Shown here piece by piece: positions 1 through 64,000 of a DNA stretch of 64,000 nucleotides (its first letter is position 1; every line of letters starts with the position of its first letter). Both the position numbers and the translations under genes were made by a program. The DNA comes from Halarcobacter bivalviorum (GTDB taxonomy: Bacteria; Campylobacterota; Campylobacteria; Campylobacterales; Arcobacteraceae): the NCBI RefSeq assembly GCF_003346815.1, contig NZ_CP031217.1, forward strand, positions 1,178,001-1,242,000. Reading direction: 5' to 3'. The notes under the pieces are model-generated. The model was given only the letters and a program-made list of their open reading frames with translations, made no database searches and was not told where the DNA came from.

Positions 1-406
1 ATACTTCACCAGCTTTTGCTAATACAATTGCATCAATATATTTGTGCACTTGTTTTAACATTTTTAAATCCTCTTCATACTCTTCAGTTCTAAAAGGATT
101 AATTCTAATAGCTATTTGGAAATCTCTTTCTGGAAATTTTGGTAATTCTTCAATTAAAAGTTTTCTAGACATAGCTTTTTGTCTACAACCATCTTCCAGG
201 TCAAATAAAACAGTGTGAGCTTTTGTTTTATAAGCATGCTTTTGTAATCTAAGCTTAGCTTGCTCCATTGTTTCATAACTTCCATCTAATGGATTGTATT
301 TAATTGGCGGATAATATATTTGAATTCCTGGCCAGTGTCCACCTAACACAGGAGTTAAATCATCATTTGCTGTTAGTTTTGATAAATCTATAACTGATGC
401 AGTCAT
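1..406 (-). CDS. HpcH/HpaI aldolase / citrate lyase family protein (N-terminal part)
   Basis: The frame is open from an ATG at 404-406 to the window edge, giving 135 residues. GAGGTAA lies just upstream as ribosome site. The N-terminal half contains HTVLFDLEDGCRQKAMSR (about residues 63-80) followed by AIRINPF, which is the Asp-Leu-Glu-Asp metal/CoA region and the Arg-bearing strand of the HpcH/citrate lyase beta-subunit (malyl-CoA or citramalyl-CoA lyase) TIM barrel. Such enzymes cleave or form C-C bonds in CoA-ester dicarboxylates. The exact substrate cannot be read from this fragment. It is divergent from an IclR-type regulator, a common regulator-target arrangement, so control by that protein is inferred. 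Confidence 0.75.
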   Translation of the reverse strand, partial: MTASVIDLSKLTANDDLTPVLGGHWPGIQIYYPPIKYNPLDGSYETMEQAKLRLQKHAYKTKAHTVLFDLEDGCRQKAMSRKLLIEELPKFPERDFQIAIRINPFRTEEYEEDLKMLKQVHKYIDAIVLAKAGEV

Positions 407-773
407 GATAGTTACCTCTTTTTTTTTATTTTATTGAAGAATTTTTCAATAATTTTTCAGACTATTTATTCTTCTGACACTGAAATTAATCCATAGATTA
501 CATAAGTGAAACCAAAATTTAAAAACTAATAAAAATAATTAAGCTTTTTTAAATAATTTATGTAGATACCGTAAAAAGGGGATTGTAGAATATGCTCAAA
601 AAAAAGTTGCATATAATGAGAAAATTTAAAAAAGTTGTCACAGATAGTAAAATATTTTTTTTGAAATTTGTTAAAGATATTGTAACGAAAATATATATTT
701 AGTAACATTTTCTCTATTTTTAAATACAAAGATGCTAATATTATGACCTTAATAGATATGAGTAGGAGTGAAA
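407..773. promoter_or_regulatory. Divergent intergenic region with near-perfect palindrome at 431-452
   Basis: This region between the CoA-lyase gene and the IclR gene has no credible gene; a 67-codon minus frame at 526-729 has low-complexity AT-rich content and no ribosome site. At 431-452 there is TTATTGAA-6 nt-TTCAATAA with perfect 8-bp arms, 25 bp upstream of the lyase start. It could be an operator (IclR proteins bind palindromes) or a leader hairpin. Promoter boxes are not distinctive in this AT-rich stretch. Confidence 0.4.
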
Positions 774-1508
774 TTGGTTCAGAACAATCGAAATAAATCT
801 TTGTCTCGAGGACTTAGAATTTTAAAAGAGATTATGATTGCCAATAAACCTTTAACTGCAAATACATTATGTCAAAAACTTTTAGTTGATAAAAGTACAA
901 TGTCTAGACTTATTACAACGCTAATTGATGAAGAATTTATAGAGTACAAAGAAAATAGTAAAGAGATTATATTAAGTGACTTTATGAAAAATATCCTTGA
1001 AGATGAAGATAGGGATAGAATTGTTGAAAAAACAAAAGCTATATTAGAAGAGATACATGAAGTTTCAAATGAATGTGCATATGTAGGAGTATTAGAAGAG
1101 GGAGCTGTTTTATATTTAAATCAAATTGATTACTCAAATAGAGTTTTAAAGACAAGAAACTCTGTTGGTTTAAAAACACCTCTTCATACAAATGGGTTTG
1201 GTAAAATTTTATTAGCTTTTTCTGATGTAGAATTAAAAAATCTAAAATTAAAAAAACATACAAGTAATACAATTACTTCAACTGCAAAACTTGAAAAAGA
1301 GTTAGAGCTTATTCAAGAACGAGGTTATGCTATTGGAAATGAAGAGCATGAGTTTGGATTAAGGTCAGTTGCAGTTCCATATTTTAATCAAAAAAACAAG
1401 CTTATTGCTACGATAGGTATTTCGGGACTTTCAGTTAGATTAGATATTGAAAAGTTACATAAACTGGGGCAAGAGATATTTATGATTGTAAATAAACATA
1501 ATATCTAA
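774..1508 (+). CDS. IclR-family transcriptional regulator
   Basis: About 245 residues, the usual IclR length. The N-terminal winged helix (about 10-60) contains RGLRILKEIM and the recognition segment LLVDKSTMSRLITTL. The rest is the IclR effector-binding domain, with TPLHTNGFGKILLA and the conserved GYAIGNEEHEFGLRSVAVP segment. A GTG at 768 is in frame, but the AGGAG at 764-768 overlaps it. TTG at 774 lies five bases after this ribosome site and is the better start. The gene is divergent from the CoA-lyase gene and convergent with lipA. The regulated genes and the effector are not shown by sequence; the adjacent lyase and the nearby pyruvate dehydrogenase operon are candidates. Confidence 0.85.
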   Translation: MVQNNRNKSLSRGLRILKEIMIANKPLTANTLCQKLLVDKSTMSRLITTLIDEEFIEYKENSKEIILSDFMKNILEDEDRDRIVEKTKAILEEIHEVSNECAYVGVLEEGAVLYLNQIDYSNRVLKTRNSVGLKTPLHTNGFGKILLAFSDVELKNLKLKKHTSNTITSTAKLEKELELIQERGYAIGNEEHEFGLRSVAVPYFNQKNKLIATIGISGLSVRLDIEKLHKLGQEIFMIVNKHNI

Positions 1509-1539
1509 TGAAGTAAACTCTTAAAGAGTTCCTTCATTA
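1506..1539. terminator. Bidirectional hairpin between iclR-type gene and lipA
   Basis: TAATGAAG at 1506-1513 pairs with CTTCATTA at 1532-1539, and AACTC pairs with GAGTT inside, giving a long stem that overlaps both convergent stop codons. The T-rich tails are weak, so it is a probable rather than certain terminator. Confidence 0.55.
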
Positions 1540-2423
1540 TTAGATAGATATTCATGTGCTAAATAAGAACTTCTAGCATATGGAGTAGAGTGTACAAAAG
1601 AGAACCCTAACTCTAATGCTAACTCTTTATATCTTGCAAATTGCTCTGGAGTTACAAACTCTTTTACTTTTTCATAATCTCCACTTGGAGCTAAGTATTG
1701 ACCAATACTTAAAAACTCACAGCCAACAGCTCTTAAATCTTTAAATACTTGAACCATCTCTTCTTCTGTTTCTCCAAGTCCAACCATAAGTGCAGATTTT
1801 GTTTTTACTTTATCTTTACCTAACTCTTTGATTTTTTTAAGAACTTCTAATGATCTTTCATATGAAGCATTTCTCCTAATATGATATAAAGATGGTACAG
1901 TTTCAACATTGTGTCCAATAATAACTGCTCCACTATCTACAACTTTTTGTAGTGATTCTTCATTTCCTTTAAAATCAGGAATTAAAATCTCTACTTGTGT
2001 TCCAGGAGATTTTTCTAAAATATTTTTTGTAACTCTATAAAATTGATTTGCTCCACCATCAGCTAAGTCATCCCTTGCTGGACTTGTAATAACAACAAAT
2101 CTAAGTCCTAACTTGATAACTGATTGTGTAACTCCATCAATTTCAGAAAGGTCTACTTCTGTAGGTTTCCCTGTATGTACATTACAATAAGTACATCTTC
2201 TAGTACAGATATTACCTAAAATAAGAAAGGTAGCATTTTTCTTTGCATAACATTCTGAAATATTAGGACACTTTGCTTCTTGACAAATTGTATGAAGTCC
2301 ATGTTCTCCAAGTAGTGCTTCCATCTCTTTTTGTGCATTAGGCACTAATTTTTTTCTTAACCATTCTGGCTTTTTAAAATCAACTTTTTTTGCTGGTGTA
2401 AGTCTATTTTCTGCTATAGTCAT
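1521..2423 (-). CDS. lipA: Lipoyl synthase
   Basis: A 300-residue radical-SAM enzyme that inserts two sulfurs into protein-bound octanoyl groups to make lipoyl cofactor. Visible are the auxiliary-cluster cysteines in CQEAKCPNISEC, the radical-SAM triad CTRRCTYC (CX3CX2C), and the C-terminal RSSY motif whose Ser ligates the auxiliary cluster. AAAGGA lies six bases before the ATG. The gene overlaps the upstream octanoyltransferase-like gene by 20 bases, indicating one transcript. Its substrates, the lipoyl domains of AceF and LpdA, are encoded by the divergent operon, so this locus makes both the carrier proteins and the cofactor. Confidence 0.95.
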   Translation of the reverse strand: MTIAENRLTPAKKVDFKKPEWLRKKLVPNAQKEMEALLGEHGLHTICQEAKCPNISECYAKKNATFLILGNICTRRCTYCNVHTGKPTEVDLSEIDGVTQSVIKLGLRFVVITSPARDDLADGGANQFYRVTKNILEKSPGTQVEILIPDFKGNEESLQKVVDSGAVIIGHNVETVPSLYHIRRNASYERSLEVLKKIKELGKDKVKTKSALMVGLGETEEEMVQVFKDLRAVGCEFLSIGQYLAPSGDYEKVKEFVTPEQFARYKELALELGFSFVHSTPYARSSYLAHEYLSNNEGTL

Positions 2424-3144
2424 ATTTATCCTTTAATAGCTCATTTTTCTTAATGTTCTCTTCTTCTGTAAGTTCACTTTGAATTAATTCAACATTAAAT
2501 GTTTCATTAAATGCTTCAATTAGTAACACTGAAGCTTTTTCATACTCTAAATTTATGTTAAAATCTTTCAAAGTAGTACCTATTTTTTCATCATATTTAC
2601 CACTTAAGTTTTTTAATGGTATTGAACCATGTTGAAATATCGCTTTTTTGGTTCTTCTTTGAGCATTTCCACCAATTTTTTTACCATTTGCAATAATATC
2701 ATAGGCTTCAAAACCTACTTGGCAGAACTCACTTTTAGATAAATTAATCTCTTCAATATCTTTTGCATATCTTGCATCTAAGTTTAATTTCCTGTAGAAA
2801 TTAATAATAAATCTACATATAAACTCATAAGATTCTTTTATATTTAATCCCTCTAAAAGAGTAGTCGGAATTACTAAAGAGTATGAGATATCATGACCAT
2901 GAAATAATACTCCACCACCAGTAATTCTCTTGGCAAAATTTTCGTTATATTCTTCTTTAAAACTATATGTATTTACATCTTGAGAAATACCTACAGTAAA
3001 GGATTTATCCCAATAATAAACCCTTAATATTGGAAGGTTATTTTTTTCAAAACATGATAATAAAGCATCATCTGTTGCCATATTTATTTTTGCACTAGCT
3101 TTTGAAGAATTTATTACTCTAAATTTACTTTTTATATCTTTCAT
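2404..3144 (-). CDS. LipM-like octanoyltransferase / lipoate-protein ligase family protein
   Basis: About 246 residues of the BPL/LplA/LipB fold. RITGGGVLFHG (about 73-83) is the substrate-binding loop and GKKIGGNAQRR (about 154-164) holds the conserved lysine. A Cys lies 14-15 residues before the KK of GKKI (numbered from the in-frame TTG at 3150, Cys143 and Lys157/158). From memory this Cys spacing is that of LipM-type octanoyltransferases, which use a Cys nucleophile and transfer octanoate from acyl-ACP. Hence de novo synthesis with LipA is more likely than lipoate scavenging. The ATG at 3144 is preferred over TTG at 3150; neither has a clear ribosome site. Confidence 0.75.
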   Translation of the reverse strand: MKDIKSKFRVINSSKASAKINMATDDALLSCFEKNNLPILRVYYWDKSFTVGISQDVNTYSFKEEYNENFAKRITGGGVLFHGHDISYSLVIPTTLLEGLNIKESYEFICRFIINFYRKLNLDARYAKDIEEINLSKSEFCQVGFEAYDIIANGKKIGGNAQRRTKKAIFQHGSIPLKNLSGKYDEKIGTTLKDFNINLEYEKASVLLIEAFNETFNVELIQSELTEEENIKKNELLKDKYDYSRK

Positions 3145-3317
3145 TTTCAAAGTTAACCAAAAAATTAATTTAAAAAGTCGTGAAAAAATAGTTTACTTTC
3201 CTGACTCTTTTTTCCATTATATTTCATTTTTTTATCATAAAACTTAAGTGAATAGTACTAAAATATAAATTAAGAAAAAATTTAACTTAATAAAGTATCA
3301 TATGTTCATAATTCGAC

Positions 3318-3348
3318 TTGACGGTACGAATAGCTACACAATTTATAC
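3318..3348 (+). promoter_or_regulatory. Putative promoter of the pyruvate dehydrogenase operon
   Basis: TTGACG at 3318-3323 matches a -35 box, and TTTATA or TTATAC at 3342-3348 is a plausible -10 with an 18-19 base spacing. It is the only good match in the 264-bp region between the divergent lipoylation genes and aceE. Confidence 0.45.
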
Positions 3349-3350
3349 AC

Positions 3351-3368
3351 AATGAACATATGTTCATT
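3351..3368. promoter_or_regulatory. 18-bp perfect palindrome overlapping the aceE transcription start region
   Basis: AATGAACATATGTTCATT is a perfect inverted repeat lying just downstream of the proposed -10, where a repressor would block initiation. A second copy of its core, CATATGTTCAT, lies at 3299-3309 just upstream of the -35, about 60 bp away. A separate palindrome, CTAGAAATTCTAG at 3378-3390, follows in the leader. Together they suggest looping or cooperative repression; the regulator is unknown. Confidence 0.5.
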
Positions 3369-3414
3369 CAAAAAACACTAGAAATTCTAGTAAATTCTTT
3401 ACAAGGAAACGCAA

Positions 3415-6084
3415 ATGTCAGATTTAAACTTAAATGATATTGATCCAGCTGAAACGCAAGAGTGGATAGAGGCTTTAGATGCAGTATTAGAAACTGAAGG
3501 ACCTAGAAGAGCTCACTATCTTTTAGAGAAACTAATTGATAAAGCGAGAAGAAAGGGTACTTACTTACCTTTTAAAGCAACAACAGCATATTTAAATAGT
3601 ATTGATGTAAAAGATGAACCTAAAATGCCAGGTGATAGAGATATTGAGAAAAAAATCAGATCTGCTATTAGATGGAATGCAGCTATGATGGTACAAAGAG
3701 CATCTAAAAAGAATTTAGAGCTTGGGGGACATATTGCGTCTTTTCAATCATCTGCAACACTGTATGATGTAGGTTTTAACCATTTCTTTAGAGCACCAAA
3801 TGAAAAAGATGGTGGAGATTTAATTTTTTATCAAGGACACATTGCCCCTGGTATCTATGCAAGAAGTTTTGTAGAAGGTAGAATTACTGAATCTCAAATG
3901 GATAACTTTAGACAAGAGGCTTTAGAAGATGGATTATCTTCATATCCACACCCAAAATTAATGCCTAACTATTGGCAATTCCCAACAGTATCTATGGGTC
4001 TTGGACCAATTCAAGCAATTTATCAAGCAAGATTCTTAAAATATTTAACAGATAGAGGAATCAAAGATTGTTCTGAGCAAAAAGTATATTGTTATATGGG
4101 TGATGGTGAGTGTGATGAGCCAGAATCATTAGGTGCAATTGGACTTGCTGGTAGAGAAGGACTAGATAACTTAGTATTTGTTATTAACTGTAACTTACAA
4201 AGACTTGATGGACCTGTAAGAGGAAATGGTAAAATCATTCAAGAACTTGAAGGTAACTTTAGAGGAAATGGATGGAGAGTAGTAAAAGTAATTTGGGGAA
4301 GACACTGGGATGAGTTATTAAGAAAAGATACATCTGGAAAACTTCTTCAACTTATGGAAGAGACTGTTGATGGTGAGTATCAAAACTTTAAACAAAAAGG
4401 TGGAGCTTACACAAGAGAGAACTTCTTCAATAAATATCCTGAAACTGCAAAATTAGTTGAAAATATGTCAGATGCTGAAATTTTTGCATTAAATAGAGGT
4501 GGACATGACCCATTAAAAGTTTATGCAGCATATAAAGCAGCAAATGAGACTAAAGATAGACCAACTGTAATTTTAGCAAAAACTGTAAAAGGTTACGGTA
4601 TGGGTGAAGCAGCAGAAGGTAAAAATATTGCTCACGGTGTTAAAAAAGTTGATACTGATTCATTAAAACAATTTAGAGATAGATTTAGAATTCCAGTTTC
4701 TGATGAAGAGTTAGAAAAATACCCATATTATACATTTGCTGAAGATTCAGAAGAGATGAAATATATGAAAGCTAGAAGAGAAGAGTTACACGGATACCTT
4801 CCTCAAAGAAGACCTGCATTCTCTGAAAAACTTGAAATTCCTACTTTAGATAAGTTTGAAGCAATTCTAGGTGGAAGTGGTGATAGAGAAATCTCTACAA
4901 CAATGGCATTTGTAAGAATTTTAAATGTTTTAGTTAAAGATAAAAAAATTGGAAAAAGAATTGTTCCAATTGTTCCAGATGAAGCTAGAACTTTTGGTAT
5001 GGAAGGTATGTTTAGACAATTAGGTATCTACTCTTCTGAAGGTCAAAGATATATTCCTCAAGATAGAGATCAAGTTGCATACTATAAAGAAGATAAAAAA
5101 GGTCAAGTACTTCAAGAAGGTATTAATGAGCTTGGTGCTATGGGTTCTTGGATTGCAGCAGCAACATCATATTCTGTAAATGATTGTCCAATGATTCCAT
5201 TCTATATTTTCTATTCAATGTTTGGATTCCAAAGAACAGGTGATATTACTTGGGCAGCTGGAGATCAAATGGCAAGAGGTTTCTTAGTTGGTGGTACTTC
5301 AGGTAGAACTACATTAAATGGTGAAGGTTTACAACACGAAGATGGTCACTCTCATATTATTGCAAATACAGTACCTAACTGTGTATCTTACGACCCAACA
5401 TTTGGATATGAAGTTGCAGTTGTAGTTCAAAAAGGTATTGAAAGAATGTATGGAGAAAATCAAGAAGATATTTTCTACTATATTACAACATTAAATGAAA
5501 ACTATAAACAACCTGCAATGCCAGAAGGTGTTGAAGAAGGAATTTTAAAAGGTATCTATAAATTTAAAACTGTTGATGCAAAAAATAACTTCAAAGTTAA
5601 ATTATTAGGTTCTGGTTCAATTTTCCAACAAGTATTAGCAGCAGCTGATATTTTAGCTGATGAGTATGGAATTGCTTCAGATATCTACTCTGCAACTTCT
5701 TATAATGAATTAACAAGAGAAGCACAAGATGTAGAAAGAAGAAACTTATTAAATGTTGATGGAAATGAAGTTTCATATGTAGACCAAGTTCTTGGATCAG
5801 ATGATGAGAATATTATTATTTCTGCAACTGACTATATGAAATCTTACTCTGAGCAAATTGCTCCATTTGTAAAAGGAACATTTAAAGCATTAGGAACTGA
5901 TGGATTTGGTAGATCAGATTCAAGAGCAAACTTAAGAACGTTCTTTGAAGTTGATACTAACTTTATTGTATTTACTACACTAGCACAATTAGCTAAATTA
6001 GGTAAAATTGAAAAATCAGTAGTTACTGAAGCTATGAAAAAATACAATATTGATGCAAATAAACCAAACCCATTAAAAGCATAA
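3415..6084 (+). CDS. aceE: Pyruvate dehydrogenase E1 component, homodimeric type
   Basis: 889 residues, the standard length for alpha2-type E1. It decarboxylates pyruvate with thiamine diphosphate and acetylates the E2 lipoyl groups. The ThDP/Mg motif is visible as GDGECDEPES ... INCNLQRLDGPVRGNG, as is the active-site segment GLQHEDGHSH. AAGGA precedes the ATG. It is first of three genes, with aceF 10 bases downstream. Many Campylobacterota such as Campylobacter and Helicobacter rely on pyruvate:ferredoxin oxidoreductase instead, so a complete dehydrogenase complex points to a more aerobic lifestyle. Codon use matches highly expressed genes of this AT-rich host. Confidence 0.97.
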   Translation: MSDLNLNDIDPAETQEWIEALDAVLETEGPRRAHYLLEKLIDKARRKGTYLPFKATTAYLNSIDVKDEPKMPGDRDIEKKIRSAIRWNAAMMVQRASKKNLELGGHIASFQSSATLYDVGFNHFFRAPNEKDGGDLIFYQGHIAPGIYARSFVEGRITESQMDNFRQEALEDGLSSYPHPKLMPNYWQFPTVSMGLGPIQAIYQARFLKYLTDRGIKDCSEQKVYCYMGDGECDEPESLGAIGLAGREGLDNLVFVINCNLQRLDGPVRGNGKIIQELEGNFRGNGWRVVKVIWGRHWDELLRKDTSGKLLQLMEETVDGEYQNFKQKGGAYTRENFFNKYPETAKLVENMSDAEIFALNRGGHDPLKVYAAYKAANETKDRPTVILAKTVKGYGMGEAAEGKNIAHGVKKVDTDSLKQFRDRFRIPVSDEELEKYPYYTFAEDSEEMKYMKARREELHGYLPQRRPAFSEKLEIPTLDKFEAILGGSGDREISTTMAFVRILNVLVKDKKIGKRIVPIVPDEARTFGMEGMFRQLGIYSSEGQRYIPQDRDQVAYYKEDKKGQVLQEGINELGAMGSWIAAATSYSVNDCPMIPFYIFYSMFGFQRTGDITWAAGDQMARGFLVGGTSGRTTLNGEGLQHEDGHSHIIANTVPNCVSYDPTFGYEVAVVVQKGIERMYGENQEDIFYYITTLNENYKQPAMPEGVEEGILKGIYKFKTVDAKNNFKVKLLGSGSIFQQVLAAADILADEYGIASDIYSATSYNELTREAQDVERRNLLNVDGNEVSYVDQVLGSDDENIIISATDYMKSYSEQIAPFVKGTFKALGTDGFGRSDSRANLRTFFEVDTNFIVFTTLAQLAKLGKIEKSVVTEAMKKYNIDANKPNPLKA

Positions 6085-6094
6085 GGAGTAAAAG

Positions 6095-7822
6095 ATGAGT
6101 ACTTTAGTAGATATTTTTATTCCTGATTTAGGAGCGGATAAAGACGTTGATTTAATTGAAATCATGGTTGAAGTTGGTGATACTGTAGAAGTTGAAGATG
6201 GTCTTATTACTTTAGAGACTGAAAAAGCTTCTATGGATGTTCCTACAACTCATGCAGGAGTTATTAAAGAAATTCTTGTGAAAGTTGGAGATAAAGTAAA
6301 CTCAGGTGATTTAATTGCTAGAGTTGAAGTTCAAGAAGAGGGTGCTGCTGAAGAAACTACAGTAGAAGCACCTGTTTCAGCACCAGTACAAGAAGTAAAA
6401 GAAGAAGTTGCAGCAACTCCAGCGGCAAGTTCATCAGAACCAATGGGATTAGAAGCAGCAGAAGCTGAGTTACAAGCTATTTCAGCAGCTGGTGCACAAG
6501 TTTCTTGTCAGTTTGTAAATGAGCAAACTGTTTGTTCTGTAGTTGAAGAAGTTCATGTTCCTGATTTAGGTGCAGATAAAGATGTTGATTTAATTGATGT
6601 TATGGTTAACGTTGGTGATACTGTAGAGTTTGAAGATGGTCTTATTACTTTAGAGACTGAAAAAGCTTCTATGGATGTTCCAGCTCCATTTGCAGGTGAA
6701 ATTATTGAATTATTTGTTGAAGCAGGAATGAAAGTAAATTCTGGTGATTTAATTGCGAAAATTGTTAAAACAGTTGTTATGGAATCAAAAGTTCCAACTC
6801 CAGCTAAAACAGAAGCACCAGTTAAAAAAGAAGAGCCAAAACAAGTTACTGTTCAAGAAGTAGCAGCAACTTCATCTAGTGAAGCAACTGCTGTATTAAC
6901 TGAAAAAGCTAAAAAAGTTTATGCTTCTCCATCAGTTAGAAAAGTAGCAAGAGAGTTTGGTGTTGATTTAGGTTTTGTAAAAGGAACTGGTAGAAAAGGA
7001 AGAATTCTTAAAGATGATATTAAAGCTTATGTAAAAGAGCAATTATCTAAACCAGTAGTTGCAGCTTCTGGAACTGGAACAGGTCTTGGATTTAATTTCC
7101 CAGAGCTTAAAGAAGTTGATTTCTCACAATTTGGAGAGATTGAAACTATTGAACTTAGTAGAATTCAAAAGATTTCTGGACCATCATTACATAGAAACTG
7201 GGTTTCAATGCCTCACGTTACTCAATTTGATGAAGCAGATATTACTGAAATGGAAGATTTCAGAAAAGCTCAAAATGCAATTGCAGATGGATTTAAATTA
7301 TCTCCATTAGTATTTGTAGTAAAAGCTGTAGCAAAAGCTCTTGAATTACATCCAAAATTCAATGCTTCATTAAGCGCAGATGGACAAAGTCTAATTATGA
7401 AGAAATACTTCCATATTGCGATTGCAGTTGATACTCCAAATGGTCTTGTAGTACCTGTAATTAGAGATGTAAATAAAAAAGGTTTCAAAGAGATTGCTCT
7501 TGAAATGGCAGATATTTCAAGTAGAGCAAGAGAAGGTAAACTTAAATCACAAGATATGCAAGGTGCTTCATTTACAATTTCTTCTTTAGGTGGAATTGGA
7601 GGAACTAAATTTACTCCAATTATCAATGCTCCTGAAGTAGCTATTTTAGGATTATCTAAATCTGAAATGAAACCAGTTTGGAATGGAGAGAACTTTGTAC
7701 CAAGATTAATGTTACCATTATCATTATCTTATGACCACAAAGTAATCGATGGAGCAGATGGTGCTAGATTTACAACTACATTATCAAAGCTTTTAAGTGA
7801 TATTAGATTACTAAGTCTATAA
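6095..7822 (+). CDS. aceF: Pyruvate dehydrogenase E2 (dihydrolipoamide acetyltransferase) with two lipoyl domains
   Basis: 575 residues. Two lipoyl domains lie at about 1-80 and 151-226, each with ETEKASM placing the lipoylated lysine at Lys44 and Lys190. A peripheral-subunit-binding domain follows at about 276-312 ([18 protein letters not shown]). The catalytic domain ends with [15 protein letters not shown], where His548 is the acetyltransfer base. Ala/Pro/Glu/Lys-rich linkers separate the domains. AAGGAG precedes the ATG, and lpdA starts 9 bases after the stop. Lipoyl domain 1 is almost identical in protein and DNA to the lipoyl domain of LpdA downstream. Confidence 0.97.
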
Positions 7823-7831
7823 GGAGTTAAG

Positions 7832-9613
7832 ATGGGTAAAATTGTTGATATTCTTATTCCTGATTTAGGTGCAGATAAAGATGTTGATTTAATCGACGTT
7901 ATGGTTGAAATAGGTGATGAAGTTGAAGTAGAAGATGGTCTTATTACTTTAGAGACTGAAAAAGCTTCTATGGATGTTCCTACTACACATGCAGGAGTTA
8001 TTAAAGAGATTCTTGTAAAAGTAGGGGACAAAATGAATTCGGGTGATTTAATTGCTCGTGTAGAAGTTCAAGAAGAAGCTTCTGCTGAACCTGCAAAAGA
8101 AGAAGTAAAAGCAGCTCCTACAGCTGCACCTACTGCTTCTAAACCAGCACCTTCAAATGTTGAAGTAAGTGCAAATGCAAAAGAAGTAAAAGGTCAAGTA
8201 TTAGTAATTGGAGCAGGACCTGGTGGTTATTCTGCTGCTTTTAGATGTGCTGACTTAGGTCTAGATACTGTTTTAGTAGAGAGACACCCAACTTTAGGTG
8301 GAGTTTGTTTAAATGTTGGTTGTATCCCTTCAAAAGCTTTACTTCATGTTGCTAAAGTAATTGACGAAGCTGCTCATATTGAGCATGCTGGAGTTAAATT
8401 TGGTAAACCAGAAATTGATTTACCAGGTGTTGCAGCATATAAATCAGGAGTTGTAAAAAAACTTACTGAAGGTCTATCTGCAATGGCTAAAATGAGAAAA
8501 GTAAATGTTATTCAAGGTGTTGCTAAGTTTGTAGATGAGCATACAGTAGTAGTTGAACATACTGATAATGCTGGTGAGCAAACTAAAGTAACTTTTGATT
8601 CTTGTATCATTGCAGCTGGTTCTCAGTCTTCTAAAATGGGATTCATTCCTCATGAAGATCCAAGAATTTGGGATTCTACAAATGCTTTAGAAGTAAAAGA
8701 AGTTCCAAAAAGACTACTTGTAATGGGTGGTGGAATTATTGGTCTTGAAATGGCTACTGTATATCAAAGATTAGGTTCACAGATTGATGTAGTAGTACGT
8801 GGTCCTCAAGTTATGACAGGAACTGATAAAGATATCGTTAAGGTATATACAAAAGCAAATGAGAAGAAGTTTAACTTTATGTTTAAAACTCAAACTCAAG
8901 CTATTATTCCTAAGCAAGAGGGTATCTATGTAGAGTTCAAAGGTGACAATGCACCTGCTGAACCTCAAACTTATGATGCAGTATTAGTTGCTATGGGTAG
9001 AACTCCAAATGGATTAAACCTAGGATTAGAAAATACTGGTGTTGAAGTTGATGATAAAGGGTTTATCTCTGTAGATAAACAAATGAGAACAAAAGTTCCT
9101 CATATCTTTGCAATTGGTGATATTATTGGTCAACCAATGCTTGCTCATAAAGCAGTACATGAAGGTCATGTTGCAGCAGAAGTTATCGCAGGTCACAAAG
9201 TATTCTTTGAACCTAAACAAATTCCTGGTATTGCATACACATTCCCAGAAATTGCAACTGCTGGTATGAGTGAAATTGAAGCAAAAGAGGCTGGTATTAA
9301 CTATGAGGTTGCATCATTCCCTTGGTCTGCTTCTGGACGTGCATTAGCTTCAGATGTATCTGAAACTGGTATGACTAAGTTAATTTTTGATAAAGATACA
9401 CATCAATTAATCGGTGGTGCTTTAGTTGGTGAAAATGCAGGTGAATTACTTGGTGAAATTTCATTAGCACTTGAAATGGATTGTGATGCTGAAGATATTG
9501 GATTAACAATTCATGCACATCCTACTTTACATGAATCTGTTGGTATGTGTGCAGAAATCTTCCATGGAAGTATTACTGACTTACCAAACAAAAAAGCTGT
9601 AAAGAAAAAATAG
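7832..9613 (+). CDS. lpdA: Dihydrolipoamide dehydrogenase (E3) with N-terminal lipoyl domain
   Basis: 593 residues, about 120 more than a plain E3, because a lipoyl domain (1-83, Lys44 in ETEKASM) and an Ala/Pro/Lys linker precede the flavoprotein. The FAD motif VIGAGPGGYSAAF lies at about 125-137. The redox-active disulfide is Cys159/Cys164 in GGVCLNVGCIPSKAL, and the C-terminal His563-Glu568 pair is in HAHPTLHES. The enzyme reoxidises the dihydrolipoyl groups of E2 with NAD+. Lipoyl-E3 fusions are known in several bacterial lineages. It ends the operon before a strong terminator. Confidence 0.96.
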   Translation: MGKIVDILIPDLGADKDVDLIDVMVEIGDEVEVEDGLITLETEKASMDVPTTHAGVIKEILVKVGDKMNSGDLIARVEVQEEASAEPAKEEVKAAPTAAPTASKPAPSNVEVSANAKEVKGQVLVIGAGPGGYSAAFRCADLGLDTVLVERHPTLGGVCLNVGCIPSKALLHVAKVIDEAAHIEHAGVKFGKPEIDLPGVAAYKSGVVKKLTEGLSAMAKMRKVNVIQGVAKFVDEHTVVVEHTDNAGEQTKVTFDSCIIAAGSQSSKMGFIPHEDPRIWDSTNALEVKEVPKRLLVMGGGIIGLEMATVYQRLGSQIDVVVRGPQVMTGTDKDIVKVYTKANEKKFNFMFKTQTQAIIPKQEGIYVEFKGDNAPAEPQTYDAVLVAMGRTPNGLNLGLENTGVEVDDKGFISVDKQMRTKVPHIFAIGDIIGQPMLAHKAVHEGHVAAEVIAGHKVFFEPKQIPGIAYTFPEIATAGMSEIEAKEAGINYEVASFPWSASGRALASDVSETGMTKLIFDKDTHQLIGGALVGENAGELLGEISLALEMDCDAEDIGLTIHAHPTLHESVGMCAEIFHGSITDLPNKKAVKKK

Positions 9614-9640
9614 TTTAAATCGTTTAAACAATTTGAAATA

Positions 9641-9675
9641 AAGCCCATCTTCTTTTGTGAAGGTGGGCTTTTTTA
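9641..9675 (+). terminator. Rho-independent terminator of aceEF-lpdA
   Basis: AAGCCCATCTTC at 9641-9652 pairs (one G-U) with GAAGGTGGGCTT at 9659-9670 around a six-base loop, followed by a run of T. It overlaps the stop of the convergent gene and may act in both directions. Confidence 0.85.
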
Positions 9676-10269
9676 TCTCTTTAAACTCCATAGTTTTTTA
9701 TAACTTCTATAAAACATTATATTGATAAATGCACCAATACAAGCTAAAAGTGTATCTTTATGTGCATCCCAAATATCTCCTTGTGTTCCTAAGAAAGCCA
9801 TTCCTAATTCAGGATAAAAAGTAACTACTGCTAACCATTCAAGTAATTCATAAATTGTAGCAATGCAAACAATCATAGAAAAAGTAAAAAATAAGGCACT
9901 TTTTAAACTATTTGAATAAACAACAATTATCTCAAATAAACTTCTAAAAACAAGTAGTCCAAAAAGAAAATGTACTACTCTATCAAAATGATTTCTTTCA
10001 AAACCAAAGAGTTGTGTTATAAAATTAAAATACTCCATTTGGGCATAAGTAAAATGAGAACCCAAAGAGTGAAGACTTGCAAATATTAAAAGAAAGATGA
10101 TACTTAACAGTGTGTATTTATATTTTATATCTAACCAAAGAACAAAGGGAAAGAATAGAAATACTAAAATGTTTTCTAAAAGCCAATCCTCTGGATATTT
10201 AGGATTTATAGCCATAATAATCCAAATCAATATATAAATACCATAGATGATTTTATGAGACTTTTCCAT
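9673..10269 (-). CDS. DUF2238 / YjdF-like integral membrane protein
   Basis: About 198 residues with roughly six hydrophobic segments. The family signature LGTQGDIWDAHKDTLLACIGA near the C-terminus and the NHFDRVVHFLFGLL segment identify the DUF2238 inner-membrane family, whose function is unknown. An in-frame start exists at 10326, but ATG at 10269 has AGAGGAAATAAA directly before it and is chosen. It stands alone, convergent with lpdA and divergent from the glucosaminidase-like gene. Confidence 0.8.
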   Translation of the reverse strand: MEKSHKIIYGIYILIWIIMAINPKYPEDWLLENILVFLFFPFVLWLDIKYKYTLLSIIFLLIFASLHSLGSHFTYAQMEYFNFITQLFGFERNHFDRVVHFLFGLLVFRSLFEIIVVYSNSLKSALFFTFSMIVCIATIYELLEWLAVVTFYPELGMAFLGTQGDIWDAHKDTLLACIGAFINIMFYRSYKKLWSLKR

Positions 10270-10339
10270 TTTATTTCCTCTTTTTAAAGTATACTCTTTT
10301 ATAGGTAACTTTATAATATATTTCAATAAAAAGAAAATT

Positions 10340-11113
10340 ATGTTAAAGTCTATTATGAAACAAATTTTATTATTACTAATGCTTACAAGTTTTTTATTTT
10401 CTTATGATAAAAACTTCTCTTATAGAAAATATATTCATGTAAAGAAGTTTTATTCTTCTTTAGTAAAAGAGACAGTAGATATAGCTTTAAAACATAATAT
10501 GCCACCAGCAGCTATTTTAGCAATTGCAAGTGTAGAGTCAGGATATGGAAGAGGTTATGTAGCTTCTATTACAGGAAATATTTTAAGTCTTGGAGCAAAT
10601 AAAAATGATAAAGCTCTTCCTTCTTTATATCTTCCTAATATTAAAAATCCATATAGAGTTATCTATAATTCAAAAGAGATAGCTATTTTCAATAAAGATG
10701 AGTTAGTTTGGAAGCAAAGACCAAAGAGTCTTAAAAAAGATTATAGACCCAAAGGTTTAGCAGGAACTACTACAAATCTAGATTATTTTGATTATGAGCT
10801 AGAAGAAAAGAAAAAAGCAAACTTACAAAATATAGAAGAGTTTTGCACTCTTTGGATAAGTTATAATAATCGTTTTAAAGCTTTTAAAGATGCAAGAGTT
10901 TTTTTAGACAAAGAAGTTAAAAAGCATGGGAAAAAAATACTTTTTACAAAGAAGCTTAATGAAGAGTTTATAAATCAAATTGGTGGAAAGAAAAACTCTT
11001 TTAACTATAGGAAAACTTGGCCAGTAAAAGTAATCAAGGTCTTAGAAAATACAGGCTTAACAGAACTTACAAAGGATATTTACAATAATAAAACTTTTGA
11101 GCAAAGTTGGTAG
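10340..11113 (+). CDS. Secreted Bax/GH73 glucosaminidase-like peptidoglycan hydrolase
   Basis: 257 residues with an N-terminal signal peptide (ILLLLMLTSFLFS, about 9-21). AILAIASVESGYGRG around residues 57-71 carries the catalytic-type Glu of the glucosaminidase (Flg_hook/Bax, GH73-like) fold, and NILSLGA and WISYNNRF are further family elements. It should cut N-acetylglucosaminyl linkages in peptidoglycan in the periplasm. No obvious operon partners. The assignment rests on the fold motif only; the second acidic residue is not certain. Confidence 0.7.
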   Translation: MLKSIMKQILLLLMLTSFLFSYDKNFSYRKYIHVKKFYSSLVKETVDIALKHNMPPAAILAIASVESGYGRGYVASITGNILSLGANKNDKALPSLYLPNIKNPYRVIYNSKEIAIFNKDELVWKQRPKSLKKDYRPKGLAGTTTNLDYFDYELEEKKKANLQNIEEFCTLWISYNNRFKAFKDARVFLDKEVKKHGKKILFTKKLNEEFINQIGGKKNSFNYRKTWPVKVIKVLENTGLTELTKDIYNNKTFEQSW

Positions 11114-11185
11114 TTTTTCTTTGAGTAAGCTGTAATTGACTTTACAGTACAATCACTTTTTAAAACAAAATATACAAAGAGCATT

Positions 11186-13021
11186 ATGATACAACTAAAA
11201 AATCTTTCAAAACATTTTGGAAATAAAACATTATTTACAGATTTAAATTTAATATTAGGACAAGGTCAAAGAGTAGGGCTTGTAGGAAGAAATGGTACAG
11301 GTAAATCCACACTATTTAAACTTATTTTAGGTGAAGAACAAGCTGAAGATGGAGAGATTTTAATTCCTAAAAACTATAAGATAGGAGCTTTAAAGCAACA
11401 TTTAGTTTTTACAGAAAAGACTTTAGTAGATGAAACAGCTTTGGCTTTAGCAGAAGATGATAAGTACTCTATTTATAAAGTTGAGAAAATACTTTTTGGT
11501 CTTGGGTTTAGTCATGAAGATTTACAAAAAGATCCTTTATCTTTTTCTGGAGGTTATCAAATTAGGATAAATCTAGCAAAACTTTTAATTACAGAACCAA
11601 ATTTATTATTACTAGATGAGCCTACAAACTACTTGGATATCCTTTCTTTAAGATGGCTAAAAAACTTTTTAAAAAGTTTTGATGGGGAAGTTATACTTAT
11701 CACTCACGATAGAGACTTTATGGATACTGTTTGTACTCATACTATGGGTATTGTAAGACAATCTTTATTTATGCTTGAAGGAAATACTCATAAGTTTTAT
11801 GCTCAACTTGAAGCAAATGATGAACACTATGAAAAACAAAAAGAAACACAAGATAAAAAAAGAAAAGAGCTAGAAGAGTTTATTGCTAAAAATAAAGCAA
11901 GAGCTTCAACCGCTGCGCAAGCTCAGTCAAAAGTAAAACTTTTAGAAAAAATGGATGAGATGGATTCAATTGTAGATGAAGCAACTTTAGAGTTTGACTT
12001 TAACTATAAAGATACTCCTGCAAAAGTTTTACTAGATGTAAAAGATTTAAGTTTTGGATATAAAGAAAATGAAATACTTTTTAAAAATATCTCTTTTACT
12101 CTAAAAAAAGGTGAGACTTTAGGGATTATTGGTAAAAATGGAAAGGGTAAATCTACACTTTTAAATAATATTGCAAAAGAGTTGACTCCTTTAAGTGGAA
12201 CTATTGAGTATCATGGAACTACTACTTTTGGACATTTTGGTCAAACAAATATAGCACACTTAAATCCGAATAATACAATTATGGATGAAATTTATGTTGC
12301 AAACTCTAGACTTCCTGAATCTACTGTAAGAGGGATTTGTGGTTCTATGATGTTTAGTAAAGATGATGTTAAAAAGAAAATATCACTTCTGTCAGGGGGA
12401 GAAAAGAGTAGAGTAATGTTAGGACAAATCTTAGCAAAAGATGTAAATCTATTATTCCTTGATGAGCCTACAAACCACCTTGATATGCAATCAATTGATT
12501 CACTTACAAAAGCTATTAAAAACTTTGCTGGTTCTTCTATTATTGTTACTCACTCAGAAGAGTTATTAAGACAAGTATGTGATAGACTTATTGTTTTTGC
12601 AAAAGAGGGAGCTGATTATTTTGATGGGACTTATGATGAATTTTTAGAAAAAATTGGTTGGGATGAAGAAGAACAAGATGAGCAAAAAGAGAAAGTAAAA
12701 GAACCTAAAGTAAATAAAAAGGAGAATAAAAAGTTAAGAGCTGCTCTTATTCAAGAAAGAAATAAATTAACTTCTCCTTTAAAAAAAGAGGTAGATAAAC
12801 TTGAAAACTCTATTATGGAAATTGAAGATATGATAGAAAAAGAGCAAGCCCAATTAATTCAAGCTTCTAATCAAGGTGATAATAGTAAAGTTATTGAACT
12901 ATCTAAAATTGTAACGCAACATGAAAAAGAAGTAGAAGAGAAGTTTGAACTTCTTGAAGAAAAACAGCTAGAATTAGATGAGTTGATGGCTTTATATGAT
13001 AAGAAGTTAGAAGAGATTTAG
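11186..13021 (+). CDS. ABC-F family ATP-binding protein (Uup-like)
   Basis: 611 residues with two nucleotide-binding domains and no membrane segments, as in ribosome-acting ABC-F proteins. Walker A motifs are GRNGTGKST (about 35) and GKNGKGKST (about 317). Signatures are SFSGGYQIR and LSGGEKSR, each followed by LLLDEPTNYLD or LFLDEPTNHLD. The linker between domains contains the charged ARASTAAQAQSKVKLLEK segment typical of ABC-F. A C-terminal Glu/Lys-rich coiled coil (about 510-611) resembles Uup. It likely resolves stalled ribosomes or related structures; the precise subfamily is uncertain. Confidence 0.88.
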   Translation: MIQLKNLSKHFGNKTLFTDLNLILGQGQRVGLVGRNGTGKSTLFKLILGEEQAEDGEILIPKNYKIGALKQHLVFTEKTLVDETALALAEDDKYSIYKVEKILFGLGFSHEDLQKDPLSFSGGYQIRINLAKLLITEPNLLLLDEPTNYLDILSLRWLKNFLKSFDGEVILITHDRDFMDTVCTHTMGIVRQSLFMLEGNTHKFYAQLEANDEHYEKQKETQDKKRKELEEFIAKNKARASTAAQAQSKVKLLEKMDEMDSIVDEATLEFDFNYKDTPAKVLLDVKDLSFGYKENEILFKNISFTLKKGETLGIIGKNGKGKSTLLNNIAKELTPLSGTIEYHGTTTFGHFGQTNIAHLNPNNTIMDEIYVANSRLPESTVRGICGSMMFSKDDVKKKISLLSGGEKSRVMLGQILAKDVNLLFLDEPTNHLDMQSIDSLTKAIKNFAGSSIIVTHSEELLRQVCDRLIVFAKEGADYFDGTYDEFLEKIGWDEEEQDEQKEKVKEPKVNKKENKKLRAALIQERNKLTSPLKKEVDKLENSIMEIEDMIEKEQAQLIQASNQGDNSKVIELSKIVTQHEKEVEEKFELLEEKQLELDELMALYDKKLEEI

Positions 13022-13314
13022 GGAGTGGAACTTTTCCAAATGAAAATAGTTTTCTCAAACTTTTTTATATGGGTATTTGGAATTGACTGCTAACTATTTC
13101 ATAGTTGGCAATATTGTTTGAGGTCATACTAGATGAATTCTTAAACTTATGACTTAAAAAGTGATTTTTGTTGTTCAAAAAGTCCTAAGAGTTTAAAAGA
13201 ATCTATAAGTTCTACTTCTTGAATATTTTTTGGAACAAGTTATATCTTTAAATAAAGGTTATAAAGCCAGTAAGTTAGATTTTCTAATTTTGTTCCAAAA
13301 ACTAGAAGTATTTG
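13022..13314. other. Noncoding tail beyond the last integron cassette, with a 12-bp inverted repeat
   Basis: No credible ORF in this ~290-bp stretch between the ABC-F gene and the terminal attC. TTTTTGGAACAA at 13227-13238 is repeated inverted as TTGTTCCAAAAA at 13290-13301, with a 51-base interval. No second attC core is recognisable. It may be the ancestral flank of the integron or a decayed last cassette. Confidence 0.4.
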
Positions 13315-13383
13315 AACTAACGTTTGAAATGAGCCAATAAATTAGCCGCAGGGTAATTTATTGGCTCCACTGATTTGTTATAC
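13315..13383 (-). repeat. attC site 5 (distal end of array)
   Basis: Read on the minus strand: R'' GTATAAC, then a perfect 14-bp stem (GAGCCAATAAATTA with its complement) around CCGCAGGG, and R' GTTAGTT. The R'' extended by four bases (GTATGTATAAC) is the exact complement of the first bases of its own cassette after the G/TT cut, GTTATACATAC at the attC4 junction. The diverging R' (GTTAGTT rather than GTTATRY) marks the end of the array. Confidence 0.88.
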
Positions 13384-13386
13384 ATA

Positions 13387-14301
13387 CTATGTGATTTTTA
13401 ATCCTATTCTATCGTTATCAATATAAATCTCTTCATTACTATCATATAAAAAAGGTTCTGTATGACTGTTCAAACCTTCTTTTGAATATTTTTCTATGCT
13501 CTTCGGTAAAACTAACTTAAATCGATTGTGATGAAGTAAATCATGAAAAAAATATCTAAAAGTTCTATTATAATGTCCATCAATAAAATTTGAAGATAAA
13601 ATATCTATTTCATAAAAATTTTCATCTTTATATTCTACTTCTTTGTAATCTGCATAATCTAAAAAATTCATTATTCCAGAGTAATATCTCTTGGTTATTT
13701 CTGATAATAATTCTTCATCAAATGGAATATTTGCATTATATGGGTCATGATATTTACATTTTACTTTATCGTATAAATTATAAGACACACTTGCTACAGT
13801 AAAATTCACTGGGATAGCGCCAGCTTGAGACTGATTTTTATGACTGAACATATCATTTACAGAGTTTTTTGTATAACCTTTTGCTTCAATTGCAAAAGTT
13901 TCATTATTTGTAAAAGCTAATAAATCAGGACGGCTTCCAGATATTCGCATATTTTTTATTTTCATAGCAGCCTCATAATTAACTGTATGAAGAGCTTTGT
14001 CTAATTTTTTTGCTAAAAAATCAGCTATTCCTTTTCCTACAATATTGGAAAACTGTCCTTTTTCTGTAGGGTCATATAAATTATGAGGAGGTAATGAAAA
14101 TTTGTCTTTATTTAAAGCATTAGATTGTAAAAAATAACTATATTGTAGGAACATTCCAATTGTTTTAAATATTTTTTTTGAAGTTGGAGCATATCTTTGT
14201 CCTACGATAGCCATATGTTTAACTAATCCAAGTTTGGATATATAATGATTTTGATTTGACATACTCCCATATTTATCTAAATATTCTACTTCAATATTCA
14301 A
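13387..14301 (-). CDS. Integron cassette 5: PD-(D/E)XK nuclease-like protein
   Basis: 304 residues of unknown family. SRPDLLAF then, after a strand, FAIEAKG gives Pro125-Asp126-X12-Glu139-X-Lys141, the metal-binding core of restriction-endonuclease-like folds; Glu110 could be the upstream acid. This pattern suggests a DNA-cleaving or DNA-binding role, possibly antiphage, but that is inference. The start is TTG at 14301, preceded by AAAGGA and lying only about 20 bases inside the cassette boundary. The stop abuts attC5. No methyltransferase or other partner lies in the same cassette. No signal peptide or membrane segment. Confidence 0.7.
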   Translation of the reverse strand: MNIEVEYLDKYGSMSNQNHYISKLGLVKHMAIVGQRYAPTSKKIFKTIGMFLQYSYFLQSNALNKDKFSLPPHNLYDPTEKGQFSNIVGKGIADFLAKKLDKALHTVNYEAAMKIKNMRISGSRPDLLAFTNNETFAIEAKGYTKNSVNDMFSHKNQSQAGAIPVNFTVASVSYNLYDKVKCKYHDPYNANIPFDEELLSEITKRYYSGIMNFLDYADYKEVEYKDENFYEIDILSSNFIDGHYNRTFRYFFHDLLHHNRFKLVLPKSIEKYSKEGLNSHTEPFLYDSNEEIYIDNDRIGLKIT

Positions 14302-14319
14302 TGTTAGTTCCTTTCGTAT

Positions 14320-14388
14320 GTATAACGTTTAAGTTGAGAAATATTTGAGCCGCAGGGTCAAATATTTCTCTCCAATAATTTGTTATAT
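14320..14388 (-). repeat. attC site 4
   Basis: Minus strand: R'' ATATAAC, a perfect 13-bp stem (GAGAAATATTTGA with its complement) around GCCGCAGGG, R' GTTATAC. The stem sequence differs from the other sites but stays fully paired, so structure rather than sequence is conserved. R'' extended (TTATATAAC) exactly complements the cassette start GTTATATAA at the attC3 junction. Confidence 0.9.
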
Positions 14389-14393
14389 AATTA

Positions 14394-14951
14394 TCATTTT
14401 TTTTTATTTAATAGATTCTTTTTTCTTTGTTCAAAATAGTTTGTATTAGATTGATACTTATCTTTTATAATGGATACTTTAATAAGAGAATACATAAGAA
14501 CGAATATAACTAAAAAAGGTAAAAATAGTTGCAACATATAGACAGTGTAAAACTCTAATTCAGTACCAACCGTACTTAAATATAATGCAATTCCAAAAAG
14601 TGTAAAAATATAAAATCTTGAATAACGATACAAATCATTACAAGTATAATTTCTAAAATCTTTTTTAATAAAATATTTATAATACACAATAAATCTAAAA
14701 AATGCAAAGACAATTGCACTTAAAATGAGCACTATATATCCTGCAAACGTAAAATGGTTAAATAATGGGTCTTGTGATAACGTACCATTTATAATAATTG
14801 CAATTATTAAAGATAAACCAAAATACAATGGATGCCCAAACACCATAATAAAAACTAAAAAATAATTAAGTAATTTATTTGAATATTTGTACTTTTTCAG
14901 CACTATGTCTAATAAAATACCTGAAAAAAATAAAAGAATAAAATATTTCAA
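14394..14951 (-). CDS. Integron cassette 4: polytopic membrane protein of unknown function
   Basis: 185 residues, strongly hydrophobic with about five to six membrane segments (roughly 2-17, 26-56, 68-95, 113-128, 133-159) and a Lys-rich C-terminal tail expected in the cytoplasm. I do not recognise a family. Start is TTG at 14951 with AAAGG eight bases upstream, right after the attC3 recombination core. The stop lies six bases before attC4. Membrane-only small proteins are frequent cargo of chromosomal integrons; an effector role in defence or stress would be speculation. Confidence 0.75.
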   Translation of the reverse strand: MKYFILLFFSGILLDIVLKKYKYSNKLLNYFLVFIMVFGHPLYFGLSLIIAIIINGTLSQDPLFNHFTFAGYIVLILSAIVFAFFRFIVYYKYFIKKDFRNYTCNDLYRYSRFYIFTLFGIALYLSTVGTELEFYTVYMLQLFLPFLVIFVLMYSLIKVSIIKDKYQSNTNYFEQRKKNLLNKKK

Positions 14952-14964
14952 TCAATTTGCCTTT

Positions 14965-15033
14965 ATATAACGTTTAAAATGAGCCAATGAATTGCCCGCA
15001 GGGTAATTTATTGGCTCCACTGATTTGTTATAC
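14965..15033 (-). repeat. attC site 3
   Basis: Minus strand: R'' GTATAAC, 13-bp stem with one G-T pair around GCCCGCAGGGT, R' GTTATAT. Extended R'' TTGTATAAC exactly complements the start of its cassette, GTTATACAA at the attC2 junction. Confidence 0.9.
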
Positions 15034-15040
15034 AATCTTC

Positions 15041-15802
15041 TTAATGTTTTAAACGACGCTTTAATTTAACTGGAAGTGATATGCCTATTATTAGGTCTTG
15101 ATGCACACTTCCCCAAAATCTACTATCATTACTATGATCTCTATTATCACCAATCATAAAACATTCATTGTTTGGTACAGTAATTAAATCACTATCAAAT
15201 AATTGAGGAACATTATTACTTTTTTTTGTAACATCTAAATCATAATGTATTCCATTATATTGTTTTTTATATGGTTCTTTAACAAATATTTTCTGCTGTA
15301 TAGTTTCAGTTTTATAACCTTTATAATTCTTTTTAACGAATTCATTACCTTCAACTGGATGAAAATATAATGCCTTATCCTTTAAAAATATAACATCACC
15401 TCCTGTTGCCATACACCTTTTTAAATATATTGTTTTTTTATCTTTAGGGTAATAAAAGGCAAAAACACCTCCCCGAAATAATCTATTTATGCCTTTGAAT
15501 ACAAAAACTGATTCATTTTTATATATTGTGTTTTCCATGGCTTTTGTTGGAATACTTTTAACTTGAATTTCAACTTGATTATCTAACATATAATAAAAAT
15601 ATTTATGAAAATATTTTGTTAAATTAGGGTCATCCTCAAAAGCAATTTTATTATCTTTATCAACAAATATCCACCTTTGATCTATTGGTTTTGTTAGATT
15701 ATTTGTTGCAGTTATTAAATCATCATAGTTTTTGATATATATATCATTCCCAAAAACAAAATTGATGAGAACCATAAGAGTCATTATTATTTTTAAGTTC
15801 AT
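15041..15802 (-). CDS. Integron cassette 3: signal peptidase I-like protein lacking the nucleophilic serine
   Basis: 253 residues with the S26 signal peptidase layout. Box B reads IPTKAMENTI where active enzymes have a pattern like IPSGSMEPTL, so the nucleophilic Ser position is Ala88 (codon GCC). Box D keeps the general-base Lys as Lys128 in YLKRCMATGGD, and box E is intact as GDNRDHSNDSRFWG (218-231). The N-terminus (to about residue 18, VLINFVFG) looks like a cleavable signal peptide rather than the usual membrane anchor. The fold is probably kept while classical proteolysis is lost; a substrate-binding or inhibitory role is possible. AAGGAAATTTAA precedes the ATG. Confidence 0.85.
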   Translation of the reverse strand: MNLKIIMTLMVLINFVFGNDIYIKNYDDLITATNNLTKPIDQRWIFVDKDNKIAFEDDPNLTKYFHKYFYYMLDNQVEIQVKSIPTKAMENTIYKNESVFVFKGINRLFRGGVFAFYYPKDKKTIYLKRCMATGGDVIFLKDKALYFHPVEGNEFVKKNYKGYKTETIQQKIFVKEPYKKQYNGIHYDLDVTKKSNNVPQLFDSDLITVPNNECFMIGDNRDHSNDSRFWGSVHQDLIIGISLPVKLKRRLKH

Positions 15803-15814
15803 TTAAATTTCCTT

Positions 15815-15883
15815 GTATAACGTTTAAAATGAGCCAATAAATTGCCCGCAGGGTAATTTATTGGTTCCACTGATTTGTTATGT
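15815..15883 (-). repeat. attC site 2
   Basis: Minus strand: R'' ACATAAC, 13-bp stem with one wobble pair around GCCCGCAGGGT, R' GTTATAC. R'' exactly complements the start of its own cassette, GTTATGT at the attC1 junction, and not its own linear R' (GTTATAC). Confidence 0.9.
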
Positions 15884-15904
15884 AAGTGGAGATACCACCA
15901 CATG

Positions 15905-16555
15905 CTAATTGTCTATCCAATGACCATGATAAAATATTTCTAAATATTTCGTAAGATCATTACTGTTTTGATGAGAATGTTGTGTAATTAGTAGTAAAGC
16001 TTTTTCTTCCATTTCTTTAATACTGCCTTTAAGCTCTTTTAGCACCATGTCGGGGAAAAAATGCTCAATATCATAATTCAATAAATCAATAACTTTGCAT
16101 TGTTTTAAATGTACGCATTTTTTGAATTCGGATAAAAAATTAGCTATCAAATACTTCTTTAGTCTTTTGATTTGTTTGTGGGTATAAATGTTTTCCAGTT
16201 CTGTCATTTTGGAATAATGTATTTGATTTTGGGAAAGCTTTGAAAAGATTTTTTTTTCAGTATCGGGTATTCTTCTAACTAATATTTGGTGTATCGGATT
16301 TTTTCGAAGTAAATCACACTGTTCTGGATGATTAATACAATCATTTTGAACATGCTTAAATATCTCTTTGTAGTATTTTTCTACGAAACCGTCTATCTTA
16401 ATAAGCTCCTCGATTCTTTTGATCACTTTAAGATGTAATCTTTGTAGATTGTACTTTAATGAGTGTAGCTTATCTTGTTTCTGGTTTTCCCGAAATTTTT
16501 TGTACGCAAAATATACAACAACAGTCAACAAAGCAATCGTCAGAATTTTTATCAT
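15905..16555 (-). CDS. Integron cassette 2: membrane-anchored protein of unknown function
   Basis: 216 residues. One N-terminal hydrophobic helix (about 2-17, IKILTIALLTVVVYFAY) followed by a Lys/Arg/Gln-rich, mostly helical region; this looks like an anchored protein with a large soluble domain. Five cysteines (Cys73, 80 and others) are scattered and form no known motif. I do not recognise a family. AAAGG lies seven bases before the ATG, directly after the attC1 recombination core. Charged helical composition would fit a coiled-coil interaction protein, but there is no direct functional evidence. Confidence 0.72.
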   Translation of the reverse strand: MIKILTIALLTVVVYFAYKKFRENQKQDKLHSLKYNLQRLHLKVIKRIEELIKIDGFVEKYYKEIFKHVQNDCINHPEQCDLLRKNPIHQILVRRIPDTEKKIFSKLSQNQIHYSKMTELENIYTHKQIKRLKKYLIANFLSEFKKCVHLKQCKVIDLLNYDIEHFFPDMVLKELKGSIKEMEEKALLLITQHSHQNSNDLTKYLEIFYHGHWIDN

Positions 16556-16569
16556 ATGTTAACCTTTTT

Positions 16570-16639
16570 ACATAACGTTTAAAATGAGCCAATAAATTTT
16601 CCGCAGGGTAATTTATTTCTCTCCAATGTTTTGTTGTAT
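16570..16639 (-). repeat. attC site 1 (proximal to intI), mosaic
   Basis: Minus strand: R'' ATACAAC, R' GTTATGT. One half (ATTGGAGAGAAAT) matches attC4 and the other (ATTTATTGGCTCATTTTAAAC) matches attC2/3/5, so the stem is interrupted: eight A/T pairs, then a mismatch, then GAG/CTC. Extended R'' AGATACAAC is the exact complement of the cassette start GTTGTATCT at the attI junction (17158-17166). The cassette 1 stop codon TAG lies inside the extended R''. Confidence 0.85.
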
Positions 16640-17155
16640 CTATATTATTATGTGTTCATATTTAGAATTTATATTTTCCAAAAAACTATTCATATCATTA
16701 GATATTGGAGATTCTATTAAAAAATTACCAAACTTTTCTTCTAACTTATTCCAATTCTTTTTTAGATTCCCTCTGTTTCTAAAAAAAGGATGAAGCCAAA
16801 TCCATTTAAGAACCCAGCGATCAGGTTCTTTTGTAAACTTTTGAATAGCAAAGGTACAAGCTCCATAAATACGATATGGCATTGGTTCTTCTATAAATTT
16901 ATCAAGAGCTTGTTCTGTGAATAGTAAAGCTTTATATTCTTCTTTCAAATCACCATATGAACAAAAGGGCACAAAATCATAGTTAAGTTCTTCTTTAAAA
17001 TATTTTGCAAGTTTATAAACTTCTTCAAATAGTTCTTTTTCGGATTGTTTGTCTACTTCTATAATAGTGTCTAATGTATATTTTGTAGATACTGATAATT
17101 CCAGTGTATAGTTTCTCACTTTAATTTCCTCGTCTATAAACTTTAGTTTCATCAT
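16640..17155 (-). CDS. Integron cassette 1: GNAT-like acetyltransferase-related protein
   Basis: 171 residues. The C-terminal half has WVLKWIWLHPFFRNRGNLKK followed by FGNFLIESPIS and a final FLENINSKY. This resembles the acetyl-CoA pyrophosphate loop (HPxxRxRG) and end strands of GNAT acetyltransferases, though the N-terminal part is not obviously GNAT. The ATG-ATG start is only about nine bases from the recombination point, with no ribosome site inside the cassette. Translation must use attI-side leader sequence or begin near the transcript end. First cassette positions are the most expressed in integrons. Substrate unknown. Confidence 0.6.
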   Translation of the reverse strand: MMKLKFIDEEIKVRNYTLELSVSTKYTLDTIIEVDKQSEKELFEEVYKLAKYFKEELNYDFVPFCSYGDLKEEYKALLFTEQALDKFIEEPMPYRIYGACTFAIQKFTKEPDRWVLKWIWLHPFFRNRGNLKKNWNKLEEKFGNFLIESPISNDMNSFLENINSKYEHIII

Positions 17156-17416
17156 AGATACAACTATTTATTGAATATACATTATATAAATAAAGTACTT
17201 AAATCCACTTATTTATTATATATTTATTAAAAAGCTTATTTTATGCATACTTATAGAAAAAATATTACAAAATACAATAATTTTTCTATATATTTTTATT
17301 ATAAGTTATAATTTTTATGTTTATTTTATGTCATATTTAGAACTTTAGTATACATAATGTATGTTAAAAGTGAAAAATTTAACTTTAAAAAACATTTTTA
17401 TAATTTAGGAGATATT
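17156..17416. promoter_or_regulatory. attI region with candidate cassette promoter and intI leader
   Basis: The attI-cassette crossover lies at the GTT of minus-strand GTTGTATC (17159-17166). A minus-strand TATAAT (17181-17186) lies about 15 bases before it and is a candidate cassette promoter Pc; its -35 is not convincing. Upstream of intI, ATACATAATGTAT at 17350-17362 is a 13-bp palindrome in the expected operator/promoter position, possibly for SOS-type control, though no LexA box consensus can be asserted. The rest is extremely AT-rich. Confidence 0.55.
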
Positions 17417-18379
17417 ATGGGTAAAAAACTACTTGATATAATGAGAGATAAAATCAGAGTAAAACACTATAGTTTAAAAACTGAAAATGTATACATATAT
17501 TGGGCAAAAAAATATATTCTATTTCATAATAAAAGACATCCTAATACTATGGGTAAAAAAGAGATTGAAGAGTATTTAACTTATCTAGCCAAAAATCTAA
17601 ATGTATCTCCTACTACACAGAACCAAGCCTTTTACTCCATTGTATTTCTTTACGAACAAGTATTAAACATATCATTAAAAAATGAAAATATTCAAGCTTT
17701 AAGAGCTCAAGAAAGAAAACATATTCCTGTAGTTTTAACTATAGATGAAGTCAAAAGTATTATATTAAATATGGCGGGTATTTATCAACTTATAGTTAAA
17801 CTTATGTATGGTTGTGGTTTAAGGATGAAGGAAGTACAAAATATTCGTATCAAAGATATTGATTTTGGATTCGATAAAATTTATGTTTGGGATAGTAAAT
17901 CTTTAAAAGATAGAACTATCCCTTTACCACAAAGTATAAAAAATGAACTCCAAATACAAACTCAAAAAGTAAAAGAATTACATCAAAGGGATTTATCTGA
18001 TGGCTTTGGTAGTGTTTATATTCCATATGCTTTAAGTAAAAAGTTTAAAAATATTGAATATGATACAAAATGGCAATATGTTTTTCCTATGAGTAAAATC
18101 TCAAAAGACCCTAGAACAGGTAAACAAAGAAGGCATCATATTTTAGATGTAACTCTAAGTCGAAATATAAAAAATGCAGTTAAAAAATCAAATATAGATA
18201 AAAGAGTTACATCACATATTTTTAGACACTCTTATGCAACTCATCTTTTACAAAATGGTACAGATATAAGAAGTATACAAGAACTACTAGGACATAAATC
18301 TATAGAAACAACTATGATATATACACACGTTGTGAAAGAATTAAATAAAGGTGATATTAAATCACCATTGGATTTTTAA
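17417..18379 (+). CDS. intI: Integron integrase
   Basis: 320 residues, normal IntI length. Tyrosine-recombinase catalytic residues are Arg136 (CGLRMKEV), His267 and Arg270 ([12 protein letters not shown]), His293 (LLGHKS) and Tyr302 (TTMIYTHV). The IntI-specific extra segment before the second box is present: [13 protein letters not shown] then [23 protein letters not shown]. The C-terminus ends [10 protein letters not shown], like the RSPLD end of known IntI proteins. The ATG at 17417 has TTTAGGAGATATT before it and is chosen over an in-frame ATG at 17357. It recombines attC cassettes, folded on one strand, with attI. It appears intact. Confidence 0.95.
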
Positions 18380-18471
18380 ATTTTATGAATAAATATTGAT
18401 TGTTAAATTCTGATTCAAAACCTGTAGTTTTTGACACAAAATCCAGAATAGTCTGCAGATTTAATTCTCTT

Positions 18472-18900
18472 CTATTTACTCTCTTTAATACTAGATATTA
18501 AGCTTGAGAGAGTACTTATTAAACTAGTATGTTCAACAGGTTTTTGCAGAATATGGTTTATACCTATTTCATTTAGTTGAGTTAGTTTTTCTTTTTCTGT
18601 ATGAGCTGAGATTATCATAACTTTTTGTTCTTTATTAATTTTAAAAATCTCTTTACAAAGCTCTATCCCATCAAGTTTTGGCATGCTTATATCTGTAATT
18701 ATTAGGTCATAAAATTTATTGTTTTTTACTCTAAAGTTTTTATACTCTTGTAAAGCTTCATAGCCATTAAAACTAATATCTATATGAGAAAAAAAGTTTT
18801 TAAAAAGTTTATTTAGTTGTTCTCTAACATCACTATTATCTTCTATAAAAAGAATATTTAATGTTTTACTATATTCTACTAACTCTTTTAGATTCTGCAT
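18472..18900 (-). CDS. Single-domain response regulator (receiver only)
   Basis: 142 residues forming one CheY-like receiver: acidic pair Glu20/Asp21, phosphoacceptor Asp70 in LIITDISMPKLDG, Ser98 in MIISAH, and Lys120 in LQKPVE. No output domain. It follows the sensor kinase gene by 11 bases and is surely its partner, perhaps acting in a phosphorelay or on a protein target rather than on DNA. Confidence 0.9.
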   Translation of the reverse strand: MQNLKELVEYSKTLNILFIEDNSDVREQLNKLFKNFFSHIDISFNGYEALQEYKNFRVKNNKFYDLIITDISMPKLDGIELCKEIFKINKEQKVMIISAHTEKEKLTQLNEIGINHILQKPVEHTSLISTLSSLISSIKESK

Positions 18901-18911
18901 TTTATGTCCTT

Positions 18912-21734
18912 TTATTTAATAGGTAAATCAATTAAAAATGTTGCTCCTTCATTTTCATTGATAACTTTTAAATTACCTTTACAATGGTCATTAACAATGA
19001 TTCTACTCATATAAAGACCAAGCCCTGTTCCTTCTTTATCACTTTTTGTAGAAAAATAAGGGTCAAAGATTTTTTCAATAAGTGACTCTTCTATTCCACC
19101 ACCATTATCTTGAATTTTTATAACAATATTATTCTCATTTCTTTTGTATGTTGAAATAGAAATTTGTTTATCATTACTATTTTTTTCAGATAAAATATCT
19201 TCGGCATTTTTTATTATATTTAGAATTACTTGCTGTAGCTCTGTTGAATAAGAGTATAAACGTAAATCTTTTTCAAAACTTGTTTCTAGTTTTATATTTT
19301 TTGCTGCCATAGAAGTTTTTGTAATACTAATTGCTTTTTTTATTACTTCTTCTAAATCAAACTCTTCTTTCTCTTTATCACTTTTAAAGAAGTTTCTAAA
19401 ATCATCAATAGTTGAAGATAGATGTTTTGAATATTCGGTTATTAACATTAATTCATCTTCTAAAGTATTTTTCTCTACTTTATCTTCAATCATAAGTTTT
19501 ACAAGTAAGTTATTTGTAGTAGCAGATATTGCAGCTAATGGTTGTCTCCATTGATGAGCAATCATAGAAATCATTTCTCCCATTTGAGCTAATCTACTTT
19601 GTTGGATTAGTTGTTTTGTACTATTTTCATTTTTTCTAATCTCTTTTTTTATTCTCTCTTCTAAATTTGCATTTAACTCTTCTAATCTTTGTTCTAATAT
19701 TTTTCTAGTAGAAATATCTCTAATAACTGTATGAATAACTCTTCTATTTTCAATCTCAATAGAAGTTAAAACTATCTCTACCCAAAGTTCTCTTCTTTGA
19801 TAATTTAAAAGAATAGCTTCAAAACTACTAACCCCAAAGATTAAAGCTTTTTCAATTTTATTTTCAAAAAGTCTTTGAGAAGAGGTATTATCTGGTTGGT
19901 ATTCTGGTGCTAAATCGTGTAGATGTTTGTTTATTACCTCTTTTTTTGTGAAGCCTAAAATATTTTTAGTTGATTCATTACAATCAGTTATTACTTTGTT
20001 TTTAATTAGAAGAACACTATCTGAAGATTTGTTATAAAGAGTTTCAAATAAGATTTTTTGTTTTGCAAGTTGCATTGTTTTTTCTTCAATTTTATTGTTT
20101 GCTTCTTGCAATTTTCTATTATGCTTATTTAAAATATTTTGTCTATATATAAAAATACCAAAAACTAAAAAACTTAGAATTACAATTTGCCAAATAAGTT
20201 TATAGTTAAGACCTTCCTTAAAAGATACAGCAGTCCACTTATTGAAAATTTCTCTATGCTCTTCTTCTGTGATTTTTTCTAAGGTTTTATTTAAAATATC
20301 TAATAGAATTTTATTCTCATTATGAATAGCCATGCTTACTGAATAATTCATATCTGTATATCTTGAAATATATAGATTTTTTAAAGCATAGTTTGACATA
20401 TAATAAGAAGCAATTGGAAGAGGTTGAATTGCAAAATAAGCTTCTGCATTACTTACTTTTTCTAATGTCTCTCTATCTGTTTTTGTGATTAAAATATCAA
20501 GATTTGGATTAGTTTTTTTAAGTTCTTTTATTAAAAATGAGTCATATCTTACTGCCATGGTTTTATCCAAAACTTCATCTAAACTAGAAACAACAGATTT
20601 ATCTTTTTGAGTAATAATTGCAAGTTTATAATTTAAGTATGCTTTTGTAAGATTTGAGAAACTTTGTATGTCCTCATCTTTTGTAACAGTTGGTATAATA
20701 TCACACTGTTTGATTTTTAAAAACTCTTTTGTTTGTTCCCACGAAACAGTAGGAATAGGTATAAATTTAACATTTATCATCTCTTCTATTTTTTTCAAAA
20801 TATCAATAGAAATACCTTTTATTTTTCCTTCATCTTCAAAAGAGATAGGTTTTAAATCAGTTATATTACACATTCTAATAACTTTTCTATTTTGAATATA
20901 TTCAAGTTCTTCTTTATTTAAAAAAGAGATATCTTTCTTTTTTATAAGATTATTTGTACCAAACCATTTTCTTTTTAACTCTAAAAGCTCTTCATCACTT
21001 ACACTTTTTTGTGCTTTTTTTAGAATATCTCTTAAAATAATTTTATCTTTTGAAGTTCCAATTGAGATTAAACTTACCATTCTATTATCATCAACAAAAG
21101 CAGAAGGAACAACTCCTGAAATATTATTTGTAGTAATCACATAGTCTAAAACATTTTTTTTACCAACAGTTGCATCAGCTTTTCCTAAAGAGAGTAGTTT
21201 TAAAGCTTCTAAAGAGTCTTTTACAAGGATTTGATTAATCTCTGGATAAAACTTTTCAATTGCTTTTTGAGCAAAAAAGCCTTTAGGCATAATTATTGTT
21301 TTACCTTTTAAACTCTCAAGGGAATCAAGATGATTATTTCCCTCTTTTACATAAATAGCATTTGCAGCTGTATGAAAAACAGAGGTAAAAGCAATAGTTT
21401 TTGCTCTTTTTTTATTTTTAGAAATATTTATTATTGCATCTATCTTATCCTCTTGAAGCATTTGCATAAACTCATCCCAAGAAGGACCTGTAATATACTC
21501 AACTTCTACATCTAGCTTTTTTGCTAGAAGGTTCATATAATCAATAGAAAAACCTTTTGGTTTACCATCTTCAAAGTAGTTATAAGGAGGCCAATTTAGT
21601 TCATTATGTAGTCTTAAAGGAGAGTTCTCTTTTAAAAAGTTTTTTTCTTCTTGTGTTAATAAAACTCTATTTTGTGCAAATAAAGTAGTAAAAGATAATA
21701 GAAAAATTATAAATAGAGTAGTTATTTTATTCAT
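18912..21734 (-). CDS. Sensor histidine kinase with two periplasmic SBP_bac_3 domains and a PAS domain
   Basis: 940 residues. A signal peptide (1-20) is followed by two solute-binding (bacterial extracellular type 3) modules at about 28-265 and 275-505; each begins with the HNELNWPPYNYFEDGKPKGFSIDY or CNITDLKPISFEDEGKIKGIS type of segment. One membrane helix lies at about 517-537, then a PAS domain (about 560-690), a HisKA domain with phosphoacceptor His727 in MIAHQWRQP, and an HATPase domain with NIIKNAEDIL, DNGGGI and GTGLGLYMS. It likely senses amino-acid-like ligands outside the inner membrane. It is co-transcribed with the downstream receiver protein. Confidence 0.92.
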   Translation of the reverse strand: MNKITTLFIIFLLSFTTLFAQNRVLLTQEEKNFLKENSPLRLHNELNWPPYNYFEDGKPKGFSIDYMNLLAKKLDVEVEYITGPSWDEFMQMLQEDKIDAIINISKNKKRAKTIAFTSVFHTAANAIYVKEGNNHLDSLESLKGKTIIMPKGFFAQKAIEKFYPEINQILVKDSLEALKLLSLGKADATVGKKNVLDYVITTNNISGVVPSAFVDDNRMVSLISIGTSKDKIILRDILKKAQKSVSDEELLELKRKWFGTNNLIKKKDISFLNKEELEYIQNRKVIRMCNITDLKPISFEDEGKIKGISIDILKKIEEMINVKFIPIPTVSWEQTKEFLKIKQCDIIPTVTKDEDIQSFSNLTKAYLNYKLAIITQKDKSVVSSLDEVLDKTMAVRYDSFLIKELKKTNPNLDILITKTDRETLEKVSNAEAYFAIQPLPIASYYMSNYALKNLYISRYTDMNYSVSMAIHNENKILLDILNKTLEKITEEEHREIFNKWTAVSFKEGLNYKLIWQIVILSFLVFGIFIYRQNILNKHNRKLQEANNKIEEKTMQLAKQKILFETLYNKSSDSVLLIKNKVITDCNESTKNILGFTKKEVINKHLHDLAPEYQPDNTSSQRLFENKIEKALIFGVSSFEAILLNYQRRELWVEIVLTSIEIENRRVIHTVIRDISTRKILEQRLEELNANLEERIKKEIRKNENSTKQLIQQSRLAQMGEMISMIAHQWRQPLAAISATTNNLLVKLMIEDKVEKNTLEDELMLITEYSKHLSSTIDDFRNFFKSDKEKEEFDLEEVIKKAISITKTSMAAKNIKLETSFEKDLRLYSYSTELQQVILNIIKNAEDILSEKNSNDKQISISTYKRNENNIVIKIQDNGGGIEESLIEKIFDPYFSTKSDKEGTGLGLYMSRIIVNDHCKGNLKVINENEGATFLIDLPIK

Positions 21735-21844
21735 TGTAGTTTAATTATATATTATTTTAGATTAATTCCTATTTTAATTAAAATAAGAGTACCTTAAAGC
21801 TATTTAGAGATAATTAGTAAAAAGAAAATAATAAAAGGAAAAGA

Positions 21845-22324
21845 ATGAGTTTTTATACTGCTGATATTTGTGATGAACATCCAGATAAGGTTTATGTTTT
21901 AGATAATGAGTTTAAAAACTATGGAGCAAAACAAAAAGCTTCTGGAGTTGTTGTAACAGTAAAATTAGATAGAAATAACAGTGAATTAATTAAAATTTTA
22001 AGAGATGAAAATGGTACTGGAAAAATTGTTGTAGTTGATGTAGAAAATGAGTATTTTGCAGTAGTTGGAGAAAACTTAATGAAATTTGCCCATGCAAATA
22101 ATTATGAAGCAATTATTGTAAATGGTTATGTAAGAGATACTGAACAAATAAAAGATATTCCAGTAGGATTATTTGCAAGGGGAACTTGTCCAAGAAAATA
22201 TATTCCAGTAACGGAAGCTGAAAGAAACCTTGAATTATCATTTTGTGGTGTACAGTTTAATGATGGGGATTATGTTTATGCCGATGTAGACGGTATCATT
22301 CTTACTAAAGAGAAACTTGTATAA
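21845..22324 (+). CDS. rraA: RraA-family protein (ribonuclease E activity regulator / aldolase-like)
   Basis: 159 residues, typical RraA length. TADICDEHPDKV at the N-terminus, GKIVVVD and IIVNGYVRDTEQI, and the C-terminal GDYVYADVDGIIL are family elements. RraA proteins inhibit RNase E in enterics; some relatives are hydroxymethyl-glutarate aldolases. RNase E is not generally found in Campylobacterota, so the physiological role here is uncertain. The stop overlaps the next start by one base, so it is translationally coupled to the GGCT-like gene. Confidence 0.85.
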   Translation: MSFYTADICDEHPDKVYVLDNEFKNYGAKQKASGVVVTVKLDRNNSELIKILRDENGTGKIVVVDVENEYFAVVGENLMKFAHANNYEAIIVNGYVRDTEQIKDIPVGLFARGTCPRKYIPVTEAERNLELSFCGVQFNDGDYVYADVDGIILTKEKLV

Positions 22325-22887
22325 TGTATCTTTTTGGTTTTGGTTCTTTAATTAACTTAAGCAGTGCTCAAAAATCTTTTCAAAGAGAGTTAAGTTATAA
22401 AGACTTAATTCCTGTAAGAGTAAAAGGATATAAAAAAGTTTGGAATTCAATTGAGTATATTACTTTTGATAATAAAGAAGTAAATGGGGTATTTTTAAAT
22501 CTACAAGAAGATAAAAATAGTACAACTACCGGAGTTGTTATCAAACTTTCAACTGAAGAGTTTGAGGTTTTAAAACAACGAGAAAAAAACTATTCACAAA
22601 TAGAGATAAAAGCTGAAAACATAGAGGGTGCTTTTTTAGAAGAAAATGCTGTAGCTTTTATGACTACAAAAACTGATAAATTAGCAAAAATAGGGGATGA
22701 AAATACTTATATCCCTGCAAAATATATTGAAATTTTGACTTCTGCTTTTGAAAATTATGATGAAGAGTTTGTAGAAAGTTATAAAAAAGAGTGTTTAGAA
22801 AACTTTCCTTTCGAATTAAAAGAGGGAGTATATAAGTTTGCCGATGCTTTACAAAATAAATTAGCAAAAGAGGGTATTAGAAAATAG
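22324..22887 (+). CDS. Gamma-glutamylcyclotransferase-like (GGCT fold) protein
   Basis: 187 residues. The N-terminal YLFGFGSLINLSSAQKS is the phosphate-binding-like loop of the GGCT/AIG2 fold, and VKGYKKVWN with VNGVFLNL follows as in these proteins. They usually act on gamma-glutamyl compounds. The gene is coupled to rraA upstream and abuts the next gene downstream with no gap, suggesting a four-gene operon ending in ovoA. A gamma-glutamyl or thiol-related substrate would fit that neighbourhood, but this is inference. Confidence 0.7.
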   Translation: MYLFGFGSLINLSSAQKSFQRELSYKDLIPVRVKGYKKVWNSIEYITFDNKEVNGVFLNLQEDKNSTTTGVVIKLSTEEFEVLKQREKNYSQIEIKAENIEGAFLEENAVAFMTTKTDKLAKIGDENTYIPAKYIEILTSAFENYDEEFVESYKKECLENFPFELKEGVYKFADALQNKLAKEGIRK

Positions 22888-25101
22888 ATGAACTATAGTA
22901 CAAAGTGTACCATTTACTCTTCAACTCTTTATAAAACACAAAGAGTTTCAAGTAGTGATAAAATTATAGTTAAAGAAAATAACTGTATTGATATATGTTT
23001 ATGTGAAGAGGATAGTTTTGATAAATTTGAAGAGGAGTTAAGTTCTTTATGTGGAAACTCATTTTCATATTTTCTTAAAAAAAGAATCTCCTCTTCTTTT
23101 ATCTCAATTTTTTCAATTATTGTGATTATGTTTGCTTTTCTTTCTGTTTCAATTTTTGAGGATTTATCTAAAAAAATCATCTTTGAAATGCCTTTTGATT
23201 GGCAACTACCTGACTCTATCTCTTTAATTTTTGTTTTGATTTTTTTATTTGGACTTTTTTTAATGCCCTCTATTTTAGAAGCAGAAAGAAGTGAGTTTAA
23301 AAATATCTTGTCTTCATGGTTAAATAAAGATATAAAAAAACAAAAAAGATTAAATCTAGCTTTTTCTCAATATGATAAAAAAACACAAATTGATTTATAT
23401 AATCTTGAAATCTTACCTAAAGAGCATTGGGCAAATAGTGTTTTATTAAAAGCTCTACTTAAAAACTTCAATGAAATAAATATTCATGTAAGAAATGATG
23501 AAGTAAAGGTGATTCAAAAAAGATTACTCTCTTCTTCGGTTAAAAATATTGAGATAATAAGAGATTTAAAAATTATCCCAAATAAAAATATAGACTTTTT
23601 ATTCTCTTCAAAAGAGGAGAGATTAAACTCTTTACTTCAATTATGTTCTACAAAAAAGTTTGATACCCAAAAGGTATATATCTCTTTAGAGCTTTTTGAG
23701 TATTGCGGTAAAAACTTATTTGAAGAAGCAGAAAAATCAAATCAATTAGTATTTGGATTTCAAAATTTTATAAATAGAAGTTTTGATGATTTTAAGTTTT
23801 TAGTTCAAGAAGACTCTTCAAGAATCTACTTTACAAAAAACTTCTTTTTTAAAAATTTAGATGATGAACAAAGAAGATTATCTTATTTCTTAAGAAATCA
23901 TATAGAAGAGTGTATAGAGTATTTTGAAAATCCTATCTCTTTATTGATTTTATATAATTATGTAAAAAATATTGTACTTGATGAAAAAAGAGTTTTAAAT
24001 ATTTTAGAGAAATTTATTGCTACTGTAGAAAAGAAACAACAATATAAACTAATTGATAATTATTGGTTTGATATTGCAGGACAAATGTTTGATCCAAGGG
24101 ATTTAGAAAACTTTGAGCAAACAAAAGAGTCTTTATATAGAAAACTTTCTATTAATAGTTTAGATAAATTATTAGCTCTATTTGAAAGAAATGGTTATTT
24201 TGAACAAGCTATTTTATTAGCAAAATATCTATTTGAAATAAATCCAAGTAAATATTCAGTAATTATCTCTTCTTTATTTGAAAGAATGGGACGCTTTGAA
24301 GAGGCATATTCTACTTTACCAAATAATATAGAGTTTACAAGAAAAGAAAAACCTACAGCTTTAGAAGTTAGATATTTACAAAGAAAAGCTTGGATTATTG
24401 TAAGTCAAAGAAAAGAGCAGTTAAAGGAAGAAGGAGTATCTTCTTTAGAGCAACTTTATCTTTTAATTAATTCCCATAATTTTGATAATGAACCTATTTG
24501 GTTATGGCACTATTACAATATAAAAGCAAATTATGATGAGTGGAATTGTGATTATGAAAAAGCAATTGAACACTACAAAAAATGTTTAAGTATTCCAACA
24601 TTAGGTGCTTTTGAATATGGTGCAACTTTTGTAAATATGGCAATTGCATATAGATTTATCTATCTAACAAGTACTAAACAAAATCTTGATAATATAAAAA
24701 AATCAATAAGTTATGGAAAAGTAGGTTATCAATTAAAACAATCGGTTGGGGATAGAGATGAGTTACCTGTTGTTCAACATAACCAAGCTTTAAATATTTT
24801 ATATAAGCAACTTTTTGAAAATGAATTAGATGAAAAGTTATTAAATGAAGTGTTAATACTAACTTCAGATGCTATTTCTATTTTAGATTCAACAAACTCT
24901 ATAAAAAGATTAGGAATGTTGTTTTTAGAAAATATTGTTTGTAAATCTTTACTCAATATGGAGTTTACAGATATAGTAATTAGATTGGAAAATCATTTAA
25001 CTAAAATAGATGAAAATGAGTTAAAACAACTATTAAATCTATACAAAGAGTTTAAAAAAGCTAATAAAATATCGACTATTAATTATTTGGATGAACTATA
25101 A
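22888..25101 (+). CDS. Large membrane protein with helical-repeat C-terminal region, function unknown
   Basis: 737 residues, family not recognised. Two hydrophobic helices lie at about 69-90 and 108-128 after a Cys-containing N-terminal region. The remainder is a long soluble helical domain. From about residue 440 on, segments such as ALFERNGYFEQAILLAKYLFEINPSKY and EKAIEHYKKCLSI look like tetratricopeptide-type repeats, pointing to protein-protein interaction. Start abuts the GGCT-like stop, and the stop overlaps the upstream reading of ovoA, so it belongs to the same transcript. No catalytic motif is visible. Confidence 0.65.
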   Translation: MNYSTKCTIYSSTLYKTQRVSSSDKIIVKENNCIDICLCEEDSFDKFEEELSSLCGNSFSYFLKKRISSSFISIFSIIVIMFAFLSVSIFEDLSKKIIFEMPFDWQLPDSISLIFVLIFLFGLFLMPSILEAERSEFKNILSSWLNKDIKKQKRLNLAFSQYDKKTQIDLYNLEILPKEHWANSVLLKALLKNFNEINIHVRNDEVKVIQKRLLSSSVKNIEIIRDLKIIPNKNIDFLFSSKEERLNSLLQLCSTKKFDTQKVYISLELFEYCGKNLFEEAEKSNQLVFGFQNFINRSFDDFKFLVQEDSSRIYFTKNFFFKNLDDEQRRLSYFLRNHIEECIEYFENPISLLILYNYVKNIVLDEKRVLNILEKFIATVEKKQQYKLIDNYWFDIAGQMFDPRDLENFEQTKESLYRKLSINSLDKLLALFERNGYFEQAILLAKYLFEINPSKYSVIISSLFERMGRFEEAYSTLPNNIEFTRKEKPTALEVRYLQRKAWIIVSQRKEQLKEEGVSSLEQLYLLINSHNFDNEPIWLWHYYNIKANYDEWNCDYEKAIEHYKKCLSIPTLGAFEYGATFVNMAIAYRFIYLTSTKQNLDNIKKSISYGKVGYQLKQSVGDRDELPVVQHNQALNILYKQLFENELDEKLLNEVLILTSDAISILDSTNSIKRLGMLFLENIVCKSLLNMEFTDIVIRLENHLTKIDENELKQLLNLYKEFKKANKISTINYLDEL

Positions 25102-25111
25102 AAGGAAAGCA

Positions 25112-27205
25112 ATGGACTATATTAAAGAGACAATAAATTTAAGTGAGGGAACGGTAGAGGAAAAAAGAGAAGAGATAAAAAAATATTTTCTTCAAACCTA
25201 TGAACTAGATGAAAAACTATTTGATTTATTAGAAGATAAAAAACATCTTTATAAACAACCAAACAGATTAAGACACCCTTTAATTTTCTATTATGGACAC
25301 ACAGCAACATTTTTTATCAATAAACTAAATATTGCAAATATTATAAATAAAAGAGTAAATAAAACTTTTGAATCTATCTTTGCTATTGGTGTAGATGAAA
25401 TGAGTTGGGATGATTTAAATAGTGAAAACTATTCTTGGCCAACTTATGAAGAGACTAAAACCTATAGAGATGAAGTAAAAGAGATAGTTTTAAATTTAAT
25501 AGATACTATGGAGTTTACTCTTCCAATAAATTGGGATAGTCCTATGTGGATTATTTTAATGGGAATTGAACATGAAAATATTCATATTGAGACCTCTTCT
25601 GTATTACTTAGAGAATTAAATATAAAATATTTAAATGAAAGAGAAGACTTTACTTATTGCAATGAGTTTTCAGATACTTTTCCTACAAATGAATTAGTAG
25701 AAGTAAAAGGTGGAGAAGTAATTTTAGAAAAGGATTATGATAAGCCAATTTTTTATGGTTGGGATAATGAATTTGCTTTTCATAAAGCTTATATAAAAGA
25801 TTTTAAAGCTTCAAAATATTTAGTATCAAATGGAGAGTTTTTAGAGTTTGTAAAAGACAATGGTTATTTAAAACCTGAATACTTCTCTAAAGATGGAAAA
25901 GAGTGGTTAGAGTTCTCAAAGGCGAAACATCCAACTTTTTGGCTTAAAAAAGAGGGGAGATACTATTTAAGAGAGATAAATAGAGTAGTTCCTTTACCTT
26001 TAAATTTTCCAGTTGATATAAATGTTTATGAAGCTGAAGCTTTTTGTAAATATAAAAGTGAAAAACTTGGCTTTGAAGTAAGACTTCCAAGTGAAGATGA
26101 ATATTATAGATTAAATGATTATGTAAAAGCTCAAGAAAAAGAGGCAAATATAGGTTTTAAATATTTTAATCAAACACCAGTTGATAAGTATAAGATGGAT
26201 GATTTTTATGATGTTGTTGGAAATGTTTGGCAATGGAGTATAACTCCTACATACCCTTTTGATGGTTTTAAAACTCATCCTGTATATGATGATTTTACAA
26301 CTCCAACTTTTGATGATAGACATGCTCTTATAAAAGGTGGTTCTTTTATCTCTTTAGGAAATGAGATTTTAAGAAGTGCAAGATATGCTTTTAGAAAACA
26401 TTTCTTTCAACATGCAGGTTTTAGATATGTTCAAAGTTCAAATGATTACAGAACTGAACTAAATGATAATGTATATGAAACAGATGAACAAATCTCTCAA
26501 TATTGTGAATTTCATTATGGAGAAGAGAATTTTGGGATAAGAAACTTTCCTAAAGCAAGTGTTGAATTATTAAAACCATATTTTGAGACAATTAATACTA
26601 CCAAAGCGTTAGATTTAGGATGTTCTGTAGGAAGAAGCTCTTTTGAGTTAGCTAGATATTTTGATGAAGTAGTAGGAATAGATTTTAGTGCTAACTTTAT
26701 TAATGTTGGAGTAAAACTTAAAAAATATGACACCTTAACCTATAAAGTTGCAACAGAGGGTGAACTTTATGAAGAAAAAACTATCTCTTTAAATGATTTT
26801 GATTTAAAAGAGATAAAAGATAAAGTTACTTTTATGCAAGGGGATGCTTGTAATTTAAAAGATATCTATATTGATTATGACTTAATTTTTTGTTCAAACT
26901 TAATAGATAGATTATATTATCCTCAAAAGTTTTTAGATGATATTCCGAATAGAGTAAATAAAGATGGACTTCTTGTTCTTTTATCTCCATATACTTGGTT
27001 AGAAGAGTATACTCCAAAGCAAAATTGGTTAGGAGGCTTCTTAAAAGACAATAAAGAGATAAAAACTTTAGATACTTTAAAACAGAACTTAAAAGATAGA
27101 TTTGAACTTGTTCAAACTATTGATGTACCATTTGTGATAAAAGAGACAGCTAGAAAACACCAACATACAATCTCTCAAATGAGTATTTGGAAGAAGATTA
27201 AATAA
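25112..27205 (+). CDS. ovoA: 5-histidylcysteine sulfoxide synthase / ovothiol A synthase
   Basis: 697 residues with the three-part OvoA layout. A DinB-like domain carries iron-ligand histidines in RHPLIFYYGHTATF and GIEHENIHIETSSVL (HX3H). An FGE/sulfatase-modifying-like domain has GGSFISLGNEILRSARYAFRKHF. The C-terminal SAM methyltransferase has ALDLGCSVGRSSFELARYF and GIDFS. It joins cysteine and histidine oxidatively, then N-methylates to give the antioxidant thiol ovothiol A. ATG at 25112 follows AAAGGAAAGC and is preferred to ATG at 25091. The end of this gene is duplicated 11.9 kb downstream. Confidence 0.92.
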   Translation: MDYIKETINLSEGTVEEKREEIKKYFLQTYELDEKLFDLLEDKKHLYKQPNRLRHPLIFYYGHTATFFINKLNIANIINKRVNKTFESIFAIGVDEMSWDDLNSENYSWPTYEETKTYRDEVKEIVLNLIDTMEFTLPINWDSPMWIILMGIEHENIHIETSSVLLRELNIKYLNEREDFTYCNEFSDTFPTNELVEVKGGEVILEKDYDKPIFYGWDNEFAFHKAYIKDFKASKYLVSNGEFLEFVKDNGYLKPEYFSKDGKEWLEFSKAKHPTFWLKKEGRYYLREINRVVPLPLNFPVDINVYEAEAFCKYKSEKLGFEVRLPSEDEYYRLNDYVKAQEKEANIGFKYFNQTPVDKYKMDDFYDVVGNVWQWSITPTYPFDGFKTHPVYDDFTTPTFDDRHALIKGGSFISLGNEILRSARYAFRKHFFQHAGFRYVQSSNDYRTELNDNVYETDEQISQYCEFHYGEENFGIRNFPKASVELLKPYFETINTTKALDLGCSVGRSSFELARYFDEVVGIDFSANFINVGVKLKKYDTLTYKVATEGELYEEKTISLNDFDLKEIKDKVTFMQGDACNLKDIYIDYDLIFCSNLIDRLYYPQKFLDDIPNRVNKDGLLVLLSPYTWLEEYTPKQNWLGGFLKDNKEIKTLDTLKQNLKDRFELVQTIDVPFVIKETARKHQHTISQMSIWKKIK

Positions 27206-27271
27206 TAAATAAAATTATTGTAAACTTATCCTTATGGATAGTTTACAATTAATATCTTCAAAAAAAGAGTT
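27154..27271 (+). repeat. 118-bp direct repeat, left copy (ovoA end plus truncated comEC start)
   Basis: Matches 39035-39152 at 117 of 118 positions by eye (the single difference is A versus G in the ovoA 3' end). It spans the last ovoA codons, the intergenic hairpin and the first codons of comEC. After it the comEC frame stops almost at once. It marks the left border of the type II secretion region. Confidence 0.92.
27217..27249 (+). terminator. Hairpin after ovoA
   Basis: ATTGTAAACTTATCC pairs with GGATAGTTTACAAT around TTAT, with one bulged T. There is no T-run, so termination is uncertain. The second copy at 39098-39130 places the comEC ATG in the loop. Confidence 0.5.
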
Positions 27272-27353
27272 CTTCTAAATTTATGATTCTTGTGTAATGC
27301 AAGTTCTCATTGATTAGTATAATTTTTTCAAAGTAAATTTCAAAAAAAAAGAA

Positions 27354-27866
27354 TCATTTTATTTTATAAGTTGGATAGTAAATTCTATCCTTATTTTTTT
27401 GATTTACTATAAAAACAATTTTATCCTCTTTTTTCAATATTAAGAACTTATCTACATTTTCAAGTAATTTTGTAATATAACACTTATTATAAAATTCAGT
27501 TGAGCCATTTGCTTTTTCAAATTTATCTTCGCTTTCTATTCTCATTAAATTATTATTTGAAGAGATAATGTAGGCTATATTTTTATAAAAAGGATTATAA
27601 TAGTTATTTGTTGATTCAAATATGATTATAGAGTTACCATTTAAATCTTGAGTAATTTTTACATCACTTATAGATTGAGCTATATCTTTACTAAATATCT
27701 TATATAAATAGTTTGAGTTATCATACTCTTGCAGATATTTCTCAAACTTCCTATTTCCTAATTTTGTGTCATCCAAAGCTCTATATAAAAAAATTAACAA
27801 AATTATAAATATGGTGATAGATATAACTACTTCTAAAAGAGTAAATGCCTTTTTAGCTTTAAACAT
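27354..27866 (-). CDS. gspJ: Type II secretion minor pseudopilin, GspJ-like
   Basis: About 170 residues with a class III prepilin leader: KKA then FTLLEVVISITIFIILLIFLYRAL, with Glu at +5 of the mature protein. Length and position after gspI fit GspJ, part of the pseudopilus tip. The ATG at 27866 is chosen; an in-frame TTG at 27887 exists. Last gene of the operon. The remaining sequence is poorly conserved, so J versus H is inferred from size and gene order. Confidence 0.75.
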   Translation of the reverse strand: MFKAKKAFTLLEVVISITIFIILLIFLYRALDDTKLGNRKFEKYLQEYDNSNYLYKIFSKDIAQSISDVKITQDLNGNSIIIFESTNNYYNPFYKNIAYIISSNNNLMRIESEDKFEKANGSTEFYNKCYITKLLENVDKFLILKKEDKIVFIVNQKNKDRIYYPTYKIK

Positions 27867-27883
27867 GATTTCGTTACCATTTA

Positions 27884-28279
27884 TCAAAATTCTAACTCAA
27901 ATCTATAAATATCTTTTGAAGTTTTGTTTTCTATAGTATATAAAGTTGTATAGTTTTTAATATTTAATTTGAAACTTTTTGTTTGAGCTTGAGTTGATTC
28001 TAAAATTTTATCTTTTATTTTTATTTTTATTTCTTTAAACTCACGTCTTAACTCATCATCCTTTATATTATAAAACTTATCTAAGTATATATTTTTATCT
28101 CTTTTTGAATAGCTTTGTGTATCGTATACAAGCTGTAGATACTCTTTATTTTTTTTATTTTCTATCCCTTTTTGTAAAATAAAAATATTATTGTTTTTTA
28201 CTTGGTATAAAGATAAAATCACTACAGATAACAATACTGTAGCTATAATAACTTCTATTAAGGAAAAAGATGATTTCAT
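27884..28279 (-). CDS. gspI: Type II secretion minor pseudopilin, GspI-like
   Basis: 131 residues. Leader MKSS then FSLIEVIIATVLLSVVILSLYQ, with Glu at +5. Short size and pairing with gspJ fit GspI, which nucleates the pseudopilus tip complex. It starts immediately after the gspE stop with no gap. Confidence 0.75.
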   Translation of the reverse strand: MKSSFSLIEVIIATVLLSVVILSLYQVKNNNIFILQKGIENKKNKEYLQLVYDTQSYSKRDKNIYLDKFYNIKDDELRREFKEIKIKIKDKILESTQAQTKSFKLNIKNYTTLYTIENKTSKDIYRFELEF

Positions 28280-29788
28280 TTATTTTATACCTATTCTTAC
28301 TGCCTCATCAACTGATGTGTCACCATTTTTAAGCATCATTCTTAACTGTTCTTGTAAAGGGATCATTTTATTTTCAATAGCAAGTTTAAGCAAAGAGTTA
28401 TCATCAATCTCTCCTTTTAAATACTCTTTTATATCATCAGTAATTACAAACAATTCACCTAATGCAATCCTTCCCGCATAACCTGTAAAATTACAAGCTT
28501 TACATCCTACACTTTTATAAATAACATTACCATCATCTAATCTAAAAAGTTCATGAGAAGCATGAGAATGGTCTTCTTCTTTACATTTATTACAAAGCTT
28601 TCTAACTAATCTTTGAGCAAGGACTGCTAAGAGTGCAGAAGAGATTAGAAACTTCTCCACCCCCATATCAATAAGTCTTGTCACAGCTGCTGTTGCTCTA
28701 TTTGTATGTAGAGTTGAAAAGAGTAAGTGTCCGGTTAATGCTGCTTGAACTGCAATTGAAGCTGTTTCTCTATCTCTAATCTCACCAAGCATTACTATAT
28801 CAGGATCTTGCCTTAAAATAGATCTAAGACCAGAAGCAAAAGTAAGTCCAACCTTGTTATTAACTTGTATTTGTGAAAACTCATTTGATTTATATTCTAC
28901 TGGATCCTCTATTGTTATAATATTTTTCTCTTCATTTACAACTTGGTGTAAAAGAGAGTGTAATGTTGTAGATTTACCACTTCCTGTTGGACCAGTTACC
29001 AGAACCATTCCATAAGAATTTTTAACAACTTTTTCAAGTTCATCAGTTATATAAGAAGGAAAACCTAACTCATTGATACTAAGCAGATCATCACTTTGCA
29101 TTAAGATTCTCATTACAACTCTTTCCCCATAAAAAGTAGGTAATATTGAAACCCTAATATCTAAAGTTCTTCCAGAAATTTTAATCTGCGTACGTCCATC
29201 TTGAGGTATTCTTTTTTCACTAATATCCAAATTTGAGATAACTTTAATTCTTGAAATAACTAAAAACATAATATTTTTATCAAGTTCAATATGCTTTACT
29301 AAAACCCCATTAACTCTATATCTAATTTCTGCTTTATATTCATGCATCTCAATATGAATATCTGATGCTTTTTTCTTAATGGCTTGATAAAAAAGTGAAT
29401 TTACAAATTTTATAATTGGAGCAGATTCTTCAGAGGTTAATATATCATTTCCAACTTTTAAAAACTCACTAACTGAAAACTCTTCATCATCTAATGTTGC
29501 ACTCTCTTGTTCTTGTTGAATTGCACTCATTTCTTTATCAGTTTTAAGTTCTAAGAACTTAGTATAAAGCTTTTCATAAGAAATTTCATCTAAATAAATT
29601 ATTTCATACTCATAATCATACTTTGAAAGATAATCAAATGATGAACTTAAATTTTCAGAACTTAAAGCTATAATAATTTTTTCATCAATTTTAGTAAATA
29701 AGACATAATTCTTAAGTGCAATATCATATCTTTCTATTTGATCATATGGTAAAAGATTAATATTATGTATCTCAGTAATATTCATCAT
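28280..29788 (-). CDS. gspE: Type II secretion ATPase GspE
   Basis: 502 residues. Walker A GPTGSGKST (266-274), Asp box and Walker B DPDIVMLGEIRD (328-339), His box GHLLFSTLHTN, and the zinc tetracysteine motif Cys399/402/429/432 (CNKC ... CKAC) that defines GspE/PilB-type ATPases. It powers pseudopilus assembly from the cytoplasmic face through GspL. It overlaps the gspD stop by one base. Motifs are intact, so the enzyme should be active. Confidence 0.95.
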   Translation of the reverse strand: MMNITEIHNINLLPYDQIERYDIALKNYVLFTKIDEKIIIALSSENLSSSFDYLSKYDYEYEIIYLDEISYEKLYTKFLELKTDKEMSAIQQEQESATLDDEEFSVSEFLKVGNDILTSEESAPIIKFVNSLFYQAIKKKASDIHIEMHEYKAEIRYRVNGVLVKHIELDKNIMFLVISRIKVISNLDISEKRIPQDGRTQIKISGRTLDIRVSILPTFYGERVVMRILMQSDDLLSINELGFPSYITDELEKVVKNSYGMVLVTGPTGSGKSTTLHSLLHQVVNEEKNIITIEDPVEYKSNEFSQIQVNNKVGLTFASGLRSILRQDPDIVMLGEIRDRETASIAVQAALTGHLLFSTLHTNRATAAVTRLIDMGVEKFLISSALLAVLAQRLVRKLCNKCKEEDHSHASHELFRLDDGNVIYKSVGCKACNFTGYAGRIALGELFVITDDIKEYLKGEIDDNSLLKLAIENKMIPLQEQLRMMLKNGDTSVDEAVRIGIK

Positions 29789-31734
29789 TAATACCCTAGT
29801 TTTTTCATCATTAAATCATATTTTTGTATTGAAGTTTGTTGATTAAAGTTCTTTATTTTCTCTTCTTTACTTGAGTTTAACTCTTTATCAAGTTTGTCTA
29901 CTTTCTTTTTATATTCTTTATCATTTTCTTTTTGTTTTAACTGTTTTTCTTTAAGCCTTATAAGAGATTGTCTTAAATACTTTCCTTCAAGTATTTTTAA
30001 CTCTGCCAATTGATTTCTAATATAAGTTAAATCCTTTGATTTAGGAATTATATATGGTGTTACAATAACAACTAAACTTTTTTTTGAGGTATTCATCTTT
30101 TTGTGTTTAAAAATATTTCCAAGAATTGGAATATCTCCTAAAATTGGAATTTTACTAATAGTAGATTCATCTTTATCTTGAATAAGTCCACCTAAAATTA
30201 CACTTTCTCCATTATTTACAATAGCAGTTGTTTTAATCTCTTTTTTAGATGTATCAGCGTTTCCACTATTTGTTTGAGTTGTTTTTACATCTTCTAATAT
30301 TGTATTAATATCAAGCATAACTTTATTATCATTTGAAACTCTAGGCTTGACTTTTAATGTCAAACCTACATCTTCTCTTTGGTAATTATCATTAGTGTTT
30401 CCACCATCTGTTGTTGTACTTGAAGTTTTTATAGAAATAGTTTCTCCAACATATATAGAACTTTCTTTATTATTTAAAGCTAAAATAGATGGTTCAGATA
30501 CAATATCTAATGCTCCATCTTGATTTAATAAAGATATTGATGCACCTAAAGCTAACCCTGATGTTAAATCTGGTATCTCTAATCCAATATCAGAATACTC
30601 AAATGCAAAAGCATTTCCTCCATTTAATGAGGATGCAAAGGTTCCTATTCCAGAATTATTAGTTTTCCCTCCAAAAATTCCATATTTTATGCCAATTTCA
30701 TCCAATAAACTATCACTTAATTCAATAATTTTAGCTTGAACATATACTTGAGCTTTATCTCTGTCAAGTTGTGTTAAAAGTATTTTAATAAATTTGAGTT
30801 CATTTGAAGGTCCCATAAGAATAATTGAATTTGTTTCTTCATCTATTGAAGCAAGAGGTTTATCATTTGGATCAAGATATGTTTTTTTACCAACTATATC
30901 ATCTACAATTTTAATTACATTTTTAGCCTCTATATTTTTTAGTGCATAAACATTTACTATTCTTTTTCTTAATGAGTCATTTCTATCTAAGTTTTTAATA
31001 TAATCTTTTAAATAGTTTGTATTCTTTTTGTTTCCAATAAGTACTAAAGAATTATTTTCTTTATTTGCTATTATTTCAACCTTTTCTGTTTCAATCTTTT
31101 CATCAAAGATTGCTTTTTTTATTTCATCTAAATTTTTCTTTGTATCAGTTACGATCATATTTGTAAGTTTAATTGTAAGCATTGTTTTTTTTGCTCCAAC
31201 CGTCATTATATTTAATATTTTTTTTACTGTTTTGATATTGTCTTGGAAATCTGTAAGCACAATAGTATTTGATTCTTTATTTGTAACAAGTTTTGCTTCT
31301 TTTGAAATGAGATGTCTTATTCTTGATGCTATATAATCAACATTTGCATTATTTACTTTAAAAACTTCTGTTATTATTTGATTATAGTTTGTTTTTAAGT
31401 TTGAAGTAGTTACAGGAACATTATTTTTTGCACTTTCATTAAGTTTTACTATTCTAAGAATACTTCCATTATTTATGAGAGTGTAACCTTTATTTTCTAA
31501 TACATAAATTAGGATTTTTACCAACTCATTTTTATTTAAAGGTTTGTTTGAAATGAAATCAACATTACCATTTATTTCATCTGTTAATAAAATATTTTTG
31601 TTAATAACTTTTGAAGTAATTTTCACTAAATCAATAATTTCTAAATCTTTAAAATTTATATTTATTTTCTCTTCATTTCCATAGGCAAAAAAATTTAATA
31701 GTATCATTAAAAATATTATTTTAATTTGTTTCAT
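29788..31734 (-). CDS. gspD: Type II secretion secretin GspD
   Basis: 648 residues. Signal peptide (to about residue 19), N0 domain beginning INFKDLEIIDLVKITSKVIN, then N1-N3 repeats (VYALKNIEAKNVIKIVDDIV is typical). The secretin domain contains VPVT-type strands and GGLIQDKDESTISKIPILGDIPILGNIFKHK, the classical secretin signature, and ends in a Lys/Glu-rich tail. It forms the outer-membrane channel. No GspS pilotin is visible nearby. It overlaps gspC and gspE by single bases. Confidence 0.95.
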   Translation of the reverse strand: MKQIKIIFLMILLNFFAYGNEEKININFKDLEIIDLVKITSKVINKNILLTDEINGNVDFISNKPLNKNELVKILIYVLENKGYTLINNGSILRIVKLNESAKNNVPVTTSNLKTNYNQIITEVFKVNNANVDYIASRIRHLISKEAKLVTNKESNTIVLTDFQDNIKTVKKILNIMTVGAKKTMLTIKLTNMIVTDTKKNLDEIKKAIFDEKIETEKVEIIANKENNSLVLIGNKKNTNYLKDYIKNLDRNDSLRKRIVNVYALKNIEAKNVIKIVDDIVGKKTYLDPNDKPLASIDEETNSIILMGPSNELKFIKILLTQLDRDKAQVYVQAKIIELSDSLLDEIGIKYGIFGGKTNNSGIGTFASSLNGGNAFAFEYSDIGLEIPDLTSGLALGASISLLNQDGALDIVSEPSILALNNKESSIYVGETISIKTSSTTTDGGNTNDNYQREDVGLTLKVKPRVSNDNKVMLDINTILEDVKTTQTNSGNADTSKKEIKTTAIVNNGESVILGGLIQDKDESTISKIPILGDIPILGNIFKHKKMNTSKKSLVVIVTPYIIPKSKDLTYIRNQLAELKILEGKYLRQSLIRLKEKQLKQKENDKEYKKKVDKLDKELNSSKEEKIKNFNQQTSIQKYDLMMKKLGY

Positions 31735-32180
31735 TATTTATCTCCGAGCTTTATTTTTAGATCTTGTATTTGAAGGTTATATTCTTTTCCACTTAGTTCA
31801 AATACAATATTATCTTTGTATAATCTTATTAATTTATAGTTATCAAGTTTTGAAAATTGTGTAAGAATTGAGCTCTCTTTTGTTGTTTTATTTTGAACAA
31901 TAGCCCAACCACTATGATTTGTAGTTGAGTAAATAGCTTTTAGTTCATATTTATTCAATGTTTGATTGATAATTTGCTTTCTATTATTTATATTAATTGT
32001 CTTTGTAGAATAAAATCCCATATACCTATCATAGTCTATTTTTATAGCAGAACTCTCTTGAAACTCTATAGAGTTTTTAGGTAAAAAAAATGATACACTT
32101 ACACTTAAAATATATGCAACTAATATGGTATAGATATATATTAAAAACTTTGTTATGATTATATTAGAAGCTTTGTTCAA
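31734..32180 (-). CDS. gspC: GspC-like inner-membrane component
   Basis: 148 residues: one membrane helix (about 8-30) then a small periplasmic domain resembling the GspC homology region (YELKAIYSTTNHSGWAIVQNKTTKESSIL). It lacks a PDZ or coiled-coil extension, as in compact systems. GspC links the inner-membrane platform to the secretin. Start is TTG at 32180 with AAGG upstream. Assigned by size, topology and adjacency to gspD; sequence conservation is weak. Confidence 0.7.
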   Translation of the reverse strand: MNKASNIIITKFLIYIYTILVAYILSVSVSFFLPKNSIEFQESSAIKIDYDRYMGFYSTKTININNRKQIINQTLNKYELKAIYSTTNHSGWAIVQNKTTKESSILTQFSKLDNYKLIRLYKDNIVFELSGKEYNLQIQDLKIKLGDK

Positions 32181-32682
32181 ATATGTACCTTCCCTCTTTT
32201 TCTTTAAACCTTCTTAAAAATGACAAATCAACACTATTTGATGGTTTTAGTTCTAGTTTGATTTTTTTATTAAATATATTATAAGATCCACTTAGTCTTC
32301 CAAACTTTCCAGATGAGTTAATATTTATATTTTTAAAATCTAAAATAGAATGTGAAAGAGTTAAATTCTCAATACTTTTTGGTAAATAATCTCTAAATGA
32401 TTTTGAAACAAATATATTTTCAATATTTACTTTTGTAAATAATAAGTAAGAATAGAATTGTACTTTTTCTATATTTGTTGATAAAATTTTTTTGTAAAAA
32501 ACATCTGGATTTTCTATGACTAAATAAAAAAACTTATCTTTTGATAATTCATTGGATACTATTATCTCTTTTTTTAAAAGTAGTTTTTCAAATTGATAAA
32601 ATAACTGTTCTTTTGGTAAAAAAACAATTAAGGAAAAAATAAAAAGTACAAATATTAAAAATAATTTAACTAAAAAATTCAT
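32164..32682 (-). CDS. gspN: GspN-like protein
   Basis: 172 residues with one N-terminal membrane helix (about 4-22) and a beta-rich periplasmic part with the LSGSYNIFNKKIKLEL pattern expected for GspN/AsmA-like domains. It lies between the gspM- and gspC-like genes, overlapping both by a few bases. GspN is an optional T2SS component. The name is assigned mainly by position and topology. Confidence 0.55.
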   Translation of the reverse strand: MNFLVKLFLIFVLFIFSLIVFLPKEQLFYQFEKLLLKKEIIVSNELSKDKFFYLVIENPDVFYKKILSTNIEKVQFYSYLLFTKVNIENIFVSKSFRDYLPKSIENLTLSHSILDFKNININSSGKFGRLSGSYNIFNKKIKLELKPSNSVDLSFLRRFKEKEGRYIFEQSF

Positions 32683-33077
32683 TACATTTTTCCTATTTGA
32701 ATGACGATAGAATCTCTTTCAAGTTGTAATGATTTTACAATTAAATTCTCATTTAAAAATTTTGTTAAAAAACTTTGTAGCTTTCTTGTGTCTTTACTCT
32801 CTAAAACTATTTTTACAGATTTTTTATTTAATATTTTTGATATTTTTTCTGTCTCAAACTCTTTTAATTTTAAAATGGTCTCAATCTTTCTCTCAATTTT
32901 TCCATTGTCAAACCAATTATTTTTGTATTGATTAAAATTTTTTGCTTTTATCTCTATAACTCTTTTTTCACTTAAAAGCTTTGAATACTCATCTTTTTTA
33001 TTCAAATAGATATTAAATGAGATTAAAAAAAGGGTTAAAAGTAAAACTAATATATATAAAGGATTTATTCTATTCAT
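32682..33077 (-). CDS. gspM: GspM-like inner-membrane component
   Basis: 131 residues: a single N-terminal membrane helix (about 7-24), a charged helical segment and a small alpha-beta domain, the GspM topology. It follows the gspL-like gene with a four-base overlap, and L and M act as a pair in the assembly platform. Sequence similarity alone would not identify it. Confidence 0.62.
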   Translation of the reverse strand: MNRINPLYILVLLLTLFLISFNIYLNKKDEYSKLLSEKRVIEIKAKNFNQYKNNWFDNGKIERKIETILKLKEFETEKISKILNKKSVKIVLESKDTRKLQSFLTKFLNENLIVKSLQLERDSIVIQIGKM

Positions 33078-34000
33078 AGTTTCACCACTACTTTTGTTAG
33101 ATTTTTAACTGTAGTTATTTTAATATTTTTGAAATTTTTATTTAAAAAAAGCTGAACTTCATTTTTATTTGAAGTTTGATACTCTAAAATTATTTCGTCA
33201 TTTTGCATATCAAAAGATTTTAAACTTAATCTTTGGTTTGTAAGTATATAAGAGATTGCTTCTCTTTTTTGTTTTTCAACTCTAATTTTCTTTTCAAAAT
33301 CATTTAAAATAGAATTTGCTTGTATCATAGAGTTTGGAAAATCATTTACCCTTTTTATATTCTCTATTTTATCTTCCAAAGGTTCTATTTGTAAAGTAAA
33401 ATCAACATATCTAGCTATATTTAATAAAATCAAAACAGCAAATATAAAATAAAAAGTATAAAGAAGTTTTGTATTGAACAAATCATTATAAAGTTTTATT
33501 TGAAGCCTCATGGAGCTTAGTTTTATATTTCCTATAACACCAACAAAATCTACGCACTCATCAATTAAAACATTAGGAATCTTTACTAAAATATTATCGC
33601 TAACATAAGCAAAACAAAGTCCATCAATTTTAAAACATTTATAATCTACACACTCATTTTGAGCAAAATAAATTGAAGCTATATTTGATACCAATATTCC
33701 AGAACTTTTTATAGCTTCATATATTTTTTTATTATTAAAAGCAAAACATAAAAAAAGATTTTCCTCTAACCTTTTAACTTGATAAGTCAAAGATGAAGTC
33801 TCATTTGTAATATCTTCAAAAAGTGAAGGTAAAACATCTTTAGCTTGTGCTTCAGTTTTTACAGGAATTTCAAATTTTCTTACCCAATAAAACTCAGGAG
33901 AAACTATAATGTCTAGTTTTGTATCAATTGCATTGCTTAACTTTGTTTTTGTGGTCAAAAATAGTTTTTTTGTTTTTTTATTAGATGAAACTAATGTCAA
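33074..34000 (-). CDS. gspL: GspL-like assembly platform protein
   Basis: 308 residues: an N-terminal cytoplasmic domain (about 1-185), one membrane helix (about 188-206, LLYTFYFIFAVLILLNIA) and a periplasmic ferredoxin-like domain. This is the bitopic GspL layout, though shorter than the usual ~400 residues. It would anchor GspE. The start is TTG at 34000 without a strong ribosome site, overlapping gspK; translational coupling is likely. Confidence 0.68.
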   Translation of the reverse strand: MTLVSSNKKTKKLFLTTKTKLSNAIDTKLDIIVSPEFYWVRKFEIPVKTEAQAKDVLPSLFEDITNETSSLTYQVKRLEENLFLCFAFNNKKIYEAIKSSGILVSNIASIYFAQNECVDYKCFKIDGLCFAYVSDNILVKIPNVLIDECVDFVGVIGNIKLSSMRLQIKLYNDLFNTKLLYTFYFIFAVLILLNIARYVDFTLQIEPLEDKIENIKRVNDFPNSMIQANSILNDFEKKIRVEKQKREAISYILTNQRLSLKSFDMQNDEIILEYQTSNKNEVQLFLNKNFKNIKITTVKNLTKVVVKL

Positions 34001-34610
34001 AATACTTAACCTCTCCAGTTTTACTTAAAATATAGTATGCTTTTAATTTAGTATCAAAATATTTTGCATCTATATTTAGCTCAAACAAATCTTTGTTTTC
34101 TAAAAAACCAATCATATCATTGATGGTTTTTATTTGAATATCTTCTGTTTTTATTTTAAACTTATCAATTACATAATCCAACTGAGCACTACTAGTTATC
34201 TTTGATATTTTTTTTTCATTTAAAATTTGCTTATATATATCAACAAAATAGTCATAATTATACACATTATAGTTTTCAAAAAGATTATGAAGTTCGTTAT
34301 TATCTTTAATATTTATACTATTAATATCAACTTTGTCATATTTACGTAGGTAAAAAGATATTTTCAAGTCTTTACTTACTAAAGGTAAGCTTACATTTAA
34401 ATCATCATCTTCAAAACTACTACTTTTTGTTTTCAGGAGTTTTGAGACCTCTATTTGTGTATTCTTAATATTTATTAGTAATTGATTGCTATTTGAAATA
34501 TATTCATTCTTTTGAAGATATTTATCTGTATCATCTAGATTTTTTATAACTAATACTGATAAAGCTATAATAAAAAAAAGTGTAACTAATAATACAATTC
34601 CATTTTTCAT
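33981..34610 (-). CDS. gspK: GspK-like minor pseudopilin
   Basis: 209 residues. Leader MKNG then IVLLVTLFFIIALSVLVI: Gly at -1 and no Glu at +5, which is the known GspK exception. A helical region with a SAQLDYVIDKFKI-type segment follows. It is shorter than classical GspK (~300). ATG at 34610 has TAGGT upstream and is preferred over TTG at 34616. It should cap the pseudopilus with I and J. Confidence 0.72.
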   Translation of the reverse strand: MKNGIVLLVTLFFIIALSVLVIKNLDDTDKYLQKNEYISNSNQLLINIKNTQIEVSKLLKTKSSSFEDDDLNVSLPLVSKDLKISFYLRKYDKVDINSINIKDNNELHNLFENYNVYNYDYFVDIYKQILNEKKISKITSSAQLDYVIDKFKIKTEDIQIKTINDMIGFLENKDLFELNIDAKYFDTKLKAYYILSKTGEVKYFDISFI

Positions 34611-34612
34611 AA

Positions 34613-35827
34613 TCAACCTAAATTCATAGAAAATATCGGAAGTAACATAGCTACAACTATAAAACCAATAATAGATCCAACAATTAACATAAATATTGGT
34701 TCAAGTAGAGATAAAAACATATTAGTTTTATCTTTATTTGATTCATTATATAAGTTTGCAAGATTATTTAATATTTCACTTAATCTACTTGTATCTTCAC
34801 CTATTGCTATTGAGTGTATAAAAGATTCATCTATTTTATATATTTTATTTTGTCTTAACAAAGAAGAAAGTCTTTTACCTTCAACCACACTCAAAGATGC
34901 TTCTACAAAAACTTTTTTTATTACTGAATTTTCTAAAATATTTGCACTTAAGTTTATAGCTTGCACTATTGGTATACCTGACTTTATAAGTATTGAATTC
35001 ATATATGAAAATCTAGCTAATTCACTCTGTTCACTAAGCTTTGAAAAAAATGGCACCTTTAATATTGATTTATCTATAAAATATTTAAAGCCCTTGCTTT
35101 TGGCTAATAATAAAATAAATATAAAAATTGACAGAATAGTAAAAAAAAGTAAAAGCTGATAGTTGTTTAAAAAAAAATCCCCCAAGGCTATAACTACTTT
35201 TGTACTTGTAGGAAGTTCTTGATCAAATTGTGTAAAAATAGATGTAATTTTAGGTACAATAAAACTAAGCATAAATCCAACCATTAAAATAGAAACAGCA
35301 AATATAAAAAGTGGATAAGCCATAGCTGAATTTACTTGTTTTTTGATTCTGTCTTGCTCTTTTAAAAATATAGACAACTCCATCAAAACAGATTCTAACA
35401 AACCTCCATTTTCACTCACTTTTATAGATTGTTTATAAAACTCTGGAAGCTTTACAATCTTTTGAGACTCTAAGGCATCATAAAATCTTTTTCCTTCATC
35501 TAAATAGGTTTTAACTGTCTCAAAAAAAGTAAATAATGTTTTATCCTCTTTGTATCTTTGTTTAAGTAAGTTTATAGAACCTATTAGAGTAATTCCTGAA
35601 CTTAGATAGATACTTAGATCTCTACTTAAATATGAAAGAATAGATAGATTTAATTTTCTTTTTCTTTTAAAGTTTACTTTTCCAAAATCTATAGAGTCCT
35701 CTTTCAAAGAAGTATATAAAATACCCTTTGCTTTTAGCTTTATCTTTACCTCTTTTAAACTTGATGCTTCAATTTTTGATTTTATTTTTACTCCATTTGT
35801 ATCAAAACCACTATACTTAAAAAGCAT
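34613..35827 (-). CDS. gspF: Type II secretion inner-membrane platform protein GspF
   Basis: 404 residues with two T2SSF domains: the first around 70-190 (YLSRDLSIYLSSGITL ... FYKQSIKVSENGGLLESVL), the second around 270-400 (ARFSYMNSILIKSGIPIVQAI ... LLEPIFMLIVGSIIGFIVVAMLLPIF). Three membrane segments. This is the standard GspF/PilC architecture. It overlaps gspH by 11 bases. Confidence 0.93.
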   Translation of the reverse strand: MLFKYSGFDTNGVKIKSKIEASSLKEVKIKLKAKGILYTSLKEDSIDFGKVNFKRKRKLNLSILSYLSRDLSIYLSSGITLIGSINLLKQRYKEDKTLFTFFETVKTYLDEGKRFYDALESQKIVKLPEFYKQSIKVSENGGLLESVLMELSIFLKEQDRIKKQVNSAMAYPLFIFAVSILMVGFMLSFIVPKITSIFTQFDQELPTSTKVVIALGDFFLNNYQLLLFFTILSIFIFILLLAKSKGFKYFIDKSILKVPFFSKLSEQSELARFSYMNSILIKSGIPIVQAINLSANILENSVIKKVFVEASLSVVEGKRLSSLLRQNKIYKIDESFIHSIAIGEDTSRLSEILNNLANLYNESNKDKTNMFLSLLEPIFMLIVGSIIGFIVVAMLLPIFSMNLG

Positions 35828-36344
35828 CTTTTACCTCTATTTCTAAATCATTAAATCTATCTAAAATCTCATTTGTCGAGTTGAAAACTTTAACTTCGTT
35901 TGAGAGTGAACTTAGTAAAAAAATCTTTGAATTTGAAGTTTCCACTATCATATTTTTATGTTTAAAATCTTTGTTAAAAGTTAATTCAAAAAAAGGTTGA
36001 TACTCACTATTGTTTATAGATACAGTTTTAAACTCATAATCACTTAAAAGTTTATCATAGTTGTATACTCTAACTTCTTGGCTAAAAAAGTTTTCAATCT
36101 TTAAATTTTCTACCAGCTTTTCATCTATAAAGACATAACAAGGAAGATTTTGCTCTTTTGTACAAACAAAAGATAAATTTTTTGTATACTCAAAATTTTT
36201 TATTAAAAAATCTTTTATATTATAAATATCTAGATTAAACTCTTTTTTCTTTTCCATTTTAAAAGAACTAATACTCAAAGCATAAACCAAAGAGATAAGA
36301 AGTATTACAATCATAAGTTCAATAAGAGTAAAAGATTTTTTCAT
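35817..36344 (-). CDS. gspH: Type II secretion minor pseudopilin, GspH-like
   Basis: 175 residues. Leader MKKS then FTLIELMIVILLISLVYALSISSF, Glu at +5. The rest is beta-rich, as in GspH/FimT-type pseudopilins. It lies 19 bases after gspG. H is assigned from position between gspG and gspF. Confidence 0.75.
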   Translation of the reverse strand: MKKSFTLIELMIVILLISLVYALSISSFKMEKKKEFNLDIYNIKDFLIKNFEYTKNLSFVCTKEQNLPCYVFIDEKLVENLKIENFFSQEVRVYNYDKLLSDYEFKTVSINNSEYQPFFELTFNKDFKHKNMIVETSNSKIFLLSSLSNEVKVFNSTNEILDRFNDLEIEVKDAF

Positions 36345-36363
36345 ATTTTTTACTCATACTCCT

Positions 36364-36738
36364 CTATTTTAGACATTTTGAAAAATATATATCATCTTCA
36401 GTACTCTCTTTTTTGTCAATACCCATTGAGATAAGGTCAAAAGACTCTTCATTTTGAACATAAATAAAATCATTTCCCCAAGTATCTTTAGGAAGGTTTC
36501 CATCCTCAAAATAGTTTTTCTCAACTAAAATTTTTAATCCTACTTGAGTTGTAGGGTATGCTGAGTTATCTAGTTTATAAAGTTTTAAAGTTTGAGAGAT
36601 GCTTTTCATCTGTATACATACTATTTTTTCTTTTGCTTCCTCACTTTTTCCAGTCAAGTTTGGTAAAACAAAAGCTGCCAGTAATCCTAATATAATAATT
36701 ACAACCATCAATTCCATAAGCGAGAAGGCATTCTTCAA
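36364..36738 (-). CDS. gspG: Type II secretion major pseudopilin GspG
   Basis: 124 residues. Leader MKNA then FSLMELMVVIIILGLLAAFVLPNL, Glu at +5. The C-terminal part has the GspG-specific YKLDNSAYPTTQVGL and LPKDTWGNDFIY segments. Start is TTG at 36738 with AAGGA six bases upstream. It is first in the operon. The major pseudopilin polymerises into the piston-like pseudopilus. Confidence 0.93.
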   Translation of the reverse strand: MKNAFSLMELMVVIIILGLLAAFVLPNLTGKSEEAKEKIVCIQMKSISQTLKLYKLDNSAYPTTQVGLKILVEKNYFEDGNLPKDTWGNDFIYVQNEESFDLISMGIDKKESTEDDIYFSKCLK

Positions 36739-36934
36739 ATTAATTCCTTAATAAAAAATAAAAAACATTATATCTGATTTATCTTTATAAATTTATAAAA
36801 TTTATAAATAAACTACATAACGCCTATATAATAGTACTATGTTGAGTTTAATAAAATATTATATAATATTATATTTTATTCAAGTATAAGTTTATTTATA
36901 TTAAGATTTTTTAATTATTCAAAAAAGGAAATAA
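36739..36934. promoter_or_regulatory. Divergent promoter region between gspG and the FISUMP gene
   Basis: Very AT-rich. A plus-strand TATAAT at 36827-36832 is a good -10 for the secreted-protein gene, which has AAAAGGAAATAA before its ATG. No distinctive minus-strand box was found for gspG. The shared region suggests co-regulation of secretion machine and cargo. Confidence 0.4.
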
Positions 36935-37903
36935 ATGAAGAAGAAATTAATTTTATTAAGTATGGGAGTAGCTTTAAATACTACATTAAATGCATTTGAT
37001 TATCAAATATCATCAGGTGAACAAATACTTGGAGCAGTTGAAGAAATAACTGATTTTACTATATTTGAAAATAAATGTGTAAATTATGTTTATCATAAAG
37101 ATTTATTAAATAATGGAAAAGTTACAGTTCGTAATGTTAATGAAGTTCCACCAGGAACATTTGATCCACTAATAAAGATATCAAAAGGTCAAGGCTTTAT
37201 TGTTAATGCAACAGGAAATTGTACAGTTTCAACAACTGAACCAGATATTATTTATAAAGGATTTACATATAAGACAGTTACCTCTCCAATAACAAAATAT
37301 GTTTGGCTAGATAGAAATTTAGGTGCATCAAAAGTTTGTGAACAAGAGCAAAATACAGTTCCATCACCTTTAGAGTATGAAAATTCTCAAAAAGATTGTT
37401 TTGGGGACTATTACCAGTGGGGAAGAGGCGCAGATGGACATCAAATTGTTTCAAGTGCTACGACTTCATCTTTATTAAGGTATACTACTACAAGTAGTTC
37501 TTTTGTATTAACAGATAATTCTAATACTTATTATGATTGGGCAAATAATGACACAGATGGGAAAAATAGAGTTACTCTTTTAAACAAAATAGATGGAACA
37601 TATATATGTCCAGTAGGATTTAGAGTACCAACAATGAGTGAATTGATGAAAGAAGCAGAAGATATGACAAATTTTATAAATGTCTTAAAATTCCCATTAA
37701 ATGGCTATAAATCATACAATACAGCAAATAAAGTATATTATAAAGGTGATTCAGGTGGTGTTTGGTCACAAACTCCAGATAATACAAATTTAAAATATGG
37801 AACAAGTTTAGTTTATGATGAATACTCAGGTAGTCAAAGAAATGGTGATCTAAGAGCAACAGGAAGAGGAATTAGATGTATAAAAAGTTATGGAAATAAA
37901 TAA
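36935..37903 (+). CDS. Secreted FISUMP-domain protein, candidate type II secretion substrate
   Basis: 322 residues. Signal peptide (to about residue 20, ending LNAF). The C-terminal domain (about 115-318) has YVWLDRNLGAS, DCFGDYYQWGRGADGHQ, YICPVGFRVPTMSELMKEA and GRGIRCIKS, the Fibrobacter succinogenes major paralogous (FISUMP) pattern seen in surface or secreted proteins. Cysteines are suited to periplasmic disulfides. Divergent from gspG inside the same acquired region, so it is a reasonable substrate of the system; binding role unknown. Confidence 0.78.
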   Translation: MKKKLILLSMGVALNTTLNAFDYQISSGEQILGAVEEITDFTIFENKCVNYVYHKDLLNNGKVTVRNVNEVPPGTFDPLIKISKGQGFIVNATGNCTVSTTEPDIIYKGFTYKTVTSPITKYVWLDRNLGASKVCEQEQNTVPSPLEYENSQKDCFGDYYQWGRGADGHQIVSSATTSSLLRYTTTSSSFVLTDNSNTYYDWANNDTDGKNRVTLLNKIDGTYICPVGFRVPTMSELMKEAEDMTNFINVLKFPLNGYKSYNTANKVYYKGDSGGVWSQTPDNTNLKYGTSLVYDEYSGSQRNGDLRATGRGIRCIKSYGNK

Positions 37904-38780
37904 CTCATTTAATACAGATAAGTTAAAAATATCAGCTGCATATTATGAGAGTTCAATTATTTTGTCAACTTCTAGTGTAAGCTATGAAAAACCAATATCA
38001 GTTAAATGGAAAAATCAATTGGTTTTTCTTCATATGCAATATGCTCATGATCTTGATAATATAAAAGCCGAAATTAATCTAAAAAAATGATCCTAAAGAT
38101 TATGAATGGTGAATACAATTAAAAGTGCAACAAATGGAAATAAGTATAAGATGCCCTGATTTGGAGCTTTTGTGAAGAAATAGATAAATAAAGACATAGC
38201 TAATGCAAGAGCAGTTTTTTATGCAGAAGCAGGATTATTTGATTATGATAAACAAAGAGCTCGTCAAATAGGTAATTTAGTCTATGGAGATATAAAAACA
38301 TGAGTTCATTTGATTGATAATGAACCATTGAAAAATGCTGTAATGAAAACTCTTAATAGTTTAAATCATGAAGATGCTTTTATGTAGTATATTCTATTTT
38401 TAATAGGTTTCCTAAAAGTAAGAGACGTCCTTGAAGTTTTTAAGAATTACTTGCCGATTTTGGAGTAAAATTAGAAGATTTAAAGAAACTAAATTTAGAA
38501 AAACACAAAGATCATAAATTTACTTTTACTGATAATATAAATCTAAAAAATGAAGCTGATTCTAAAGAATACAACAACTTTATATTTGATATTTTAATAG
38601 AATTCTTTAAATACAGAGTTGAAAATTAGATTATTTTATTAAAAATTAATCTCCTGAATATAGTTATGATTTTAATGACTTAAGAGATGGGTTAAATTCT
38701 TTGATATATAATCTAAAAGAATAAGTTGATGCTTATGATGGCAAGTTAGAAGAACCTATATTAATTTTGGATTCAGTTGA
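37904..38780 (+). pseudogene. Decayed coding region(s), origin unrecognised
   Basis: Protein-like stretches are broken by stops and frame changes. One frame at about 38113-38388 reads through a conserved-looking segment (ARAVFYAEAGLFDYDKQRAR, then QIGNLVYGDIKT) with three internal stops (TGA, TAG, TGA), each explainable as a mutated TGG. Further fragments lie at 38440-38640 and 38650-38780. A 66-codon ORF at 37890-38090 has no ribosome site. The parent family is not recognised. Confidence 0.55.
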
Positions 38781-38784
38781 TTAG

Positions 38785-39030
38785 CAGAAATCTACCTATA
38801 AAGTGTGGCTAAAGATAGACATAAACCTTTCGCCACATCTTTTGGTGTAATATCTAATTCTTAAAGTTTTTTAGTGCTTCTTTCTAATCTATTAAGTTTC
38901 CATACAACTAAAGTATCATTTTTTCTTATCATCTTAAGAGCTTTTAAAAGATCTGGAGAATCATGGTTGTTCCATTTTGTTCATCTTCATAAATTCTTTC
39001 ACATTTAGCTTTTTTTAAAGAAAGATTCTG
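38785..39030 (-). pseudogene. Serine recombinase (resolvase/invertase) remnant
   Basis: Read on the minus strand: AKCERIYEDEQNG, frame shift, then SPDLLKALKMIRKNDTLVVW, KLNRLERSTKKL, a stop, and finally KDVAKGLCLSLATLYR. The first parts match the catalytic-domain core of Tn3-type resolvases, and the last matches their C-terminal helix-turn-helix. The piece between is deleted. A dead recombinase next to the right repeat suggests a mobile origin for the region. Confidence 0.75.
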
Positions 39031-39034
39031 CAAA

Positions 39035-39152
39035 AAAACACCAACATGCAATCTCTCAAATGAGTATTTGGAAGAAGATTAAATAATAAATAAAATTATT
39101 GTAAACTTATCCTTATGGATAGTTTACAATTAATATCTTCAAAAAAAGAGTT
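39035..39152 (+). repeat. 118-bp direct repeat, right copy (ovoA end plus comEC start)
   Basis: Second copy of 27154-27271, offset 11,881 bases. It encodes an orphan tail of ovoA followed by the intact comEC start, so this side keeps the functional comEC while the left side keeps the functional ovoA. Confidence 0.92.
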
Positions 39153-40353
39153 TATATACTTTATTATCTCTCTTTTTTTAATTTTTATTTTTAATATCTT
39201 TTATGAGTATTTTAAATATAAAGACTTTATAAAAGAAGAGGTCTATTTAGATAGATATGAGATTATAAATATCTATAAAAAAGATGACTTCAATATTTTA
39301 AAACTACAAAATCAAAAATTAACTCTCTTTACTTCAGTTGATAAATCAAAGAAGCTACAAAAGTTAGATTATATTAACATTGCAGTGGTTTCAAAGGGAA
39401 TAAGCTTTTATGAATTTTTAAAAGGCTTTTATACAAAATCACTTTTTATTGAAAAAATAGAAAAAACAGATAGTTTTAAAAAGAGTATTTTTACTTATAT
39501 AAATAATTCCCATAAAGATGAGAAAATTCAAGAACTATTTAATGCTCTATTTTTAGCAATTCCTATTTTAAAAGAGAATAGGCAAATATATACAGATTTT
39601 GGAATTAGCCATTTAATAGCAATTTCTGGTTTTCATTTAGGAATTTTATCTTCTATTCTGTTTACTTTAATTTATTATCCTTACTCTTTTTTTCATCAAA
39701 GATATTTTCCTTATAGAAATAAAAAAGCAGATGTTTTACTTTTAACAATTTTCATTCTTTTATACTATTTAATACTGACAAATCTTGTTGCATCTCTTTT
39801 TCGTGCTTTTATTATGTTTGTATTAGCCTTTGCATATCTTAGAGCAAATATAAAGGTATTTTCTTTTCAAACTCTATTGATAACTCTTTTATTGATAATC
39901 GCATTCTTTCCTAAATATCTTTTTTCAATCTCTTTATGGTTCTCTATAATTGGAGTCTTTTATATTTTTTTATATATACAGTACTTTAAAACTCTTCCTA
40001 AAGTCTTTTCTATCTTTTTGTTTAACTTTTGGATTTTTTTTGTTTTTAATCCAATTGTTCATTTCTTTTTTCCAAATACCTCATATGAACAGCTACTATC
40101 TCCTTTTTTAACTATTTTTTTTACTATCTTTTATCCCTTTGAACTTATTTTGCATCTTTTTAACTTTGCAACTCTTTTAGATAAATATATAGCTATGTTT
40201 TTAGAATATAAAATGAGTGTTTATTCCTTTGAAACTTCTTTGTCTTTTTTTACTCTTTATATTCTGATTAGTCTTATAAGTATTTTTAATAAAAGAGCTT
40301 TTATTTTATTAAATTTTCTATTAATAATATTCAATGTTACAATGTTTTTCTAA
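39115..40353 (+). CDS. comEC: ComEC/Rec2-family DNA uptake channel protein
   Basis: 412 residues, very hydrophobic, with about nine membrane segments. FGISHLIAISGFHLGIL (about 162-178) is the hallmark of the ComEC/Rec2 competence domain, followed by ASLFRAFIMFVLAFAYLR. There is no C-terminal metallo-beta-lactamase domain, as in short Campylobacterota forms. It should pass single-stranded DNA through the inner membrane during transformation. The start ATG lies in the loop of the duplicated hairpin with no ribosome site, so translation may be low or coupled. Confidence 0.82.
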   Translation: MDSLQLISSKKEFIYFIISLFLIFIFNIFYEYFKYKDFIKEEVYLDRYEIINIYKKDDFNILKLQNQKLTLFTSVDKSKKLQKLDYINIAVVSKGISFYEFLKGFYTKSLFIEKIEKTDSFKKSIFTYINNSHKDEKIQELFNALFLAIPILKENRQIYTDFGISHLIAISGFHLGILSSILFTLIYYPYSFFHQRYFPYRNKKADVLLLTIFILLYYLILTNLVASLFRAFIMFVLAFAYLRANIKVFSFQTLLITLLLIIAFFPKYLFSISLWFSIIGVFYIFLYIQYFKTLPKVFSIFLFNFWIFFVFNPIVHFFFPNTSYEQLLSPFLTIFFTIFYPFELILHLFNFATLLDKYIAMFLEYKMSVYSFETSLSFFTLYILISLISIFNKRAFILLNFLLIIFNVTMFF

Positions 40354-40431
40354 GTTTAAATAAATTAAAATTAAATTAAAAATAATATTTAAATCATAAT
40401 TTTTTAGAAACTTAAAACTAGGACACAAATT

Positions 40432-41493
40432 ATGTCACACGCGAACACTTGCTCATTTGATAAAAATTATCTTTCTAATGCAACAATTTTATTTATTGAA
40501 AATAATGACAAAATAAGATTTGAAACTTCAGAAATATTTTCTGCTCTTTTTAAAAATGTATTAGTTGCAAAAGAAGTAGATGAAGCTATTAGAGTCTATT
40601 TAGAAAATAGAACAAATATAGATATTATCTTAACTGATGTTGATTTTGCTAATTATAAAGCAATAGAGATTTTAACTCAAATTAGAAGTTTAGATTGGGA
40701 TGTTCCGATTTTAATTACAACTTCTTTTTCTGATATGAATATTTTAGTAAGAGCCATAAAATTTAATCTTACAAACTATATTGTAAAACCTATTCAGTTA
40801 AATACTACACTTAAAATTATGTCAGAAGTAATGAAAAGAAAACAACAGAAAAAAGAGTTAGCAGCCAAAAACAATGAGTTAAGACAATTTATGGCTATTT
40901 TAGACTCTTGTAATATTATTTGTGAAATGGATTTAGACTTTAAAATTACATCAGCAAATGATGCTTTTTTAATTAACTCTGAATTTGGACTTGATGAATT
41001 AATAGGAATGAAATTTAATGATAATCAAATTTTTAAAAGTTCAGAAATGGCAGATACAAAGATTATGGAAATGCTCAAAAAAGGTAAAACTTGGGTAGGT
41101 TTGAGCAAAAAACTTACAAAACAAGGTACAAACTATTATACTCATTCAACAATACTTCCTATATTTTTTAATGATGGAAGAATTAAAAAATACATTGAGT
41201 TTTCAACTTTAATCTCTAAATATGAAAATGAAGTTTTATCTTTACGAAAACACATATATTTATTAAAAAGTGAAAACCTAAAAACAAATACTAAATTAAA
41301 AAATGAAAAAGAGTATTACTCTGAATTAGCAGTAAAACTTCAAGAACAAGTTGATGAAAATGTAAATAATGCACAAAAGATTTTATTTGAACTTTATGAA
41401 CTTAAAAAACAGAATAAAGAGTTAAAAGAGAAATTAAAAATACAAGAGAGTAGGTTTGAGGAGTTCCAAGCCACTATGTTAAGTGGAGCTTAG
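40432..41493 (+). CDS. Receiver-PAS-coiled-coil signalling protein
   Basis: 353 residues. A receiver domain (about 15-135) has phosphoacceptor Asp in IILTDVDF and the Lys in YIVKPIQL. A PAS-like domain (about 145-260, ILDSCNIICEMDLDFKITSANDAF) follows. A long Lys/Glu-rich coiled coil (about 262-350) ends the protein. No kinase, GGDEF or DNA-binding output is present, so it probably signals by protein contact. It overlaps the convergent mltC-like gene by four bases. The position of the acidic pair (Glu/Asn) is atypical, so phosphorylation may be altered. Confidence 0.75.
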   Translation: MSHANTCSFDKNYLSNATILFIENNDKIRFETSEIFSALFKNVLVAKEVDEAIRVYLENRTNIDIILTDVDFANYKAIEILTQIRSLDWDVPILITTSFSDMNILVRAIKFNLTNYIVKPIQLNTTLKIMSEVMKRKQQKKELAAKNNELRQFMAILDSCNIICEMDLDFKITSANDAFLINSEFGLDELIGMKFNDNQIFKSSEMADTKIMEMLKKGKTWVGLSKKLTKQGTNYYTHSTILPIFFNDGRIKKYIEFSTLISKYENEVLSLRKHIYLLKSENLKTNTKLKNEKEYYSELAVKLQEQVDENVNNAQKILFELYELKKQNKELKEKLKIQESRFEEFQATMLSGA

Positions 41494-42644
41494 ATATTAA
41501 TAAATTCCTTTTTATTTGAAACTACTTTTTTTAAGTAGTTTCTTGTCTCTTCATAGGGAAGGTTTTCCCTTAATTCTCTAAAAACTTCAATAGGTTGTTT
41601 ACTATTGATTTTATTTATAGCTTGAGTTCTATTAGAAGAGAAAGTTTTTAAAACATTTCCAGAACCTGTATTATAAGCACTAATTACACAATACTCTTTT
41701 GAAACACTATTTGAAATACCATTTAAATATTTAGAGTTTAAAATATCAATATAAGCAGCACCTAGTTCAATATTATTTTTAGCATCAAATAAATAAGAGT
41801 TTGAAGGTTTCCAGTTTTTACCTTTTGTATGTTTATAAGCATCAATTCCTGCTGTACTTGGAACAATTTGCATTAAACCTATTGCTCCTGCATGACTTAC
41901 TGCAAATTGGTTAAAATTACTCTCTGTTTTAATTATTGCATAAACAAGATTTTCACTTATATTATATTTTTTTGCAAATTTTTTTACATAGGGTTTAACC
42001 TTTGCAACTCTAATATTTGCGTGGTCTTTTACCATTGGAATCTCTACATAACTAACTTTTAAACTCTTATTTTCATTTTTAATAGTTTTTGTTTTTAATT
42101 TTGAGTCTATTAAAATATTTGCATATCTTGTAGCTCTCCATTGATATCTAATATCTTTATTTTGGTCATCTCTTATTTCTTTGTATAAATAAGGGGTTTT
42201 TCCTAATTTTACTTCTGCTGTTCCAAACAGGTCAAAAGCTCTAGGGTCTTCAGGTAAAAGTAGAGTAGTTACAATTGCATTTTTAAGACTCTCATTTATA
42301 TTTTTTTCATCAATTGTTTCAACTGTTACAAGTCCTTTATCAAAATCAATAAAAGCTCTACTTTTATAGTTTTGCATATATTTTACATACTCTTTGGGTT
42401 GAGGGATTTTTCTATTTCCTTCTCCCCATTCTTTATCAATATTTTCTATTAAAGAGGATAAAAACTTTAAATCACTAATTAATTTTTTTGGATTTGTTGA
42501 GTAAGAAATGGCTTGTGATTTTGCTAAAGATTTTAAAGCAACAGAAGGATCTTTGCTTAGTGCAGCATTTGTAATTCTATAGGCATCATGCACACTACAT
42601 CCCGTAAATAAAAAAGCTAAAGGTATCAATAATAATTTTTTCAT
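41490..42644 (-). CDS. mltC: Membrane-bound lytic murein transglycosylase C-like lipoprotein
   Basis: 384 residues. Lipoprotein signal peptide with lipobox LFTGC. An MltC N-terminal (DUF3393) domain is followed by an SLT lysozyme-like domain with IIKTESNFNQFAVSHAGAIGLMQIVPSTAG, whose Glu is catalytic, and later YCVISAYNTGSGNVL. It cleaves peptidoglycan glycan strands from the outer-membrane inner face. Monocistronic. Confidence 0.9.
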   Translation of the reverse strand: MKKLLLIPLAFLFTGCSVHDAYRITNAALSKDPSVALKSLAKSQAISYSTNPKKLISDLKFLSSLIENIDKEWGEGNRKIPQPKEYVKYMQNYKSRAFIDFDKGLVTVETIDEKNINESLKNAIVTTLLLPEDPRAFDLFGTAEVKLGKTPYLYKEIRDDQNKDIRYQWRATRYANILIDSKLKTKTIKNENKSLKVSYVEIPMVKDHANIRVAKVKPYVKKFAKKYNISENLVYAIIKTESNFNQFAVSHAGAIGLMQIVPSTAGIDAYKHTKGKNWKPSNSYLFDAKNNIELGAAYIDILNSKYLNGISNSVSKEYCVISAYNTGSGNVLKTFSSNRTQAINKINSKQPIEVFRELRENLPYEETRNYLKKVVSNKKEFINI

Positions 42645-42729
42645 ATTGGCATAATTCTATAATTTTTTAGCTTTAATTAAAATCTAGGTATTATTCCATC
42701 ATAAATATAAGATTTAAGGTATTTTATTA

Positions 42730-43053
42730 ATGGAAATGATTTTAAATGAATATGATATGGTAGTTGGTGCTAAGTTTGAAAATGGAACTATTCAAGATTA
42801 TATAGATGAAGCACAAACTTTTGGTCTAATCAGATATGAAGCTACTACAGCTTATTGGTTTTTATATAATGATTTAGATTCACCAGATGATATTAAAGAA
42901 CTTTACAAAAAAGTTATAAAAGAAGAGCACTATATTAAAGATGAATATGGTGAAGAGATGGTTGTTTTTAATAAACAAGGAGATACTCCTTATGAAACTT
43001 TAGTAAAAACACTTGATTTATATTTAGATGATGAATTAGCAACAGTATATTAA
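42730..43053 (+). CDS. Small acidic conserved-looking protein, unknown function
   Basis: 107 residues, acidic, soluble and rich in Tyr. No family recognised. It ends eight bases before the non-standard start of the helicase gene and probably shares its transcript; translational coupling from this gene may help initiate the helicase. Confidence 0.6.
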   Translation: MEMILNEYDMVVGAKFENGTIQDYIDEAQTFGLIRYEATTAYWFLYNDLDSPDDIKELYKKVIKEEHYIKDEYGEEMVVFNKQGDTPYETLVKTLDLYLDDELATVY

Positions 43054-43063
43054 AGGATAAATT

Positions 43064-44344
43064 ATCAAAAAGTTTTTAGAATTTAACTTTCATAAAGCAA
43101 TTAATACAGCTATTGAACAAAAGGGTTATGATACTCCAACAAAGGTTCAAAGAAAAGTTATTCCGATTATTCAAAAAGGAATAGACACAATTGCTGCTTC
43201 AAAATCAGGAACGGGTAAAACAGCTTCATATGTTTTACCTTTATTAGATAAAGTTAATGCAAAATTAAACTTTAGAAATAGAGTTTTAAGAGGTTTAATC
43301 TTAGTTCCTACAAGAGAACTTGTAGAACAAGTTTCAAAGTCATTAAATGATTATGGTCAGTTTTTAAAATTAAAACATACAAAAATCATGGGTGGAACAA
43401 GTAAATCAAAACAAGAGCAAATTATAAGTGGTGGTATTGATATTATTGTTGCTACTCCAGGAAGATTATTAGATTTAGTAGAGAATGAAATACTTGATTT
43501 AAGTAGTGTTAACTATCTTGTTTTAGATGAAGCAGATACTATGTTAGAAATGGGCTTTATAGAAGAAATTGAAGAGATTTTTTCTTTATGTTCTCCTTAT
43601 AAACAGATTGTAATGTGTTCAGCAACAATTTCACAAAATATCAGAAAAGTTGCAAAAGAGTTTATGAAAGACCCTGTTGTAGTACAAGTACATGATAGAA
43701 GAGATACTGTAAGTTTAATTGACCATAAAGCTTACAAGATAGATGTAAAAAAGAAAAAAGAGCTAGTTACAAAATTAGTTAAAGAATCTAAAGATAAACA
43801 AATACTTCTATTTGTAAATAAAAAAGATGCAGCAAATGCTGCACAAGAACATTTTGCAGCCCATGGCGTAAAATCTGCACCTATTCATGGAGAGATTGAA
43901 TATAAACAAAGAATTCAAGCTATAAAAGATTTTAGAAATAAAAAAATTCAAGTATTAATTGCAACAGATATTGCAGGAAGAGGACTTGATATAGAAAAAT
44001 TACCTCTTGTAATAAATTACTCTTTACCAGAAACAACTGATGATTTTACTCATAGAGTAGGAAGAACAGGAAGAGCTGGAAATAAAGGAGAGGTTATTAC
44101 TATCTTAACTGTTGAAGATTATAATCACTTTACAAAGATTGAAAGAGATTTAAAATTAAATGTTAAAAGAGAGATTCATGAAGATTTCCCTTTAAAAGAT
44201 AGACAACCAAGACAAAAATTACAAAAGAAGAAAAAACTTAGTGAGAAAAAAGGAAGAAAAACTCCTTCAACTGAACCTAAAAAAACAGGTGCTAAATCTA
44301 AGAAAACTACAAAAAGAGACGCTAATAGAAGCTTCAGAAGATAA
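43064..44344 (+). CDS. DEAD-box RNA helicase with a non-canonical (ATC or ATT) start
   Basis: About 426 residues. Upstream Phe, Q motif TPTKVQ and motif I SKSGTGKT, then PTREL, TPGR, DEAD in VLDEADTM, SAT, and HRVGRTGRAG. A basic Lys-rich tail follows. The N-terminal frame is open only back to a TAA at 43058. Between it and motif I there is no ATG, GTG or TTG. The likely start is ATC at 43064 (six bases after AGGA) or ATT at 43061. The first ATG (43388) would remove the ATP-binding motif. Either a rare start codon is used, as in infC, or the start has mutated. Family: RhlE/CsdA-like RNA remodelling. Confidence 0.85.
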   Translation: MKKFLEFNFHKAINTAIEQKGYDTPTKVQRKVIPIIQKGIDTIAASKSGTGKTASYVLPLLDKVNAKLNFRNRVLRGLILVPTRELVEQVSKSLNDYGQFLKLKHTKIMGGTSKSKQEQIISGGIDIIVATPGRLLDLVENEILDLSSVNYLVLDEADTMLEMGFIEEIEEIFSLCSPYKQIVMCSATISQNIRKVAKEFMKDPVVVQVHDRRDTVSLIDHKAYKIDVKKKKELVTKLVKESKDKQILLFVNKKDAANAAQEHFAAHGVKSAPIHGEIEYKQRIQAIKDFRNKKIQVLIATDIAGRGLDIEKLPLVINYSLPETTDDFTHRVGRTGRAGNKGEVITILTVEDYNHFTKIERDLKLNVKREIHEDFPLKDRQPRQKLQKKKKLSEKKGRKTPSTEPKKTGAKSKKTTKRDANRSFRR

Positions 44345-44377
44345 TAATAGTTTAGGATTAAATCCTAAACTATTATT
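44343..44377. terminator. Bidirectional terminator between helicase and NSS transporter
   Basis: AATAATAGTTTAGGATT (44343-44359) and AATCCTAAACTATTATT (44361-44377) are perfect 17-bp arms that overlap the ends of both convergent genes. Confidence 0.75.
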
Positions 44378-45713
44378 GAATAACTCCAAGTTTATTTAAT
44401 AATAAAATTATAATTGCAATAGGAACAATAAATTTAATTAAGAAATACCAGAAGTTAAATACAGCTAAAGGTACATGTTGTGTAAAAGCATCTTGAAGTT
44501 TTTGTTTCTCAACAAAATATCCTAAGAAGATACAAGTTAAAATAGCTGCAAGAGGCATCATTATAGATGAAGTCATGAAATCCATTAAATCAAAGGCATT
44601 TTTACCAAAGAAAGTAAGTTCTGCTCCATATGATTTACTCATTGATAATAAAGCAACAATACCTAAAAGATAAAAAGTACTACCAGAGATTAAAGTTGCT
44701 TTTGATCTTGTAATATTAAATCTTTCAATGAAAAATCTTAAAGATGGTTCAATCATTGATACAGCAGAAGTTATACCAGCAAAAATTAAAGCAACAAAGA
44801 AAGATACTGCAATAACTTGTCCTAATAGACCCCATCCTGAAAAAATAACAGGTAATGAGATAAATACAAGTCCTGGACCAGCAGCACTTGGTGCACCAGC
44901 TTCAAAAAGAAAAGAGAAAATGATTAATCCAGCTATAATAGCAATAGATGTATCAACTACTGCAACAGAGATAGAAGTTTTAATAAAGTTTGTCTTTTTT
45001 GATAATGAAGCTGAATAAGTTAAAATTGTACCTACCCCTAAAGATAGTGTAAAGAAAGCTTGTCCTAATGCAGCTAAAAGAGCATCTCCATTTATTTTAC
45101 TCCAATCCGGTGAAAACATAAATGAAATAGCTTGAGAAAAAGAATCAAGAGTTAAAGCATAAAGTAATAAACCAAAAAGAATAAGACCTAATAGAGGCAT
45201 TAAGATAAGGTTTATCTTTTCAATACCTTCTTTAATTCCTTTAAGTACAATATAAATAACTGACCCTGCAATTAAAGTATGATATAGAATTAAAGACCCA
45301 ATATCATTAGAGATAAGTTTCTCGAAATTTGCACCAGCTACTTTTGCTTCTGTTGGTAAACTTACAAAAGATGTAAATACGTAGTTTAATATCCATCCTA
45401 ATACTACAGAATAGAATGAAAGGATAATTAAACCAGTAAATACCATAAAACCAGCAAACTTCCAATTTTTGTTTTTTGATTTTGATAAGTTTACAAATGA
45501 TGTAGAAACATCAGCTTGTCCATTTTGCCCAATTACTGTTTCAGCAATAAATACAGTAAGTCCAATGAATAAAATTGCTAATAGGTAGACTATAACAAAA
45601 GCTCCACCACCATATTCACCCGTTACATATGGAAATTTCCATATATTCCCCAGTCCAACAGCAGAACCAGCAGCTGCTAGAATGAAACCAATCCTAGTAA
45701 ATCTTGTCACCAT
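44373..45713 (-). CDS. Sodium-dependent transporter of the NSS (SNF) family
   Basis: 446 residues with about eleven to twelve membrane helices. The N-terminal AAAGSAVGLGNIWKFPYVTGEYGGGAF is the signature of neurotransmitter:sodium symporters (LeuT-like), which carry the sodium and substrate sites in the unwound helix 1. Bacterial relatives import amino acids. Start ATG at 45713; monocistronic, convergent with the helicase gene. Confidence 0.92.
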   Translation of the reverse strand: MVTRFTRIGFILAAAGSAVGLGNIWKFPYVTGEYGGGAFVIVYLLAILFIGLTVFIAETVIGQNGQADVSTSFVNLSKSKNKNWKFAGFMVFTGLIILSFYSVVLGWILNYVFTSFVSLPTEAKVAGANFEKLISNDIGSLILYHTLIAGSVIYIVLKGIKEGIEKINLILMPLLGLILFGLLLYALTLDSFSQAISFMFSPDWSKINGDALLAALGQAFFTLSLGVGTILTYSASLSKKTNFIKTSISVAVVDTSIAIIAGLIIFSFLFEAGAPSAAGPGLVFISLPVIFSGWGLLGQVIAVSFFVALIFAGITSAVSMIEPSLRFFIERFNITRSKATLISGSTFYLLGIVALLSMSKSYGAELTFFGKNAFDLMDFMTSSIMMPLAAILTCIFLGYFVEKQKLQDAFTQHVPLAVFNFWYFLIKFIVPIAIIILLLNKLGVIQ

Positions 45714-45792
45714 AATCCTTGTGTAAAAATATTTGTTATAATTATAGTGAATTAAGATGAAATTTTTATGAAACTTTTATATAATTTTTAGC

Positions 45793-46530
45793 TTAATTTA
45801 AAACTTTGTCTAAAGTGTATCTTAAATCTTCGTCTAAATCCATATTTGTTCTCATCCAATTTAAGTAACCTGGATCTTCTTGTGCAACTTTAGCAATCTC
45901 TTTATTTTTGTATTTACCAAATTTAAAAGATTTTATTAAAACAGGAGTTTTTGTTAGATCTACTAACTTCTCAATAGGGTTATAATCAGGATAAATCTCT
46001 CTACATTTTCCTACTAATTTTGTAAGAAATAGTTTCATTACTAACACATCACCAATAGCATCATGTGCTTTGATTGTAATATTATGTTTAGCTGCTTCTG
46101 CCTCTTCAACTTTATATAGTTCAAGAGCATATCTTAAATATTGTAATCTATGGTATGGCATATCAGGAAATAGATGTTTTGCACATCTTAAAGTATCAAT
46201 TAGTTGATAGTTATTTATAAATCCCTCTTTTTCAATCATTCCCATATCAAAAGAGATATTATGTGCTATAAGAAAATTTTCATTTGAGTTTAACTCTTCT
46301 AATCTTTTATAAAATGAAGTTTCAGTAGCTTTTGGCTTTCCTTCAATTAGATTAGGTGTAATATTATGAACTTCCATAGCTTCAAGTTTAATTTCAACAT
46401 CAGAATAACAAAATTCATCATAAGCTTCAACTTTTCCTGTTTGATCAACAATCATTGCACCAAATTGAATTACTCTATCTTCTTCTTGATTTCCTGTTGT
46501 TTCTGTATCAAATAGTACGTAATGTGGCAT
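45793..46530 (-). CDS. DnaQ-like 3'-5' exonuclease
   Basis: 245 residues. DEDDh exonuclease residues: FDTETTG (Asp-Glu), HNISFDMGMI (Asp), and HDAIGDV (His-Asp). A C-terminal segment (about 190-245, FKFGKYKNKEIAKVAQEDPGYLNWM) resembles the DUF3820 module often attached to such nucleases. It degrades single-stranded DNA or RNA ends; whether it proofreads or processes RNA is not decidable here. Confidence 0.85.
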   Translation of the reverse strand: MPHYVLFDTETTGNQEEDRVIQFGAMIVDQTGKVEAYDEFCYSDVEIKLEAMEVHNITPNLIEGKPKATETSFYKRLEELNSNENFLIAHNISFDMGMIEKEGFINNYQLIDTLRCAKHLFPDMPYHRLQYLRYALELYKVEEAEAAKHNITIKAHDAIGDVLVMKLFLTKLVGKCREIYPDYNPIEKLVDLTKTPVLIKSFKFGKYKNKEIAKVAQEDPGYLNWMRTNMDLDEDLRYTLDKVLN

Positions 46531-46551
46531 GTAGTTTCCTTTTTCTTTTTT

Positions 46552-46573
46552 GTTCCTCTATTTATAGAGGAAC
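46552..46573. other. Stable hairpin between queA and the exonuclease gene
   Basis: GTTCCTCTA pairs perfectly with TAGAGGAAC around TTTA. A T-run follows on the plus strand only, while both neighbouring genes are on the minus strand, so on the sense transcript it is a 5'-leader hairpin (with an A-run before it) rather than a classical terminator. Confidence 0.5.
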
Positions 46574-46610
46574 TTTTTTAGTTAGTTTGATTTTCTAAGA
46601 TTAAATATTC

Positions 46611-47651
46611 TTAGATAATTAGCATTCCATCCCCATAAGAGTAAAATCTATATCTCTCTTTGATGGCTTCTTCATATATCTCTAAAGTTTTTTCTAATCC
46701 AACAAATGATGCGATAAGCATAATTAGTGTTGATTTAGGAAGGTGAAAATTTGTAAGTAGATGGTCTACTTTTATTGGTTTGTTTACTGGATTTAAAAAT
46801 AGGTCACATTCACCTTGTATTTTATTTGTTCTAGCATAATATTCAATAGTTCTAGTAACTGTAGTACCAACTGCAAGAACTTTTTGTGCTTCATCTAATG
46901 CTTTTTTAGCTTCAATTCCTATTTCAAAATATTCACTATGCATAGGGTGCTCTAAAATCTCTTCACTATCTACTGGTTTAAATGTTCCAGCTCCAACATG
47001 TAAAGTTAGATAATCTACTTTATATTTATTGTTTATTTTTTCTAATAACTCTTCTGTAAAGTGTAAAGAAGCTGTTGGTGCTGCAACTGCTCCATAGTTT
47101 TTAGCAAACAAAGTTTGATAATCTTCATTATCTTTTTCTTCATCTTCTCTGTTCATATAAGGAGGTAAAGGAAGATGCCCAATCTCATTTAAAATTTCAA
47201 CAAGAGTTAAAAAATCCAATTTTTTATCTTTTTGAATAAAGTTTACAATTCTACTTCCATCTTCATTTACTTCTAAAACTTCTGCTTCTAAATCCATTGG
47301 AAAAAATAGTTTTGTACCAACTTTAACTTTTCCTCTAATCATTACTAAATATCTATCCATAAATAGAGGTTTGTTAAAAAGTAATTCTACTTTTCCACCA
47401 GATTGTTTTTGTCCAAATATTCTAGCTTTTATAACTTTTGTATCATTTAGAAAAATAGATAGGTTTTCAGGTAAAAACTCCATTAGAGATTTAAAAGTTG
47501 TATGAGTTATAGTATCTGTTTGTCTATTATAAACAAGAAGTTTTGCACTATCAGCGGGATAAACTGGCTTCGTAGCTATGAGTTCTTTAGGTAAATGATA
47601 ATCATAGCTAGAAGTTTTTAAAGGGTCCAAATTACTCTTCATCATCTTCAT
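46611..47651 (-). CDS. queA: S-adenosylmethionine:tRNA ribosyltransferase-isomerase
   Basis: About 340 residues. Family segments YDYHLPKELIA, RIFGQKQSGGKVELL, PPYMNREDEEKD, YQTLFAKNYGAVAAPTASLHFT and LTLHVGAGTFKPV are all present. It makes epoxyqueuosine in tRNA from preQ1. The 5' end overlaps tatC. Starts at 47651, 47642 (ATG) or TTG 47630 (after GAAGAG) are possible; the last gives the usual N-terminal length. Confidence 0.95.
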   Translation of the reverse strand: MKMMKSNLDPLKTSSYDYHLPKELIATKPVYPADSAKLLVYNRQTDTITHTTFKSLMEFLPENLSIFLNDTKVIKARIFGQKQSGGKVELLFNKPLFMDRYLVMIRGKVKVGTKLFFPMDLEAEVLEVNEDGSRIVNFIQKDKKLDFLTLVEILNEIGHLPLPPYMNREDEEKDNEDYQTLFAKNYGAVAAPTASLHFTEELLEKINNKYKVDYLTLHVGAGTFKPVDSEEILEHPMHSEYFEIGIEAKKALDEAQKVLAVGTTVTRTIEYYARTNKIQGECDLFLNPVNKPIKVDHLLTNFHLPKSTLIMLIASFVGLEKTLEIYEEAIKERYRFYSYGDGMLII

Positions 47652-48366
47652 CTAATGGTTGATGTGGATTAAATACTTTTGCAATATATATTGATACTAT
47701 ATAAAGTAAAATTAGTGGTCCAGCCATTAAAAATTGTGTTAATACATCCGGTGGTGTTAATAATGAAGCTACAATAAAGATTAATACAACTGCATATTTA
47801 AAGAAATCTTTTAATGTTTTATCATCAACAAGTCCAATCTTTGCTAAAAAGAATGTAATAACTGGTAACTCAAAAGCAACACCAAAACCAAATAATAGTT
47901 TTGTAAAGAAACCTACATATTTACCAATACTTGGTAATACTGTTACAACAGCAGAACCAAAGTTGATAAGAAATTCAAAACCAAAAGGTACAACTACATA
48001 ATATGCAAATGAAGCACCAACTAAAAACATTAAAGTTGCAAAAAATACAAAAGGTACAACTAATTTTTTCTCATGCTCATAAAGACCAGGTGCTAAAAAT
48101 AACCACATTTGCCAGAAAATAACTGGAAGAGAAACAATAAAACCAGCAAAAAATGCAACTTTTAAAGCAGTAAAGAATGTCTCTTGGATTTCAACTGCAA
48201 CCATTTGTGAATTTGGTGGAAGTACAGCCTCTACTGGAACCATCATCCAACCTAAAATAGGTTCATAGAAGAAAAAACAAGCAAAAAATGCAATAACTAG
48301 CACTATTGCTGAATTTATTAATCTTTTTCTAAGATCCGCTATATGGGGTTTTAAATCATCAAGCAT
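47632..48366 (-). CDS. tatC: Twin-arginine translocase subunit TatC
   Basis: 244 residues with six membrane helices. HIADLRKRLI at the N-terminus and FELPVITFFLAKIGLV are the TatC signatures. It binds twin-arginine signal peptides with TatB and moves folded proteins across the inner membrane. It starts on the last base of tatB, so it is translationally coupled. Confidence 0.95.
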   Translation of the reverse strand: MLDDLKPHIADLRKRLINSAIVLVIAFFACFFFYEPILGWMMVPVEAVLPPNSQMVAVEIQETFFTALKVAFFAGFIVSLPVIFWQMWLFLAPGLYEHEKKLVVPFVFFATLMFLVGASFAYYVVVPFGFEFLINFGSAVVTVLPSIGKYVGFFTKLLFGFGVAFELPVITFFLAKIGLVDDKTLKDFFKYAVVLIFIVASLLTPPDVLTQFLMAGPLILLYIVSIYIAKVFNPHQPLDEDDEE

Positions 48367-48809
48367 TATTTTTCTTCCTTAACTTCTTCATCAAAATTCA
48401 CTTTGAATTTATCACTATTTTCTTTTTTCTTATTTTTCTTTGGCTCTTTTAATGAAACTTGTTCTTTTTTTTCATCTTCTTTAGCCTCAATTTTTGGCTC
48501 TTCTATTTTAGGTTTAGAAGGTTCATTATCATCACTTAGAATATTGTCTAAATCTAAGTTCATATTTTCTTTCACATTTAGAGTATTTTTTGCATTTTCT
48601 ATTTGAGCTTTATATTTAGCAGCTTCTTCTTTCATCTCACTAATATTTAATTCATTATCAAGAGTAGACTTTGCATCTTCAATACCAGACTTAAATTTCT
48701 TAATAAACTTAGCTATCTCTACCATCGCACCAGGTAGTTTATCGGGACCTAAAGCGATAATTGCAACTACTGCAATTAAAAGTATTTCCATAAAACCCAT
48801 TCCAAACAT
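48366..48809 (-). CDS. tatB: Twin-arginine translocase subunit TatB
   Basis: 147 residues. An N-terminal helix MGFMEILLIAVVAIIALGPDKLPG with the Glu and Gly-Pro hinge of TatA/TatB is followed by an amphipathic helix and a long Lys/Glu-rich tail. Adjacency to tatC supports TatB. No tatA is present in the window. Confidence 0.9.
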   Translation of the reverse strand: MFGMGFMEILLIAVVAIIALGPDKLPGAMVEIAKFIKKFKSGIEDAKSTLDNELNISEMKEEAAKYKAQIENAKNTLNVKENMNLDLDNILSDDNEPSKPKIEEPKIEAKEDEKKEQVSLKEPKKNKKKENSDKFKVNFDEEVKEEK

Positions 48810-48902
48810 TTATAATACTCCATTGACTATTTGAGGGTGAAGATTTTACCTTATTTTTGATAAAATCTCTATATTATTGATTAAAACTGATAAGGAAAAT
48901 TT

Positions 48903-49658
48903 ATGAAATTAATTTTTTTACTAATTGTTGGAATAATTCTTTACTTTATTGCTAGAAATTATAAAACAGAAAAGTTTGAAAATATTAAGCTTGATATAAA
49001 AGAGAGATTTGATGGTGATTTAATGAATCATGAAGCAGGACTTTTAGTTGCTCTTATGGCAAAAGTTGCAAAAGCTGATGGACAAGTTTGCGAATTAGAA
49101 GCAGAGATGTTAAAACATACTTTTACAGATATTTCAAGACATTTTGAAAATCAAGAAGAGATAAGAGAAAAATTAAAACAGATATATGCAAAAGAGAAAG
49201 AGAGTTTTGATAATACAATTGAAATTTGTGATAAATTATATAAAGTGACAAAAAATCACTACCAAAAAAGAGTTAAAATAATAGAGTATCTATTAAACTT
49301 AGCATTTATTGATAAAGATTTTTCTCAAACAGAGTTTATGATTGCAGAAGATATTGCAAATGCTTTAAAAATCAAAAGAGCAGATTTTGAAAATCTGGTA
49401 AATCGTTTTGAAAACTTTTATAGACAACAAAAAGAGAATCAAGCTTTATCTTTAGAGAAAGCATATGTAATTTTAGAATCAAATGAAAATGATGATAATA
49501 ATACTTTAAAGAAAAATTATAGAAAACTTGTAAAACAACATCATCCAGATATTGTTTCAGGGCAGGGTGCTAGTCAAAGTATTATTGATGAGGCTACAAG
49601 CAAACTTCAAGAGATTAATGAAGCCTATGAAATAATAAAAAAACATAGAGGAATATAA
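48903..49658 (+). CDS. DjlA-like TerB/J-domain membrane co-chaperone
   Basis: 251 residues. N-terminal membrane helix (2-18), a TerB-like helical domain (about 40-160, LLVALMAKVAKADGQVCELEAEML), and a C-terminal J domain (about 185-250) with the HPD triad in KQHHPDIV. This is DjlA architecture; it would stimulate DnaK ATPase at the membrane. The following BFD-like gene starts one base after the stop, so they form an operon. Confidence 0.88.
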   Translation: MKLIFLLIVGIILYFIARNYKTEKFENIKLDIKERFDGDLMNHEAGLLVALMAKVAKADGQVCELEAEMLKHTFTDISRHFENQEEIREKLKQIYAKEKESFDNTIEICDKLYKVTKNHYQKRVKIIEYLLNLAFIDKDFSQTEFMIAEDIANALKIKRADFENLVNRFENFYRQQKENQALSLEKAYVILESNENDDNNTLKKNYRKLVKQHHPDIVSGQGASQSIIDEATSKLQEINEAYEIIKKHRGI

Positions 49659-49889
49659 TTGATTAAAGATTTTGACTTAGATTATGAAGTTTGTAATTGT
49701 GTAAAAGTTACAATAAAAGATATTATTGATTCTATTAAAAATAGTAATGTTAAAACCTTAAGAGACTTACAAGAAGTTACCAAAGCAGGTACTGAATGTA
49801 GACATTGTATTTTTGAAGAAGGTGATTTTGGTAAAATGAAGAAAAAAATTTATTGTAAAACAATATTAAATGAGGTAATTAATGGCTAA
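49659..49889 (+). CDS. BFD-like [2Fe-2S]-binding protein 1
   Basis: 76 residues. Cys12-X-Cys14 and Cys47-X2-Cys50 match the bacterioferritin-associated ferredoxin (Fer2_BFD) ligand pattern. Start is TTG at 49659 with GAGGAA upstream. It overlaps the second copy by eight bases. May pass electrons or regulate iron use; partner enzyme not visible. Confidence 0.78.
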   Translation: MIKDFDLDYEVCNCVKVTIKDIIDSIKNSNVKTLRDLQEVTKAGTECRHCIFEEGDFGKMKKKIYCKTILNEVING

Positions 49890-50109
49890 AAGTTTTCCGC
49901 ACTCCTTTGAAGTATGTAAGTGTAAACATGTTACTTTAGGAGAGGTAATTCATTCAATTAAAGAGAGAAATGCTAAAAATATTAAAGAGATTGGTGAATT
50001 AACAGATGCAGGTACATGTTGTAAATGTTGTCAAAATCCTGAAAGTGATTTTGGAACTGAAAAAATGGAACTGTATCTTGATGAAATTATAAATAAGTTT
50101 GTGAAGTAA
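49882..50109 (+). CDS. BFD-like [2Fe-2S]-binding protein 2
   Basis: 75 residues, a divergent paralogue of the preceding gene with the same VC-x-C start and DAGTCCKCC, where Cys47/Cys50 fit the cluster ligands and Cys46/Cys49 are extra. Overlaps both neighbours. The extra cysteines could change cluster or metal preference. Confidence 0.75.
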   Translation: MAKSFPHSFEVCKCKHVTLGEVIHSIKERNAKNIKEIGELTDAGTCCKCCQNPESDFGTEKMELYLDEIINKFVK

Positions 50110-50324
50110 TGAATAAAGAAGAATTAATAAATGATATTAAATTATTAATATCTACAAATGACGATGATAAGGTTGATATTAATCCTAACTTTCTTGAGTA
50201 TTTTCAGCTAGAAGAGCTAATTGCTATCAAAGAACGTCTAATTGTTAAAAAAAATAATATTAGAGAAGATAGTTATGAATATTTAGATGAAATTTATGAA
50301 AAAACAAAGGAAGATTCTATATAA
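50109..50324 (+). CDS. Small hypothetical protein
   Basis: 71 residues, highly charged and helical, no recognised domain. Its start shares a base with the preceding stop (coupled), and nadE follows after 23 bases, so it sits inside the djlA-bfd-nadE operon. Confidence 0.6.
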   Translation: MNKEELINDIKLLISTNDDDKVDINPNFLEYFQLEELIAIKERLIVKKNNIREDSYEYLDEIYEKTKEDSI

Positions 50325-50347
50325 TAATTATTATTAAAGGATTAAAT

Positions 50348-51109
50348 TTGATTAATTGGCAAAATATAAAAAAACAATTACAAGAGTTTTTAATTGACGA
50401 ATTAGCAAAAACAGGACTTAATAGAGTTACAGTTGGTCTTTCTGGTGGACTTGACTCTGCTGTTGTAGCTGTTTTATGTAAAGAGACTTTTGGTGATAAT
50501 ATGAGTTGTGTACTTATGCCTTCTCAATTCTCTTCAAAAGAGAGTATAGATGATGCGATAGAACTATGTGAAAAATTTAATATAAAATATGAAATAAAAT
50601 CTATTGCACCAATGGTTGAGGCTTTTATAGATGAAATGCAAGAAGATAGACTTAGAATAGGTAATTTTAGTGCTAGAATGAGAATGTCAGTTTTATATGA
50701 TGTTTCATCAAGGGATAAGTCTATTGTAGTTGGTACTTCAAATAAGAGTGAGTTACTTCTTGGATATGGAACAATTTTTGGAGATATTGCCTGTGCAATT
50801 AATCCAATTGGTGAAATTTATAAAAGTGATGAATTTGAATTTGCAAAATATTTAGGTGTAACCCAAGCAATTATAAATAAAAAACCAAGTGCTGATCTTT
50901 GGGAAGGTCAAAGTGATGAAGAAGAATTAGGTTATTCTTATGCTAAAATGGATGAAGTTTTAAAATTATTAGTAGATGAGAAAAAAGCAAAAGAAGAATT
51001 AATTACTTTAGGTTATGAAGAAAAATTAATAGATTTATTAGAATATAGAATTAAAGCAAACGCATTTAAAGGTAAATTACCTGTAATAGCAAAAATTAAA
51101 TGGAGTTAA
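50348..51109 (+). CDS. nadE: NH3-dependent NAD+ synthetase
   Basis: 253 residues. PP-loop VGLSGGLDSAVVAVL (about 27-41) for AMP transfer, VGTSNKSELLLGYGTIFGD, and KKPSADLWEGQSDEEELG are family hallmarks. No glutaminase domain. Starts with TTG at 50348 after AAAGGA. It converts deamido-NAD to NAD. Confidence 0.95.
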   Translation: MINWQNIKKQLQEFLIDELAKTGLNRVTVGLSGGLDSAVVAVLCKETFGDNMSCVLMPSQFSSKESIDDAIELCEKFNIKYEIKSIAPMVEAFIDEMQEDRLRIGNFSARMRMSVLYDVSSRDKSIVVGTSNKSELLLGYGTIFGDIACAINPIGEIYKSDEFEFAKYLGVTQAIINKKPSADLWEGQSDEEELGYSYAKMDEVLKLLVDEKKAKEELITLGYEEKLIDLLEYRIKANAFKGKLPVIAKIKWS

Positions 51110-51111
51110 CA

Positions 51112-52248
51112 ATGAAAGAAATACCTTTTTACCAAACATCAATTGCTGATGAAGAGTTAGATCAAATTAAAGCAGTATTAATTCAAAACAAAGATAATAA
51201 TAAAGTTTTAGAGTTAGAAGAAAATATTGCAAATTTTGTTGGTGCTAAGTATGCCGTTGCGACTTGTAATGCAACTGCAGCAATTCATTTAGCATTAAGT
51301 GCTATCAAGCTTAAAAGAGGTGATAAAATCTTAATGTCTGTTAACTCTTTTGTTAATGTTCCTGAAGTTGTAAGACACTTTGATGCAGAGCCAATTTTTA
51401 TTGATATTAATACAGAAGATATGAATATTGATGTTAATAAATTTGAAAAAGCTCTTGCTGAAAATAAAACAAAAAAACTAAGAGGTGCAATTATCACTTT
51501 TGTTGCAGGACAAACTCCTGATTTAGATAGAATTTATGATATTGCAGAAGAGTATGGAATTATTCTTATTGAAGATGCAACGTGTGCTTTAGGTGTTACA
51601 TATAATGATGAAACTGTTGGAAGCTTACGAGCTGATATGACAATTTTTTCTACAAACCCATCAAATGGTAAATATTCTGTAAGTAGATCAGGAATGATTG
51701 TTACAAATAATGAAGAGATAGCAGAAAGAGCTAAACTATTAAGAACTCATGCTATTACTACTACTTATGACGATTTTGGAAACTTAGATTATATCTATGA
51801 TGTTGTTGATATTGGTCATAAATATGATATTTCTGAGTTAGATGCTGCTTTTTCTTTAGCTCAATTAAAAAAGACTAATAAATTTATTAAAAGAAGAAAA
51901 GAGATTGCAAAAATCTATAAAGATAGATTATCGAATATTAAGCATGTTATGCTTCCTCAACATAAAGATGAACATATTTTTACTCATTTTATTATCAAAA
52001 TTTCTAGAAACAGAGATGCTTTTGCTAGAGCATTAAAAGAAAGAGGAATTGCAACAGGGTTAAACTATATTCCTTTACATCTTTTATCTTATTACAAAAA
52101 TAAATATTCAATTAAGATTACAGAATTTAGTTCAGCATTAACTTCTTATCAACAAATTTTATCAATCCCTATGTATCCAGGATTAACAGATGATGAAGTT
52201 AATTATATTTGTGATCAAATAATTGATATTGCATCTGAATGGATATAA
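51112..52248 (+). CDS. DegT/DnrJ/EryC1/StrS-family aminotransferase
   Basis: 378 residues of the sugar-aminotransferase fold: GAKYAVATCNATAAIHLAL, LIEDATCALGVTYNDETVGSL, and FSTNPSNGKYSVSRSGM in place of the usual HPVKxxTxGEGG. A lysine is present but shifted about two residues from the PLP-lysine position. ATG at 51112 has TGGAGTTAACA before it and is preferred to 51100. Likely makes an amino sugar for surface glycans; the substrate is unknown. In operon with nadE and lpxK. Confidence 0.85.
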   Translation: MKEIPFYQTSIADEELDQIKAVLIQNKDNNKVLELEENIANFVGAKYAVATCNATAAIHLALSAIKLKRGDKILMSVNSFVNVPEVVRHFDAEPIFIDINTEDMNIDVNKFEKALAENKTKKLRGAIITFVAGQTPDLDRIYDIAEEYGIILIEDATCALGVTYNDETVGSLRADMTIFSTNPSNGKYSVSRSGMIVTNNEEIAERAKLLRTHAITTTYDDFGNLDYIYDVVDIGHKYDISELDAAFSLAQLKKTNKFIKRRKEIAKIYKDRLSNIKHVMLPQHKDEHIFTHFIIKISRNRDAFARALKERGIATGLNYIPLHLLSYYKNKYSIKITEFSSALTSYQQILSIPMYPGLTDDEVNYICDQIIDIASEWI

Positions 52249-52251
52249 TAT

Positions 52252-53199
52252 TTGAAACAAAAAATATTTTTATGGGTTGAAGATTATCTCTTCTTCCCTA
52301 ACACTTTTCAGCAAATAATATCTTTCTTCCTTCTACCTTTTACTTTTATCTATATGTTAATAATTGCTTTAAAAAGAGCAAATGCAAAGGTTATAGAGTT
52401 TGGAATACCTGTTGTTTCTGTAGGTAATATTATTGTTGGTGGAAGTGGAAAAACACCTTTTACAATCTTTTTAGCGAAAAAATACTCTAATGCTTGTGTT
52501 ATTCTTAGAGGTTTTGGTAGAGAATCAAAAGGACTTTATGTTGTATCAAATAAGGGTAAAATTTTAGAAGATGTAAAAACAAGTGGTGATGAAGCTATGC
52601 TTTTAGCAAATAGTTTAAGCAATACTACAATTATTGTAAGTGAAGATAGAAAAAAAGCTATTTTAAAGGCTAAAGAGTTAGGTTGTAAAGTGGTTTTTTT
52701 AGATGATGGTTTTTCAAAATATGATATTAAAAAATTTGATATTTTAATTCGTCCTAAAGATGAACCTACAAATTTATTTTGTCTTCCAAGTGGTGGATAT
52801 AGAGAGCCTAAAATGGCTTATTCATATGCAGATTTAGAATTAAAAGAAGGAAGAGATTTTAAAAGAGTTGTCTCTTTTTCAAAAGATGGTAAATATATTG
52901 ATATTTTACCAATGAAACTACTTTTATTAACTGCAATTTCAAAACCAAAAAGAGTTTTAGATTTTTTACCAGAATATACTAAATTAGAAGCTTTCCCTGA
53001 TCATCATAATTTTACACAAGATGATATTGATAAGATTTTAGTTGAATATAAAGATTATTCAATTATTACAACTGAAAAAGATTTTGTAAAATTACAAAAA
53101 TTTAATTTAGATGATTTATATTTAATGAATCTTGAACTTCAAATAGATGAAGAAGATAAATTAAATATTATTGATGAATATATAAAAAATTATAAATAG
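52252..53199 (+). CDS. lpxK: Tetraacyldisaccharide 4'-kinase
   Basis: 315 residues. VSVGNIIVGGSGKTPFTIFLA carries the P-loop-like motif, then VILRGFGRESKG, VVFLDDGFSKYDI (DDGFQ-type catalytic motif) and LEAFPDHHNFTQDDI. Phosphorylates lipid A precursor at the inner membrane. Starts with TTG at 52252, three bases after the aminotransferase stop. Confidence 0.93.
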   Translation: MKQKIFLWVEDYLFFPNTFQQIISFFLLPFTFIYMLIIALKRANAKVIEFGIPVVSVGNIIVGGSGKTPFTIFLAKKYSNACVILRGFGRESKGLYVVSNKGKILEDVKTSGDEAMLLANSLSNTTIIVSEDRKKAILKAKELGCKVVFLDDGFSKYDIKKFDILIRPKDEPTNLFCLPSGGYREPKMAYSYADLELKEGRDFKRVVSFSKDGKYIDILPMKLLLLTAISKPKRVLDFLPEYTKLEAFPDHHNFTQDDIDKILVEYKDYSIITTEKDFVKLQKFNLDDLYLMNLELQIDEEDKLNIIDEYIKNYK

Positions 53200-53202
53200 T
53201 AA

Positions 53203-53604
53203 CTAATCTTTTTTTGTATATTTAATTAGCTTTTCTTCTATCTCATTTTTATACTTTTCTTCAACATACTCTTCAAGATAGTATTCGAAAGCACACTCCT
53301 TTGCCTTACAGATAATATCTTCATTTTCAGGAGATAATTTTATTGCTTTCAAATAGTATTTATAAGCATATGCAGCATTTGCATTATTCATATATAAATT
53401 TGCTATTTTTAAGGCTGTATTTGAATTTTTATTTAGTTTATAAGCTATTTTATAACAGTTAATAGCATCTTCTGTAAATTTAAAGTCTTCTAATTTTAAA
53501 TATTGCTTGCCAAGTTTTAAATATAAAGAACTATCCTTTGGATTATCTTTTAGTTCTTTTTTTATTTTAAATATTTTATCTAAAATTTTTTCTTGTGTAT
53601 GCAT
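53203..53604 (-). CDS. Tetratricopeptide-repeat protein
   Basis: 133 residues with about three TPR units (SSLYLKLGKQYLKLEDFKFT, AINCYKIAYKLNKNSNTALK, AAYAYKYYLKAIKLSPEN). No signal peptide. A small adaptor-type protein, partner unknown; convergent with lpxK. Confidence 0.75.
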   Translation of the reverse strand: MHTQEKILDKIFKIKKELKDNPKDSSLYLKLGKQYLKLEDFKFTEDAINCYKIAYKLNKNSNTALKIANLYMNNANAAYAYKYYLKAIKLSPENEDIICKAKECAFEYYLEEYVEEKYKNEIEEKLIKYTKKD

Positions 53605-53699
53605 TTCTTCACCTAAATAAAGTTTTAATAATATTCTAATAATAACAATCTTTATTTTTAATGAAATTTTCTATAAATAATTATATATAATAAATATTA

Positions 53700-55394
53700 T
53701 TATAAAATTAAATAAAATGTGCAGTTTTTTATCTCATTTGAGTTGTTTTTATTTAAATATTCAATTCGAATTTTAATGCCTTCTTTTTCTAAAACAGCTT
53801 TTATATATCCGAAGTTTGTAGTTTCATTATATTCTAGTGTGTTTAGATACTCTAAAATATTAAAAACTATTTCTTTCTCTTTTTTATTGATAATAAGTTT
53901 ATTTTTATCTAATCTTACTGATACTTCAATTTGTGTTTTAAGTTCATTTTTATAAAAAACTTTTTCTGTTTGCTTTTCAATAAGTTGAAGTTTAATAACT
54001 TTTTTATAATTTGATATATCAACCATCTCTTTTGAGAAGGCAATATTATTAGATTTGATACTATCTTCTATTTTACTATAAGTAGGTTCTATTTGTAGAA
54101 GAACTAAGATATTATATCTTAATGTTTTTTTATTGTTTTTATCCATAAGCTCTTTAAAGTAGGGTTCTAATTCTTGTATTGCTAAGCTATTTGAGTTTAT
54201 GTAAGAACTTAATTGAGTCAACTCTTTTTTATTTTCATAACTTAAATCTTTTTTTACTGCTAAGACTTGATTATTTTTTAGAAGTTGATTTACTACTAGA
54301 ATTTGTTTAAATCTTTCTACTTGTGATTTACTAGCTACTTTGCTTGCATTAAAAGTTCCAATTGAAGCAAATAAACAAAGAAAAGTGATTAGTAAAAATA
54401 TATATTTTATCTCAAATCCATTTTTATTTTTTAATAAATAGATAAAAGATAAAGTAAGCCAAAAAGCAGTGAGTATAATTGCATATCGAGGTTCTGTTAT
54501 TCCATACTCTTTCACTCTAATAAAAATTGCAATATATAAAAAAACTATTGGTAAAAAAAGAGTATAAATGAAAAACTTTTTATATAAGTTTACTAGTTTA
54601 TTAGTAGGTATTTTAAGGCTTAAAAAATAAACAAAAATCCCTAAAATAGCATAGGCTAGAATTAGTGTTGAAAGTTCACCTTTGGGTAACTCAAATGTAA
54701 AGATAATTTTTAAAAAATATAGATATAAAATAAAAATATAAATAGTTAAAATAGGTATTAAAATATTTGATACAAAGAAAACTAATGGTTTATTAAAAGC
54801 ATCTGCATATAGTTTTCTATTTAGATTTGAAACAATAAAAATAGGTAATATTGCACAGAAAATTAAAATAGTTATAAGTTCATAAATTCTATTTGAAATA
54901 CCAAACTCAAAAAGATAAGCAATAGTTTTAAATGTACCATATAATCCTAGAAAAAGTATAAAAGTAGAAAATAGGGCAAAGCAAGATAAATATATAAGAT
55001 TTAATGAAAAGTTTAGAAACTTAGTATTTGAATTCTCTTTTTTTAAAACAAAAGGAGAAATAAAAAGAAAAGAACAAATAGCAGTAAGTAAAAATGGTAT
55101 ATTATCCGGATAAAAGGTTAAAGAACTAAAGATAATAATAGCTGAGATAAACATAGCTAAAATATAATAGAAAATATTAACTTTTCTAGATTCAATTAAA
55201 AATTTAAAAGCTAAACTTATAATAATTAATAAGTAAAAACCAGTTAAAGTATATGATGAGATATTAATAAGATTAAAAGAATCTATTAAAAAAACAAGGG
55301 TATTTAAAAAGATAAAAAAGTAAACTGTTGCAAATTCTTTTAGATTATTTTTATTGATTCTTTTTAAGAAAAGTAGTTTATTTAGTTCTATCAC
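53700..55394 (-). CDS. DUF4153-like polytopic membrane protein
   Basis: 564 residues: about eleven to twelve membrane helices in the first 370 residues, then a soluble domain. LPKGELSTLILAYAILGIFVYFLS and EYGITEPRYAIILTAFWLTL are segments seen in the DUF4153 family. Function unknown. Minus-strand, separated by a hairpin from the YgiC-like gene upstream of it in transcription. Confidence 0.72.
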   Translation of the reverse strand: MIELNKLLFLKRINKNNLKEFATVYFFIFLNTLVFLIDSFNLINISSYTLTGFYLLIIISLAFKFLIESRKVNIFYYILAMFISAIIIFSSLTFYPDNIPFLLTAICSFLFISPFVLKKENSNTKFLNFSLNLIYLSCFALFSTFILFLGLYGTFKTIAYLFEFGISNRIYELITILIFCAILPIFIVSNLNRKLYADAFNKPLVFFVSNILIPILTIYIFILYLYFLKIIFTFELPKGELSTLILAYAILGIFVYFLSLKIPTNKLVNLYKKFFIYTLFLPIVFLYIAIFIRVKEYGITEPRYAIILTAFWLTLSFIYLLKNKNGFEIKYIFLLITFLCLFASIGTFNASKVASKSQVERFKQILVVNQLLKNNQVLAVKKDLSYENKKELTQLSSYINSNSLAIQELEPYFKELMDKNNKKTLRYNILVLLQIEPTYSKIEDSIKSNNIAFSKEMVDISNYKKVIKLQLIEKQTEKVFYKNELKTQIEVSVRLDKNKLIINKKEKEIVFNILEYLNTLEYNETTNFGYIKAVLEKEGIKIRIEYLNKNNSNEIKNCTFYLIL

Positions 55395-55415
55395 TGCTAA
55401 CCTTTTGTTATATTA

Positions 55416-55440
55416 TAACTAAGGAAAGCTTCCTTAGTTA
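55416..55440 (-). terminator. Hairpin after the YgiC-like gene
   Basis: TAACTAAGGAA and TTCCTTAGTTA form a perfect 11-bp stem around a three-base loop, overlapping the stop of the minus-strand synthetase gene. The tail is T/A mixed. Confidence 0.6.
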
Positions 55441-56616
55441 TTTGATAATATGACCTACAAATTTTGACATATTATTTAAAATTTTTCCACCTCTTCTAAA
55501 ACCAAGCCCAGCAGCTTCATAAGCAAAGAATACTCCTGCTTGATAGTAGTTTCCTTCTTCATCTTTTGGAAGTTCTACAAACTCTTGATAAATAGCTTTA
55601 TGTCCTTCATATTCTCCATCAGTTTCAATATCAATAGAACCATCACTATTTATAATTTTTGTATTTGCACCTTCTCTTCCAAAACATCTTTTTTCAACCT
55701 GTTTTTTATTTTCTAAAGGTTCAAAAGACGTTTCTAGTAATAAAGGATGATTTGGGAATAAATCCCATAATATCTTCATAAAAGCTTTTGATTGAAAGAT
55801 TAAAGTATAAGCTGGATTAAAAATAATTGCTTTTTTCTCTTTAACAATTTCTGTTAGCATTAAAGCTAACTCACTTTCATCAATTGCAATATCTTCCCAC
55901 GGAATAAGTTTAAACCAAAACTCAAAGTTTTCACCATCTTTAAAGATACCATCATCACTAAATTCAACTCTATCAATATATTCAAAGTCAGTATTAAAAC
56001 CAGCTTCATTTGCAATATGTTGTAACAATTTAGTAGTATTCTCATCTTCACTTGAACTAGAAATAGATGAGAATAAAATTTTCCAACCAAGTTTTGAATA
56101 ATACTCTTCAAATTTTTCTACATCATTATCAAGAGTAATTATTCTTTTAAAGTTATCTCTTAAAGCATCATACAAATTATTGAATTGGCTTGCTTCATCA
56201 AGATTATTTGCTTTTAATAAAGCCCACTGAATAATTGCAGTTTCAAAAAGTGAAGTTGGAGTATCAGCATTAAACTCAATTAGTTTAATTGGTTTCCCAT
56301 CAATACCACCTGCAAGATCAAATCTTGAATATAGATGCCAATGAACATCATTTTCCCATGATTCTTTAATTACTTCAACTAAGTTAAAAGGAATATTTAA
56401 TTCATGGAATAGATTATTCTCTATTACATATTCTCCTGCTTCACAAAACATATCATAAAGCTCATTACAAGCCTCATAATATGCACCTGCTTCTTCTTCT
56501 GTAATCTCTACAATTTCATCGGCAATATATGAACTGTTATCAGTATCAGTATGCCATACAAATCCAATTGATTCTAAATAATCAGTTGTTAAAGGTTGTA
56601 GTTTTTGTAATTTCAT
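55438..56616 (-). CDS. Glutathionylspermidine synthase-like (YgiC-type) ATP-grasp protein
   Basis: 392 residues. WHLYSRFDLAGGIDGKPIKLIEFNADTPTSLFETA is the conserved ATP-grasp/peptide-binding region, with IFNPAYTLIFQSKAFMKILW and GRRG-type motifs later (GLGFRRGGKIL). Such proteins form amide bonds, but YgiC lacks known glutathionylspermidine activity. It is paired with a lipoprotein gene six bases upstream; ygiB-ygiC-like pairing is common. Confidence 0.85.
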   Translation of the reverse strand: MKLQKLQPLTTDYLESIGFVWHTDTDNSSYIADEIVEITEEEAGAYYEACNELYDMFCEAGEYVIENNLFHELNIPFNLVEVIKESWENDVHWHLYSRFDLAGGIDGKPIKLIEFNADTPTSLFETAIIQWALLKANNLDEASQFNNLYDALRDNFKRIITLDNDVEKFEEYYSKLGWKILFSSISSSSEDENTTKLLQHIANEAGFNTDFEYIDRVEFSDDGIFKDGENFEFWFKLIPWEDIAIDESELALMLTEIVKEKKAIIFNPAYTLIFQSKAFMKILWDLFPNHPLLLETSFEPLENKKQVEKRCFGREGANTKIINSDGSIDIETDGEYEGHKAIYQEFVELPKDEEGNYYQAGVFFAYEAAGLGFRRGGKILNNMSKFVGHIIK

Positions 56617-56622
56617 ATAATA

Positions 56623-57282
56623 TTATCCACCATAAGATTTTGTTGAACTAAATGAACTTTTTGTTCCACTAGTTGTTGAAGATTTATTTCCAAAAAATCC
56701 ACTTTTTTTAGTAGAATTTGAAGTTGTTTTTGAAGTATTATTAAAAGAACTTTGTGATCTACTATATGTTTGTGGAGACTTATATTGTGCTTTTCTTTGA
56801 TTTTGATAGTTTTGATTGTTAAATAGTTTATTTCCAATCCATGAACCAATCATTGCACCTGCAATTGAAGATAATAAAACTCCACCAAGTCCCATACCTC
56901 CATTTGTTAATTGTGATTGATCTGGGTTTGTTAAAGCTGAAGTTCCTGCATCAATTTTTGCAGCTTCTTCTTTTACTAATTTATCAATTTCTTCTTGAGA
57001 AAGTATTTTTTCACTTCCATCAGGTTTTCTTAAAACAATTGTAGTTTTTGAAGCTGGAAATTCATCAGCAATTGCATATTTACCATCTACAGATTCTTCA
57101 ATAATAACAAAAGCACCTTGTTTTTGAGAAGCATTTGTAAAAGCATCATTTTGACCTTGCTGTTCATTGTTATTAGAACCTGAATCAAAACATCCTGTAA
57201 GTCCTGTTACTAAGAAAGCTCCTAAACCTCCAACAAGTGCATAATTAGATAGTTTTTTAATATGATTTTTTCTCTTTTCCAA
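56623..57282 (-). CDS. UPF0323-type lipoprotein
   Basis: 219 residues. Lipobox VTGLTGC near residue 31, a small domain with QGAFVIIEESVDGKYAIADEFPASKTTIVLR and EKILSQEEIDKLVKEEAAKIDAGTS, a Gly-rich membrane-like stretch, then a Ser/Thr/Gly-rich tail. This matches UPF0323 lipoproteins of Campylobacterota, function unknown. Co-transcribed with the YgiC-like synthetase, which may modify it or a shared target. Confidence 0.82.
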   Translation of the reverse strand: MEKRKNHIKKLSNYALVGGLGAFLVTGLTGCFDSGSNNNEQQGQNDAFTNASQKQGAFVIIEESVDGKYAIADEFPASKTTIVLRKPDGSEKILSQEEIDKLVKEEAAKIDAGTSALTNPDQSQLTNGGMGLGGVLLSSIAGAMIGSWIGNKLFNNQNYQNQRKAQYKSPQTYSRSQSSFNNTSKTTSNSTKKSGFFGNKSSTTSGTKSSFSSTKSYGG

Positions 57283-59116
<1,834 letters not shown>

Positions 59117-59141
59117 GTTTATTATTAAAAGGAGTTTACAA

Positions 59142-59999
59142 ATGGAAACATTTAAAAATATTGTTGTTGGTTTAGATATATCTAAAAATAGTACTTTTGT
59201 TTTACAAAGAGCATTTTTATTAGCAAAAGAGAATAATTCTAAAGTTACAATAGTTCATGCTATTGATAATAGTTGGTTTAGTGATTTATTTTCAAACTTT
59301 GATGAGCTAAAAGATCATGCTACTAAAAGTATTGAAAGCCAAATATCTCAGGTTGATACAAAAGAAGTAGAGTATTCTGTTTTAGTAGAAAAAGAGACTG
59401 CTTCAACTTTTGTTGTTGATACTGCAAAGAGCTTAAAAGCTTATTTAATTATTATTGGAGCAAATGAAAAAGATAATAATGAAGTGGCAGTATTAGGTTC
59501 AACAGCACATAAAATAGCTCAAAATGGTAAACTTCCTATGATTATTGTAAAAAACCCTTGCAATGATAACTATAAAAATATTGTAGCTTTTAGTGATTTA
59601 TCAGAAGTTTCATTTAAAAGTTTAGTTTTTGCAAAAGAGTTTTTTAAACAAGAAGATATAAAAACTGTTTATGCTTATAAGCAAATGGGTGAAATTGCTC
59701 TTAGATATTATAATGAAGATAAAAACAAAGATAAAATCCAATTAGGAATTAAACAAAAAGAGAGTGCAAAATTTGAAAAATTTGTTGAAGAATTTAAAAT
59801 TACAAATGCAGAACTTATTGAGAGTAATATAGGTGTAAATAGTGCTCTTACTAATTATGTAGCTTCAAATGGCAATGATTTAGTTGTTTTAGGTTCAACG
59901 GGAGTTAGTAATCCAAATACTTTCTTTTTTGGGTCAACAACTTCATTTCTAATGGAAAATCTAAAGAGTGATTTATTAATTTATATACCTAAAAAATAG
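59142..59999 (+). CDS. Tandem universal stress protein
   Basis: 285 residues with two UspA domains (about 4-140 and 145-283). Each ends in an ATP-loop-like segment: GANEKDNNEVAVLGSTAHKI and GSTGVSNPNTFFFGSTTSFL. AAGGAG precedes the ATG. Follows gdhA by 25 bases and may be co-transcribed. Confidence 0.88.
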   Translation: METFKNIVVGLDISKNSTFVLQRAFLLAKENNSKVTIVHAIDNSWFSDLFSNFDELKDHATKSIESQISQVDTKEVEYSVLVEKETASTFVVDTAKSLKAYLIIIGANEKDNNEVAVLGSTAHKIAQNGKLPMIIVKNPCNDNYKNIVAFSDLSEVSFKSLVFAKEFFKQEDIKTVYAYKQMGEIALRYYNEDKNKDKIQLGIKQKESAKFEKFVEEFKITNAELIESNIGVNSALTNYVASNGNDLVVLGSTGVSNPNTFFFGSTTSFLMENLKSDLLIYIPKK

Positions 60000-60000
60000 A

Positions 60001-60026
60001 AGATAGAGTGAAAAACTCTATCTTTT
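60001..60026. terminator. Terminator between usp and phzF-like genes
   Basis: AGATAGAGT pairs with ACTCTATCT around GAAAA, followed by TTT. Sits between two convergent genes. Confidence 0.8.
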
Positions 60027-60028
60027 AA

Positions 60029-60817
60029 TTAAATATTTATAGTTCCTTCAAGATATAAAACAGCTTTTCCTAAGATAACTACTTCATCTTCTTTTACTAT
60101 ACATTTTAAAATACCACCTCTTTGTGAAGCTTGATATGCTAATAGTTCATTTTTATTTAATTTTTCTGCCCATAAAGGAGCTACCCCTGTATGCATAGAA
60201 CCAGTTACAGGATCTTCTACTCCTCCATTTGCAGGCCAAAAATATCTTGAAACAAAGTCATACTCTTTTGATACAGCAGTTACTGTTACATCTAAAGGTT
60301 TTAATTTTTTAATTTCATCCAAATTAACTTCGATATTATAAATATCCTCTTCTTTTGGATAAACTACAAAGTATGTTTGCTGATTTACAAAAACTTCTAT
60401 TGGCTCAAGAGAGAGTCCTTTTTTTAACTCTTCAGGAATAGTCTCAACTTTTTGAGGTTTTCTATTTGGAAAACTCATCTCTATAAAATCATTTTCTACT
60501 TGTTTTACTTTTAAATTTCCTACCGCTTCTGCTTTAAAGGTAACTTCTTTTAGTCCAAAGTTTTGAAATAGTATAAAAGCAGTAGCTAAAGTAGCATGAC
60601 CACAAAAGTCAATTTCTGTTATGGGAGAAAACCATCTAATCTCATAAGTTAAATCTTCACATTTTTTTGCAAAAGCTGTTTCTGAAAGATTATTCTCTAT
60701 TGCAATCTCTTGCATAAGTTTTTCATCTAACCACTCTTCATGAATAATCACAGCTGCTGAATTTCCTTTAAATAACTTATCTGTAAAAGCATCTACTTGA
60801 TATATTTTTAATTGCAT
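60029..60817 (-). CDS. PhzF-family isomerase
   Basis: 262 residues. IYQVDAFTDKLFKGNSAAVI, NNLSETAFA (catalytic Glu), EIDFCGHATLATAFIL, and EDPVTGSMHTGVAPLWAEKL are the PhzF/YddE hallmarks. A diaminopimelate-epimerase-like fold; substrate unknown, no phenazine cluster here. It begins three bases after the aroE tail stop, so it was originally downstream of aroE in one operon. Confidence 0.9.
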   Translation of the reverse strand: MQLKIYQVDAFTDKLFKGNSAAVIIHEEWLDEKLMQEIAIENNLSETAFAKKCEDLTYEIRWFSPITEIDFCGHATLATAFILFQNFGLKEVTFKAEAVGNLKVKQVENDFIEMSFPNRKPQKVETIPEELKKGLSLEPIEVFVNQQTYFVVYPKEEDIYNIEVNLDEIKKLKPLDVTVTAVSKEYDFVSRYFWPANGGVEDPVTGSMHTGVAPLWAEKLNKNELLAYQASQRGGILKCIVKEDEVVILGKAVLYLEGTINI

Positions 60818-60819
60818 TA

Positions 60820-60930
60820 TTAATCTTTTAAACCTTTTCTCATCGCTTCAATAACTTTTTTATCTGCTTTAGAATTAGTAAAATATTCAAAAGCTAATAC
60901 ACCTTGATATAAAAGCATATCATCTATACT
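60820..60930 (-). pseudogene. aroE: 3' end fragment of aroE (shikimate dehydrogenase)
   Basis: The last 36 codons read IDDMLLYQGVLAFEYFTNSK and end MRKGLKD, matching the C-terminal helix of AroE (DM-L-x-YQ-x-x-L-x-F pattern). Upstream the frame runs into AT-rich non-AroE sequence. The body of the gene is absent from the window. This is the scar left when an element inserts in the 3' end of a gene; an intact aroE is expected at the element's far end. Confidence 0.8.
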
Positions 60931-61051
60931 ATTAAATCTACATAAAAATACAAATAGATACAAAAGCCTTGAAAATAGGCTTTTGAATAAGCTTTTTTTA
61001 GTTATGATTTTACAAATAAATACATTTAAAAACATATTTCTACACTTTTAG

Positions 61052-61090
61052 GGTAGCTGTAAGGTAGCTAAAATAACCTATTGGGGTAGC
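61052..61090 (+). promoter_or_regulatory. Three phased GGTAGC repeats before the integrase gene
   Basis: GGTAGC occurs at 61052, 61063 and 61085, spaced 11 and 22 bases, so all lie on one DNA face. They may be arm-type integrase sites or an operator. A separate hairpin (AAAAGCC/GGCTTTT, 60962-60984) lies between them and the aroE tail. Confidence 0.5.
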
Positions 61091-61109
61091 ATAAAAAGTA
61101 GGTAAAATT

Positions 61110-62213
61110 ATGGCACAAAGAATAAAATCTAAAAAGTATCCTGGTGTTTATTATAGAGAGCTAAGTAATGGTGATAAGTCGTATGATATAACTTATAAAG
61201 TTGATAATAAAAAAGTTTGGCTAAAAATAGGCTTACATAGTGAGGGTATAAGAGAAGCATACTGTCATCAAAAAAGAAATGAAATAGTAACTAAGCAAAG
61301 ATTAGGAGAAGAACTACCTCATATAGCATCAAAAAAGACTTCTAAGACACTATTAGAACTTGCAAAAGAGTTTTATGATTATAAAGAGCTTTATAACAAA
61401 CAAAATAAAAAAACCAGATCAAGAGTAGAAAATAGACTAAATGGACACTTTATTGGCACTAAAGCTGTTAAAACAATAACAAAAGCTGATATGGAAAACT
61501 TTCAAGTAGAAATACAAAAAGATCTTATGCCTGCAACAGTTAATTTTATAATACAACAAGTAGGTGGAATATTTATTTGGGCGATAGAAAATGAAATACT
61601 TGATAAAAACCCTTGTAAAGGAATAAAAAAACTAAAAGTAAATAACTCAAGACTTAGATACCTTGAAATAGATGAAATAAAAATACTTACACAAACTCTT
61701 AAAAATGATAAGATAGCATACTACTTTGTAATGCTAAGTTTAGCTACAGGAGGAAGACTACAAACGATATGCCATATAAAACCATCTGACATAAAAGAAA
61801 ATGGAACAATAAAACTATATGATTTTAAAAACAATAGTGAGTACTATGGATTTTTAAATGAAGAACTTAAAAAAGAAGTAGAGCAGTTTATATCTGAATT
61901 AAACATAAAAAAAGATGACTATCTATTTAAAACTACAAAAAATCAAAACTATACAAATCAATACTACTATAGAAAACTACAACCTATCTTTGATATTCTT
62001 TTTAATCCAGAGGGAACAGAACCCTTAAATAAAGTAACTATTCATACACTAAGGCACACATTTGCAAGTCAACTAGCTATAAATGAAACACCAATACTTA
62101 CAATTAAAAAACTTATGAATCATAATGATATAAATGCAACGATGAGATATGCAAAGTTAAGTAAGAGTAGTGGAGAGAAGCATGTGGATGCTTTTATTAA
62201 TAATATACTATAA
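61110..62213 (+). CDS. Phage-type tyrosine integrase
   Basis: 367 residues. An arm-binding-type N-terminus (about 1-65), a SAM-like core-binding domain (about 80-165), and a catalytic domain with Arg216 (TGGRLQ), His312/Arg315 (HTLRHTFAS), His338 (LMNHND) and Tyr347 (MRYAKL). Unrelated to the IntI in this window, as it lacks the IntI-specific segment. It is the likely enzyme that integrated this element at aroE. Confidence 0.92.
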   Translation: MAQRIKSKKYPGVYYRELSNGDKSYDITYKVDNKKVWLKIGLHSEGIREAYCHQKRNEIVTKQRLGEELPHIASKKTSKTLLELAKEFYDYKELYNKQNKKTRSRVENRLNGHFIGTKAVKTITKADMENFQVEIQKDLMPATVNFIIQQVGGIFIWAIENEILDKNPCKGIKKLKVNNSRLRYLEIDEIKILTQTLKNDKIAYYFVMLSLATGGRLQTICHIKPSDIKENGTIKLYDFKNNSEYYGFLNEELKKEVEQFISELNIKKDDYLFKTTKNQNYTNQYYYRKLQPIFDILFNPEGTEPLNKVTIHTLRHTFASQLAINETPILTIKKLMNHNDINATMRYAKLSKSSGEKHVDAFINNIL

Positions 62214-62560
62214 AACAATTTTATAAGTTTTATAACTTGACTACACTAAATGAAACATAGAAATTAAAACTATAAAGTCCGTATAGATGAATTAAAAAAG
62301 GAGTTGTCTTTTTTGAAGATAATCAATATATTATTGTCTCTAGGAATGATTTTATTGGTTTATAGAATTTAATAATATTTAAAAGTATAAATATAGCCTG
62401 TATGGTCAATCCTGTATAAGTTGTTTTTAGATATAATATTAACCTAATTACAATTAGTATTTTTAAATTGTACAAAATACTTAACAAAATGTAATATTTT
62501 TTAAAAACTAGTTAAAAATTTGTTATATTTTCTTTGAGAAAATAAAAAAGGCAAAATATT
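62214..62560. other. 347-bp intergenic region before hsdM
   Basis: No gene is apparent. CCTGTAT occurs twice about 15 bases apart near 62398-62420. AAAAAGG near 62545-62551 is the hsdM ribosome site. Otherwise AT-rich with promoter potential. Confidence 0.3.
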
Positions 62561-64000
62561 ATGACAATGCAAGTAAAATCAAAATTATTTCAAAATAAAA
62601 CTTTAGGTGATTATTATTGGGCTTATTCTGATATTCTTAGAGATATAGGTATTAATGAATCAACTTATGACCAAAGAATTTTGGCTTTTATGGCTTTAAA
62701 ACTTTTGATTGATAATAAAAAATTAAAATTTAATTTCGAATATGATAACAAATTTGGTTTAACAACTGCACTTTATAATAAATATAAAAAAGATAATACA
62801 AAGTCTACATTTTTAAATATAGTTCAAAATATTGAAAGCTTTGGACAAAATCTAAATTATTTTAAACAAGAAAGCAAATATAATCCAGATATTTCTACAA
62901 ATATATTAACTTATTTAAATCATTTTAAAACATTTGAGCTTGAAAGATATATTCAAGAACTACCAAATGACTATCTTGAAAATGTATTAGATATTTATAC
63001 ATGCAGGGCTAATTTTAAAGATTATCCAAAAGAGTTATATAAAGACTTATATGAAACTACAATATCTAGAATGAAAAAACTAAGTGGTGATTTAACAGGT
63101 CAACATTTTACACAAAAATCAATTATTCATTTGATGTGTGAAGCATCATCAATAGATGTTCGTACGAGAGAAAAAATTGCGATATATGATCCAACATGCG
63201 GGACTGCAAGTATGTTGATTGAATCAGCCCATTATTTTTATAACAAAAATAAAAAGCAAGATATAGAAGTATATGGACAAGAACTTCACGGACAAACATG
63301 GCTATTAGCAAAAATATTTCTAGAAATTAGTTCTATTGATGGTAAAAAACAAGGAATTAAAAATACTATTGCTTATGGAAATACTTTAACTAATCCTGCC
63401 TTTGCAAAAGGAATTGACAATCATAAAAGTTTCGATTTCATCATAGCTAATCCGCCATTTGGTGTAGACTGGAAACATAACTATGAAGATATATTTAATA
63501 ATATGAAAAAAGATTCTGAAAGTGATTTTTTTGTAATAAAAGATAAAAATAAAATTATAACTCCTAAAAAATCAGATGGACAATTTTTATTTATGCAACA
63601 TATACTTAAACTTATGCAATCTGAAAAAGGCAAAGGTAAAAAAGCTCAAGCAGCTATTATAAGTTCATCTACACTTATAAGTACAGGGAGTGAAACAAGT
63701 AGTGAAGCAAAGATAAGAAAAGCAATATTTAATACTGGTTTTGTAAATGCTATTTTAGAACAACCTAATGCAATGTTTACAAATACAGATATTAGCTCTC
63801 ATATTTGGTTCCTAGATAGTGACAAAAGTGATTCTATAAAGATAGTAAAAGCAGATACAAAAGAAGATGAACTTTTTAGTGGACATCCTATGCCAAAAGA
63901 TAAGATGAAACATAGCTATAGTGAAAAAAATATTAAAGATATCATAAAATATATTCAAAGAAAAAAAGATTATGAACATATTTCAAAAACTATAAAATCT
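62561..64000 (+). CDS. hsdM: Type I restriction-modification DNA methyltransferase HsdM (partial)
   Basis: 480 codons open to the window end. An N-terminal helical domain (about 1-150), then GQHFTQKSIIHLMCEA (the HsdM GQFxTP-like segment), SAM motif I DPTCGTASML (from 210) and catalytic NPPF (297-300) for N6-adenine methylation. It would work with HsdS and HsdR expected downstream, outside the window. A shift toward slightly different codon choice (for example ACG, GCG, CCG) than the housekeeping genes fits transfer. Confidence 0.9.
   Translation, partial: MTMQVKSKLFQNKTLGDYYWAYSDILRDIGINESTYDQRILAFMALKLLIDNKKLKFNFEYDNKFGLTTALYNKYKKDNTKSTFLNIVQNIESFGQNLNYFKQESKYNPDISTNILTYLNHFKTFELERYIQELPNDYLENVLDIYTCRANFKDYPKELYKDLYETTISRMKKLSGDLTGQHFTQKSIIHLMCEASSIDVRTREKIAIYDPTCGTASMLIESAHYFYNKNKKQDIEVYGQELHGQTWLLAKIFLEISSIDGKKQGIKNTIAYGNTLTNPAFAKGIDNHKSFDFIIANPPFGVDWKHNYEDIFNNMKKDSESDFFVIKDKNKIITPKKSDGQFLFMQHILKLMQSEKGKGKKAQAAIISSSTLISTGSETSSEAKIRKAIFNTGFVNAILEQPNAMFTNTDISSHIWFLDSDKSDSIKIVKADTKEDELFSGHPMPKDKMKHSYSEKNIKDIIKYIQRKKDYEHISKTIKS

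Follow-up and report, generated by a model that had tools for sequence, protein, structure and literature searches.

The window analysed here is a stretch of 64,000 nucleotides (positions 1178001-1242000) of the Halarcobacter bivalviorum genome, which is represented by a single contig of 2,684,688 bases and is 99.98% complete. It contains a chromosomal integron with an intact integrase gene, intI (17357..18379, plus strand), the product of which matches TIGR02249 at 395.2 bits (395.3 on a repeat search) against a cut-off of 265. Five cassettes adjoin intI, and the third of them carries a signal peptidase I-like gene (15041..15802, minus strand) bounded on each side by an attC-like site. These sites, recognized by their repeats and predicted fold, all lie on the minus strand, at 16573..16639 (first cassette), 15816..15884 (upstream of the signal peptidase-like gene, at the end of the preceding cassette), 14966..15034 (downstream of it), 14321..14389 (fourth cassette) and 13318..13384 (fifth cassette). 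Their TAACG motifs are found at 16573, 15818, 14968, 14323 and 13318, with bottom-strand hairpin z-scores of -1.49, -4.19, -3.42, -5.67 and -5.22, respectively. The first of these sites has the weakest fold and is not significant, 17 of 200 shuffles folding equally well; the two that flank the gene of interest form bottom-strand hairpins of the attC kind on both of its sides. The sequence-only reading had placed this gene in a mobile cassette, a description that the five attC-like repeats and the adjoining intact intI now make precise as an integron gene cassette.

The remaining cassette genes, all on the minus strand, provide little functional context. None of the four matched a family in Pfam or NCBIfam (E 0.001) or in PADLOC (0.01): the first (16640..17155), the second (15905..16555), the fourth (14394..14951), which appears membrane-protein-like by eye, and the fifth (13387..14301), for which the profile search gave a sub-threshold NERD match (E 0.11). 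The fifth contains RPDLLA...IEAKG, presumably resembling a PD-(D/E)xK nuclease motif, and may serve in defence or restriction; searches of viral contigs returned no relatives of it. No PADLOC defence family was detected in the seven proteins examined, no Rfam family reached its gathering score between 12500 and 19000, and a promoter scan yielded 29 sites against 34.2 in shuffled sequences, hence no excess.

The signal peptidase-like gene is preceded by a Shine-Dalgarno-like AAGGA (15810..15814, minus strand), read from the sequence 7 bases 5' of the ATG, and runs for 253 codons with no internal stops. Its product is a peptidase S26 homologue, with similarity far above chance: it scores 87.8 bits (E 1e-24; cut-off 22.9 bits) against Pfam Peptidase_S26 (PF10502) and 90.9 bits (cut-off 47) against NCBIfam sigpep_I_bact (TIGR02227). 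Like LepB, it has the S26 core, the general-base lysine of box D (Lys128, in YLKRC; 15419..15421, minus strand), whose column is invariant in the S26 alignment, and an intact box E, GDNRDHSNDSRFWG (residues 218-231; 15110..15151, minus strand), of the form GDNRDxSxDSRFWG. Unlike LepB, it lacks the nucleophilic serine that defines an enzymatic signal peptidase I. Box B (residues 84-93; 15524..15553, minus strand) reads IPTKAMENTI, and the nucleophile position is occupied by alanine (Ala88), encoded by GCC (15539..15541, minus strand). Alignment and translation thus bear out what had been read from the letters, namely an alanine codon at the nucleophile of box B, with boxes D and E intact. The protein differs from LepB also in being integron-borne, in having boxes B and D joined by a shorter loop, and in an extra N-terminal region. 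A housekeeping LepB with the motif PSGSM is encoded elsewhere in the same genome.

A further difference from LepB concerns the membrane anchor expected directly before box B. Over the 30 residues that precede this box, the maximum 17-residue hydropathy is -0.01 in the window protein and 2.99 in the LepB of the same genome. The hydrophobic maximum of the window protein (1.94) falls instead on residues 1-17, within a signal-peptide-like N-terminus (residues 1-18; 15749..15802, minus strand) for which a cleavage point just after VFG is a guess. These values fit the earlier proposal of a signal peptide rather than an anchor, and we infer from them that the protein is probably exported as a soluble periplasmic species. 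The place of the LepB anchor is taken, according to alignment and profile searches, by a region spanning residues 20-83 (15554..15745, minus strand). A query covering residues 18-84 gave strong matches in only three of 104 genomes of the family (the window's own, G088 and G089), and in one of 397 genomes sampled across the phylum at E 1e-4, again the window's own. Six further family genomes gave matches at E 0.0017-0.0097, one of them with stops, which were judged to be due to chance.

An Ala-bearing signal peptidase cassette is thus real, and it is uncommon. Among 42 distinct S26 domains from family and order loci, the nucleophile residue is Ser in 41 and Ala in the window protein alone, as scored by a script that accepted only these two residues, the loci being the best matches to the window protein (query P0001) rather than a random draw. 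A wider set of 53 distinct domains gives 52 Ser and one Ala; since its 11 viral rows were gathered partly with a pattern that excludes Ala, 41 of 42 is the meaningful figure. Error in sequencing or assembly at codon 88, or a variant private to this isolate, might be suspected from an observation made in one genome, where a change of a single base would convert TCC to GCC; we consider it very improbable. The genome is a complete-looking assembly in one contig, and, in comparison with the closest relative described below, codons 86-88 (ACA AAA GCC in the window, AGC GGA AGT in the relative) differ at seven of nine bases, which exceeds any single miscall, with only residue 88 being the nucleophile position. 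In the codon alignment with that relative, these are the most diverged three consecutive codons of the gene. The codon at the nucleophile is AGT or AGC in 35 of the 42 family and order rows, TCN in six and GCC in one; the relative's AGT is three bases from GCC. A longer path that ended in one step from TCC to GCC is possible; both codons are rare locally, GCC accounting for 7 of 197 Ala codons and TCC for 4 of 241 Ser codons in nine ORFs of the window.

S26 matches as such are nearly universal in the family, occurring at E <=1e-20 in 101 of 104 genomes (own included), and most genomes have a single one, 43-56% identical and LepB-sized, with box B read in those that were fetched. Close relatives of the window protein, in contrast, were found in the same 104 genomes only in G088 (locus L006) and G089 (L005). 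These are 66% identical to it over residues 8-250, share its N-terminal region, with a hydropathy peak before box B that in L005 is likewise -0.01, and also lie between attC-like sites, with intact intI genes on other contigs of both genomes. They differ in retaining the serine (PSGSM, within LPSGSMKNTI) and in carrying MORN_2 repeats N-terminal of the shared region, eight stretches in L006 and seven in L005, preceded by a signal-peptide-like start of their own. The two Ser-bearing cassettes (L005:1350-2830 and L006:1105-2680) match over about 1.44 kb, with a single base and one MORN repeat unit of 72 bases distinguishing the genes, and a single base the attC sites. On either side the identity stops at an attC core, beyond which the surroundings differ, and this is direct evidence that the Ser version of the cassette has moved. 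No second copy of the window's own cassette was found. One attC-start pattern occurs eight times in G088, 17 times in G089 and once in G000, counts that are lower bounds, as the pattern catches only one of the five sites in the window.

The sequence-only reading had raised the question of whether Ala is fixed among homologues. It is not: the one close cassette, present in two genomes, has Ser, and a lone Ala sequence provides no basis for judging fixation. What stands of that reading is an altered, probably exported signal peptidase homologue in an integron cassette; Ala as a fixed trait of a family does not. Homologues with Ser had also been named as the sign of recent inactivation, and they exist, yet this account is incomplete, because box B differs from the relative at three consecutive residues and seven of nine bases. 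Such divergence, with the conserved core largely kept, need not be explained by a single recent hit. The most serious competing explanation, which we regard as a substantial possibility somewhat short of an even chance, is that an accessory cassette lost its catalytic serine by drift in a weakly expressed position and is now a functionless passenger in decay. It is favoured by the presence of Ser in the only close relatives and the lone example of Ala, by a promoter signal that does not rise above shuffled sequence, and by the proximity of GCC to TCC, one substitution having been sufficient if the lineage used a TCN codon, as six of 42 sequences do. The far commoner AGY codons (35 of 42), and the three-base distance of the relative's AGT, argue against so short a path, and the intact frame, in which Lys128 and box E are kept, argues against decay. 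Recent inactivation would, however, look much like the observed pattern.

Several measures of constraint bear on this choice. Between the window gene and the Ser relative (codons 20-253), pairwise dN is 0.20 and dS 0.85, a ratio that blends periods before and after loss of the serine and so indicates purifying selection at some time, without dating that loss. Departures were also counted at those sites that do not vary among the 39 LepBs fetched and that the relative preserves: the window protein departs at four of six such sites in box B (S86T, G87K, S88A and K90E) and at two of 41 elsewhere (Fisher p 0.0012), with the reservation that box B was preselected by the finding, although it also emerges as the worst 10-residue stretch. 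At 90% conservation the corresponding counts are four of seven and five of 54 (p 0.0068), and the relative's own departures show one of three in box B and one of 40 elsewhere (p 0.14). An earlier count, in which departures common to the relative were left in, had given no significant excess in box B (four of seven versus 18 of 58, p 0.21; also p 0.47). Taken together, these comparisons indicate a core that is kept and a box B that is altered, and, of the 41 sites outside box B that are invariant in LepB and preserved in the relative, 39 are preserved here too, which speaks against a decaying passenger. Against this stands the phylogeny. The window and relative cassette proteins form one clade (support 100/100) inside a Campylobacterota LepB group (91/85, not strong), its placement within that group being left unsettled by the midpoint-rooted tree, and within the clade the window branch is the longer (0.59 versus 0.15), as would be expected of a passenger; this could reflect relaxed constraint. 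By parsimony, departures confined to the window protein and to the relative number 14 and 11 at the loosest threshold (p 0.69), nine and two at sites conserved at >=90% (p 0.065), and six and two at invariant sites (p 0.29), so that the window copy may have evolved faster, although this is not firm.

A structural model from a 3-row alignment had a mean pLDDT of 35.9, and one from 13 rows reached 57.2, with residues 1-98, box B included, below 50 and without a resolved cleft. In the Foldseek search signal peptidases rank first (E 5.6e-7, TM 0.38), arylomycin-bound signal peptidases appear by entry title, and a SipA chain is found at rank 22; because the TM was only 0.38, the match was not used to interpret the active site. 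Retention of Lys128 and of the whole of box E, together with a threonine (Thr86) two residues before Ala88, might suggest that the protein is still a peptidase in which Thr86, or another serine brought to Lys128, serves as the nucleophile. This seems to us improbable. Thr86 aligns with Ser88 of LepB, whose side chain is implicated in stabilizing the tetrahedral intermediate, a water molecule occupying that place in SpsB (PMC4704075); its role is that of the oxyanion site, not of the nucleophile.

Loss of the serine should abolish the Ser-Lys dyad, and the reading we prefer, to which we assign a probability of about 0.45, is that a cassette has spread an exported, accessory signal peptidase and that the version in the window is now a non-catalytic, peptide-binding pseudoenzyme. 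The protein would be unable to cleave, while its peptide-binding S26 core, with Lys128 and box E, would have stayed under constraint. If functional, it would bind and hold signal-peptide-like ligands uncut, candidates being the ends of pre-proteins, cleaved signal peptides or inhibitors of signal peptidase, and normal processing would be carried out by the housekeeping LepB. We narrowly favour this proposal over a passenger because of two precedents. First, the S36A catalytic mutant of SpsB has been crystallised, and peptides bound by this enzyme are held in the cleft through main-chain beta-sheet hydrogen bonds, in complexes that had the native Ser36 (PMC4704075); substitution of Ser by Ala need not, by this analogy, abolish binding. 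Second, SipA of Streptococcus pyogenes is described as having a signal peptidase fold without the dyad, with the cleft kept, and as essential for pilus polymerisation (PMC4049620). The window protein resembles SipA in combining the S26 fold with absence of the catalytic Ser. It differs in that only the Ser of the dyad is lost, Lys being retained where SipA has none; in the absence of an anchor, SipA having a transmembrane helix; and in its setting, as the four fellow cassette genes match no family, in contrast to the pilus role of SipA. The same sole Ala sequence, Ser-bearing nearest relatives and longer branch that suit a passenger weigh against a pseudoenzyme, as does the third place in the array, for which weak expression from the Pc promoter is predicted. 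The binding, blocking or decoy action that had been proposed from the letters alone is possible.

A more specific extension would be that integrons spread soluble periplasmic signal peptidase cassettes, the Ala version of which traps signal peptides or arylomycin-type antibiotics uncut and thereby shields LepB. We consider this unlikely, and the inhibitor-trap idea is speculation by analogy with integron-borne accessory peptide deformylases and deformylase inhibitors: the tested deformylase cassettes gave inhibitor resistance, strongly so in one case (PMC12690207). The two situations are alike in that a homologue of an essential enzyme occurs as an integron cassette alongside a chromosomal housekeeping copy; the window protein differs in having no nucleophile. 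Mobile cassettes that carry homologues of essential export enzymes would widen the known cargo of integrons, and a natural Ser-to-Ala signal peptidase would offer a ready-made trap for finding ligands, with the Ser relative as its natural comparison. Among the literature matches listed, no title described a signal peptidase carried by an integron, and, among the best 12 of 14 matches, none described a signal peptidase pseudoenzyme with Ser replaced by Ala.

Searches of other sequence compartments returned only distant homologues. Phages gave one weak match (28.3% identity), and viral contigs gave no relative with query P0001 and, with alignment A1, three S26 matches of 24-30% identity. All 110 plasmid records were below 60% identity and none covered 80% of the query; among the matches listed (best 30 of 110), 28 of 30 were annotated lepB. 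A scan of a genome collection found two ordinary LepBs only, its exact 8-residue patterns being blind to relatives like that of L005 and thus saying nothing on absence. Within the family, G032 carries a different accessory S26 protein (L007:1441-2355) with several hydrophobic segments and a retained serine (PANSM), which groups in the tree with the LepB of the same genome (100/98).

Two minor observations concern the surroundings of these genes. The alignment with the relative extends into the signal-peptide region of the window gene (window 15755-15781, L005:2206-2229), where T..V.INF is common to that region and to the L005 linker 3' of the MORN repeats; this faint resemblance raises the possibility that the signal peptide of the window protein formed in situ once the repeats were lost. 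In other genomes of the genus, integrase matches are split or interrupted in G057, G060 and G068 and full-length in G059, G062 and G067, which suggests possible decay of the integron in some members of the genus.
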